Source of the DNA: Dehalococcoidia bacterium
GTDB taxonomy: Bacteria; Chloroflexota; Dehalococcoidia; SZUA-161; SpSt-899
Assembly: GCA_028711995.1 (NCBI GenBank)
Contig: JAQTRE010000014.1
Coordinates: 1 to 42,234, forward strand
DNA length: 42,234 bases
Direction of reading: 5' to 3'
The notes under the pieces are model-generated. The model was not told the DNA's origin. It saw nothing but the letters and a program-made list of their open reading frames with translations, and did no database searches. The first letter of the stretch is position 1. Every line of letters begins with the position of its first letter. A program made the position numbers and the translations under genes. Shown in pieces: positions 1 to 42,234 of the stretch.

Positions 1-12
1 GGCTGTTCTCAT
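1..12 (-). CDS. start of a gene running off the left edge
   Basis: An ATG on the minus strand at 12-10 opens a frame (M-R-T-A) that leaves the window after four codons. A purine-rich GGGGGAG lies 8 nt upstream, a good ribosome binding site spacing, and the preceding sequence holds no other gene. Nothing can be said about the product. The start call rests only on the Shine-Dalgarno match and its position just downstream of the broken permease gene. Confidence 0.3.
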
Positions 13-83
13 GGAGGATTCTCCCCCTCAATCTGAATCTGAGTTGATTCTACCAGATACGTGGGGGTGAAGGCATTACAAAA

Positions 84-491
84 TCAGTCAAAGTCGAGGC
101 TGAAATCAAAACTAAACAGCCTCAAGATAACAATGGGGGTGAAGAGCAGAACGACTGCATCGTTGACCAGGAAAGCGCTGGATACGGCTGTGGCCACAAC
201 TACCAAGACAAGCAAGCGTCGGGGGGTTCGTGCCAGGGACAACGACTTTGTTACCAGCAAATTGAAAAAGCCCGCCAGCTTGAGAGCCGAAACGAAGATC
301 ATCATACCGAGGAGAAGCCCAATCGTGTTGAAATCGATGGCATCCACTGCCTCCTCGAAGGTGAGCACCCCGAAGAGGATCATCAGCACTGCGCCGGTGA
401 AGGCGGCAGAAGGGCGATCCACATTGACCTTGGGCAGCCTGGTGAAGGCGATGCCAATGTAGGTGACAACTAAAATAAAGACGGCAATCAA
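84..491 (-). pseudogene. truncated ArsB/NhaD/CitMHS-type ion permease, N-terminal fragment
   Basis: The predicted 135-residue product is very hydrophobic and looks like the first three or four membrane helices of the ion transporter superfamily that holds ArsB, NhaD and citrate/Mg permeases. Visible landmarks are RPSAAFTGAVLMILFGVLT, the acidic FEEAVDAIDFNTIGLLLGMM and the conserved SAFLVNDAVVLLFTPIVI. Family members are usually about 400 residues. Here the match stops right after the VND...FTP motif, the tail becomes FSFDFSLDFD and a stop follows, and the next gene seems to begin at position 12. The frame opens with TTG at 491; no ATG is available in that frame. The fragment lacks the C-terminal half and is unlikely to transport anything. 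An assembly join at this place is an alternative explanation. Confidence 0.7.
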
Positions 492-550
492 AGCATCATC
501 TCGTGCCCGGATAGCGCCAGGAAGAATTCCAAATCAGTTCTATTTGATCT

Positions 551-558
551 ATTATATC
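551..558 (-). promoter_or_regulatory. extended -10 promoter of the truncated permease
   Basis: A perfect TATAAT lies on the minus strand at 556-551, preceded by TGA, which makes an extended -10 element (TGn-TATAAT). It sits about 60 nt upstream of the permease start. No convincing -35 is seen. Confidence 0.45.
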
Positions 559-686
559 AATTCCTTTGCTCTTCTGATCACAAAGGGGCATTGAGGAACC
601 TTGTTGTTGCCCTGTGCCGATGGTATCATCTTCACAGTCACCAGCAGTTCAACTGACCCAATGCAGCAATAAGGAGCAGCAATCCC

Positions 687-1316
687 ATGAATATCAACCA
701 GGCCCAACCGTCCCCCTTTCCCCGAATGACCGTCGGCGTCATGGGATCAGCAGGCGGGAAGCTGGAAAACAAGGCTTGCCAGATCGTTCATCGCTTGGGT
801 GTGACCATTGCCAAAAGGGGTTATGTTCTTATTACTGGAGCCTGTCCGGGTCTGCCGCAACAAGCCGTCAACGGCGCCCGGGAGGCGGGTGGGATTGTAG
901 TGGGAGTGTCCCCTGCCCTCAACCTGGAAGAGCATGTGAGAAAGTATCAATCACCCACTCGTGGCTACAATGCCATCATCTACACCGGCAGCGGACTCAT
1001 GGGACGCGAGATAGAGAACATCAGAAGCTGCGACGTGGTTATCTTTGCCGGAGGCCGATCCGGAACGCTGGGGGAATTCGCCATCGCCTACGATGAGGCG
1101 AAGGTAATTGGGGTTCTGGAAGGCACAGGAGGCATTACCGAGCATTTGAAGGAAATCATCGGCTTTATGCAGAAGGAGACAGGAGCAATCGTGTGCTATG
1201 ATGCCGATCCGGAGCGTCTGCTGGATCGGCTGGAGCGCATCTACAAAGAACGAATCCTTCCTCACCACTTAAAGGCCATCGAGGACTGTGACCCGGGTGG
1301 AACGTCACCGGACTAG
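687..1316 (+). CDS. TIGR00725-family (LOG/lysine-decarboxylase-like fold) protein
   Basis: This 209-residue protein has a Rossmann-like layout similar to LOG/cytokinin-activating and molybdenum-cofactor carrier-like proteins. An N-terminal glycine turn (GVMGSAGGKLENKA), then ITGACPGLPQQAVNGA, and the signature-like GGRSGTLGEFAIAYDE stand in for the PGGxGTxxE motif that in LOG proteins binds nucleotide phosphate and carries the catalytic glutamate. Length and motifs fit the TIGR00725 group, whose substrate is unknown. The ATG at 687 follows AAGGAG at a spacing of about 10 nt, which decides the start. It is divergent from the broken permease and converges on the activase gene, so it is probably monocistronic. 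The family call is firm; a phosphoribohydrolase activity is only an analogy. Confidence 0.8.
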   Translation: MNINQAQPSPFPRMTVGVMGSAGGKLENKACQIVHRLGVTIAKRGYVLITGACPGLPQQAVNGAREAGGIVVGVSPALNLEEHVRKYQSPTRGYNAIIYTGSGLMGREIENIRSCDVVIFAGGRSGTLGEFAIAYDEAKVIGVLEGTGGITEHLKEIIGFMQKETGAIVCYDADPERLLDRLERIYKERILPHHLKAIEDCDPGGTSPD

Positions 1317-1347
1317 CCATCAGAGACAAAACAAAGCGCGCATCTGA

Positions 1348-2247
1348 TCACATCTCGATCAATTCTATTCCGGAGAAGAAGCCTTTGATCCAAGCCATCT
1401 CCTCCCCGGGCAACATGCGCCCCGGCATTCCCGCTGTGGGTTTGCCGATCCTCTCGCCCTTGGATAGTCCTAGCGGGTTATAGGGCAAAAGCCAGCAGCG
1501 CCTTACTCCTATCTCTTTGAACATCGCCGCAATCTGCTCCAGGTTTTTTGCCTGAGCGGTGATGCCGGGGATCAAAGGAACCCTGGGAATGACGCCGGAA
1601 GGCCTCTCCCGTACCAGTCGGGCCAGATTGCTGAAGATGACCTCATTCTCCTTGCCGGTATATTTTCGGTGCAGCTCCGGGTCGGCTAGTTTGATGTCAA
1701 ATAGAATCAGATCAAGCCAGCCCAGTATTTTTTTATTGAACTCATCAAAATCGAAAAAGCCGCAAGTCTCGATTGCGGTCTGGATTCCGTTTTGCTTTAA
1801 CTGTTGCAGGAGGAGTGAAGTATAGTCGATAAAGAGAGTCGGTTCGCCCCCTGATAAAGTCACTCCCCCGCCTGAGGTCTCATAATAGGCTTCGTCGCGG
1901 AGGACGATCTCCACAAGCTCATCAATCTCGTAGAAACGGCCGATCTGCCTCAGGCCCCGGCCCGGACAAGCTTCAACACACGTGCCACAGCGTTTGCATG
2001 CCGCCCGGTCGATGCGTCCCGGCAAGTCCAGGTGCGCTGCGCCGTTGGGACAGGCGGCAGCGCAATCGCCGCATCGGATGCACGCGGAGGGGTAGAATCC
2101 AATTTCCGGTCCCGGATCAATGGACTCCGGGTTGTGGCACCAGGAGCATCGCAGAGGACATCCCTTAAAGAAGATGACGGTTCTGATTCCGGGGCCATCG
2201 TCTAGAGAGTGTCTCTTGATATCGAAAACAAGCGGCTGTCGATTCAT
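1348..2247 (-). CDS. glycyl radical enzyme activating enzyme (radical SAM)
   Basis: This protein generates the glycyl radical on its partner enzyme by reductive cleavage of S-adenosylmethionine. The radical-SAM cluster motif is Cys30-x3-Cys34-x2-Cys37 (KGCPLRCSWCHNP). Two ferredoxin-type Cys sets follow at residues 56-66 and 84-94, an insert that marks the activases of the glycerol dehydratase/CutC/benzylsuccinate class and is absent from PflA. The GGE motif for SAM binding is at 132-136 (LSGGEPTL). The length of 299 residues is normal. It is the last gene of a minus-strand cluster with the glycyl radical enzyme and an SCP2-like gene, so that enzyme is the obvious partner. The ATG at 2247 has no clear ribosome binding site, and a G/C-rich repeat fills the gap upstream. 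Confidence 0.92.
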   Translation of the reverse strand: MNRQPLVFDIKRHSLDDGPGIRTVIFFKGCPLRCSWCHNPESIDPGPEIGFYPSACIRCGDCAAACPNGAAHLDLPGRIDRAACKRCGTCVEACPGRGLRQIGRFYEIDELVEIVLRDEAYYETSGGGVTLSGGEPTLFIDYTSLLLQQLKQNGIQTAIETCGFFDFDEFNKKILGWLDLILFDIKLADPELHRKYTGKENEVIFSNLARLVRERPSGVIPRVPLIPGITAQAKNLEQIAAMFKEIGVRRCWLLPYNPLGLSKGERIGKPTAGMPGRMLPGEEMAWIKGFFSGIELIEM

Positions 2248-2295
2248 CGATGAGTAAGGAGTCGTCTCTGTCTTGATGGGAAGGTTGAAATATCT

Positions 2296-2386
2296 GACTC
2301 AACCCCCTAACCCCCACTCGTTGGGGGCACTTTTGAATTTGGGGACACCCCCAAGCCCCCGGAAGGAGGAATCCTTCCCCTCTTTT
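2296..2386 (+). repeat. intergenic G/C-rich repeat, copy 1 of 5
   Basis: The element begins with TCAACCCCCT and carries two small dyads: CCCCCACTCGTTGGGGG, and the start of a GGGGACACCCCC palindrome. A CCCCCGGAAGG stretch then runs into a TCCTTCC mirror. Related copies lie at about 2902, 19784, 30781 and 39587, all in the same orientation and all between minus-strand genes. It separates the SCP2-like gene from the activase. Confidence 0.75.
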
Positions 2387-2402
2387 TCAGCAGCCCGCTA
2401 AA

Positions 2403-2858
2403 TTACGGTTGCTTTCCGGTCACGGCCAGTTGGAGATGATTGGCCATATATCCGAACTTCAACATGTAGTTCAAGTTGCCCTTGATCATCACCTCGTTGT
2501 TCAGGACCAGCTTGAGGATATCTCTGTCCATGGATAACAGATAGGTCATCAGAGACCGGGCATCCTTGAAAATCACCGAGACGTCAGGGTTCGGGATCAG
2601 CTTCTCTTTCACCTTGAGGCCATTTTCGCTGAAGGTAGCGGCGACAGTAATCGACTTGTCACGGCTCCTGAACTGGTAGCTGCCATTGAAGCCCATGATA
2701 TTGCGCCGGAAATCCTTATCGACCTTGTAGGCCAGGCTCATTAGCTTCAGAAGTAATTTCAGAAACTCCTCCGCCGCCTCGCTTTCCATGCATCGCAGGA
2801 ACTGTTTCTCAACCCGTGTCTTCCACCACCGCCTGAATATGTTGAGGAACCAATCCAT
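2403..2858 (-). CDS. SCP2 sterol-carrier-like domain protein
   Basis: This is a small soluble protein of 151 residues. Its C-terminal half has the pattern of SCP2-type lipid-binding domains: a strand-rich GSYQFRSRDKSITVAATF, then DVSVIFKDARSLMTYLLS, then an amphipathic end with EVMIKGNLNYMLKFGYMANHLQL. An AGGAG sits 6 nt before the ATG at 2858. It lies between the glycyl radical enzyme and its activase in the same direction, with repeat elements in both gaps, which suggests cotranscription. A role in presenting a hydrophobic substrate or handling a membrane lipid is possible but unproven. The domain assignment is by pattern only. Confidence 0.6.
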   Translation of the reverse strand: MDWFLNIFRRWWKTRVEKQFLRCMESEAAEEFLKLLLKLMSLAYKVDKDFRRNIMGFNGSYQFRSRDKSITVAATFSENGLKVKEKLIPNPDVSVIFKDARSLMTYLLSMDRDILKLVLNNEVMIKGNLNYMLKFGYMANHLQLAVTGKQP

Positions 2859-2901
2859 CTTCTTCTCCTGCTGTAAAAATTGAAGCTGTGATTAAAGTCT
2901 T

Positions 2902-2998
2902 GATCAACCCCCTGCCCCCAATCTTGGGGGAAGAAGGGAAATCTGGGGGACACCCCCAAACCCCCGGAAGGGAAGTGTCCCTTCATCCTCTCGAAAAC
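2902..2998 (+). repeat. intergenic G/C-rich repeat, copy 2 of 5
   Basis: This copy has the clearest consensus: TCAACCCCCTGCCCCCA, a TTGGGGG partner, GGGGGACACCCCC, CCCCCGGAAGGGAAGTG and GTCCCTTC, ending near CTCTCGAAAA. A degenerate fragment (CCCCCGGCAGGA with a TCCTGC partner) follows at about 3038-3070. Together they fill the 220-nt gap between the glycyl radical enzyme and the SCP2-like gene. Confidence 0.8.
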
Positions 2999-3078
2999 TG
3001 AGAACGGATAACTGATAACTGAAGTTGGGAACCTCTAGCCCCCGGCAGGACAAATCCTGCATCCCCGCCCCTTAGTCT

Positions 3079-5526
3079 CTATGGAAAGATAACCTCTCTG
3101 CCTTTTTCCAGATTATACTCCGCTCTGGTGATAATTTCACCCTGCATGGTCGGATTCAGGTCCACGAAATACGCCGTATATCCGGATACCCTGACCAGCA
3201 AGTCTGGATAGTTGGCCGGATTGTTTCTGGCGTCTTCCAGAGTCTCCCGGCTGATGATATTGAACTGAACCTGCAGGCCGCCTGTCCGCATATAGGCTTC
3301 CACGCTTTGGGCAAATTTGGTGATGGTGAGCTCTCGGTTTTCAGATGGCGTGTATTTTAGATTCAAGGCGTGACCGTTGGTGATTTTGGTGTGATCCAGA
3401 CCGGCTACGAAATTCAGGCAGGGCGTCAGCTCCGGCGCCGACCCCGAAACCGGCGTGATACCGCTGGGCAGAGGCTCTCCCTTCACCCGGCCGCTTGGAA
3501 GCGCGCCGGTGAGCAGCGCAAATCCGGCGTGGTAGGTCATCGTCCAGTAGCCAACGGTGTATTTGCCGCCCCGATAGTTCTGTTTGCTCTGAAACTCCCG
3601 GTATAGAAAGTCCAGTATATAATCAGCATTCTCTTTGGCCAACCGGCTGTCGGTGCCGAATTTCTCCGTTGAGGTCTTCACCATCTTGTGAAGTTTCTGA
3701 TGCGAACCTTCCCAGTTCTCGTTGATTGCCTTGACCATCTCCGAAAGCGTTACGGACTTCTTATTGAACACGAACTCCTGAATGGCAGTGAGAGAATCCA
3801 CCACTTCCGAAAGCCCGATGATGGCTACCCCGGAAGAATTATAGGTAGCCCCTCCTTCGACCACATCTTTGTCATTTTGAAGACATCCTTCCGTCATGGC
3901 GGAGAGGAGGGGAGTGGGATGAATCATCTGATGCACTTTGCCAAAATCGTTGTTCAGCGTCACCGCCTGCTCGATGAGCCAGCCCATCTGAATCTCGAAA
4001 GCCTGCTTGAATTCCTCAAAAGACGTTATCACATCGAGCGCCGGGGTGACCGGGCCGATCTGCTCATCTTCCGTCAACCGGTGTTTCCCCTGGAAGAGCG
4101 CCATCTCCAGAGGCGAGGTGAGATTCATCAAAATGGCGCCGGAGTGGCCGAAAGTGCGCCCGTTGCTGGCGGGCTCCACGCAGCCGACCGAAGCATAGTC
4201 CCGCGCATGCTCCAGGGTTACCCCCTGCCCCATCAGAGATTCGATCACCGAGACATCGTTGTGAAAGCATGGCGTTGCCCCGGTATTGACATTGACTTCG
4301 CACAGGCGTCGCAAATACTCCGGCGGATTGACCCCCGGATAGTATCGGCAGTTGACGTTCGGATCGCGCAGCCCGAGAATCTCGGTGGCTCTCAGCATCA
4401 CATAGGTGAGATCATTTACAGCATCGTTACCCTGCATATCCACACCACCCAGGGTAATGGCCTGATTGGATCCTGTCCCCCCGAAAAGCGCTTCGCCCGT
4501 CTCTGGAACCACCGGAACGTGATCGGCGATCTTCAACCAGAAACAGCCTATCAGTTCAACAGCCCCGGCAGGGGTCAGGTTTCCGCTATCGATATCGTTC
4601 CGATACAGCTCATAGAGAGTCTGGTCCAACCTGCCCAGGCTCAACCCCACGTTGGCATTCTCCTGATGAAGGGCGATCCAGCAGACCCAAACGGCATTCA
4701 GGGCCTCCCGGAAAGTTTGCGGTTTCTCTCCCGGGACTCTGGCGCAAATATCGCGCAGGGCTTCCAACTCCCGTTTCCGGCTGGCATCGATCTCCGCTTC
4801 GGCCATCCGACCGGCTTCCCGGCTCAAATTCTGAGCATAGGAGAGAACGCCATCGATGGCCATCCGGACCGCCTGATAGAAGTCGGTCTTCTGCCGATTC
4901 TCCACCGCACTCCCCAGAGCCTTCTCTTTCGCCTCGGCCTCGTTTCTCACCGCCTTCAACCCCCGCTCAACAACCGCGGAGAAATCGGGGATGGTATGAG
5001 AGATACAGACGGCCTTGCTCGCCACAAAGAAGACGATCCGCTCCATCACTTGGTGGCAAACCGGATTGTGGTGAATCTTCCGGGAAACCTCGGCCACCGT
5101 CCGGTCCATCCAGTAGGGAAATATCTCGAAATTCAGCTCCTTGATTTCCTCTCTGGTGATTCGGTAAGGGTTCTTTTTTCTCCTGTGAATGGTCTCCAGT
5201 TCCGGCCAGATGGAGAGGGCATTGAGAAAATCGGGGTAAAGCACCACGCCAACGGGTCTGGTAGTAGTGGTGCCGGCAAGCAAATTTTCATCTGGGATCA
5301 GCGGACGCTTGTTTTCCAGCATGTACTTGAGGCGCTTGCCAGCCCGCAATTCCGGCGAATCCTCCGGATTATCCACAGATTTCATGTAGCGCGTCATCCA
5401 CCGGGGGAGTTCGGTGCAGATTTCTGGATTGCTGGCGAAGTGTCGCTGGCGCAGCTCCTTCAGCCGCGGGAGATTATCCAGCAGAATTCCCCTCAGGCTC
5501 AGATCATTCAGCGTGGAATGGCTCAT
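3079..5526 (-). CDS. glycyl radical enzyme, dehydratase/eliminase-type (PFL superfamily)
   Basis: This 815-residue enzyme belongs to the pyruvate formate-lyase superfamily. The catalytic thiyl site is Cys449 in SVGCVEPAS. The GCVEP form, with Glu451 two residues on, is typical of glycerol/propanediol dehydratases, choline TMA-lyase and hydroxyproline dehydratase, not of PFL, which has adjacent cysteines. The radical site is Gly782 in RVSGYTAYFVDLNP, followed by QGEIITR as in all members. Upstream are HTIPDFSAVVERG and the GGVDMQGNDAVNDLTY block. The substrate cannot be read from this. The start is the ATG at 5526, 5 nt after AGAGGAA; an in-frame extension to 5607 would overlap the upstream gene and is rejected. 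Its activase lies two genes downstream. The metallophosphoesterase ends only 26 nt upstream. Confidence 0.95.
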   Translation of the reverse strand: MSHSTLNDLSLRGILLDNLPRLKELRQRHFASNPEICTELPRWMTRYMKSVDNPEDSPELRAGKRLKYMLENKRPLIPDENLLAGTTTTRPVGVVLYPDFLNALSIWPELETIHRRKKNPYRITREEIKELNFEIFPYWMDRTVAEVSRKIHHNPVCHQVMERIVFFVASKAVCISHTIPDFSAVVERGLKAVRNEAEAKEKALGSAVENRQKTDFYQAVRMAIDGVLSYAQNLSREAGRMAEAEIDASRKRELEALRDICARVPGEKPQTFREALNAVWVCWIALHQENANVGLSLGRLDQTLYELYRNDIDSGNLTPAGAVELIGCFWLKIADHVPVVPETGEALFGGTGSNQAITLGGVDMQGNDAVNDLTYVMLRATEILGLRDPNVNCRYYPGVNPPEYLRRLCEVNVNTGATPCFHNDVSVIESLMGQGVTLEHARDYASVGCVEPASNGRTFGHSGAILMNLTSPLEMALFQGKHRLTEDEQIGPVTPALDVITSFEEFKQAFEIQMGWLIEQAVTLNNDFGKVHQMIHPTPLLSAMTEGCLQNDKDVVEGGATYNSSGVAIIGLSEVVDSLTAIQEFVFNKKSVTLSEMVKAINENWEGSHQKLHKMVKTSTEKFGTDSRLAKENADYILDFLYREFQSKQNYRGGKYTVGYWTMTYHAGFALLTGALPSGRVKGEPLPSGITPVSGSAPELTPCLNFVAGLDHTKITNGHALNLKYTPSENRELTITKFAQSVEAYMRTGGLQVQFNIISRETLEDARNNPANYPDLLVRVSGYTAYFVDLNPTMQGEIITRAEYNLEKGREVIFP

Positions 5527-5552
5527 ATTGATTCCTCTTTGACTCCATTCTA

Positions 5553-6335
5553 TCACTCGGCGGGCGGCTCCGCTCCTCCGGCAGGCGTTGCTGAACTTGG
5601 GAGCCATTGCAATTCAGCATCCTTTGTAATCTCCACGTAGCTGCCGTCTACCTGGATATCGCCATCGTCCATCATGTAAGCTTGGGATGGCAGGCTTCTG
5701 CTGACACCCCGCCGGTGAATCCCGGAGGTGTGCGTATGGCCGATGATCACACAGCAGTTATTCTCCAGGGCATGCTTATCGGCGCCACCCCAGATGATTC
5801 TGATGAATTTGTTGATCTTGTCCTGTTCCTTGCCGCTGACGGGCGAGGCCTTCTTCAAGTCGCTGGCCATCCATCCCCTCCATCGGCATATCCGGTACCA
5901 CAGATCGCGCAGCAGCGGAGTATTGACCAGAAACTCCACCACCGGAGGAGCAATGTGTTTCAAGCCCAGAAAACCCCAGTCGATGGACCAACGATGGCCG
6001 TGGGTTATGTAATACTTGCGCCCGCCTTCCTCCACCTCCAACTGGTTCTTGTACACCTTGATGTTGGGATAGGGCTTCATCAGCTCGACCATCACACCGT
6101 AGGGATCATGGTTCCCCGCCACATAGTCAAAAGGGTAGTCGCCCAGCAGTTCACCCAGTTGCTTGCATGCCGCAGCTTGTTGCCACTTCTTCTTGCCCAG
6201 AGGAAGGATGTTGAACATGTCCCCATCGCCGATGAGACGATGCTTCCCCTGCTTTCCCAAGGTGATCCACTCGACCACGCCGGGGCGCAAACCCTCCGGA
6301 TCGCAATGCCAATCGCTGGAAATCCATATCGCCAT
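5553..6335 (-). CDS. calcineurin-like metallophosphoesterase
   Basis: This 260-residue protein shows all five metal-binding motifs of the calcineurin-like phosphoesterase fold. They are D8-x-H10 (SSDWH), D37/D39 in GDGDMFN, GNHD at 74-77, H112/H114 in THGHRW, and GHTHTSG around His200-His202. It should hydrolyse a phosphomono- or diester with two metal ions; the substrate is unknown. The ATG at 6335 follows GGAGG closely. A longer frame reaching 6458 would translate repeat DNA and is not believed. The gene sits 26 nt before the glycyl radical enzyme gene, so the two are probably cotranscribed. The C-terminal tail ATPAGGAEPPAE looks unstructured. Confidence 0.88.
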   Translation of the reverse strand: MAIWISSDWHCDPEGLRPGVVEWITLGKQGKHRLIGDGDMFNILPLGKKKWQQAAACKQLGELLGDYPFDYVAGNHDPYGVMVELMKPYPNIKVYKNQLEVEEGGRKYYITHGHRWSIDWGFLGLKHIAPPVVEFLVNTPLLRDLWYRICRWRGWMASDLKKASPVSGKEQDKINKFIRIIWGGADKHALENNCCVIIGHTHTSGIHRRGVSRSLPSQAYMMDDGDIQVDGSYVEITKDAELQWLPSSATPAGGAEPPAE

Positions 6336-6349
6336 CTTATCCTCCTTCG

Positions 6350-6442
6350 GGGACGAGTCAAGGATCGTCCCTACATACCGTTGTCGGTCATTCTCGCGTA
6401 AGGCGGGAATCCATCCATGACGGGCGACCACAAGAGTCGCCC
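6350..6442. repeat. cluster of small palindromic repeats
   Basis: Three repeat fragments lie head to tail between two cluster genes. GGGACGA pairs with TCGTCCC at 6350-6371. A segment resembling the common CATTCTCGCG...GCGGGAATCC repeat follows. GGGCGAC then pairs with GTCGCCC at 6422-6442. The last hairpin recurs at 18628-18648, and variants occur at 19822-19841 and 33058-33079. Confidence 0.7.
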
Positions 6443-6458
6443 CTATAAACACTGACAA

Positions 6459-8570
6459 CTACGTGTTATCCAGGTCGAATCCTATTGCCAGCCTTCTCCG
6501 ATGCCACTCCTCATCCATCAACAAAAAGTAACCGAAGTTGCGATATTGATATTCGGAAGGGTCCTTATCCGGATCATACTTTTTGAGCAGTTCGGTGGCA
6601 TACATGAGCTCCCCTAAATAAAGGCCATCGGCAATCTGGACCAGCTCGTCCAGGCAGTAGTTATCGGGCGGAAAGGTTCGGAGATTGGGCCACCGATAGT
6701 TGAACTGGAACACCTGCTTTCCGCGGTTCTCAGCATTGACGGAGGCGGCCTGCCTTCCGATGAAGAAGAAGCTCTTCAGATCGATGCCGAACGCCTTTTT
6801 CTCTTCCGGGGCGGGATCCTCAGTCCAGAGACCGGCCACTTTCATCGCCTTTCCCACAAGCCTCTTTGGAGTGGTGCGGAGAGAATAGGTATTTGCTCCC
6901 CAGAATGTCGGCGATTCGCCGGTCTCGTGGTCTTCGGTGATCTCCCGTAACTGCTGGGGATCAATCCCCTCGAACGTCTTGCCTGTCCATGGAGTAAACA
7001 GCCGGGCAAGCCCCCAGGCCATATTGAGGGTGTTCAACTTGAAAATACCCAGAAGCCCCTCGCTGTGAAAAGACACAAGCGCTCCCCTGAAGAATCCCTT
7101 CAGCTCTTTGGGGCAGACGCCCCGGTTGAATATCTCGCTCAATTTGTCAAAGTAGGGCGAGTCCGTATGCGGGTGCTCTCTGAGCTCATCGGAATAGGCC
7201 TTCAGGAGACCAAGGATGGTTCTCTTATCCTTCATTTCTTCTTGTATCTCAGCGAGCAGGCGGTCATTGCAGTTACCGTCAATCGGATCGGCAAAAGTGA
7301 ACGTGGTGAATTTTTGCGGCAAGGGGTCGACCTTCGGTCTTTGAGCATACGGGATTCCTATGTAAGGGAAGACGATCTGTGCCTCTGTCTTCCACCTTTC
7401 GTCCATCAACAGGAAATAGCCGAAGTGTTCGTAGTCGTACTCCGAAACCGGCAGCCTGGGATCGTATCCGCCAAACAGCCGATTGGTGGCAAAGAGCAAC
7501 TGTCCCAGGTAGAGGCCTTCAGCGATCTCCACGATCTCATCGATAAGGTAACTCAAGGGCGGCAGGTTGTGCAATTTCGGCCAGCGATAGTTGAGCTGAA
7601 AGACTTCCCGCTGGCTTTGGCGATAGACCGAAGGAGCCCGCCGGGCGATGAAATGTCCCCCCTCTTTCTCATAGCCATACCGCGTCCGCTCCCCTTCCTT
7701 CGCCTCTTCCAGCCGCATCCAGAATGCCAGGAACGTCAGGCTCACTGCATTTAAAGGCGACTGGTCGATCTCGTTGAAATGATTGATCCCGATGAAGGTG
7801 GGAACGTCGCCTTTCTCATACTCCCCGCTCATCCCGGCCAGTTCATCGGTGCCAGCCTCCCGGAAACTCTTTCCCACCCAGGGGGGAACCTTTCCCAGTG
7901 AAGTGCTCCAGATGAACCCCAGCACATTGCCGAAATCTGCCCATATGCCTTTTTTATCGCCCGTTCTCAGGCCAATGGTAATCCCATAGTGATGCCCTTC
8001 AACCCGGTCCGGGGTTTTGCCGCACTGGAAGAGTTTGGCCAGCTTGGCAAAAGGCGGGGCGTTGTTATCGATCTCCCCTTCCAGTTCCTTGAGGTAGGAT
8101 TGCATCAGCTCAAGGACGGAGGATTTGCCCTCCACGTCACTCTTGATTGCTGCTGCCAGAGGATCGTCCGGAGGCTGTGTCTCCAGGCAGGTAAGCCTCT
8201 TGAGTTCATCGGGGACGGTTCTCGGCGCCCCTGTCCCTGCATCCAATCCCGCTCTGAGGAGAGTCTTGCGGTCAATCTCGACCACAAAATGCTCGTCTTT
8301 CCCGGATTGCCAGCGCACGGCGTCTTGGGTCGTCAAAAGAAGCTTCCCCGCCCGGGTCTCGATCTTCAAGTAGATGTCCGGTCGACTGTCAAAGAACTGG
8401 TTGAAGGCCTTTCCTTCATAGGCAAGCTGAAAATTGCCGTCTCCATCCGTGGTGGCTTTTCCCAGAAGATCATCGAAAAGAAGGTCTTTATCGAAAGCGA
8501 TTACAGCGAGCCCGGCTATTCCCCGTTTGCTCTCCAGTTCCCTCACCTTTCCCCATATTTTGAAGCTCAT
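6459..8570 (-). CDS. unknown protein: carboxypeptidase-regulatory-like domain plus a tandem duplicated domain
   Basis: I do not recognise the family of this 703-residue protein. Residues 3 to about 105 look like a transthyretin/carboxypeptidase-regulatory-like beta domain (IWGKVRELESKRGIAGL, then GDGNFQLAY and IYLKIE). The rest is two copies of a domain of roughly 265 residues with motifs about 300 apart: 137-400 and 437-700. Aligned landmarks are SYLKELE/AYSDELR, KLAKLF/KLSEIF, TPDRVEGH/CPKELKGF, VPPWVGKSF/FTPWTGKTF, FQLNYRWPKL/FQFNYRWPNL, DEIVEIAEGLYLGQL/DELVQIADGLYLGEL and FGYFLLMDE in both. No signal peptide or membrane helix is evident. The ATG at 8570 follows GGAGG at 8 nt. It is the first gene upstream of the metallophosphoesterase and glycyl radical enzyme, with a 123-nt repeat-filled gap. 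Confidence 0.8.
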   Translation of the reverse strand: MSFKIWGKVRELESKRGIAGLAVIAFDKDLLFDDLLGKATTDGDGNFQLAYEGKAFNQFFDSRPDIYLKIETRAGKLLLTTQDAVRWQSGKDEHFVVEIDRKTLLRAGLDAGTGAPRTVPDELKRLTCLETQPPDDPLAAAIKSDVEGKSSVLELMQSYLKELEGEIDNNAPPFAKLAKLFQCGKTPDRVEGHHYGITIGLRTGDKKGIWADFGNVLGFIWSTSLGKVPPWVGKSFREAGTDELAGMSGEYEKGDVPTFIGINHFNEIDQSPLNAVSLTFLAFWMRLEEAKEGERTRYGYEKEGGHFIARRAPSVYRQSQREVFQLNYRWPKLHNLPPLSYLIDEIVEIAEGLYLGQLLFATNRLFGGYDPRLPVSEYDYEHFGYFLLMDERWKTEAQIVFPYIGIPYAQRPKVDPLPQKFTTFTFADPIDGNCNDRLLAEIQEEMKDKRTILGLLKAYSDELREHPHTDSPYFDKLSEIFNRGVCPKELKGFFRGALVSFHSEGLLGIFKLNTLNMAWGLARLFTPWTGKTFEGIDPQQLREITEDHETGESPTFWGANTYSLRTTPKRLVGKAMKVAGLWTEDPAPEEKKAFGIDLKSFFFIGRQAASVNAENRGKQVFQFNYRWPNLRTFPPDNYCLDELVQIADGLYLGELMYATELLKKYDPDKDPSEYQYRNFGYFLLMDEEWHRRRLAIGFDLDNT

Positions 8571-9022
8571 ATTGTTAACCTCCAGTCTCCTTGCAAGGGC
8601 TTGATCAGTCGTGCCCCTACCTCCCTCTTCAATAGGAGTCTGCACGGGGCATCTCCAATGCCTGCTCTCTTTTCAATGGTGGCTTCTGATTATGGCATGA
8701 GATGCATAACGCTGGCCATGAGATACAAAGCAGTATGCGCCGTCGCCCCCCCCCGATGCACTTGTTGGACGGCGTGGCGGTTGCTCATCTTTCAGTGCCG
8801 TGCCAACACGATCCCTTCAGCCAGCCGATCAGACCCCTCCTCTTTTCTATTGGATTCCGGAAACTCCCATTGTTCAAAACCATGAAGCTCAGGAAAATGC
8901 TCCTAACCACCTTGCGATAGGACAGCGGGGATGACCGTTTTTTTCATCTTATCTCAGTTTTCTCTTGGGTGGTAGGCGTGGACGTAGGCGTTATTCATGG
9001 GAACTCTCGAAAGTAGGCCGCC
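8571..9022. other. gene-poor gap upstream of the duplicated-domain gene
   Basis: No convincing coding region is visible on either strand in these 452 bases. The short frames lack Shine-Dalgarno sites and look like shadows. The right part is the 3' flank of mazF. A run of nine C at 8746-8754 is the only striking low-complexity feature. The promoter of the duplicated-domain gene should lie here, but no good -35/-10 pair could be picked out. Confidence 0.5.
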
Positions 9023-9358
9023 TCAATAGATGCAGGCATCGAGAATGGAAAGAACCTCTTCCAGCACGCCATCCGAAGCCTTTCCGATACGCTTGGCCTG
9101 ACGCGCCTGAAAATCGATCGATTTGACCTGCTCCACCATGATGAATCCGCTGACTTTCGGCTCATCCGCAACGGCGATGTGGAAAGGGAATCCCCGATCC
9201 GTATTCGTCAGGGGACAAACGATGGCCAGACCTGTATGCTGGTTGAAAAGGGTATTGCTCACCACCAGGGCCGGTCGGCGGCCTTTCTGTTCATGGCCCG
9301 ATTGAGGGTCAAAGGTTACGGTGATGAAGTCGCCTTTCTCTGGAATGTAGGGCTTCAT
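9023..9358 (-). CDS. mazF: MazF/PemK-family mRNA interferase toxin
   Basis: The 111-residue product has the MazF/PemK order of motifs: GDFITVTFDPQSGHEQKGRRPALVVSN, with the conserved GxEQxGxRP turn and its catalytic arginine, then VCPLT, then a C-terminal VEQVKSIDF and a helix ending VLSILDA. Such toxins cleave single-stranded mRNA at short motifs. The ATG directly abuts the stop of the antitoxin gene (TGAATG), the usual coupled toxin-antitoxin arrangement. The family assignment is firm; the cleavage motif cannot be predicted. Confidence 0.93.
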   Translation of the reverse strand: MKPYIPEKGDFITVTFDPQSGHEQKGRRPALVVSNTLFNQHTGLAIVCPLTNTDRGFPFHIAVADEPKVSGFIMVEQVKSIDFQARQAKRIGKASDGVLEEVLSILDACIY

Positions 9359-9607
9359 TCACCACGCCTCTTTGCCGACCGGTTTGCCCCAATCGACTTC
9401 ACCGGCTGCGTAGTCTGGAGGAATGCGGGATACCAGTTCCTCAAGGTTATACCTGCTGCGTTTGGGCTTTGCGGGGGAGATAATGATGGCTCCATCCCGC
9501 ACAGCCACATCAACGTCATCCCCAACGGAAATGTGCGCATCCTCCAACACCTGTCTGGAAAGGCGGAGCCCCTGGCTGTTGCCCCATTTCTGAACCTTGG
9601 TGACCAT
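9359..9607 (-). CDS. mazE: MazE-type AbrB-fold antitoxin
   Basis: This is an 82-residue protein starting MVTKVQKWGNSQGLRLSRQVLE. That is the swapped-hairpin AbrB/MazE DNA-binding domain, with the typical WGNSxGxR motif, followed by DVDVAVRDGAIIISP and an acidic-to-neutral tail that would wrap the toxin. The ATG at 9607 follows AGGGGGTG by 4 nt and gives the family's usual N-terminus; an 18-residue extension is unsupported. It normally neutralises MazF and represses its own promoter, which lies 24-54 bp upstream. Confidence 0.93.
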   Translation of the reverse strand: MVTKVQKWGNSQGLRLSRQVLEDAHISVGDDVDVAVRDGAIIISPAKPKRSRYNLEELVSRIPPDYAAGEVDWGKPVGKEAW

Positions 9608-9631
9608 GTTGCACCCCCTGCGGATATCCAA

Positions 9632-9661
9632 AGTATAGCCATGGCGGAAATACTCTGTCAA
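9632..9661 (-). promoter_or_regulatory. sigma-70-type promoter of mazEF
   Basis: On the minus strand TTGACA (9661-9656) and TATACT (9637-9632) are separated by 18 bp. The start point would fall about 18 nt before the mazE ATG. The -35 is a perfect consensus. Confidence 0.75.
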
Positions 9662-9749
9662 GGGAAGGACTTCCTACCAAAAGCAAGGCCACCCTAGAAA
9701 AATGACGCTCTGGCGGTCGGGTTTCTGAGATCAGTTGTTGGTCAATGCG

Positions 9750-10421
9750 TTATGCGCCAGTGACCGGCGCTTCCAGGTCCATAAAAGTGAAATGGATGTA
9801 GGGCGGCTCTAAATTGTAGCCCGTTGCCAGGAAAAACCGCTGCCTCGTCACGTGCGGTTCACGGAAGATGTCGAGGCAGGTAATTTCAAGATAGCCCTGA
9901 ACCTCTCTAACCTGCTTGGTGTAGTCGACAATGATGAATGCAGGGTTTCTGAAGAAATTGGCTGTCTGGTTCGGGAGGATGTGTCCGGGGGATGCTGGAA
10001 TGGCATTCAGCTCTCGATTGTACTTGTGTTCCGACAGCTTCGCACCGTCAAGTTTTAACTTATCGAGTCCCACACAAATCTCCTCTGGGGCCCATGTTAC
10101 TACACTTTGAAATGCAGTACCAGAGCCATAATTACGGAGTGTTCCGTAGAAGTGAGGTATTGTACCGTCTGCTCGCGGACCCTTGTGGCCTCTTCCGGCA
10201 AGCCAAGGTCCTTCTTTTCTTCGGCTTCGATATCTGTGAACTCGATTATGTAGCGGGAACCGCCAGGCTCGAACGCCAGGAAAGGCGCATTGCTGATCTT
10301 GCGATCTTTCAGGACTTCCCTGATGGCCCAGTAATGCCACGACAAGAGACACAACGACGCCGACGAAGGTGAAGACAGCTGCACCGGCCTGAGCAATTGC
10401 CGCCCACTGCTCAAGTGTCAC
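9750..10421 (-). pseudogene. membrane-anchored protein of unknown function with two compensating frame breaks
   Basis: The main frame gives 223 residues: one N-terminal membrane helix (AAVFTFVGVVVSLVVALL) and a C-terminal soluble part (GTLRNYGSGTAFQSVVTW ... YLEITCLDIF). The stretch between about 10335 and 10165 is arginine-rich nonsense in that frame. In the next frame it reads as a normal protein: WAIREVLKDRKISNAPFLAF, then RYIIEFTDIEAEEKKDLGLPEE. The original product was therefore probably one reading through both frames, broken by an indel near 10325-10345 and restored near 10155-10175. Two compensating sequencing errors would look the same. The fold is unknown, and neighbours (mazEF, nadE) give no hint. 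Confidence 0.6.
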
Positions 10422-10473
10422 GATTCCCGGTCACCGTCCTCTTCTTATTCGCCTAACAAGTTGATACAAGGAA

Positions 10474-12531
10474 CTACCCTGGCACGTTGTTTTTCAACTC
10501 CTCCAGCCACACCGTGGCCTCGGAGTCGCTGGGGGCGCGCCAGTCACCGCGGGGGGAGAGAGAGCCGCCCGATCCCACCTTGGGGCCATTGGGTAGCGCC
10601 GACCGCTTGAACTGGCTGGTCTTGAAGAAGCGATACACGAAGACCTCCAGCCATTTCTTGATCTCAGGCAGGTCGTACTGGTGGCGTTTCTCCATCGGGA
10701 TAAACTCCGGCCAGCCTCCAAGGGCCTTATCCCTCCAGGCGTGATGCGCCAGATAGGCCACCTTGCTGGGCCGGAATCCGAAGCGGGTGATGTAGTAGAG
10801 ATTGAAATCCTGAAGCTCGTAGGGGCCGATCTGCGATTCCGTGCTCTGGGCAGGCCTCTCGGCGTTATCCTCTTGATCTGGGATGAGCTCGGGAGAGATT
10901 TCGGTGTTGAGGATGGATTCCAGCACGGCGTTGGTCTTGGGATCGAATCGACCCGTGGTCGTCACCCATCGGATGAGGTGCTGAATCAACGTCTTGGGTA
11001 CTGAGGCATTGACGTTGTAATGTGACATGTGATCGCCGACGCCATAGGTGGCCCACCCCAGAGCGAGTTCGCTCAGGTCGCCGGTTCCGACCACCAGGGC
11101 ATGATGCAGATTGGCCAGCCGGAAGAGATGAGAAGTCCTCTCACCCGCTTGGACGTTCTCGAACGTGATGTCATACTGTTTCTCGCCTGTGGCATAGGGA
11201 TGCCCGATATCGCGGAACATCTGCATGCACGAAGGGGAGATATCGATCTCGCCGGCTGTCACGCCGAGCGCCTTCATCAGGGACTGGGCATTGCCTTTGG
11301 TGATCTTGCTGGTGGCGAATCCGGGCAGGGTATAGGCGAGGATGTTGCTGCGGGAAAGCCCCATCGCATCCATGGTCCCGGCTGAAACCAGCAGAGCCTG
11401 GGTGGAATCGAGCCCGCCGGAAACCCCAATGACTACCCTCTGAATGCCAGAGGCCGTCAGACGCTTCATCAAGCCTTGAACCTGGATGCTGTAGATTTCG
11501 TAGCAGCGCTTGTCCATCACCGAGGGATCGCCGGGGACAAAAGGAAAACGCTCCACGCTGCGATTCAGGGAGACATCCTCTTCGGGGAACTGGAACTCAA
11601 AGGAAATCCGGCGCATGGCAGAGAGCCGCTGCCGGTTCTCTCCGACCGAATCGTTGAAGCTGGTCAGCCGCATCCGTTCCTGAACCAGACGCTCTATGTC
11701 GATATCAGCAGTGATCAGCTGCTCTTCTCTGGCAAAGCGCGCAGATTCGGCCAGCTTGCGGGAATTCTCATAGATCAGGGCCAGCCCATCCCAAGCCAGG
11801 TCGGTGGTCGATTCCCCCGGACCGGCAGCTGAATAAAGGTAGGCGGCCAGGCACTTGGCGGATTGCGAGGCGCAGAGGAGTCGGCGGTAATCGGTCTTGC
11901 CCACAGTGATGTTGCTCGCGGAGAGATTGGCCAGCACGGTTGCCCCAGCCAGAGCGCCGTAGGTGCTCGGTGGGATGGGCGTCCAGAGGTCTTCGCATAT
12001 CTCCGCGTAAAGAGAAAAGCCGGGCATGTTGGCCGCCTCGAAGATCAGGTCGGTGCCGAAAGGAACAGATTGGCCCAGAAAATTCACTTCCTTCCGAATG
12101 GCGTCGCGGGCGGAGGTGAACTGGCGCTTCTCATAGAATTCGCGGTAGTTCGGGATATACGTCTTGGGGGCAATGCCGAGGACTTTGCCCCGGTAGATCG
12201 CAATGGCGCAGTTGAAAAGCTTCTCCTCCAGTCGCAGTGGCGCGCCGACGAGCAATACGGGTGCGAGCTCTCGGCTTTCACTCACCAACTTCTCCAGCAC
12301 CGAGAGGGTTGCCTCCAAAAGGGCATCCTGGTGGAAAAGGTCGTCGTTGGAATAGGCGGAGATTCCCATCTCCGGAAAGAGGGCCACGGCGGCGTGCTTT
12401 TCCGAAGCGCGCCGAGCCAGAGCGAGGGTATGCTGCAGATTGTAGGCCGGGTCGGCCACACGCACGGAGGGAACGCACACCGCTACCCGGATGAACCCGT
12501 GAGAATAGAGCGAATAGAATCGATGGTGCAT
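10474..12531 (-). CDS. nadE: glutamine-dependent NAD+ synthetase
   Basis: This enzyme makes NAD+ from nicotinic acid adenine dinucleotide, ATP and glutamine. The 685-residue length fits the two-domain form. The N-terminal nitrilase-like glutaminase has its triad at Glu54 (LFPEMGIS), Lys123 (APKTYIPN) and Cys179 (YAEICEDLW). The C-terminal synthetase has the ATP pyrophosphatase P-loop SGGLDST at 371-377 and later [12 protein letters not shown]. The ATG follows GAGGGGG closely and there is an extended -10 promoter about 30 nt upstream. No other NAD gene is nearby, so it is probably monocistronic. Confidence is high. Confidence 0.96.
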
Positions 12532-12560
12532 ATGAGCCCCCTCTCCACTGCTTGGATTCG

Positions 12561-12569
12561 ATTATACCA
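12561..12569 (-). promoter_or_regulatory. extended -10 promoter of nadE
   Basis: TATAAT on the minus strand at 12566-12561 is preceded by TGG, giving an extended -10 (TGn-TATAAT). A weak -35 (CTGCCC) lies 17 bp upstream. The leader would be only about 23 nt. Confidence 0.6.
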
Positions 12570-12638
12570 CAGCAGGCGATGATGGGCAGGCGGCACCCAG
12601 GATTTGGGAACAACCATGATCACCCGCTATCGTCGATT

Positions 12639-12667
12639 TTGACTCCATAGACCCTGTGGGATATAAT
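12639..12667 (+). promoter_or_regulatory. sigma-70-type promoter of the zinc-ribbon/TM2 gene
   Basis: TTGACT (12639-12644) and a perfect TATAAT (12662-12667) are separated by exactly 17 bp. The start point near 12674 leaves a leader of about 120 nt before the TTG start. It is divergent from the nadE promoter, with about 70 bp between the -35 regions and -10 elements of the two units. Confidence 0.8.
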
Positions 12668-12795
12668 GAGGACAATTTACGGAATCTGTGGAAAAAACAG
12701 ATGACTTTATCTTGAATAGGAACTTCGTTGATGACGCATTTTGCTGCCTTTTTGGGCGAAGAGTCAGACGGTGGCGTTGATAGGAGGTGGCCAAC

Positions 12796-13743
12796 TTGTA
12801 CTGTGTGAAGTGCGGAGCTCAAGTATCGGATAATTGGCAGGTATGTCCCCATTGTTCTGCCCCTCTGGCTCGAAATGTCAGCGACACCCGTCAGTTAGAT
12901 ACCGGCAATCGTCCCATCGAAGTCACGCCCGATATGGCCGTCAAGGGTCCCAGCCCCTGGTTCTATGGTGTTGGGATATCTCTCATTGTGGTTGGATTTG
13001 TTCTGGCTATTGTTCTCTTCGTCGTGGGATTCGTCGGCAACAACCCCGATGAACGATTCATTGTCCCCGGCGTCCATGAGCTTCAGTTTGATGAAACCGG
13101 CAAATACACACTCTATTATGAGTATCAGAGTTCTGTTGATGGTATAGGATACTCAACCAGCAAGTACTTGAAGGGGGTAGTGGTCAACCTTCAATCCAAG
13201 GATGGATTCGGATCTGTTCCGCTGTCGAACAGCAGCGGGGATTTCAGCTATCAATATGGAAGCCGTGCCGGGAAATCGTTGTTTGAGTTCGAGATCGAGC
13301 AACCGGGAAGATATGTCCTTACCACACGGTATCAAGACGGAACCTCAGTGCCGGAAGTGGTCTTCGCCGTGGGGCCGAGCTTCGATATCGTTGCCTTTCT
13401 GCTCAGGAGTTTCGGTATCGGATTTGGCGGATTCATCCTGGGAGTTCTGGCTATCGTATGGGTGTTTCTGAAGCGTCGGAAAGCGCGCATCCAAGTAATG
13501 AAAACGTATCCAGCGGCGCAAATCGAGTCCTCTGTCTCACCAAGTTCCAGACTCGCGGTAACTCTACTGGCTGCATTTGCGGGAACATTGGGCATCCATC
13601 GATTTTACCTTCGGAAGATCGGGACTGGAGTCTTGATGCTGGTTACCTGCGGTGGTCTGGGGGTTTGGGCTCTGATCGATTTCGTTATGGCGATCTGTGG
13701 TGAAATGAAAGACAAGGATGGCCTGCCCATTACCAAATGGTAG
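12796..13743 (+). CDS. zinc-ribbon and TM2-domain membrane protein
   Basis: The product has 315 residues. The N-terminus is a zinc ribbon with Cys3, Cys6, Cys17 and Cys20 (YCVKCG ... VCPHCSAPL). A first membrane helix follows at about 46-75, then a beta-rich domain of roughly 120 residues, a second helix near 195-225, and a C-terminal TM2 domain with its hallmark GTLGIHRFYLRKIGTG and two short helices. The biochemical role is unknown. TTG at 12796 is preferred because AGGAGG sits 8 nt upstream; the GTG at 12787 overlaps that Shine-Dalgarno sequence and cannot use it. The gene has its own strong promoter and is followed by a weak hairpin at about 13754-13775. Confidence 0.85.
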   Translation: MYCVKCGAQVSDNWQVCPHCSAPLARNVSDTRQLDTGNRPIEVTPDMAVKGPSPWFYGVGISLIVVGFVLAIVLFVVGFVGNNPDERFIVPGVHELQFDETGKYTLYYEYQSSVDGIGYSTSKYLKGVVVNLQSKDGFGSVPLSNSSGDFSYQYGSRAGKSLFEFEIEQPGRYVLTTRYQDGTSVPEVVFAVGPSFDIVAFLLRSFGIGFGGFILGVLAIVWVFLKRRKARIQVMKTYPAAQIESSVSPSSRLAVTLLAAFAGTLGIHRFYLRKIGTGVLMLVTCGGLGVWALIDFVMAICGEMKDKDGLPITKW

Positions 13744-13883
13744 AGGCCTGTCGATGCCCTTATTGTTCAAGGGCAGGGTGATACCCCGACTACGATACCG
13801 CCAAGGCAGTGGGCGAAAAGACTCGATAGACAAGCCGAGATTTGGCCACCTGAACCCAATGTTTGCAGTAGGCAGGAGAATTA

Positions 13884-15113
13884 ATGGCAGCACTTTTTGA
13901 AAAGACCTGCATCAAAAACATGGAGCTGAAAAACAGGCTGGTTCGGTCGGCGACTCATGAGGGGATGTCCGACCTAAACGGATTTCCTGAAAAAGCGCTC
14001 TTTAAGCTCTATGAAAGGCTGGCAAAAGGGGGCGTCGGCCTGATCATAACCGGATATGCCTTTGTCTCTCGTGACGGAAACAGCCCCTCCAAAGGGATGC
14101 AAGGCATCGACCGCGAGGAGCACATATCGGCATATCGCGAACTGACCGATCACGTTCACCAGAACGGCGCCAAGATTGCGATGCAGGTTGCCCATTGCGG
14201 GAGGCAGACAACCTATGATGCTATCGGCACGCAACCTATCGGCCCCTCACCCGTAAGAGACAAGTCTCTATTTGTTACGCCAAGGGAGATGACCGAGGAA
14301 GACATCGAAAGAATCATCGAGGCGTTTGGCCAAGCATCGAGGAGGGCCAAAGAGAGCGGTTTTGATGCCGTGCAAATCCATGGCGCTCATGGCTACCTCA
14401 TCAATCAATTCCTCTCTCCGTATACCAACAGGAGAAAAGACCAGTGGGGCGGGTCCATTGAGAATCGAATGCGCTTTGTCAGCGAGATATACCACCAATG
14501 CCGCAAACAGGTGGGCGAGGAGTTCCCTATCCTCATAAAAATCAACGGATATGACACGATGAAAGGCGGCCTGAGATTGGATGAAAGCATGGAGATGGCC
14601 CGGATGATGGGTAAAATGGGGTTTGACGGGATTGAGGTCAGCTGCGGAATCGACGAAGACAATTTCTCCACACTGAGAGGGGATCTGCCCGTGGAAGCCA
14701 TGCTTGATGATTGGGATATCTACCGAAAAAAGAATCCGGTCTATCGCACGCTAATGAGGCTCCTGGGAAGGAAAATCGTCAAGCCTCTTCCCTTTGTTGA
14801 GGCTTACAATCTGGAGAGCGCCAAGGCCATCAAAGGCAAGGTGGATATTCCCGTATTCCTTGTCGGCGGGCTCATAAATCCCGGGACAATGGAAGCAGTT
14901 ATCGAGAGGGAGGACGCCGATTATATTTCACTTTCCCGAGCCCTTATAGTGGACGTGGGATTTCCAGAGAAGATTCGTATGGGAAGCCGTGAGCCTTCAA
15001 GGTGCATCCATTGTAATCTCTGTATCGGATACGTGACCAAGAGGCCGTTGCGTTGTTACCACGGGAAAAGAATAAACAAAAAAGAACGGCCGAAACCTCT
15101 TCAAGATTCGTAG
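13884..15113 (+). CDS. NADH:flavin oxidoreductase, Old Yellow Enzyme family, single-domain
   Basis: This is an FMN-dependent TIM-barrel oxidoreductase of 409 residues. Family marks are the N-terminal LKNRLVRSATHEGMSD, the substrate/FMN loop QVAHCGRQT, HGAHGYLINQFLSPYTNRR with the paired histidines, DQWGGSIENR, and the late FLVGGL phosphate-binding segment. It lacks the second Rossmann domain of dienoyl-CoA reductases. It nevertheless keeps four C-terminal cysteines (Cys374, 377, 380 and 391) in C-x2-C-x2-C-x10-C spacing, close to the [4Fe-4S] motif of those larger enzymes. The ATG follows GGAG by 5 nt. The substrate is unknown; enoate reduction or a related hydride transfer is likely. It converges on carB with a palindromic repeat between. 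Confidence 0.9.
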   Translation: MAALFEKTCIKNMELKNRLVRSATHEGMSDLNGFPEKALFKLYERLAKGGVGLIITGYAFVSRDGNSPSKGMQGIDREEHISAYRELTDHVHQNGAKIAMQVAHCGRQTTYDAIGTQPIGPSPVRDKSLFVTPREMTEEDIERIIEAFGQASRRAKESGFDAVQIHGAHGYLINQFLSPYTNRRKDQWGGSIENRMRFVSEIYHQCRKQVGEEFPILIKINGYDTMKGGLRLDESMEMARMMGKMGFDGIEVSCGIDEDNFSTLRGDLPVEAMLDDWDIYRKKNPVYRTLMRLLGRKIVKPLPFVEAYNLESAKAIKGKVDIPVFLVGGLINPGTMEAVIEREDADYISLSRALIVDVGFPEKIRMGSREPSRCIHCNLCIGYVTKRPLRCYHGKRINKKERPKPLQDS

Positions 15114-15206
15114 GCGATGGCGGGTGGATTTCGGTTCGATGGGCAGTCCTATAGAAACGCCTGATATGAAGAATGCCTTTGAGTCCCAGTGTTATGTCAT
15201 ATTTGT

Positions 15207-15293
15207 AATGTCATTCTGAGCGAAGCGAAGAATCTCAATCCCCATCATCGAAGATTCTTCGGTCATCCATACGGATTCCCTCAGAATGACATT
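15207..15293. repeat. 87-bp MITE-like palindromic repeat
   Basis: The outer arms AATGTCATTCTGAG (15207-15220) and CTCAGAATGACATT (15280-15293) are perfect inverted copies. Inner arms GAAGAATCT (15227-15235) and AGATTCTTC (15252-15260) pair as well. It sits between the convergent 3' ends of the Old Yellow Enzyme gene and carB, and could fold into a long hairpin in either transcript. Confidence 0.8.
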
Positions 15294-15318
15294 GCGCCAG
15301 ATCATAGTTGACACAACA

Positions 15319-18300
15319 CTAGCCATTCGGGTGCAGGTACTCCCGCAGCGGCAGGACGTTGAACTGCTGCCCTTTGCGCCCCAGCGCATCCACCGCCGCC
15401 CTGGCGGCATCGATCGAGGTGAAGCAGGGAATTCGGCGTTCCACGGCAGCGCGCCGGATATAGAAACCATCGCGAAGTGGAACTCTAGCGCCTGATGCAG
15501 TATTGATCACCCCATCCACCGTCCCATCCCGGATTACATCCAAGACGTTGGGGTGGCCTTCAAACAGCTTTTTGGTGATCCTCGTCACTGGAATCCCCAT
15601 ATCCGCAATGAATGCTGCCGTGCCCTCAGTGGCATAGATTCGGTAATTGATCTGGGCCAGTTTCCGGATGATGGGTATGGCGCTGGGCTTATCCCGATCG
15701 GCGATGCTCAGCAGTATGGACCCCTCGGAGGGAAGAGAGAGTCCGGCAGCTATCAGCGCCTTGGCAAATGCGCCCGCAAAATCATAGTCGATCCCTAGAA
15801 TCTCACCAGTGGATTTCATCTCCGGCCCCAGGTAGGTATCCACGCCGGGTAACTTGGCCATGGAAAACACCGGCGCTTTGATTCCCACCAGCTTCTGCCT
15901 TTTCCACAGGCCGCCTTTGTATCCCTGTTGCGCCAGGCTTTTCCCCAGCATCACATTGGTCGCCACCTTGACCATCGGCACGCCGGTGACCTTGGAAATG
16001 AAGGGCACAGTGCGGCTGGCCCGAGGGTTCACTTCAATCACAAAAACCTCGGAACCATTTTCTCCGGGCATGATCACATACTGGATATTCATCAGCCCCC
16101 TGATGCCCAGATGAAGGCCGATGGTAGTGGTGTATTCGACGATAGTGTCCACTTCCTTTTTGGTGAGATTGATCCCCGGATAGACCGCCATCGAATCGCC
16201 GCTGTGCACCCCTGCTCGCTCGATTTGCTCCATCACCCCGGGAATGAGAACTGCCTCGCCATCGCAGATCGCATCGACCTCTACCTCTTTGCCTTCGAAA
16301 TACTTATCGACGAGCACCACTTTGCGCTCATCCAGCTCGGCGGCGAATTTCATGAATCGGTGGATTTCGGTGGGACTGTGAACGATCTCCATCGCCCGGC
16401 CGCCTAAGACGTAGCTTGGCCTGACCAGAACCGGATAGCCGATCGCCTCAGCGACGTTTAGAGCCTCCTCAACCGTTCTCACCGCTGCGCCGGGCGGCTG
16501 AGGGATTCCCAGGCGAGAGAGGAAGTCTCCGAAGCGGCCTCGGTCTGAAGCGATGTCAATGGCGTCCGAACTGGAGCCCAGAAGGGTTATTCCGCTTCGA
16601 GTGAGAGGTTCGGCCAGGTTGATGGCCGTTTGCCCGCCGAATTGAACGATGCACGGTGGCGCGTTCCCGGAATCTCCGATCTCGTTCTCCAGAATATCCC
16701 GCAGGCTTTCCTCATCGAGCGGCTCAAAGTAAAGGCGGTCGCTGATATCGAAATCGGTGGAGACGGTCTCCGGGTTCGAATTGACCATGATGCTGCCGAT
16801 GCCTGCTTCCTGAAGCGCCCACGCCGAATGGATGCTGCAATAATCGAACTCGATGCCCTGCCCGATGCGGATTGGCCCGCTGCCGATCACCACCGCCTTC
16901 TCTCCGCCAAGCGGTTCGGCTTCATTTTCCTGTTCGTAAGTGCTGTAGAAATAAGGGGTTTCAGCGGCAAACTCGGCGGCGCACGTATCCACCATCTTGT
17001 AAACCGGAAGAATGTTCCATTGATGCCGCAATGCCCTCACCTGCTCCGGCAACCTGTCGGCCAGCGTGCCGATGACTCCATCAGGGAAGCCCATCCTTTT
17101 GGCTTCTCGAAGCAGCTCTGGCGTCAATTTTTCCGAAAGGAGACGCTTTCCCATCTCCGCCAGGTTTTGAAATTTATTCAGAAACCAGGGGTCGATGCCG
17201 GTGCGCCGGCAAATGTTTTCAGTAGTCATTCCCCGCCGGAGAGCGGCCATGATCGCCCACAGGCGCTGGTCGGTGGGCTCAAATCCGAATTGTCCGTCTT
17301 TCCATCGGGGGTCTTCCCAGAGGATCGTCCGCTTGTCGAATTCCAGAGAGCGGATGGCCTTCTGGAAGGCGGCCTCGAAGGTGCGGTCGATGGCCATGGT
17401 CTCGCCGGTCGACTTCATTTGCGTGCCCAGAATCCGATCCCCCATGGCGAACTTATCGAAAGGCCAGCGAGGGATTTTGACCACGCAGTAGTCCAGCGCC
17501 GGTTCGAAGGCTGCGGTCGTCTTGCCGGTGACTTTGTTGGCGATCTCGTCGAGCCGTTTCCCTGCAGCGATCTTGGCCGCCACCCGTGCAATCGGATAGC
17601 CGGTGGCTTTGCTGGCTAGCGCCGAGCTTCGACTGACGCGCGGATTGACCTCGATGACATAATAGGGACTCTCATCCGGTTGGCGCGAGGCAACGATCGG
17701 ATTGGGCTCCAGCGCAAATTGGACATTGCAGCCGCCTTCAATTCCCAGTGCCCGAATGATCCGGATGCTGGCCGAACGCAGCATCTGGTATTCCTTATCC
17801 GTCAGAGTCTGGCTTGGGGCCACCACAATGCTGTCGCCGGTGTGGATGCCCATCGGGTCGATGTTCTCCATATTGCAGATGATGATGCAATTGTTGGCAC
17901 CATCGCGCATCACCTCGTACTCGATCTCTTTCCAACCGGTGAGGCACTTCTCCAGCAAAACCTGATGGATCGGGCTGGCGGCCAAGCCTCCGGCGGTGAT
18001 CTCTTCGAATTGGGCCTGGTTTCCGGCAATACCTCCGCCGGTGCCTCCGAGAGTGTAGGCAGGGCGAATCACTATGGGAAACCCGATCACCCTGGCGGCT
18101 TCTCTGGCCTCATCCATGTTCCTCACCGTGACGCTCTGCGGCACGGGCTCCCCGATCTCCAGGAGCATGTGCTTGAAAAGGTCTCTGTCTTCGGCCTTGC
18201 GGATGGTGGCGATGGGGGTCCCCAGCACTAGAACACCGTACTTATCCAGGATTCCGGCATCGGCCAGCTCGATCGCCAGATTGAGTCCGGTCTGGCCGCC

Positions 18301-18561
18301 GAGTGTCGGCAGAAGGCCATCGGGGCGTTCCCTCTTGATGATCCTCTCGATGACTTCTACCGTTAGCGGTTCAATGTAAACGATATCGGCGATGCCCTCA
18401 TCGGTCATGATGGTGGCCGGATTGGAGTTCACCAGAACAGTGGTGATCCCTTCTTCGCGCAGAGACCGGCATGCCTGAGTGCCGGAGTAGTCGAACTCCG
18501 CCGCCTGCCCGATGATGATCGGCCCCGAACCGATGACCAAGACTTTCTTAACCTGCTGCAT
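15319..18561 (-). CDS. carB: carbamoyl-phosphate synthase large subunit
   Basis: At 1080 residues this is the full ATP-grasp synthetase that turns bicarbonate, glutamine-derived ammonia and two ATP into carbamoyl phosphate for pyrimidines and arginine. The two homologous halves are visible. Each opens with a GSGPIxIGQ loop ([18 protein letters not shown], and [17 protein letters not shown] near 560), followed by ATP-grasp blocks ending [18 protein letters not shown] and [18 protein letters not shown]. The C-terminal MGS-like allosteric domain follows ([25 protein letters not shown]). The ATG at 18561 has only a weak upstream AAGG. carA ends 62 nt upstream, and the gap holds a perfect 32-bp palindrome. 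Expression should follow carA and its leader attenuator. Confidence 0.98.
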
Positions 18562-18585
18562 TCGATTTCAACTGCCTTTACCAAG

Positions 18586-18617
18586 GGGTAGCTTGGCCGA
18601 CGTCGGCCAAGCTACCC
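18586..18617. repeat. perfect 32-bp palindrome between carA and carB
   Basis: Left arm GGGTAGCTTGGCCGAC and right arm GTCGGCCAAGCTACCC are exact reverse complements with no spacer. In the carAB mRNA this would form a strong hairpin ending about 25 nt before the carB start. No U-run follows, so it is more likely an mRNA processing or stability element or a mobile repeat than a terminator. Confidence 0.75.
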
Positions 18618-18623
18618 GGAATC

Positions 18624-19727
18624 TCACGGGCGACCACGAGAGTCGCCCCTACTCACCATCTCCAAAAATTTCTCGAACAGGTACATATTGTCCAATGGCC
18701 CGGGAGAGGCCTCCGAATGATACTGGATGGAGAAGACCGGCAAATCCTTGTGACGCAGTCCTTCCACAGTTCCATCATTCAGATTGACGTGGCTCACCTC
18801 AAGGCCGTTTTTGACGGTATCGGCATCCACGGCATAGCCGTGGTTCTGCGCGGTGATATAGACGTGCCCGGTCTGCAAATCCCGAACCGGATGGTTTGCC
18901 CCTCGATGCCCGAATTTGAGCTTGAACGTCTTTGCCCCGAACACCCGTCCGATGAGCTGATGTCCCAGGCAGATTCCCATCACCGGCTTGGTCTCCACAA
19001 GCTGCCGCACCGTCGGTTCCAGATAGCCGAGCATCGCCGGGTCACCTGGGCCTGGAGACAGCAACACTCCATCGGGATTCATTTTCAGAATCTCCTCCGC
19101 TGAAGCCGTGCAGGGCATGGCCGTGACTGAGCATCCAAGTCGGCGCAGTGTCCGCAGAATGTTGTGCTTTACCCCGCAGTCCAGCACGGCAATTCTGGGC
19201 CCATCTTCCTGTGCCGCAGGCTCCCATTGGTAGGGAGCATCTGCAGTAACCTTCTTCACGAAGTCGATGTTCCCGTATCGAGGAATAGCCTCAAGTTGCG
19301 CGAGAGCTTCCTCTTTGGTTCGTTCGGAGGTTACCATCCCCATCATCACTCCGCGGGACCGCAGACGTCTTACCAGTGCCCGGGTATCTATTCCGGCGAT
19401 GCCGGGAATTCCCTGCGACTTCAGGTAGTCGTCCAGAGTGCTGATGCTGAGTCCATGGCTTGGCTGGGGACATTCCTCCCGGACCACAAATCCCGCCACC
19501 TGGATTCGCCTGGACTCAACGTCGCGCTCGTTGATGCCGTAGTTGCCGATCATCGGATAGGTTGGCACTACCACCTGCCCGGCAAATGAAGGATCGGTGA
19601 GCATCTCCTGATAGCCGGTCATGCTGGTGCTGAACACCACCTCGCCATAGCTTTCCATCGGAGCGCCGAAGGCATACCCTTCGTAGATCGAGCCGTCCTC
19701 TAATGCCAGAAATGCTCTCTTCACCAC
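18624..19727 (-). CDS. carA: carbamoyl-phosphate synthase small (glutaminase) subunit
   Basis: The product supplies ammonia from glutamine to CarB. Numbered from the GTG at 19727 it has 367 residues. The N-terminal CPSase domain includes STSMTGYQEMLTDPSF. The class I amidotransferase domain has nucleophile Cys253 in MGICLGHQLIG and the His337/Glu339 pair in QYHSEASPGP. GTG at 19727 is chosen because AAGG lies 7 nt upstream; GTG at 19724 is also possible, and a longer frame to 19832 would translate repeat DNA. The last codons (RGDSRGRP) are supplied by a hairpin repeat also found outside genes, so the native C-terminus has been replaced. The leader of about 360 nt carries a candidate PyrR attenuator. 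Confidence 0.95.
   Translation of the reverse strand: MVKRAFLALEDGSIYEGYAFGAPMESYGEVVFSTSMTGYQEMLTDPSFAGQVVVPTYPMIGNYGINERDVESRRIQVAGFVVREECPQPSHGLSISTLDDYLKSQGIPGIAGIDTRALVRRLRSRGVMMGMVTSERTKEEALAQLEAIPRYGNIDFVKKVTADAPYQWEPAAQEDGPRIAVLDCGVKHNILRTLRRLGCSVTAMPCTASAEEILKMNPDGVLLSPGPGDPAMLGYLEPTVRQLVETKPVMGICLGHQLIGRVFGAKTFKLKFGHRGANHPVRDLQTGHVYITAQNHGYAVDADTVKNGLEVSHVNLNDGTVEGLRHKDLPVFSIQYHSEASPGPLDNMYLFEKFLEMVSRGDSRGRP
18628..18648. repeat. REP-like hairpin inside the 3' end of carA
   Basis: GGGCGAC and GTCGCCC flank a 7-nt loop. The element extends to CGCCCCTAC and matches the copy at 6422-6442 almost exactly. Here it is translated as the last eight residues of CarA and the stop codon follows it directly. 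Confidence 0.7.
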
Positions 19728-19783
19728 TTTTCGACCTTCACATGCTTGGTTGTTAATCCTCGGGTCAGGAAATACTTGAGTCT

Positions 19784-19950
19784 GAATCAACCCCCTGCCC
19801 CCCACTCTTGGGGGGACGTAGGGGCGATTCATTAATCGCCCTTACTGGGGACACCCCCAACCCCCCGGAAGGGAAGCGTCCCTTTACCCTTTGCAATCCT
19901 GCTCCCTTGATGGGAGAGGGTAGCGCCTGTCCTGAATATCTTGTTCGGAC
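19784..19950 (+). repeat. intergenic G/C-rich repeat, copy 3 of 5, with nested hairpin
   Basis: The copy starts TCAACCCCCTGCCCC and continues through GGGGACACCCCC and CCCCCCGGAAGGGAAG to CTCCCTTGATGGGAGAGGG. A second small repeat, GGGCGATT-CATT-AATCGCCC (19822-19841), is inserted between the first and second dyads. It lies in the carA leader between the attenuator terminator and the start codon. Confidence 0.75.
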
Positions 19951-19965
19951 ACCATGCCCAGGCAT

Positions 19966-20001
19966 AAAAAAACCCCTTGCTGAGTCTCAGCAAGGGGTTT
20001 T
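19966..20001 (-). terminator. rho-independent terminator in the carA leader (attenuator)
   Basis: The stem arms are 20001-19987 and 19983-19969, a perfect 15-bp stem with a 3-nt loop, running into seven U on the minus strand (19972-19966). It stands about 240 nt before carA. It also lies downstream of glnA and would stop glnA read-through. The 5' arm CCCCUUGCU can instead pair with GGCAAGGGG at 20062-20054, which makes it a switchable attenuator and not just a gene end. Confidence 0.88.
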
Positions 20002-20053
20002 GGCATCAGCCTTTAGCCTCCTATCGAGGCTCTCACCTGATTTTGTTTTGCTT

Positions 20054-20086
20054 CCCCTTGCCGGTCTCTCGGAACTGGCTTAAAGG
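20054..20086 (-). promoter_or_regulatory. candidate PyrR-binding anti-antiterminator in the carAB leader
   Basis: The minus-strand RNA folds as lower stem CCUU/AAGG, a 5'-side bulge UAA, a GCC/GGC stem, and the apical segment AGUUCCGAGAGACC. That segment matches the PyrR consensus ARUCCNGNGAGGYU at 11 of 14 positions. One of the mismatches turns the consensus U·G pair into a U-A pair, so pairing is kept. The hexaloop CCGAGA fits CNGNGA exactly. Its 3' side, GGCAAGGGG, is complementary to the terminator's 5' arm. A further hairpin (20031-20015, AGCCUC/GAGGCU) lies between. UMP-bound PyrR would favour termination. pyrR itself is not in the window. Confidence 0.65.
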
Positions 20087-20098
20087 TCTCTGACGATT

Positions 20099-20104
20099 AT
20101 TATA
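20099..20104 (-). promoter_or_regulatory. -10 element of the carAB leader promoter
   Basis: A perfect TATAAT on the minus strand at 20104-20099 would start transcription near 20091, just 5 nt before the PyrR-like hairpin. The -35 region (AAAACT at 17 bp) is poor. It is 48 nt downstream of the glnA stop codon, so carAB has its own promoter. The whole 424-nt gap between carA and glnA is thus leader plus repeat, with no extra gene. Confidence 0.6.
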
Positions 20105-20151
20105 GCAGAAACCGTCGAAAGAGTTTTGATCCGTCCTCGAATCTTGGCGAT

Positions 20152-21495
20152 CTAAAGTATGGGCAGATATCGATTCAATTCGTAGTCGGTCACCTGCACG
20201 CGGAACTTATCCGCCTCCACCCTCTTGTTGGCGATGAACTGCTTAAAAACGTGATCGCCGAGGGCCTTGCGAACCACATCGCTCTTTTCAGTGAGATTAA
20301 TGGCTTCGGTCAGAGAGCCGGGCAATGTTCCGATTCCTCGGATGGTCTTCTCTTCCTCGCTCATCTCATACACGCTTTCCTCAACCGGATCAGGCAATGG
20401 ATATTTCTTTTCAATCCCTTCCAGTCCGGCGGCCAGCATCACGCTAAAAGCCAGATACGGGTTGCATGCCGGATCCGGCGATCTGAATTCGATGCGGGTG
20501 GCTTTTTCTCTTCCGGGCTTGTATTCCGGCACTCTGACCAGGTCGGATCGATTGTGTCGCGCCCACGAGAGATATACCGGCGCTTCATATCCCGGAACCA
20601 GCCGCTTATAGGAATTGATCCATTGGTTGCAGATGGATGTGATCTCCGGGGCATGCTTGAGCAATCCGGCCATATAGTATCGGGCGATATCGGAGAGATA
20701 GTATTCACCGTCTTTGTCAAAGAAGGCATTCTTACTGCCTTTAAACAGGGACTGGTGTACGTGCATGCCGCTGCCATTGACGCCGAACATCGGCTTGGGC
20801 ATAAAGGTGGCGTACACCCCATGGCGCATCGCTGTCTGTTTGACTATGAGCCGATATGTCATCACATTGTCGGCCATCGCCAAGGCATCGGTGTATCGCA
20901 TATCTATTTCGTGCTGGCTGGGAGCCACTTCGTGATGGGCGTATTCCACCCCGATCCCCATTTCCTCCAGGGCAAGGACCGTATCTCTACGGAAGTCTGT
21001 AGCCGCATCCAGAGGAATCAGATCGAAATATCCTCCCTGATCCAGCACCTCGGTTCCTTTTGAATCCTTGAAATAGAAATATTCCAGCTCCGGGCCGACG
21101 TAAAAGGTATACCCCAGATCCGCAGCCCTTTTCAGGTTTCTCTTGAGCACGTATCTCGGATCTCCTTCAAAAGGTTCTCCGGTCGGCCTCACCACATCGC
21201 AGAACATCCGGCCCATGGCCCGATGCTCCTTGGGCGTCCACGGGAGCAGGCGGAAGGTATCGGGATCGGGCAGGGCGATCATGTCGCTTTCATCGATGCG
21301 CACAAAACCTTCGATGGACGAGCCGTCGAATCCCATTCCCTCCGTGAGGGCGGTCTCCAGCTCTTCAACGGTAATGGCGAAGCTCTTGAGGAATCCCAAG
21401 ATATCAGTGAACCATAATCGGATGAACTTTACATCGTGATCCTTGGCCATCTTGAGCACATACTCTTTGCCTTCGTCTCTGGTTCTGTTTGCCAT
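20152..21495 (-). CDS. glnA: glutamine synthetase, type I-alpha
   Basis: The product makes glutamine from glutamate, ammonia and ATP. Its 447 residues match the shorter GSI-alpha class of Bacillus. Signature blocks are FTDILGFLKSFAI, FDGSSIEGFVRIDESDM, the metal-binding GPELEYF, HHEVAPSQHEID, KPMFGVNGSGMHVHQSL and NSYKRLVPGYEAP. The adenylylation-loop NLYDLP motif of GSI-beta is absent. The arginine in GFVRIDESD, used in Bacillus for feedback inhibition, is kept. An AAGGAGGT ribosome site lies 5 nt before the ATG. GTTAC repeats with 11-bp spacing sit 84-99 nt upstream, matching those before both amt genes. Confidence 0.97.
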   Translation of the reverse strand: MANRTRDEGKEYVLKMAKDHDVKFIRLWFTDILGFLKSFAITVEELETALTEGMGFDGSSIEGFVRIDESDMIALPDPDTFRLLPWTPKEHRAMGRMFCDVVRPTGEPFEGDPRYVLKRNLKRAADLGYTFYVGPELEYFYFKDSKGTEVLDQGGYFDLIPLDAATDFRRDTVLALEEMGIGVEYAHHEVAPSQHEIDMRYTDALAMADNVMTYRLIVKQTAMRHGVYATFMPKPMFGVNGSGMHVHQSLFKGSKNAFFDKDGEYYLSDIARYYMAGLLKHAPEITSICNQWINSYKRLVPGYEAPVYLSWARHNRSDLVRVPEYKPGREKATRIEFRSPDPACNPYLAFSVMLAAGLEGIEKKYPLPDPVEESVYEMSEEEKTIRGIGTLPGSLTEAINLTEKSDVVRKALGDHVFKQFIANKRVEADKFRVQVTDYELNRYLPIL

Positions 21496-21562
21496 TTCAG
21501 ACCTCCTTCTTGGCTGTTCTCGATGGAATGTTTTTTCGAGCTTCGACTTTCTTCTGAGTAGA

Positions 21563-21594
21563 ATGTTAGCAGCCGATTGTTACAGACATATTAC
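21563..21594 (-). promoter_or_regulatory. GlnR-like box and -10 of glnA
   Basis: Half-sites GTTAC (21579-21583) and ATTAC (21590-21594) on the plus strand are 11 bp apart, i.e. GTAAT-N6-GTAAC towards glnA. A -10-like TAACAT lies at 21568-21563, exactly 10 bp beyond the proximal half-site, the same geometry as at amt1. The box would cover the -35, as for an activator of the OmpR family. Confidence 0.55.
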
Positions 21595-21615
21595 AGCCTC
21601 CCTCGATGAAATCCT

Positions 21616-21954
21616 TTAGACGGCATTGTCACCGTCATCCCCGTTTCTGATGCGTATGGCGTTCTCCACGGGGAGGACAAATATCTTTCCATCCCCTTTT
21701 TCTCCGGTCCTGGCTTTGCTGATGATCGTGCGTATGGCCTGGCCTACATCACCCTCGACCACCACCACCTCGAGCTTGATCTTGGGCAAAAGGTCTACCT
21801 GGTATGTCCCGGCCCTCCATTGCAACGTGATGCCCAATTGTTTGCCGCGGCCGCTGACTTCCGTCACCGTCAATCCTCTGATGCCCACCTCGGCCAGAGC
21901 GGCTCTGACGGCCTCCAGTTTCTCCGGTCGAATGATTGCCTCTATCTTTTTCAT
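21616..21954 (-). CDS. glnB: PII nitrogen regulatory protein
   Basis: This 112-residue trimeric signal protein senses 2-oxoglutarate and ATP/ADP and controls Amt transporters and other targets. MKKIEAIIRPEKLEAVRAAL is the usual N-terminus. The T-loop reads GRGKQLGITLQWRAGTYQVD, so the uridylylation position Tyr51 is present while position 46, usually Tyr, is Trp. The B-loop region is KARTGEKGDGKIFV and the C-loop IRNGDDG. The start overlaps the stop of amt1 by 4 nt (ATGA), so the two are translationally coupled, the classic amt-glnB pairing for direct transporter gating. Confidence 0.96.
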   Translation of the reverse strand: MKKIEAIIRPEKLEAVRAALAEVGIRGLTVTEVSGRGKQLGITLQWRAGTYQVDLLPKIKLEVVVVEGDVGQAIRTIISKARTGEKGDGKIFVLPVENAIRIRNGDDGDNAV

Positions 21955-23180
21955 AGTATTCCTCCGTAAGCTCTCTCCCCGTGCTGTGAAATATCCAGGC
22001 CGACCATCTCTTCGTCCGCGTTAACTCTGAGCCCAATGGTGAGATCGACAAGCTTGGCCAGTCCCCAGGTAGCAGCAAAGGCAAATGCTCCGACCGCCGC
22101 AACACCGGCGGCCTGCTTGACTAATTGTGTGCCTCCGCCCCAGATCAATCCATCCGATATTGCCGGGTTGACTGCTGCGCTGGCAAAGACACCTACCATC
22201 AAGGTTCCCCAAATTCCTCCCATGCCATGAACGGCCCATACGTCCAGCGACTCATCGACTCCTTTTCCCCGCCTCCAGAGCATACAGTAGTAGCCAATTA
22301 CTGAAGCGCCTATTCCGATGATCACCCCGACAAGCGGGTCCACGAATCCCGCGGCGGGAGTTACCGCAGCTAGGCCCGCAACAGCTCCGGTGGCAATGCC
22401 AAGGGCAGAGGGACGACGATCTCGCCATGCGAGAAGCATCCAGGTTACCGCACCGGCGGCTCCCCCGGCAAAAGTGGCCACGAAGGCACTGGCCGCTAGT
22501 CCGTTTGCACCTAATGCGCTCCCCGCGTTGAATCCGAACCAGCCAAACCAGAGAAGGCCTGTCCCCAGCACAACCATAGGAATGTTGTGAGGCTCCATCG
22601 GGTCGCCTTCCTTGAATCCCTTCCGGTGGCCCAATAACAATGCCAGGGCCAGTGCCGACATTCCGGCGTTCACGTGAACCACAAGGCCCCCGGCGAAATC
22701 AAGCGTGCCCAACTCTGCCAGCCAACCCCCTTGTCCCCAAACCCAGTGGGCAATCGGGCAATACACCAGAGTAAACCACAGGACGGCCAGAACCAGAAAA
22801 GCGCTGAACTTGGTCCGCTCTACTATACCCCCGGTCCAGAGGGCCACGGTGATGATGGCGAACATGCCCTGAAATATCATGAAAGCCAGATGCGGCACTG
22901 TGGTCGCATAAATAGCCGAGGGCATCTGCCCCACATCTCTCAGCCCCAGAAAATCCAGTTTCCCTATTGCGCCGCCGAGGTCCGGCGCAAAGCTCAAACT
23001 ATACCCGTAAAACAACCAGAGAATTCCGATCACTCCCAGAAGGGCAAAGCTCATCATCAATGTCGATAGTACATTTTTGCGCCTTACCATCCCCCCATAG
23101 AACAAAGCCAATCCCGGTATCATCAGTAACACCAGGGCTGCTGATATGAGAACCCAGGCGGTATCGCCGGCATTTACCAT
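21951..23180 (-). CDS. amt: ammonium transporter Amt (copy 1)
   Basis: This is a trimeric ammonium channel of 409 residues with eleven predicted helices. The N-terminus NAGDTAWVLISAALVLLMIPGLALFYGGMVRRKN is typical. The pore twin histidines are visible in VVHVNAGMSALALALLLG and VWAVHGMGGIWG. The ATG at 23180 has AAGGGGG 9 nt upstream; a 15-residue extension lacks support. It overlaps glnB by 4 nt. It is about 63% or more alike by eye to the second copy upstream, so the pair looks like a tandem duplication. A promoter with TATAAA and an 11-bp-phased GTTAC box lies just upstream, so nitrogen limitation probably switches it on. Confidence 0.96.
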   Translation of the reverse strand: MVNAGDTAWVLISAALVLLMIPGLALFYGGMVRRKNVLSTLMMSFALLGVIGILWLFYGYSLSFAPDLGGAIGKLDFLGLRDVGQMPSAIYATTVPHLAFMIFQGMFAIITVALWTGGIVERTKFSAFLVLAVLWFTLVYCPIAHWVWGQGGWLAELGTLDFAGGLVVHVNAGMSALALALLLGHRKGFKEGDPMEPHNIPMVVLGTGLLWFGWFGFNAGSALGANGLAASAFVATFAGGAAGAVTWMLLAWRDRRPSALGIATGAVAGLAAVTPAAGFVDPLVGVIIGIGASVIGYYCMLWRRGKGVDESLDVWAVHGMGGIWGTLMVGVFASAAVNPAISDGLIWGGGTQLVKQAAGVAAVGAFAFAATWGLAKLVDLTIGLRVNADEEMVGLDISQHGERAYGGIL

Positions 23181-23226
23181 CTGCTTGTGCCCCCTTCCCT
23201 TTCTCTCCGGAGGCGATGGTATCAAT

Positions 23227-23269
23227 TTTATATTTCAGGTGCGTTACGGGATTGTTACAATTGTGTTAC
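23227..23269 (-). promoter_or_regulatory. GlnR-like box and promoter of amt1
   Basis: Plus-strand half-sites ATTTC (23232), GTTAC (23243), GTTAC (23254) and GTTAC (23265) have an exact 11-bp period. Read towards amt1 this is GTAAC-N6-GTAAC-N6-GTAAC-N6-GAAAT. The -10 TATAAA at 23232-23227 lies 10 bp beyond the last GTAAC, so the box covers the -35, which is otherwise poor. GTnAC/GAAAC at 11 bp is the published layout of actinobacterial GlnR boxes. Confidence 0.65.
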
Positions 23270-23321
23270 ACCCGTTGGTTTAGCAGATCGACCATCGCAG
23301 GGGTTCGGCCTCAATCCCATT

Positions 23322-24515
23322 TTAATGAAGCCCTCCCCCGTAGGCTCTCTCGCCGTGCTGTGATATATCTAGGCCCACCACTTCTTCTTCATCCTTGACA
23401 CGCAAGCCCATGGTCACGTCAACCAGTTTCCCCAATATTATGGTAGAGACAAAAGCAAATGCTGCCACGGCACTTACTGCGGCGATTTGCTTGACGAATT
23501 GCCCGCCGTTTCCCCACAGCAACCCATCCACTCCACCCACTGCAGCATTAGCGAATATCCCTGTTGCCAGCGCTCCCCACACACCTCCCATGCCGTGAAC
23601 TGCCCACACATCCAGCGATTCATCAATGCCCCTTTTCGTTCTCCACAGGATGCAGTAATATCCGATGGCAGAAGCGACCGCACCGATAGGAATGGCAGCA
23701 ATCGGGTTAACAAAACCAGCAGCAGGAGTGATGGCCACCAGTCCTGCCACGGCACCGCTGGCAACACCGAGCGCAGAGGGTCGACGATCATGCCAGGCCA
23801 GCAGCATCCAGGCTACCGCACCAGCCGCAGCCGAGAGATTGGTGGCCACAAAGGCACTGGCCGCTTGTCCGTTGGCTGAGAGCGAACTCCCGGCATTGAA
23901 GCCAAACCACCCGAACCACAGAATGCCGGCTCCGATGATCACCAGCGGTATGTTGCCGGGCTCCATAGGGACCTTCTCCCGGAATCCTTTCCGCGGGCGA
24001 AGGAGTAGCGCCAAAGCCAGCGCCGTCATTCCGGCATTAACGTGAACCACCGTACCGCCTGCAAAGTCGAGAGCGCCGAGATTGGCCAGCCAGCCTCCCT
24101 TGCCCCATACCCAATGGGCAACCGGACAATATACCAGGGTGAACCACAATATGGCGAAAACCAGGAAGGAGCTGAACTTGATACGCTCAACAACGCCGCC
24201 TGTCCAGAGGGCTACGGTGATCACAGCAAACATGGCTTGAAAAGCCATAAAAGCCAGATGCGGCACCGTGGTGGCATAGGTGCCCGATGGTTCCGGTCCC
24301 ACGTCCATTAATCCGATGAAATTCAGTTCTCCGATAAATCCACCCAGATCATTCCCGAAACTCAAGCTGTAGCCATAAAGCGCCCACAGGCAGCCGATAA
24401 CGCCGAGAAGAACAAAGCTCATCATCAGAGTGGAAAGCACGTTCTTGCTTCTGACCATTCCTCCATAGAACAGCGCCAGGCCGGGTGTCATCAGCATGAC
24501 CATGGCTGTCGACAT
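23322..24515 (-). CDS. amt: ammonium transporter Amt (copy 2), start probably frameshifted
   Basis: This is a second Amt channel, 397 residues from the internal ATG at 24515, with twin pore histidines in VVHVNAGMTALALALLL and VWAVHGMGGVWG. The true N-terminus seems to be upstream: the frame continues to read NAGDTVWVLMSTA, matching copy 1, but has no start codon. An ATG with GGAGG 6 nt before it sits at 24549 and is out of frame by one base. Deleting one A in the AAA run at 24543-24541 would give M-N-N-A-G-D-T and join them. Either the gene is broken at its start or the base is an error. Without the upstream part half of the first helix is missing. A GlnR-like box lies upstream. Confidence 0.88.
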   Translation of the reverse strand: MSTAMVMLMTPGLALFYGGMVRSKNVLSTLMMSFVLLGVIGCLWALYGYSLSFGNDLGGFIGELNFIGLMDVGPEPSGTYATTVPHLAFMAFQAMFAVITVALWTGGVVERIKFSSFLVFAILWFTLVYCPVAHWVWGKGGWLANLGALDFAGGTVVHVNAGMTALALALLLRPRKGFREKVPMEPGNIPLVIIGAGILWFGWFGFNAGSSLSANGQAASAFVATNLSAAAGAVAWMLLAWHDRRPSALGVASGAVAGLVAITPAAGFVNPIAAIPIGAVASAIGYYCILWRTKRGIDESLDVWAVHGMGGVWGALATGIFANAAVGGVDGLLWGNGGQFVKQIAAVSAVAAFAFVSTIILGKLVDVTMGLRVKDEEEVVGLDISQHGERAYGGGLH

Positions 24516-24589
24516 AAGAACCCATACAGTATCACCTGCGTTTATTCATGGTTAACCTCCCCCACTGGTTCAAAGGATATCTTCTGCGT

Positions 24590-24627
24590 ATTTCAAGCAA
24601 ATTAAGCTTGTGTTACAGCCATGTTTC
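24590..24627 (-). promoter_or_regulatory. GlnR-like box of amt2
   Basis: Plus-strand half-sites ATTTC (24590), ATTAA (24601), GTTAC (24612) and GTTTC (24623) again have an 11-bp period. Read towards amt2 this is GAAAC-N6-GTAAC-N6-TTAAT-N6-GAAAT. The outer GAAAC and inner GTAAC are perfect GlnR half-sites. No clear -10 was found. Confidence 0.6.
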
Positions 24628-24926
24628 AGAGGATTGCGTTTTTGGGTGCGATGGCGTATTCAAACCCTCATGCCCGAGGCTCCATCCTTGGGGAGTTTCA
24701 CTGACAGCACAATGCCAAGGCCGAATATCCCGACGAACGATGCTCAAATATTGGGTGGAGGCCCGGTGCACGGATGAGGGCTGGCTTGGTTTTGCCTTTG
24801 ATCCGAGTATGGTACGCTAATTTGGACGGGTGCATGCACAGCCTGCAAAAGCGGCTTTGCTCACAGAGGGGAATCCCTAGCAGGAGTTCTGACACTCGCT
24901 CAGATATCGTATCTCAGTGCGGGTAG
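24628..24926. other. divergent gap between amt2 and the histidine kinase gene
   Basis: With the amt2 box this gap is nearly 380 bases long. No coding region with a ribosome binding site is evident on either strand. Promoters for both neighbours should lie here, but beyond the phased box no strong -35/-10 pair was identified. Confidence 0.4.
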
Positions 24927-26282
24927 ATGATGAACAAAACGGTCGATGATTTCCACATGCGGCGCTTGCGCCAGCTGAAACTGGTCATCATTCTGGTAGC
25001 CTCTATCGTTTTTGGAGCGCTCGAGTTCTACCACACTCTGGGAGGGCGTCCATTAGTCGAGAACCCCATTCTATATTGGTTGGTTGGAATGGGTATTACC
25101 CTTGTGGTCATCGAAGGCGCTTTTCGGGCGGTTATGAAGCTACAGGAGCGCCTGCAGAAGGAAGTCTATGAGCGCAGGCGGTCTGAGGAAGCGCTGAGAT
25201 CGGAAACGGATAAGTTGCGGATTCTGGCAGATGGATTAGCTGGTATGGGAATCGGCATCGACATCGTCGGGCGCGACCACAGGATACTGGATCAGAATAG
25301 GATTCTGTCGGAGAGATTCGGCGATTGCATCGGGGGAGTTTGCTATGAAAGATACTTCGGACGCAAGGGTCCATGCGATCCTTGCCTTGTGATCAAAGCG
25401 TTGGAATCGGGAACGGTGCAGAGCTCGGAGTTTTTGAGTCCCGATGGAAGAACCTATGAGTCGCTTTCGGCCCCGCTTGCTGATTCACGGCTGAACGGAC
25501 ATGCTGACAGGGCTATTCAGGTTGTCAGGGATATTACCGAGCGCAAAAAGTCGGAGGAACAGTTGGCACGCGCCAAGCAACTGGAAAAACTTGATGAGAT
25601 GAGGTCGGTTTTGCTGGCCAGCGTATCCCACGAGCTTCGCACCCCGCTGACCTCTATTAAGGGTTTGGCCAGCACCCTGATTCAGCCGGATGTGAAGTGG
25701 GACCATGATACCGAGCAGGATTTTCTGCGCACTATTGCCCAAGAGTCTGACAGGCTGGCACAAATTGTGAGCGACCTGATAGACATGACCCAGTTGGAAG
25801 CAGGCATTATGAGGGTCAGAAAGGCTCCGGTTAGAATAACCGTCATCGTAGATCATCTCAAGAACCAGTTGGAGTCTTTGGCGTGCAACCATCAGCTTGA
25901 GGTCCATATTCCGCCGGATTTGCCGATAGTCGATGGTGACGAGGTTCGCATTGGCCAGGTGATCATCAATCTCGTCTCAAACGCGACAGCTTATTCGGAT
26001 AAAGGAACCACAATCACTCTGGCGGCCAAAACGATAGACAATGAGATCGTTGTTAGTGTTGCTGACGAGGGTGTAGGTATACCCGATGACCACCTGACTA
26101 AGGTTTTCGATCGATTCTATCGGATGGAAGAAGGGGCCAAACGCAGGCGTGGCGGTTCCGGTCTGGGTTTATCTATCAGCAAAGGCATTACGGAGGCCCA
26201 TGGGGGCAGAATCTGGGTTCAGAGCCAGCCCGGTCAAGGCGCTACTTTCAGCTTCAGTTTGCCGGTAATTGGCGGCGCATAA
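24927..26282 (+). CDS. membrane-bound PAS sensor histidine kinase
   Basis: The order of parts is two membrane helices (about 17-36 and 46-70) with almost no periplasmic loop, a coiled coil (70-98), a PAS domain (about 95-205), a HisKA dimer domain with His235 (SHELRTPLTSIKGL), and an HATPase domain with Asn352 (NLVSNA), D380EGVGIP and GGSGLGLSI at 409-417. With no real extracellular domain, the signal is probably intracellular or within the membrane. The PAS carries four cysteines at 134, 139, 150 and 153 (FGDCIGGVCYERYFGRKGPCDPC), a possible metal or redox site. No response regulator gene is adjacent. It is divergent from amt2, so a nitrogen role is possible but unproven. The start lacks a strong ribosome site; ATG 24930 is an alternative. 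Confidence 0.92.
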   Translation: MMNKTVDDFHMRRLRQLKLVIILVASIVFGALEFYHTLGGRPLVENPILYWLVGMGITLVVIEGAFRAVMKLQERLQKEVYERRRSEEALRSETDKLRILADGLAGMGIGIDIVGRDHRILDQNRILSERFGDCIGGVCYERYFGRKGPCDPCLVIKALESGTVQSSEFLSPDGRTYESLSAPLADSRLNGHADRAIQVVRDITERKKSEEQLARAKQLEKLDEMRSVLLASVSHELRTPLTSIKGLASTLIQPDVKWDHDTEQDFLRTIAQESDRLAQIVSDLIDMTQLEAGIMRVRKAPVRITVIVDHLKNQLESLACNHQLEVHIPPDLPIVDGDEVRIGQVIINLVSNATAYSDKGTTITLAAKTIDNEIVVSVADEGVGIPDDHLTKVFDRFYRMEEGAKRRRGGSGLGLSISKGITEAHGGRIWVQSQPGQGATFSFSLPVIGGA

Positions 26283-26332
26283 TTCCTCTTCGCGGTCTTT
26301 CTCTTGGGAGAATACTTCCCTCGCTTCCATTT

Positions 26333-26425
26333 CTATGGCTTCCTGCGGCCGTAGAATTTGTCTGCCTCTTCCGCGTAGCGCCGGTCTTTGGAATTGCGGC
26401 GAAGTGTGATTTTCTCTCCAACCAT
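26333..26425 (-). CDS. possible 30-residue basic small protein
   Basis: A minus-strand frame from ATG 26425 reads MVGEKITLRRNSKDRRYAEE and continues ADKFYGRRKP before a stop. The composition is protein-like (alternating charge, no rare-residue clusters) and it fills part of the 235-nt gap between the kinase and exporter genes. There is no good Shine-Dalgarno sequence, and the rest of the gap holds nothing else I can support. It may be a remnant of a longer gene. Confidence 0.2.
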   Translation of the reverse strand: MVGEKITLRRNSKDRRYAEEADKFYGRRKP

Positions 26426-26517
26426 GATATGCTATTTGCCGGATGAAATCTGGCCTCAGGCGAGCATAATCTGGCGATTGGCTTGCTGATGACCGAAAAG
26501 AACGACGGTTGATATAA

Positions 26518-28134
26518 GTGGATAAGCCCTTAGCCAAGCAACAGGAAACCAGAGGGTATCGACAACGCTGGATCGCGCTGGCCTTCCTGAGCTTTTCCCT
26601 TTTGATCATCAGCATCGACAACACGGTTCTGAACGTGGCGTTGCCTACCATTGCCGAAGATCTGGGAGCTAGCGCCAGCGGGTTGCAATGGATCGTCGAT
26701 GCCTACGTGCTGGTGTTTGCCGCTTTGCTCCTCACCACCGGCGCCTTTGGGGATCGATTCGGGCGAAAAAGAGCGCTCCAGATCGGGCTGGGCATCTTCG
26801 GCATCGGGTCACTGGCAGCGGCTCTATCGACTTCCACCGGGATGCTGATCGGCTGCCGGGCATTTTGCGGCTTCGGCGGCGCTACGATCATGCCCGCAAC
26901 CCTCTCCATCATCAGCGCCACCTTCCGCGATCCCCAGGAACGGGCCAAGGCCATTGCCATATGGGCCGGGGTTTTCGGGCTCGGGATGGGTGTGGGGCCG
27001 GTCATCGCCGGGAGTTTGTTGGAGCACTTTTCATGGAGTTCGGTGTTTTATATCAACCTTCCTGTGGTTGCTATCGGACTGATCGGGGGATATTTCTTTA
27101 TCGAAGACTCCAGGGATGAAAGGGCCCCCCGGACGGATATCCCGGGCGTCCTTCTTTCCATAACGGGCTTATTTGCGCTGGTTTACGGCATCATCAAAGC
27201 TGGTGAGGAAAGCTGGACAGCCGACAGTGTTATCTGGTCCCTGTGTATCGCCGCCATTCTCATAGTGGCATTCGTCTGGTGGGAAAGGCGCACGTCAAAC
27301 CCGATGATACCGATGGACCTTTTCCGGAACATGTCCTTTACCGGGGCCAACATCGCGCTGACTCTGGTGATGTTCAGCATGTTCGGATCGATGTTTTTCA
27401 TGAGCCAGTTTTTCCAGTCGGTTCAGGGTTGCAGTCCGCTCTCGGCAGGGCTGCGGGTTTTGCCCATGGCGCCCATTCAGATGATCGTGGCGGTGAACTC
27501 GGCGCGTGTTGCCCAAAAGGTCGGGACCAAATTGACCGTTGGCCTGGGGATTATGGGAGCGGCCATCGGCTTGTTCTACCTCTCACGGGTGGCCCATGTG
27601 GATACGCCTTACTGGGTTATCCTGATCGGAATGTCTATCATGGCTGCAGGAATGGCTACGGCGATGAGTCCGGCGACCAACTCCATCATGGGTTCCGTGC
27701 CGGTCAGAAAATCCGGCGTAGGCTCAGCGATGAACAACACCATGCGTCAGGTTGGCGGCGCTCTGGGTGTGGCTATATTGGGCACGGTGATGAATGCCAC
27801 TTATCTGCACAAGGTCAAGGCGCTGGAAGGCAATACCTCCATTCCGGATGCTGCTCAAGAGGCCATCCGCAGCAGCATCCAGGCTGCTCATATGGCAGCT
27901 GGGCGTATCCAGGAACTGAGTCCGGATCTTGCTCAAACGGTTACCAATGTTTCCAATGACGGGTTTGTCTCCGGAATGAGGGATGCCTTTCTGATCGCTT
28001 CTATCATTATGGCGATTGCGGCGTTGGTCACGCTGATTATTCTCCCTACCTGGGTGCAACCTCCGGAGGAAGAACAGCACCATGAAAGAGTGGACGGGAA
28101 TCAGCCCTCGGATGTTCCGCCCCAGGTGGAATAG
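26518..28134 (+). CDS. DHA2-family (EmrB/QacA) multidrug exporter
   Basis: This is a major facilitator with about 14 membrane helices in 538 residues, the DHA2 layout. The DHA2 motif D1 is at residues 33-43 (IDNTVLNVALP), motif A follows as GAFGDRFGRKRA, and motif C-like glycines are in GVFGLGMGVGPVIAGSLLE. It should export drugs or toxic metabolites using the proton gradient. The start is GTG at 26518; no strong ribosome site is seen. It is followed by a DedA-like gene 66 nt downstream and a UPF0104 gene, so the three may form a membrane-protein operon. The substrate is unknown. Confidence 0.92.
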   Translation: MDKPLAKQQETRGYRQRWIALAFLSFSLLIISIDNTVLNVALPTIAEDLGASASGLQWIVDAYVLVFAALLLTTGAFGDRFGRKRALQIGLGIFGIGSLAAALSTSTGMLIGCRAFCGFGGATIMPATLSIISATFRDPQERAKAIAIWAGVFGLGMGVGPVIAGSLLEHFSWSSVFYINLPVVAIGLIGGYFFIEDSRDERAPRTDIPGVLLSITGLFALVYGIIKAGEESWTADSVIWSLCIAAILIVAFVWWERRTSNPMIPMDLFRNMSFTGANIALTLVMFSMFGSMFFMSQFFQSVQGCSPLSAGLRVLPMAPIQMIVAVNSARVAQKVGTKLTVGLGIMGAAIGLFYLSRVAHVDTPYWVILIGMSIMAAGMATAMSPATNSIMGSVPVRKSGVGSAMNNTMRQVGGALGVAILGTVMNATYLHKVKALEGNTSIPDAAQEAIRSSIQAAHMAAGRIQELSPDLAQTVTNVSNDGFVSGMRDAFLIASIIMAIAALVTLIILPTWVQPPEEEQHHERVDGNQPSDVPPQVE

Positions 28135-28200
28135 GCGGTCAAATACGATCCGCGGGCCTCTTGACCATCGGAGGGTCTCTCTAGTACTCTTGAGTCAATC

Positions 28201-28767
28201 ATGAAAAAACATCGGTGGCTGTGGCTGGCGATCTCTCTGATTGGCCTCATTGCCATCAGTTTTGGCGTCGCTTATCTGTTCGGGCGATACCTGGCTCCGT
28301 TTCAGTCGAGGCTGGCGGAATCGCCCGAGTTTGCCTATCTGTTCGTTTTCGTCACCACGTTGCTGGCCAGTCTGACGATTGTGGCCCCTGTCCCGGTGGC
28401 TGCCGCGATCATGATATCTGCGGCCGCTATCTGGAATCCCTTGCTCGTCGCGTTGGCGGCCAGCATCGGCGGGACTCTGGGCGAACTCAGCGGGTATTAC
28501 GCCGGACGTCTGGGCAAGAAAATAGCCATCGATGAGAACACGCCGGGATATCGTCAAGCGGAAGGCTGGATGGATCGATACGGGTTTTGGGCGCTTTCCT
28601 TTCTGGCATTTCAACCGATCCTGCCGATCGACATCGGCGGCCTGATCGCCGGAACTTCAAGAATGCCTCTATGGAAATTCCTGCCTGCCCTGTGGTTGGG
28701 AAAATTTCCCAAATATATCCTCTTCTGTTATTCAGGAAAGGAAGTCATCGACATCTTGCCGTTCTAG
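28201..28767 (+). CDS. DedA/VTT-domain membrane protein
   Basis: This protein of 188 residues has a VTT (SNARE-associated) domain, whose members include lipid scramblases and flippases. The N-terminal helix (LWLAISLIGLIAISFGVAYLF) precedes the domain core with APVPVAAAIMISAAAIWNP, the glycine-rich GGTLGELSGYYAGRLGK, and the re-entrant FLAFQPILPIDIGGLIAG, which carries the proline-aspartate turn typical of the family. Its function is unknown in detail; undecaprenyl-phosphate or phospholipid translocation is the best family-level guess. The start ATG at 28201 has little Shine-Dalgarno support. It lies 44 nt before the UPF0104 gene. Confidence 0.85.
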   Translation: MKKHRWLWLAISLIGLIAISFGVAYLFGRYLAPFQSRLAESPEFAYLFVFVTTLLASLTIVAPVPVAAAIMISAAAIWNPLLVALAASIGGTLGELSGYYAGRLGKKIAIDENTPGYRQAEGWMDRYGFWALSFLAFQPILPIDIGGLIAGTSRMPLWKFLPALWLGKFPKYILFCYSGKEVIDILPF

Positions 28768-28811
28768 CGCCAGCGGCGTGTAGCAGCCGAGCGACAATCG
28801 AGCTGACAAGA

Positions 28812-29831
28812 ATGAAGAAACCGGATCGATTGCACCAAGTCTTGATTATAAGCTTGTTGATCGTGCTGATCTTGGTCGGCGTAACTATTGCCGTCTTTGA
28901 CTGGCGTGAGGTGGAACGATCAATTGATCAGGCCAACTGGAAACTCATGCCGCTAGCCATCACTTTCACTGTTTTCTCTTACGCATTCTTGAGTTACAGC
29001 TTTGTTGTGGTCAATAGAATCTTCGGTATTTTAATGGACCGAAGAGATCTTTTCGAAATCGGATTTGTCTCGATGGCCATGAGCCGCCTGGTACCGGCAA
29101 TCGGCGGATACTCCGTTCGTCTTTTGCTGATGAACCGCCGTGGGATAGCGGTGGCAGACATCGTAGCCGCATCCGTCTTTCATACCTACTTCAACAACCT
29201 GGTTGTGGTCAGCCTGCTGCCTATGGGTCTATTCTATTTGCTGGTGAGCCATCCCCTGACCCAGGGTGAAGCTGTCGGTCTGGCTTTGGCTGCAGTCCTT
29301 CTGGTCTTGGCCATCATATTGGCCACGATACTGGTCTTCGGCCGATCAACGCGGGTGGTGGTGTTGAGAGTCTTGAATCGCGTCGGGATGCTGCTGACGC
29401 GCCGACGCATTGGGTCGCACCTGCGGGCCTTCGATACCACTCTGAACTATGGCGTTGCTAAAATTCGTAAGCGGCCCCGACTGATCATCTTGCTGGTGGC
29501 GCAAATAGCGGGAAACTGGCTGGCAGCCGTGGCGGTTCTTGGATTCTGTTTCTATGCCCTTGGCGTCTCCATTGGTTATGGGGTCCTCCTCACCGGCTTT
29601 GCTGTCGGCATTACGGCGGGCACACTTTCGATGATTCCGGGTGGACTGGGAGTTCAGGAAGGGTCGATGGCCGGCATCTATGCCTTGCTGGGCGTATCCT
29701 TTGAGCAGGCTCTGATGGCTTCAATTCTTTTCCGGGTTGTTTACTACTTCATCCCCTTTTTCATCAGCCTGGGCTTTTATCCCAGGCTTTTGCGGGGGAC
29801 AGGCAGGAAAGGCTCGCTCATTCCCCGGTGA
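28812..29831 (+). CDS. UPF0104 / lysylphosphatidylglycerol synthase-like flippase domain protein
   Basis: This is a polytopic membrane protein of 339 residues matching the transmembrane half of MprF and the UPF0104 family. Typical segments are AIGGYSVRLLLMNRRGI near 95 and the C-terminal GTLSMIPGGLGVQEGSMAGIY followed by FRVVYYFIPFFISLGF. The soluble aminoacyl-transferase domain of MprF is missing, so a lipid-moving role alone is plausible. The ATG at 28812 gives the natural N-terminus (MKKPDRLHQVLIISLLIVLI); the longer frame upstream overlaps the DedA gene and is a shadow. The 3' end overlaps the convergent miaA gene by 14 nt. Confidence 0.87.
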   Translation: MKKPDRLHQVLIISLLIVLILVGVTIAVFDWREVERSIDQANWKLMPLAITFTVFSYAFLSYSFVVVNRIFGILMDRRDLFEIGFVSMAMSRLVPAIGGYSVRLLLMNRRGIAVADIVAASVFHTYFNNLVVVSLLPMGLFYLLVSHPLTQGEAVGLALAAVLLVLAIILATILVFGRSTRVVVLRVLNRVGMLLTRRRIGSHLRAFDTTLNYGVAKIRKRPRLIILLVAQIAGNWLAAVAVLGFCFYALGVSIGYGVLLTGFAVGITAGTLSMIPGGLGVQEGSMAGIYALLGVSFEQALMASILFRVVYYFIPFFISLGFYPRLLRGTGRKGSLIPR

Positions 29832-30741
29832 GCATTGTTCTTGCCAGATTGAGCGCATCATCCATGGTTTTTTGACGGGTCTCAAACCAGTGGATACGCT
29901 CATCCCCCAATCGAAACCAGGCATACTGATGGCGTGCAAAGCGATGCGTCTCGAATTTGATCCGTTGGGCCGCTTCGGGTAAGCTCATTTCTCCGTTCAA
30001 GAATTGGCCGATTTCTCGATAGCCCATCCCGGACATCGAAGGCAGTTCCAGGCCATAGCCCCGACCCAGCAGGCTTTTCACCTCTTCAACCAGGCCCTGT
30101 TCGATCATGCCGTCCACGCGGGAATCGATCCGCCGATACAGTTCGTCTCTCGGGGTGCTCAGACCGATGATCAGGGTGTCGAACTCAGGAGAATTTTTAC
30201 TACTCAATTCCGAGAATGGCCTGCCGGTCGAACGGCAGACTTCCAGCGCCCGGATGACCCGGCGCACATTTCTGGGATCGATCTTCTGGGCTGCCTTCGG
30301 GTCGAGGAGGTTTAATTCCCGATAGAGGGCATCGCCGCCTTCTGATTTGGCTTTGAGTTGCAGCTCTTGTCTGACCTCGGCATTCGGAGGAACCTTGGGG
30401 ATGGTCCACCCTTCCAGAACTGCCCAGACGTAGAGTCCGCTGCCACCTACCAGAAGAGCAGGTTTCCCCCGGTTGTGAATATTGTCGATGGCGTTTCCGG
30501 ATAGCTCCTGATAGAGCGCCAGGCTGAAGGATTCATTGGGATCAATGATATCAACCAGGTGGTGAGGAACGGCGTTCTGTTCTGCTTTTGTGGGTTTGGC
30601 GGTGCCGATATCCATGTATCGGTAGACCTGACGGCTATCGGCCCCGATGATCTCTCCGCCCAGATTTTGTGCCAGTCTGATGGCGAATTCGGTCTTCCCG
30701 ACGGCTGTCGGCCCGACGATGGCAATTAATTTGTTCATCAT
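29818..30741 (-). CDS. miaA: tRNA dimethylallyltransferase
   Basis: The enzyme puts a dimethylallyl group on A37 of tRNAs that read codons starting with U. The product has 307 residues, normal for MiaA. The P-loop is GPTAVGKT at 10-17, followed by GADSRQVYRYMDIGTAKP with the tRNA/DMAPP-binding residues, HHLVDIIDPNESFSLALYQ, GGSGLYVWAVLEG and RNVRRVIRALEV. The C-terminus has the family's FETHRFARHQYAWFR. Two ATGs are adjacent at the start; the first is used here. The tRNA-Ser(GCU) in this window reads AGY and is not a substrate. Confidence 0.97.
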   Translation of the reverse strand: MMNKLIAIVGPTAVGKTEFAIRLAQNLGGEIIGADSRQVYRYMDIGTAKPTKAEQNAVPHHLVDIIDPNESFSLALYQELSGNAIDNIHNRGKPALLVGGSGLYVWAVLEGWTIPKVPPNAEVRQELQLKAKSEGGDALYRELNLLDPKAAQKIDPRNVRRVIRALEVCRSTGRPFSELSSKNSPEFDTLIIGLSTPRDELYRRIDSRVDGMIEQGLVEEVKSLLGRGYGLELPSMSGMGYREIGQFLNGEMSLPEAAQRIKFETHRFARHQYAWFRLGDERIHWFETRQKTMDDALNLARTMLTGE

Positions 30742-30780
30742 GAGGTTTTTGTTTTTTGTGAGTGGCGTGTTGAAATAGTC

Positions 30781-30940
30781 AGACTCAACCCCCTAACCCC
30801 CACTCGTTGGGGGAACACAAAATATTTGGGGGACACCCCCAATCCCCCGGCAGAGAAGTATCTCTGCGCTCTCGAAAATCCTTCTCCCTCGATGGGAGAG
30901 GGCAGAGCCTGCCCCGGACTTGATCCGGGGTGAGGGTGAT
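30781..30940 (+). repeat. intergenic G/C-rich repeat, copy 4 of 5
   Basis: This is a long copy: TCAACCCCCTAACCCCCACTCG, TTGGGGG, then GGGGGACACCCCC, CCCCCGGCAGAGAAG with a TCTCTGC partner, CTCTCGAAAATCC, CTCCCTCGATGGGAGAGGG and a final GGGGTGAGGGTGA. It fills the gap between tpiA and miaA. Confidence 0.8.
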
Positions 30941-30968
30941 AATACCCAAATGGGGCGACCGCAGAGGA

Positions 30969-31739
30969 TCATTCATATGACGCTCCTGCCTTAATCCGGG
31001 CGGCTTGTTCCACCATGCTGACGAATTCGTCGGCCTTGAGGCTGGCTCCGCCGACGAGCGCCCCATCGATCTCCGGCTGGCGCATCAGTGCGGCGATATT
31101 GGCAGCATTCGCGCTTCCGCCATACTGGATACGCAAATCCTTTGACGCCGAACCGTAAAGCTCTGCGACTACCCCCCGGATGAAGCCGATGGTGGAATTG
31201 GCCTGCTGCTCCGTGGCTGCCTTTCCGGTGCCGATAGCCCAGATCGGCTCATAGGCAATGACCAGATTTTCCAGTGAGTTCAGTCCGTCCAATGCCGCTC
31301 GAGTTTGTCGATCCAGCACCTCCTGCGTCTTACCAGTCTCGTTTTCCTGGAGCGTTTCGCCGATGCAGATGATCGGCCTGAGACCTGCTTTCAGCGCAGC
31401 CTTGATCTTCTTGTTCACCATCTCATCCGTCTCCCCGAAATATCCCCGCCTCTCCGAGTGCCCCAGAATGACGTACCGGCAAATTCCTTTCAGCATCAAG
31501 GGAGAGACCTCGCCGGTGTAAGCCCCCTTCTCTTCGAAATACATGTTCTGTGCCCCCAGAGAGATGGAGGATCCTTTCAGGACTTCCGAAACCGACTTCA
31601 GCGAGATGAAGGGCGGACAGACCACTTTCTCCGCGCCGTGGATGTTTTCCAGCTGATCTTTCATCGCTCGCACCAAAGCGATTGCCTCATCGCTCGTGGT
31701 ATTCATCTTCCAGTTTCCGGCAATGATAGGTGTGCGCAT
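30969..31739 (-). CDS. tpiA: triosephosphate isomerase
   Basis: The enzyme interconverts dihydroxyacetone phosphate and glyceraldehyde 3-phosphate. The 256 residues include Lys11 in NWKMN, His94 in GHSERR and Glu164 in AYEPIWAIGTGKAA, plus the C-terminal phosphate loop IQYGGSANAANI and GALVGGASL. The ATG at 31739 follows AGGAGG by 6 nt; a six-residue extension is rejected. It is the last gene of the cooC-pgk-apgM-tpiA run. A strong hairpin lies in the 94-nt gap before it and a repeat element lies downstream. Confidence 0.97.
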   Translation of the reverse strand: MRTPIIAGNWKMNTTSDEAIALVRAMKDQLENIHGAEKVVCPPFISLKSVSEVLKGSSISLGAQNMYFEEKGAYTGEVSPLMLKGICRYVILGHSERRGYFGETDEMVNKKIKAALKAGLRPIICIGETLQENETGKTQEVLDRQTRAALDGLNSLENLVIAYEPIWAIGTGKAATEQQANSTIGFIRGVVAELYGSASKDLRIQYGGSANAANIAALMRQPEIDGALVGGASLKADEFVSMVEQAARIKAGASYE

Positions 31740-31794
31740 TCTGGGCCTCCTCCACAAAAGAATTCTCCCACTATGGATGGGGGAGCCGGAGAGA

Positions 31795-31826
31795 GGGCAG
31801 GCGGCCCGATTTCGGGCCGCCTGCCC
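31795..31826 (-). terminator. strong hairpin after apgM
   Basis: GGGCAGGCGGCCCGA and its exact reverse complement form a 15-bp stem with a 2-nt (in practice 4-nt) loop, starting 8 nt after the apgM stop. There is no U-run on the minus strand, so full termination is doubtful; partial attenuation or mRNA protection between apgM and tpiA is more likely. Confidence 0.45.
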
Positions 31827-31833
31827 GTTTGCA

Positions 31834-33039
31834 TCAAGCGCCGAACTTGTCCAGCTTCAAAGCATTGGCCATGGCCATCAGCATGATATCGCTTCCACGG
31901 ATCCTGCCCATTCCCCCTCGGGCACAAGCCTTCTCCGAGAATTCCCTGACCTCGTCGGTTCGGCAATACCTGGAATAGAGAAAGACGGGCACCGGATGCC
32001 AGCTATGGCCCTTCAACAATGCCGGAGTGGAGTGATCGCCGGTGACTACCAATACATCCGGCTTCAGTTGCATCAGTTTTGGAATCAGCACATCGGTTTC
32101 TGCAATCACCCGGACTTTCCGATCGAAATCGCCGTCTTCACCGGCGGAATCGGTTTGCTTGATATGGACAAAGAAGAAATCATGCTTATCCCAGTTGGCG
32201 GCGAGCGTATCCAGCTCATCATTGAAGGTGGAACCCGTGTTCAGAATGGTCATCCCCACGAGCCTGGCCAGACCTCGATACATGGGATAAGTGGCAATGG
32301 CTGCGGGATCCAGTTTGAATATATCGCCCATACTGGGTAGCTTGGGGCGCTGGGCGATTCCCCGGAAGAGAATCATATTCGCCGGGTGGGAATCCGCCAG
32401 CAGGGTTCTGGCTTTGACGACGAACTCATTGACCACCAAGGCGGTTCTTTCCGATCCGGGCGTATAGGCTACTGACTCTTTGGGCATCAGCCCCACCTTC
32501 TGGGGATCGGTATCGCTGACGTCTCCGCCCAGGCCATTCCCTCGAAAGACAACCGCAAAGCGGTGTTCTTTTCCCGGTAGGATGAAGATATCGATGCCGC
32601 CGATTTTGATTTCCCTGAGCCTCTGGCAAAGCTCCGCGTTCTTTTCGGTGGGAATGCGACCAGCTCGGCGATCAGTGATCACGCCTTTATCATCGACCGT
32701 GCAGTAGTTACAGCGGGCAGCTACATCACCATCTTTGAGATTAAAGTCAACTCCCAATGCCTCCAGAACACCTCGCCCGACGAGCGATCTCACCGGATCG
32801 TATCCGAACAGCGAAAGATGCCCCGGACCGCTGCCGGGAGTGATGCCCGGGCCCACTGGGTCGTGAAGGCCGCAGACGCCTTGGGCGGCCAATCGATCCA
32901 GATTGGGTTTTCGGGCGGTTTCCAGCTCGGTCTTACCTGTTTCGGGATGGGGCAGTCCACCCAAACCGTCGAAAACCAGCAAGACAATCTTGGATGAAGT
33001 CTTGATGGAGATTTCGTTCAATATCTCGAAATCAACCAA
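31834..33039 (-). CDS. apgM: cofactor-independent phosphoglycerate mutase, archaeal-type (ApgM)
   Basis: The enzyme interconverts 3- and 2-phosphoglycerate. It belongs to the alkaline phosphatase superfamily, in the ApgM branch found in archaea and some bacteria. The 401 residues have the metal-binding FDGLGG near the N-terminus, DPVGPGITPGSGPGHLSLFGYDP with the catalytic serine, and a late VVTGDHSTPALLKGHSWHPVPVFLYS that holds the metal-binding aspartate and histidines. The frame starts with TTG at 33039, close behind a G-rich stretch (AGGGGGG); spacing is tight, so the exact start is uncertain. It lies between pgk and tpiA and so belongs to lower glycolysis/gluconeogenesis. Confidence 0.93.
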   Translation of the reverse strand: MVDFEILNEISIKTSSKIVLLVFDGLGGLPHPETGKTELETARKPNLDRLAAQGVCGLHDPVGPGITPGSGPGHLSLFGYDPVRSLVGRGVLEALGVDFNLKDGDVAARCNYCTVDDKGVITDRRAGRIPTEKNAELCQRLREIKIGGIDIFILPGKEHRFAVVFRGNGLGGDVSDTDPQKVGLMPKESVAYTPGSERTALVVNEFVVKARTLLADSHPANMILFRGIAQRPKLPSMGDIFKLDPAAIATYPMYRGLARLVGMTILNTGSTFNDELDTLAANWDKHDFFFVHIKQTDSAGEDGDFDRKVRVIAETDVLIPKLMQLKPDVLVVTGDHSTPALLKGHSWHPVPVFLYSRYCRTDEVREFSEKACARGGMGRIRGSDIMLMAMANALKLDKFGA

Positions 33040-33057
33040 ATTCCCCCCTTTCTCGGA

Positions 33058-33079
33058 GGGCGATCACAAGGGATCGCCC
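33058..33079. repeat. REP-like hairpin between pgk and apgM
   Basis: GGGCGATC and GATCGCCC flank a 6-nt loop. It resembles the hairpins at 6422, 18628 and 19822, and lies in the 58-nt gap before the apgM start. Confidence 0.6.
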
Positions 33080-33097
33080 CAGCTCACTCCTGATTCC

Positions 33098-34288
33098 TTA
33101 TTCATCCAGCAGCGCTAGCACGCCTGGCAAGGTTTTGCCTTCAAGAAATTCCAGGGCGGCTCCGCCGCCTGTTGAGATGTGAGTCATTTTAATGTTGAGC
33201 CCAAATTGATCCACTGCGGCAACCGTGTCCCCTCCGCCAACGATCGTGGTGGCTTCATCGAGTCTGGCGATGGCTGAGGCCAGAGCACGTGTCCCTTCCG
33301 CAAAGGCGGGAAACTCGAAGACGCCCATCGGGCCATTCCAGACGATTGTCTGGCATTTCTGAAGCTCTTTGTCAAATCTCTCTATGCTCTTGGGGCCGAC
33401 ATCCAGTATCATCCATCCGGGAGGGACATCGCTCAGAGAGATGGTCCTGTGCTCCGCCGAAGCGCTGAACTCCTTGGCAGCTATCGCATCTACCGGCAGC
33501 AGCATCCGCACATGGTTGGATTCGGCGCTCTTGATCAAACCCCGCGCAAAGTTCAACTGATCGTTCTCCACCTTGGAATTACCGACGTCGTATCCCTGGG
33601 CTTTGATGAACGTATTGGCCATACCGCCACCGATGACCAGGTAGTCCACCTTTTTGAGCAGATTCTCCAGAAGGCCGATCTTATCGGCGACCTTGGCTCC
33701 GCCGGCGATCACCGCAAACGGTCGAGTGGGGTTGGCCAGGGCTTTATCCAAAAACTTCAGGTCCTTTTCCATCACGAATCCGGAGACGGCCGGAAGATAC
33801 TTGGTGACCCCGACAATGGAAGCATGCGCCCGGTGTGCTGCACTGAAGGCATCATTGACGTAAATATCCGCCAAACTCGCCAGGGCCCTGGCAAACTGCG
33901 GGTCATTCTTCTCCTCTTCGGGATGAAAGCGCAGGTTTTCCAGCAGGACAATATCACCGATTTTCATGTCGGCAACGGCTTTTTCCACCTCCGGCCCGAT
34001 GCAGTCCTGAGTGCAGGTGACCGGTCTTCCCAGAACTTCGGAGAGGTGTTTGCCGGCGCGAGAAAGCCTGTAGTTTTCGATAACTTTCCCCTCCGGCCTC
34101 CCCAGATGAGAGCACAGGATAATTTTGGCATTCCGATCGATGAGATAGCGGATGGTGGGGATGGAAGCCCTGATGCGGCCATCGTCCGTGATGACGCCGG
34201 TGGATTTATCCATGGGGACATTGAAGTCCACCCGCATCAAAACGCGTTTGCCGCTGACATCGATATCCATTACCGTTTTCTTATTCAT
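33098..34288 (-). CDS. pgk: phosphoglycerate kinase
   Basis: The enzyme transfers phosphate between 1,3-bisphosphoglycerate and ADP. The 396 residues show the N-terminal [11 protein letters not shown], the substrate arginine region [13 protein letters not shown]-binding [17 protein letters not shown], and the C-terminal NGPMGVFE and [13 protein letters not shown] with the hinge glycines. The ATG at 34288 lies behind GGAGG at 6 nt. The start overlaps the end of the cooC-like gene by 8 nt, which points to one transcript and coupled translation. Confidence 0.98.
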
Positions 34289-35069
34289 GGGTGCCTCCGT
34301 GAATTTTTTCCAGACGGTTTGCGATCTGGGTTGCCTCAACCACGGCGTTTGGCGCGAGGTCATAAGGACTCAGCCCTCTGAAATCAGCCTCGCGGATATT
34401 GGGATCGGCGCTCAGAAAGCCGAGCACCTTAAAATCTTTCAGATTGTCCTCGATGAATTGTCTGTCTGCTGACCCAGTCACTTTGTTGCCCACCACAAAG
34501 GTTTTCTTGATGCCGAGGTCTGCGGCCAGCTTCTTGATTGACCGGGCGGTCTGGATGCTCCGCTGCCCCGGCTCGGCGACTATGATGAAGGCATCGACTG
34601 CCCGCACCGTTCCTCTTGCCAGGTGCTCCACCCCCGCATCCATGTCCAGGATAATCGTTTCATTCCTTCTTAAGATCAGGTGACTGAGCAGCGCTTTCAG
34701 CAGCGTGCTTTCAGGGCAAATACAGCCGCTGCCACCGGTATCGACAGTTCCCAGCATCAGCAGTTTGACGCCATATTTCTCCACCGAGAAACGATCCGGG
34801 ATATCATCGACCTTTGGGTTGAGCTTGAAGAAGGGGGCAGAGGTTCCCCGTTTGGCACCGGTGCGCTCTTCGATGAGGGAGTCCATCTCGGCAATAGGCG
34901 TGATCTTTTGAACTTCGTCGGGAGGGATTCCCAGTGCTGCTGCCAGATTGGCATCGGGATTGGCGTCAATGGCGATCACCTTCTGTCCCCTTGAAGCATA
35001 AATCCGAGCCAGAAGACTGGCGAGAGTCGTCTTTCCAACCCCTCCCTTACCTGATATCGCGAGCTTCAC
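34281..35069 (-). CDS. cooC: CooC-type P-loop ATPase (nickel-insertion accessory protein)
   Basis: This is a 262-residue MinD/ParA-superfamily ATPase with deviant Walker A GKGGVGKTT at 7-15. It has the CooC hallmark Cys116-x-Cys118 (GSGCICPES), which in carbon monoxide dehydrogenase maturation binds a metal between two subunits. Walker B-like IILDMDAGVEHLARG follows. The protein would help load nickel into a CODH/ACS-type enzyme. No such enzyme is in the window; instead the gene leads a glycolytic operon and overlaps pgk by 8 nt. The start is GTG with AAAGGAG 10 nt upstream. Other CooC-like ATPases of unknown target exist, so the exact client is uncertain. Confidence 0.88.
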   Translation of the reverse strand: MKLAISGKGGVGKTTLASLLARIYASRGQKVIAIDANPDANLAAALGIPPDEVQKITPIAEMDSLIEERTGAKRGTSAPFFKLNPKVDDIPDRFSVEKYGVKLLMLGTVDTGGSGCICPESTLLKALLSHLILRRNETIILDMDAGVEHLARGTVRAVDAFIIVAEPGQRSIQTARSIKKLAADLGIKKTFVVGNKVTGSADRQFIEDNLKDFKVLGFLSADPNIREADFRGLSPYDLAPNAVVEATQIANRLEKIHGGTHE

Positions 35070-35151
35070 TGGTGCATGTCTCCTTTAAGAGAAGGCTGAA
35101 GAACGCAGCGCATGATTGATTATCGGGAGAGCTTGTTCGGTTCCCTCTCTA

Positions 35152-35180
35152 ATTAAACATATCATTAGCGGGGAATTCAA
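35152..35180 (-). promoter_or_regulatory. promoter of the cooC-pgk-apgM-tpiA operon
   Basis: TTGAAT (35180-35175) and TTTAAT (35157-35152) on the minus strand are 17 bp apart. The start point would be about 75 nt before the cooC GTG. It is the best promoter seen in the gap downstream of dnaA. Confidence 0.6.
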
Positions 35181-35181
35181 G

Positions 35182-35205
35182 CCTTTGCGCATTTCTTCGC
35201 AAAGG
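35182..35205. promoter_or_regulatory. operator-like inverted repeat upstream of the cooC promoter
   Basis: CCTTTGCG and CGCAAAGG flank an 8-nt centre, a perfect 24-bp dyad that ends 1 bp before the -35. It has no U-run, so it looks more like a protein-binding site than the dnaA terminator. Confidence 0.45.
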
Positions 35206-35361
35206 TCGGGCACTGTTCATCTGTCTTGCGGATGAGTGATGGGCCTTATAGCCGGGAGGTTGATATCCGTGACATGGCACAAAGGGAGCCAATTCTAACC
35301 ATTTCTGCCGGGGTAATTAAAACTGAGGCGGCTCTATACTTCAGCCATGGCATGATATGAT

Positions 35362-36765
35362 TTAGCTTACCTTGGAATAGAGGGCCTCCTTGATTTCAAG
35401 GATGTCTCTACGCAGAGCCGAGCTTTCCTCGATCTCCTCGGCAATCTTGCTGTGCCCGTGAAGAACCGTGCTATGGTCTCGTCCTCCCAGCTCTCTGCCG
35501 ATATCGGTCCAGGAGGACTTCGTTTCCTCTCTCATGATATACATGGCCACTTGCCGGGCAAAGGCGGTCAATTTATCTCTTCTCTTGGCGCGCAAAACAT
35601 CCGGGTGGATTCCGAAATATTCGGCCACCGTATTGATGACCATCTCCCCGGTAAGCGTCCGTCTGGCTTCGCTTGAGGCGATATCTTCCAGGGAAGCAGC
35701 CGCCAGATCGGCAGTGATCGGAGAATTGGTGAGCTTGGCGAAGGCCATGACTCGGTTCAGCGCCCCCTCAAGCTCTCGGATGTTATGTTGCACCCTTCGG
35801 GCAATCAGATGGAGCGCATCAAGCGGTACGCTACTCTTTAATTCCTCTGCCTTGGCCTGAAGAATGGCGATTCTGGTCTCCAGATCGGGAGGTTGAATAT
35901 CAACAATGAGGCCCCATTCGAACCGGGACCGCAACCGATCCTCAAGAAGGGAGAGCGCCTTGGGAGGACGATCGCTGCTGAGAATGATTTGATGGTTCGA
36001 GGTGTGCAGATCATTGAAGGTGTGAAAAAGGCTTTCCTCGGTCTGCTCTTTCCCGGCAATAAACTGGATATCATCTACCAGGAGGACATCTGTGGATCGG
36101 TACTTGTTGCGGAAACTCTCGGAGCTCTTTTCTCTGATACCGGCGATGAATTCGTTGGTGAATTGTTCCCCTGTGACGTAGACCACTTGCTTGGCATTCT
36201 GCTGCACAAAGCTGCCGATGGCATGGAGCAGATGGGTTTTTCCCAGTCCCGATCCCCCGTAGATGAAGAGCGGATTATAGACGGTTCCCGGGTTTTCCGC
36301 TACGCCCATGGCAGCGGCATGGGCCAACCGATTACAGCTTCCCACGATAAAGTTGGCGAACGTATATTTATTGTTTATCCAGGGGCACGTGTTCTTTCCG
36401 TTGGACTCAGGAGCATCCTGCACAGCTGCATGTTGCCCATGGTAAACCTGGAACTGGACTTCAACTGGCTGTCCTGTAACGCTGGCAAGGTTCTTCAGTA
36501 TCAAGTGAGAGAGACGCTTTTCCAGCCATTCGACTGCAAAGGTGTTGGGGACACCGATGATGAAAAGATCATCTTTGCAGGAAAGCCCGATAGTATCTTT
36601 CAGCCAGGTCTGATAATTGGCCTTGGTTACCTGCAATTGCAATGCACCCAGCACTGCATCCCATATTTCTCGAGGTGATCTTTGTGAGTTTACCATAAAT
36701 TGCTCAAAGCTGTTTTGCCCTTGGCTGCGGGATGGCGGGATTTGGGGATAGCCAGAGGATAGCAC
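35362..36765 (-). CDS. dnaA: chromosomal replication initiator DnaA
   Basis: This AAA+ protein binds DnaA boxes and opens the origin. The 467 residues hold the N-terminal DnaB/DnaD-interacting domain (IWDAVLGALQLQVTKANYQTWL), Walker A GGSGLGKTH at 170-178, Walker B VLLVDDIQF, the sensor II/box VII region, and the C-terminal DNA-binding signature DIGRELGGRDHSTVLHGHSKI. GTG at 36765 is chosen because GGAGG lies 8 nt upstream; the ATG at residue 24 has a poor site. dnaN is not adjacent and no cluster of TTATCCACA boxes is seen, so the origin is probably elsewhere. Three TTAC-type repeats at 11-bp spacing lie upstream. Confidence 0.97.
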   Translation of the reverse strand: MLSSGYPQIPPSRSQGQNSFEQFMVNSQRSPREIWDAVLGALQLQVTKANYQTWLKDTIGLSCKDDLFIIGVPNTFAVEWLEKRLSHLILKNLASVTGQPVEVQFQVYHGQHAAVQDAPESNGKNTCPWINNKYTFANFIVGSCNRLAHAAAMGVAENPGTVYNPLFIYGGSGLGKTHLLHAIGSFVQQNAKQVVYVTGEQFTNEFIAGIREKSSESFRNKYRSTDVLLVDDIQFIAGKEQTEESLFHTFNDLHTSNHQIILSSDRPPKALSLLEDRLRSRFEWGLIVDIQPPDLETRIAILQAKAEELKSSVPLDALHLIARRVQHNIRELEGALNRVMAFAKLTNSPITADLAAASLEDIASSEARRTLTGEMVINTVAEYFGIHPDVLRAKRRDKLTAFARQVAMYIMREETKSSWTDIGRELGGRDHSTVLHGHSKIAEEIEESSALRRDILEIKEALYSKVS

Positions 36766-36814
36766 GCCAAAATCCTCCGGTCAAGGGTTTTCGGGGGGCA
36801 TTTTTCGGGCTTTC

Positions 36815-36841
36815 TTTACTGGATATTTACCAAATATTTAC
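36815..36841. promoter_or_regulatory. three 11-bp-phased TTTAC repeats upstream of dnaA
   Basis: TTTAC occurs at 36815, 36826 and 36837, exactly 11 bp apart; towards dnaA this reads GTAAA-N6-GTAAA-N6-GTAAA. The site lies about 50 bp before the dnaA start and about 60 bp before the cca promoter. Same-face repeats of this period suit an OmpR-family regulator; iteron-like replication control is an alternative. Confidence 0.5.
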
Positions 36842-36898
36842 CTTATTTTGACCGAATCTTCGATGGGTCTCTAATTCATTTTGTGCTGATGGAACTCA

Positions 36899-36907
36899 TG
36901 CTATAAT
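36899..36907 (+). promoter_or_regulatory. extended -10 promoter of the CCA/poly(A) nucleotidyltransferase gene
   Basis: TATAAT at 36902-36907 is preceded by TGC (extended -10). Transcription would begin near 36914, giving a very short leader that starts at the AAGGAG ribosome site. Confidence 0.65.
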
Positions 36908-36925
36908 CAGGGAAAGGAGCAAAGG

Positions 36926-38173
36926 GTGGAGAATATTTTCGTAGAGCTCGAGGCCTATTTGTCGCATGAATGTTTGGAACTCTTGCAGAGAGTGGGGGAT
37001 TCGGCGCAGAAAAGGGGTGAGTCTGCGTATCTCGTGGGGGGGCTGGTGAGGGATGTTCTTCTGTGCCAGTCGAGTCTGGATCTCGATATCGTGGTTGAGG
37101 GCGACGCTATCGGGCTGGCACGCCAGATCGCTCGGGATCGAGATTGGACTATTCGAACCCATCCTCGCTTCGGGACAGCCAAGCTCTCCATGAAGGAGTT
37201 CGGCCTTGACATTGCCATGGCGCGTTCTGAGACCTATCAAAAACCTGGGGCTCTTCCCGTTGTGAAACAGGGCGCGATTCTGGATGATCTCCTGCGGCGC
37301 GATTTTACCATCAATGCCATGGCGGCTCGGCTCAACCCGGGATGCTTCGGTGAGCTACTGGATCCTTATGGCGGGCAGGGAGATTTGTCGAAAAGGATCG
37401 TCCGAGTGTTGCATCAGGTTAGTTTTATCGATGACCCCACCCGTATCCTCCGCGCCCTTCGTTATGAACAGCGGCTCGATTTCCACCTGGAACGGAACAC
37501 AGAGAAGCTGATTCGACAGGACCTGGACAACCTGGATGCGGTGACGGGTGAGCGATTGTGGCATGAGCTGGAGTTGATTCTCGAAGAGAAACATCCGGAG
37601 AAGGCCATTTGCCGTGCCGATGAACTCGGTGTGCTGCAGAAACTTTATCCGGCCCTTCGAGGAGACGGCTGGCTCCGGGAGAAATTCGCCCAGGCCAGAA
37701 CTGGCGGCGATGGGCCATTAAGCTTATCGGGGATATACCTGGCGCTGTTGGCCTATCGGGTTGATCCGGAGGACATCCCCGTCTTTATCTCCCGTCTCAA
37801 AATGCCCGGCTGGGCAGCACGAATTGTGCGAGACGTTCCTCGGATCAGGCAAGGGATGTCTTCGCTGGCGGCTCTGGAGATTCGGCCCAGCGAAATCTAT
37901 CGCCGGCTGGAACATCAAATTCCGGAGGTTATCAAAGCCGCGGCGGTTGCCGCTGATTCTCTTGTCGTTCGGGAGCGATTGGAGCTTTATCTGAATAGCC
38001 TGCGGGCGATCAAACCATCGCTGAGCGGCGATGATCTGCAGGAGATGGGAGTCAAACCCAGGGGAGAGTTGGGGCGCATATTGCGAGTGTTGCGTGATGC
38101 CCGATTGGACCACGAGGTAACCCTCAGGGTGGAGGAAGAGGCGCTGGTGAGAAGGCTACTCACAAGGGTGTAG
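36926..38173 (+). CDS. CCA tRNA nucleotidyltransferase / poly(A) polymerase family protein
   Basis: This class II nucleotidyltransferase has 415 residues. The catalytic head shows YLVGGLVRDVLL, the metal-binding D52-x-D54 in LDLDIVVEGDA, the RRDFTINAM motif at 124-132, and DDPTRILRALRYEQRLDFHLE, the motif that with RRD reads the incoming nucleotide. A helical tail without an HD domain follows. It should add or repair the CCA end of tRNAs. The tRNA-Ser in this window encodes its own CCA, so repair may dominate, and a poly(A) polymerase activity cannot be excluded. The GTG start has AAGGAG 6 nt upstream. It is divergent from dnaA and ends 2 nt from the convergent M20 gene. Confidence 0.9.
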   Translation: MENIFVELEAYLSHECLELLQRVGDSAQKRGESAYLVGGLVRDVLLCQSSLDLDIVVEGDAIGLARQIARDRDWTIRTHPRFGTAKLSMKEFGLDIAMARSETYQKPGALPVVKQGAILDDLLRRDFTINAMAARLNPGCFGELLDPYGGQGDLSKRIVRVLHQVSFIDDPTRILRALRYEQRLDFHLERNTEKLIRQDLDNLDAVTGERLWHELELILEEKHPEKAICRADELGVLQKLYPALRGDGWLREKFAQARTGGDGPLSLSGIYLALLAYRVDPEDIPVFISRLKMPGWAARIVRDVPRIRQGMSSLAALEIRPSEIYRRLEHQIPEVIKAAAVAADSLVVRERLELYLNSLRAIKPSLSGDDLQEMGVKPRGELGRILRVLRDARLDHEVTLRVEEEALVRRLLTRV

Positions 38174-38175
38174 GG

Positions 38176-39522
38176 TCATCGGCATTTGTCCATGAGAGCG
38201 GCAACATATTTGGCGCCCAGTAGAAAATCGGCCAGGCGAATGCTCTCATCGGGCGCATGAGGTCGGGAATCAGGGAATGCCACCCCCGTTGAACCCACTG
38301 GCATTCCGAGTGTGCTGATGAAGGGGAACATCGGACCGCTGCCGGTCATGCTGGGCTTGATGATTGGCTCGCAGGCGTAAACCTCTCGTGCAGCCTCGCT
38401 CAGCACCTTGACGAAGGGGGAATCCAGCGGCGTGCGGGCAGGACGCTCTCCATGTTCGGTGAAAATCTGCACATCATCGAATCCATGCCGATCAAGGTGA
38501 CTGCGCAGCTTCTTGATGATATCTTCCGGTCGTTGGTCGGGCACCAGCCGAAAATCCAGTTTAGCTTTGGCAAAGTTGGGGAGCACGGTTTTAGAGCCCT
38601 CGCCGGTGTATCCGGATATGAGCCCGTTGATATTGCAGGCCGGTTGCAGTATGTTGTAAATCTGCAATTCTTCTCCGGAAAGTCCCTTCAAAAAGCCTTT
38701 GATTCCCAGGTCCTCGCGTAACTGCCTTTCATCTGCGGGCATGGCCTTGATGGCCTCGATGACTTGCGCTGATGGGGGTTGGACATCATCGTAGAAGCCT
38801 TCAATGAGAATGTTTTCGTTGGCGTCTTTAATTGAACTGAGAGCCCAGGCCAGCCGCCATGCCGGGTTGGGAACCATGACGCCCAGCGAGGAGTGAAGGT
38901 CTCGAATTGCCCCTCGCACTTCCAGATCAATGCAGATGATTCCCTTGAGGCCCATGATGATCTCCGGCCGATCATCCCAGCTTACCCTGCCGCCCTCCCA
39001 GAAACAGGCATCGGATTTAAGTAAAGCCTGATTGTTTTCGATGAAGGAGACAAGGCTGGGGCTGCCTACCTCCTCCTCTCCCTCGATGAGGAATTTGATG
39101 GATATCGGCAAGCGGCCCCTTGTTTTCAGGAATGCCTTGATGGCCAGCAGCCGGGCGATGATGTCCCCTTTATCGTCCGAGACGCCGCGGGCGACCAGTT
39201 TGCCCTCGATCACGACCGGATCAAAGGGAGGCGTAGTCCAGAGCTCCAGAGGCTCCGGGGGCTGCACATCGTAGTGATTATAGAATAGCAGCGTGAATTC
39301 GGAATCGCCTTTGAGTTCGCCGAAAACCACAGGAGCCCCACCTTCTCTGGTCGGCAGGATAGTGGGATTCACCCCGTATTCTCGTAGTAACTCGGCGGTG
39401 AGATCAGCGGTTTCCCTGATCCCCACTCCCTGAGCGCTGATGCTGGGCTGGCGGCAATATCGCTTCAGGTCTTCAATGGCATCCAGCCAGTTTGATTCGA
39501 TGTACTCATAGACTTTCTGCAT
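38176..39522 (-). CDS. M20 family metallopeptidase (dipeptidase)
   Basis: This is a di-zinc peptidase of 448 residues in the ArgE/DapE/ACY1/CPG2 group. Metal ligands are in YNHYDVQPPEPLELWTTPPF (His and the following Asp), RGVSDDKGDIIARL (bridging Asp), and the general-base pair IEGEEEVGSPS; a late His is in PDSRPHAPDESIRLADF. The middle dimerisation lid (DLHSSLG ... ILQPACNINGLISGYTGEGSKTVLPN) is typical of the carnosinase-like members, which cleave dipeptides. The ATG follows GGAG by 7 nt. The 3' end is 2 nt from the convergent cca gene. Natural substrate unknown. Confidence 0.93.
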   Translation of the reverse strand: MQKVYEYIESNWLDAIEDLKRYCRQPSISAQGVGIRETADLTAELLREYGVNPTILPTREGGAPVVFGELKGDSEFTLLFYNHYDVQPPEPLELWTTPPFDPVVIEGKLVARGVSDDKGDIIARLLAIKAFLKTRGRLPISIKFLIEGEEEVGSPSLVSFIENNQALLKSDACFWEGGRVSWDDRPEIIMGLKGIICIDLEVRGAIRDLHSSLGVMVPNPAWRLAWALSSIKDANENILIEGFYDDVQPPSAQVIEAIKAMPADERQLREDLGIKGFLKGLSGEELQIYNILQPACNINGLISGYTGEGSKTVLPNFAKAKLDFRLVPDQRPEDIIKKLRSHLDRHGFDDVQIFTEHGERPARTPLDSPFVKVLSEAAREVYACEPIIKPSMTGSGPMFPFISTLGMPVGSTGVAFPDSRPHAPDESIRLADFLLGAKYVAALMDKCR

Positions 39523-39586
39523 TCGTTTTCTCCAAAAATGAGCCTCTTCCTGTCGGGGAGAGGTTAGGATAATGTGATCAAACCTA

Positions 39587-39743
39587 AATCAACCCCCTGC
39601 CCCCACTCTTGGGGGAGGATTAAGGGATTTGGGGGACACCCCCAAACCCCCGGCAGGGAGGTATCCCTGCACTCTCTAGAAGCCCTCCTTGATGGGAGAG
39701 AGTCCGCCAGTCCGCCCCATACTTGATACATTGGTGAGGGTGA
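39587..39743 (+). repeat. intergenic G/C-rich repeat, copy 5 of 5
   Basis: This copy runs AATCAACCCCCTGCCCCC, CTCTTGGGGGAGG, GGGGGACACCCCC, CCCCCGGCAGGGAGG with its TCCCTGC partner, CTCCTTGATGGGAGAGAG and GGTGAGGGTGA. It lies between the M20 gene and the macrodomain gene and ends only a few bases before the macrodomain stop. Confidence 0.8.
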
Positions 39744-39750
39744 ATGCCGC

Positions 39751-40296
39751 TTATTCCGGCAGTTCTTCTAAAGCCTGGCGATAGGCATCAAAGGTTCGGG
39801 CATCGAACAGGACAAAGACCACCTCCTCAAAAGGGCTATCCTGTCTGAGAAAATCGCTGACTGTCCACAGGGCCACTCTTGCCGCCTGCTCGATGGGATA
39901 CCCATAAGCGCCGGTGCTGATCGAAGGAAAGGAAACGCTCTTGAGGCCGTTTGCAACTGCCGCCTTCATGCTTTCCCGATAGGCGCTGGCCAGGGTTTCG
40001 GGCTCTTGGCTTTTACCGCCGTGCCAGATCGGTCCCACGGTGTGAATTACATACCGGGCATTAAGAGCGCCGCCAGTGGTAATGATGGCTTGACCGGCGG
40101 GAAGCCGACCCCTTTGGGCGACAACCTTTTTGCAGTCCTCCAGAATCGCCGGGCCTCCAGCTCGATGAATGGCGACATCCACTCCCCCTCCGCCCATGAG
40201 GCCGGAGTTGGCCGCATTGACAATAGCCTCCGTCACTTGCCGGGTGATATCGCCCTGGACAAGAGATAGCCTCGTTTTATTGATCACCCTTTCCAT
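39751..40296 (-). CDS. macrodomain protein (ADP-ribose / O-acetyl-ADP-ribose hydrolase type)
   Basis: This is a single macrodomain of 181 residues. The ADP-ribose site is visible as VQGDIT, EAIVNAANSGLMGGGGVDVAIHRAGG, then PSISTGAYGYPIEQAARVAL, the pattern of the MacroD/YmdB class that removes acetyl or ADP-ribosyl groups. The ATG at 40296 follows AAGGG by 7 nt. It is followed upstream in the same direction by pcm (42-nt gap) and lgt, so the three may be cotranscribed as a damage-repair and envelope set. The reaction is inferred from the family. Confidence 0.92.
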   Translation of the reverse strand: MERVINKTRLSLVQGDITRQVTEAIVNAANSGLMGGGGVDVAIHRAGGPAILEDCKKVVAQRGRLPAGQAIITTGGALNARYVIHTVGPIWHGGKSQEPETLASAYRESMKAAVANGLKSVSFPSISTGAYGYPIEQAARVALWTVSDFLRQDSPFEEVVFVLFDARTFDAYRQALEELPE

Positions 40297-40338
40297 CTCG
40301 AAACCCTTCGTCTTGAATTATAACATTTATAGCAGTCA

Positions 40339-40980
40339 TCAATCTGCCCAGGCCTCTCTGGCGATGAGCGGCACAAATCGACACCCCCCCAGGTTTTCAG
40401 TGCTGATCTGGTCCTTCCGTTTGATGATTCTCAGCAATTTCTGTTCGTATCGGGACCCTACAGGGATTACCAGTTTGCCCCCTTCGGCCAGCTGATCGAT
40501 CAGGCCCGGTGGTGTCTTTGGGGCTCCTGCCGTAACGATGATCCCGTCATAAGGTGCGCCCTCCGGCCATCCGAGCGTTTCCTGAGCAGGATGGAGTTCG
40601 ATGTTCGTATATCCCAATCTGCCCAGAGTCCGGCTGGCCGATTCGAGGAGTCTCTGACGGCGTTCGACGCTGACAACCCAACCGGCCAGCTCAGCCAATA
40701 TCGCGGTCTGATATCCGCTGCCGGTTCCAACTTCCAGCACACGTTCTTCGCCTCGCAAATCCAGTGCCTCGGTCATCAAAGCCACGATGAAGGGTTGAGA
40801 AATGGTTTGTCCTTCTGCGATCGGCAAGGGCATGTTTTCATAGGCGAGGTGTTGAGTATCGGGCGGCAGAAAGAGTTCTCGGGGAACGCGCTCCATGGCG
40901 CTGATCACCTTCTCATCTTTGATTTCCAGCCGTAACTGGCGGACTAATTCGGCGCGATCAGCGTTGAAGTCCTGATTCAT
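40339..40980 (-). CDS. pcm: protein-L-isoaspartate O-methyltransferase
   Basis: The enzyme methylates isoaspartyl residues in damaged proteins using S-adenosylmethionine. The 213 residues have AMERVPRELFLPPDTQHLAYENMPLPI, the characteristic GQTISQPFIVALMTEAL substrate loop, the SAM motif VLEVGTGSGYQTAILAEL, and PYDGIIVTAGAPKTPPGLIDQLAEGGKLVIPVG. All are standard for Pcm. Gaps are 42 nt to the macrodomain gene and 62 nt to lgt. The ATG at 40980 has a modest AGGCG upstream. Confidence 0.96.
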   Translation of the reverse strand: MNQDFNADRAELVRQLRLEIKDEKVISAMERVPRELFLPPDTQHLAYENMPLPIAEGQTISQPFIVALMTEALDLRGEERVLEVGTGSGYQTAILAELAGWVVSVERRQRLLESASRTLGRLGYTNIELHPAQETLGWPEGAPYDGIIVTAGAPKTPPGLIDQLAEGGKLVIPVGSRYEQKLLRIIKRKDQISTENLGGCRFVPLIAREAWAD

Positions 40981-41042
40981 GTCGCCTGACCCTTGATTAT
41001 TCTGGCTCCCGATCCCCGGCCGCGTCTTTTTGAGAGAGCGGA

Positions 41043-41870
41043 CTAAGAGACGTCGTCAGTTTCCGGTTCGGAAATTGACCCTGAATCGGTGAGGGGTTTC
41101 CGGTAAAGCTGAATGAGCCACCCGATTGCTACGCCGAGCACGAGGAGTGAAACGATCTGCGCCTGCTGCAGGCCAAGAAATCCCGTATCGTTGGTTCTCA
41201 GGAAGCTGATGAAGAAACGTCCCGCTGAATAGGCGGAGATATAAATAAGGAAGAGCGCTCCGGCGGGTTTGACTCGTTTTCGCATGCTCCACATGAGCGC
41301 GAATACTATCAAGTCCCATAGGATCTCGTAGGCATGGGTAGGATGTACCGCTGTTTGTTGGGCGATAGAATCGGCGCCGGTATTGGGGTTGGTATAGATG
41401 ACGCCCCAGGGCAGGGAAGTTGGTTCTCCGGTGCAGCAGCCGTTCAGGATGCACCCGATTCGTCCGACTACCTGGGCCAAGATCAGGCCGAAAGCTCCGA
41501 CATCAGCCATTTGCCCTACGGAAATCTTCTTGATTCTGGCATAAGCCACCGCAGTGAATGTGCCGCCCAGGATAGCCCCGAAGATTCCCATTCCTGAACC
41601 CCCGATGATGTCGCTGGGGTTCGAGGAATAATAGCTCCAATTATCGATGACATGGATCAACCTGGCCCCGACGACCCCGCCGGGGACCGCCCAAATGGCA
41701 AGACTCAGCACTTGATCGCGGGTGATTCCTCCAGTTCCCTCCTCTTTCCTGGCCAGCATCCAGGGAACCGTGATGCCGGTAAGGACCGCCAGAGATACCA
41801 TGATCCCATACCATCTGAGCTCGATTGAGCCGATGGACAGGGCTACAGGATCGACACCGATGTGAATCAT
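41043..41870 (-). CDS. lgt: prolipoprotein diacylglyceryl transferase
   Basis: This inner-membrane enzyme moves diacylglycerol from phosphatidylglycerol to the lipobox cysteine of prolipoproteins. The 275 residues have about seven helices. The Lgt signature is VGRIGCILNGCCTGEPT, with the essential arginine, and the second conserved region HPTHAYEILWDL is present. ELRWYGIMVSLAV holds the conserved WYG near the N-terminus. The ATG at 41870 follows GGGAAGAAT. A terminator separates it from the upstream tRNA gene, so it needs its own promoter, which was not identified. Confidence 0.96.
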   Translation of the reverse strand: MIHIGVDPVALSIGSIELRWYGIMVSLAVLTGITVPWMLARKEEGTGGITRDQVLSLAIWAVPGGVVGARLIHVIDNWSYYSSNPSDIIGGSGMGIFGAILGGTFTAVAYARIKKISVGQMADVGAFGLILAQVVGRIGCILNGCCTGEPTSLPWGVIYTNPNTGADSIAQQTAVHPTHAYEILWDLIVFALMWSMRKRVKPAGALFLIYISAYSAGRFFISFLRTNDTGFLGLQQAQIVSLLVLGVAIGWLIQLYRKPLTDSGSISEPETDDVS

Positions 41871-41887
41871 ATTCTTCCCAAAGAGTC

Positions 41888-41915
41888 AAAAACCCCTTGC
41901 TGATAAGGGGTTTTT
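41888..41915 (-). terminator. rho-independent terminator downstream of tRNA-Ser
   Basis: AAAAACCCCTT and AAGGGGTTTTT form an 11-bp stem with a 6-nt loop (GCTGAT), flanked by T-runs in both directions. On the minus strand it ends the tRNA transcript. Its core resembles the carA leader terminator. Confidence 0.8.
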
Positions 41916-41970
41916 TGAGTTCAGTGATCTTTTCCCGACGGGTGGAGGAGACTTCCGGAAGGGTATATTC

Positions 41971-42062
41971 TGGCGGAGGGAGTGGGATTCGAACCCACGA
42001 CCGAAGTTTCCCCCGGTAAGCGCTTAGCAGGCGCCCGCACTAGACCACTATGCGATCCCTCC
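41971..42062 (-). tRNA. tRNA-Ser (anticodon GCU)
   Basis: The gene is 92 nt on the minus strand. The acceptor stem GGAGGGA pairs with TCCCTCC, followed by discriminator G and an encoded CCA (41973-41971). The anticodon loop CTGCTAA carries GCT between GGCGC and GCGCT, reading AGC/AGU serine codons. The long variable arm (CCGGGGG...CTTCGG region) is the class II form expected for serine. The T-arm has GGGTTCGAATCCC. Confidence 0.96.
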
Positions 42063-42073
42063 GAACATTCCCT

Positions 42074-42079
42074 ATTATA
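42074..42079 (-). promoter_or_regulatory. -10 element of the tRNA-Ser promoter
   Basis: A perfect TATAAT on the minus strand at 42079-42074 lies 12 nt before the tRNA 5' end. The -35 region is weak (TTTCAA at 17 bp). Confidence 0.55.
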
Positions 42080-42234
42080 GAGCACCACAGCGATTTTTGA
42101 AAGGTGAAGTCTCTTCCAATACAAGATGAGCCCGAAGGGCAGATCGATTTCTACCGCAAGATGAGCCTTAAAGGTTTTGAGCAGCTCGTTTATGATCGGG
42201 GCCATGCAGTTGATCATGGACGACAGACGTTTGC

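Follow-up and report, generated by a model that had tools for sequence, protein, structure and literature searches.

Putative GlnR-type control of ammonium transporter and glutamine synthetase genes in Dehalococcoidia

In a Dehalococcoidia bacterium, direct repeats of GTAAC/GAAAC half-sites precede both ammonium transporter genes and the glutamine synthetase gene, and a GlnR-like protein is encoded on another contig of the same genome. We consider it highly probable (roughly 0.87) that these boxes are the operators of this GlnR-family regulator, which would activate amt2, amt1-glnB and glnA in the class II manner under nitrogen limitation. GlnR-type control of the nitrogen genes had been proposed in the initial annotation of this DNA, and the specificity of the boxes, their conservation and the family of the regulator all argue for it.

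The window, the whole stretch of 42,234 nucleotides that was analysed, corresponds to contig C14; the genome comprises 240 contigs totalling 3.32 Mb and is 96% complete. Its nearest named records are Dehalococcoidia of the phylum Chloroflexota, in agreement with the earlier view that the host is not an actinobacterium. On the minus strand the gene order is amt2, amt1, glnB, glnA and then carA. The half-sites reported earlier at 11-bp steps before amt1, amt2 and glnA were read directly from the sequence, where the GTTAC/GTTTC words are GTAAC/GAAAC half-sites with an 11-bp period on the transcribed (minus) strand (Table 1). The distance of 10 bp between a half-site and a -10-like hexamer, described for amt1 and glnA, is likewise present in both, and amt2 shares it. 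The genome of the window has two amt genes only, with a box before both, and glnB and amt1 probably form one transcript. In amt2, the ATG at 24549-24547 follows a good Shine-Dalgarno sequence (GGGGGAGG), yet its frame closes at once, and the conserved Amt2 protein (INAGDTVWVL) resumes one base off the ATG frame. The cause of this anomaly (24541-24549) is an error in the assembly or else a frame shift at the start.

Table 1. Features of the nitrogen locus in the window and of the regulator contig C109
Feature	Position	Strand	Remarks
amt2 box, GlnR-type	24627-24590	-	GAAAC-N6-GTAAC-N6-TTAAT-N6-GAAAT (four half-sites, one weak); same place before amt in relatives
amt2 -10 hexamer TATCCT	24579-24574	-	10 nt past last half-site
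amt2, ammonium transporter	23322..24549	-	PF00909/TIGR00836; conserved body from about 24541
amt1 box, GlnR-type	23269-23232	-	GTAAC-N6-GTAAC-N6-GTAAC-N6-GAAAT (four half-sites)
amt1 -10 hexamer TACCAT	23221-23216	-	10 nt past last half-site
amt1, ammonium transporter	21951..23180	-	start ATG 23180; MVNAGDTAWV
glnB, PII signal protein	21616..21954	-	overlaps amt1 end
glnA box, GlnR-type	21594-21579	-	GTAAT-N6-GTAAC (two half-sites)
glnA -10 hexamer TAACAT	21568-21563	-	10 nt past last half-site
glnA, type I glutamine synthetase	20152..21495	-	followed by carA
Histidine kinase, PAS-type, PhoR/PnpS-like	24927-26282	+	divergent from amt2
GlnR-like OmpR-family gene	G000:C109:8663-9355	-	GlnR-like DNA-binding domain
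NrpR genes (NRD1_2 + HTH_12; PF01995)	C109 (L032, G000): 3695-4693, 6343-7413, 7638-8645	-, -, +	surround glnR and the genes of glutamate dehydrogenase and glutamate synthase

The window and the genome were scanned with a pattern of four half-sites at 11 bp, allowing up to three mismatches. Matches in the window were confined to the amt1 and amt2 sites, with a mean of 0.01 in dinucleotide shuffles. Across the 3.3 Mb genome, the same pattern gave three matches, namely amt1, amt2 and one at C62, and the reversed control gave one. A search for two half-sites followed by 9-11 nt and TANNNT returned five matches genome-wide; the spacer was exactly 10 nt at glnA and amt1 only and 11 nt at the other three.

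For relatives, an unbiased search of 60 genomes, this one included, with the four-half-site pattern and at most two mismatches gave 62 matches, compared with 8 for the reversed pattern. The 44 ORFs downstream of these matches comprise 26 Amt and 7 GlnA proteins, and the remainder includes two molybdopterin proteins (nitrate-reductase-like, NasA-like), a nitrite/sulphite reductase, a UrtA-like binding protein and one OmpR-family protein that is itself GlnR-like. Judged by these annotations, the genes downstream of the boxes are the content of a nitrogen regulon. Random placement, which the initial annotation had named as a refutation, is not what is seen, and the motif stands at nitrogen genes genome-wide and class-wide. 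Five named Dehalococcoidia loci carry boxes before amt or glnA. In relatives, boxes precede genes for molybdopterin (nitrate-reductase-like) and UrtA-like proteins and for nitrite reductase (L068, L071, L073 and L046 in G045, G040 and G055). Another genome encodes a second, more diverged GlnR-like protein (L040:1501-2242, G026:C28) with a box in its own promoter, which suggests autoregulation in that organism.

When 63 amt upstream regions of the same genomes were scanned gene by gene with four half-sites at periods 7-16, a period-11 box (up to three mismatches) was present in 35, while periods 7-10 and 12-16 gave 0/63 and the other strand gave 0/63 at any period. The motif is conserved in relatives that keep amt-glnB-glnA, as had been expected of a genuine regulon. 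TANNNT lies exactly 10 nt past the box in 27 of 38 amt regions (up to four mismatches), and any other offset occurs at most three times. The average amt site reads GTAACAnnnnn GTAACnnnnnn GTAACnnnnnn GAAACAnnnnnnnnn TAnnnT. Random repeats as the source of the boxes are ruled out by the shuffles, the reversed pattern and the period control.

The window itself lacks a regulator gene, as first noted, and the GlnR-like one is on contig C109. Among the 24 OmpR-family proteins of the genome, this one has a GlnR-like DNA-binding domain, which is 56% identical to that of Streptomyces GlnR (GGDRTVDVHIRRLRSK versus GGTRTVDVHVRRLRAK). The profile of the C-terminal OmpR-type winged helix (PF00486) matched it with 93.6 bits (cut-off 26.2), and its best PDB match was 8hih, GlnR in the M. 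tuberculosis activation complex (GlnR-TAC), with GlnR 8hig also matched. A structure model of the protein (mean pLDDT 89, pTM 0.58) has the OmpR fold and a GlnR DNA-binding domain at 49% identity, and the model alone does not separate GlnR from other OmpR proteins.

The receiver of the C109 protein is weak, with 35 bits versus 102 for an ordinary paralogue, and the N-terminal family GlnR_1st (Pfam PF21695) scored 22.5 bits, below the cut-off of 27; two relatives scored 34.9 and 30.5. Among 28 aligned GlnR-like members, 13 retain the acceptor Asp and 9 the active-site Lys. From the alignment, the receiver of the family is atypical, with a phosphorylation pocket that varies across members. The C109 protein keeps D57, S87 and K106 in its own receiver, so it may still be phosphorylated. 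No histidine kinase was found among the scanned C109 ORFs, and the relatives' glnR clusters hold no homologue of the window kinase. By gene content, the glnR of C109 is an orphan without a cognate kinase alongside.

In a tree of 42 GlnR and GlnR-like rows against 12 OmpR rows, the former are a separate branch with support of 100/99 and with Streptomyces GlnR inside. The OmpR-family candidate called for at the outset thus exists and groups with bona fide GlnR; in a 104-row tree, the branch of GlnR and GlnR-like proteins had an SH-aLRT of 100. Its members are Dehalococcoidia proteins, GlnRs of Streptomyces and other actinobacteria, and a few MAG proteins of Omnitrophota, Latescibacterota and Armatimonadota (L126, L129, L118, L122); these scattered members may mean that GlnR is more widespread, or some of them may stem from errors in binning. 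Within the GlnR tree, the actinobacterial GlnRs form their own branch (92/85) with the Dehalococcoidia sequences outside, and no firm order emerges at the deeper nodes. A recent transfer is accordingly not favoured, and the C109 protein does not seem to be a recent import from known actinobacteria. Within Chloroflexota, strong GlnR-like matches (at least 217 bits) were restricted to the own class; GlnR across the whole phylum is unsupported, with the best out-of-class match of 187 bits at the level of ordinary OmpR paralogues. The Dehalococcoidia GlnR adds a new, probably old branch to a system already known. We found no earlier report of GlnR in Chloroflexota or Dehalococcoides in the literature searched, with subscription papers largely outside the search.

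The regulator gene and its box are also linked in position. The order glnR-box-amt-glnB-glnA is found in a genome of the same family (G003) and in G008 and G056, the order nrpR-glnR-box-amt-amt-glnB-glnA in G014, and glnR-amt-glnB-box-glnA in three closed genomes of 1.4-1.5 Mb. These three and five others of the same family have 20-37 reductive dehalogenases each, and the closed genomes with such numbers all carry a GlnR-like gene, most beside amt-glnB or glnA. We take 20-37 reductive dehalogenases per genome to mark Dehalococcoides and Dehalogenimonas, and on this ground the GlnR family apparently occurs in both. An amt box was present in 29 of 32 genomes with a GlnR-like gene and in 4 of 11 without (Fisher p=0.0009). 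The few exceptions include incomplete genomes and genomes with boxes at other genes; amt boxes without a clear GlnR-like match were seen in G019 and G041, both incomplete, and in G047, which is 97% complete.

The sites, their phasing to the -10 hexamer, their conservation, the gene targets, the regulator family and its linkage to the sites are matters of observation, and from them we infer binding by the C109 protein, activation and a low-nitrogen signal. Two to four direct-repeat half-sites (GTAAC...GAAAC) at 11 bp would line up GlnR subunits on one face of the DNA, where they could bind cooperatively in the 11-bp register. With 10 bp between the last half-site and the -10 hexamer, the assembly would cover the -35 region, where half-sites 3 and 4 stand on either side of the -35 position and a good -35 was not seen. 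GlnR would then make up for the poor -35 through contacts with RNA polymerase and with sigma, by way of which the polymerase would be recruited, as in class II activation by actinobacterial GlnR, and nitrogen limitation would switch on amt2, amt1-glnB and glnA.

The boxes could be bound by the GlnR-like protein with a different outcome, in that it mainly represses or obeys a kinase, such as the histidine kinase of the window, as an ordinary two-component regulator. The three residues kept in its own receiver and the position of a PhoR/PnpS-like kinase gene divergent from amt2 are in line with this reading. However, we consider it unlikely, considering that the acceptor Asp and Lys vary across the family, that a similar kinase is absent from the relatives' glnR clusters, and that a box over a missing -35 fits activation. 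It is less probable still that another OmpR-family response regulator, PhoP/RegX3-like or another paralogue, binds the boxes instead of the GlnR-like protein. While the genome has two dozen OmpR-family proteins, direct repeats at 11 bp are a feature of the family in general, and the DNA-binding domain of one paralogue (L001) is 53% identical to the GlnR-like one, the boxes stand at nitrogen genes, the GlnR-like gene adjoins the box in many relatives and co-occurs with it, and the GlnR-like protein alone groups with GlnR.

NrpR, an archaeal-type nitrogen repressor, could also be considered as the box binder, as it has several copies in the genome near glnR, glutamate dehydrogenase (GDH) and glutamate synthase. 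Of the 60 genomes searched, 28 encode NrpR (PF01995 + HTH_12), in part within the clusters that hold glnR. However, a box was present in 15 of 19 genomes with NrpR and in 18 of 24 without (p=1.0), and archaeal NrpR operators are inverted repeats, unlike the box with its direct repeats in phase with the -10 hexamer. NrpR was rejected as the box binder on the co-occurrence, and we regard this reading as very improbable.

The closest known system is the actinobacterial GlnR regulon, and the literature found describes GlnR as the master regulator for nitrogen in actinomycetes (PMC10704036, PMC3087709). In Streptomyces, the GlnR site is gTnAc-n6-GaAAc, repeated (PMC10704036), and at the amtB promoter the a2 site occupies the -35, next to a b2 site that is essential (PMC5826061). 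The Dehalococcoidia system is similar to that of Streptomyces coelicolor and Mycobacterium in its OmpR-type winged helix, atypical receiver and lack of a partner kinase, in its gTnAc-n6-GaAAc half-sites at 11 bp with two or more boxes and a site over the -35, and in its targets (amt-glnB(K), glnA, and nitrate, nitrite and urea genes). It differs in belonging to another phylum and a separate branch of the tree with a strongly diverged receiver sequence, in a glnR that often adjoins the amt-glnB-glnA cluster, in a box with GTAAC preferred at half-sites 1 to 3 and GAAAC at the fourth alone, and in the coexistence with NrpR. The NrpR of methanogenic archaea is also a nitrogen regulator, with copies here beside glnR, GDH and glutamate synthase, but it is of a different protein family with a different operator and fails to account for the boxes. 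GlnR/TnrA of Bacillus shares only the name and the nitrogen targets, being of the unrelated MerR family with a palindromic site.

With the protein family, DNA code, promoter geometry and targets of GlnR intact in another phylum, the system seems to be older or more mobile than thought. The Dehalococcoidia class includes organohalide-respiring bacteria used in groundwater clean-up, and its GlnR provides a concrete, testable model of nitrogen control, which could be addressed in culture because the closed genomes rich in reductive dehalogenases carry a GlnR-like gene.

NrpR, known from methanogens, has been recorded in Dehalococcoides, with transfer from archaea as its likely origin (PMC1852104). 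Besides the three genes on C109, a fourth, partial NrpR gene is on C164. On C109 no GlnR box was found, whether before glnR itself, before the genes of GDH and glutamate synthase or elsewhere, so the two regulators may have separate tasks. It is conceivable, although we hold this only tentatively, that Dehalococcoidia have a two-layer circuit of mixed origin, in which an ancient bacterial GlnR would activate the genes of transport and glutamine synthesis, while NrpR repressors of archaeal type, encoded in the same clusters, would control the genes of glutamate dehydrogenase and glutamate synthase as well as those of the regulators. In that case GlnR would be older than the actinobacteria and would not be their hallmark. 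The stretch separating the divergent nrpR genes contains palindrome-like words (CGGCAATATTACCG), which may be NrpR operators.
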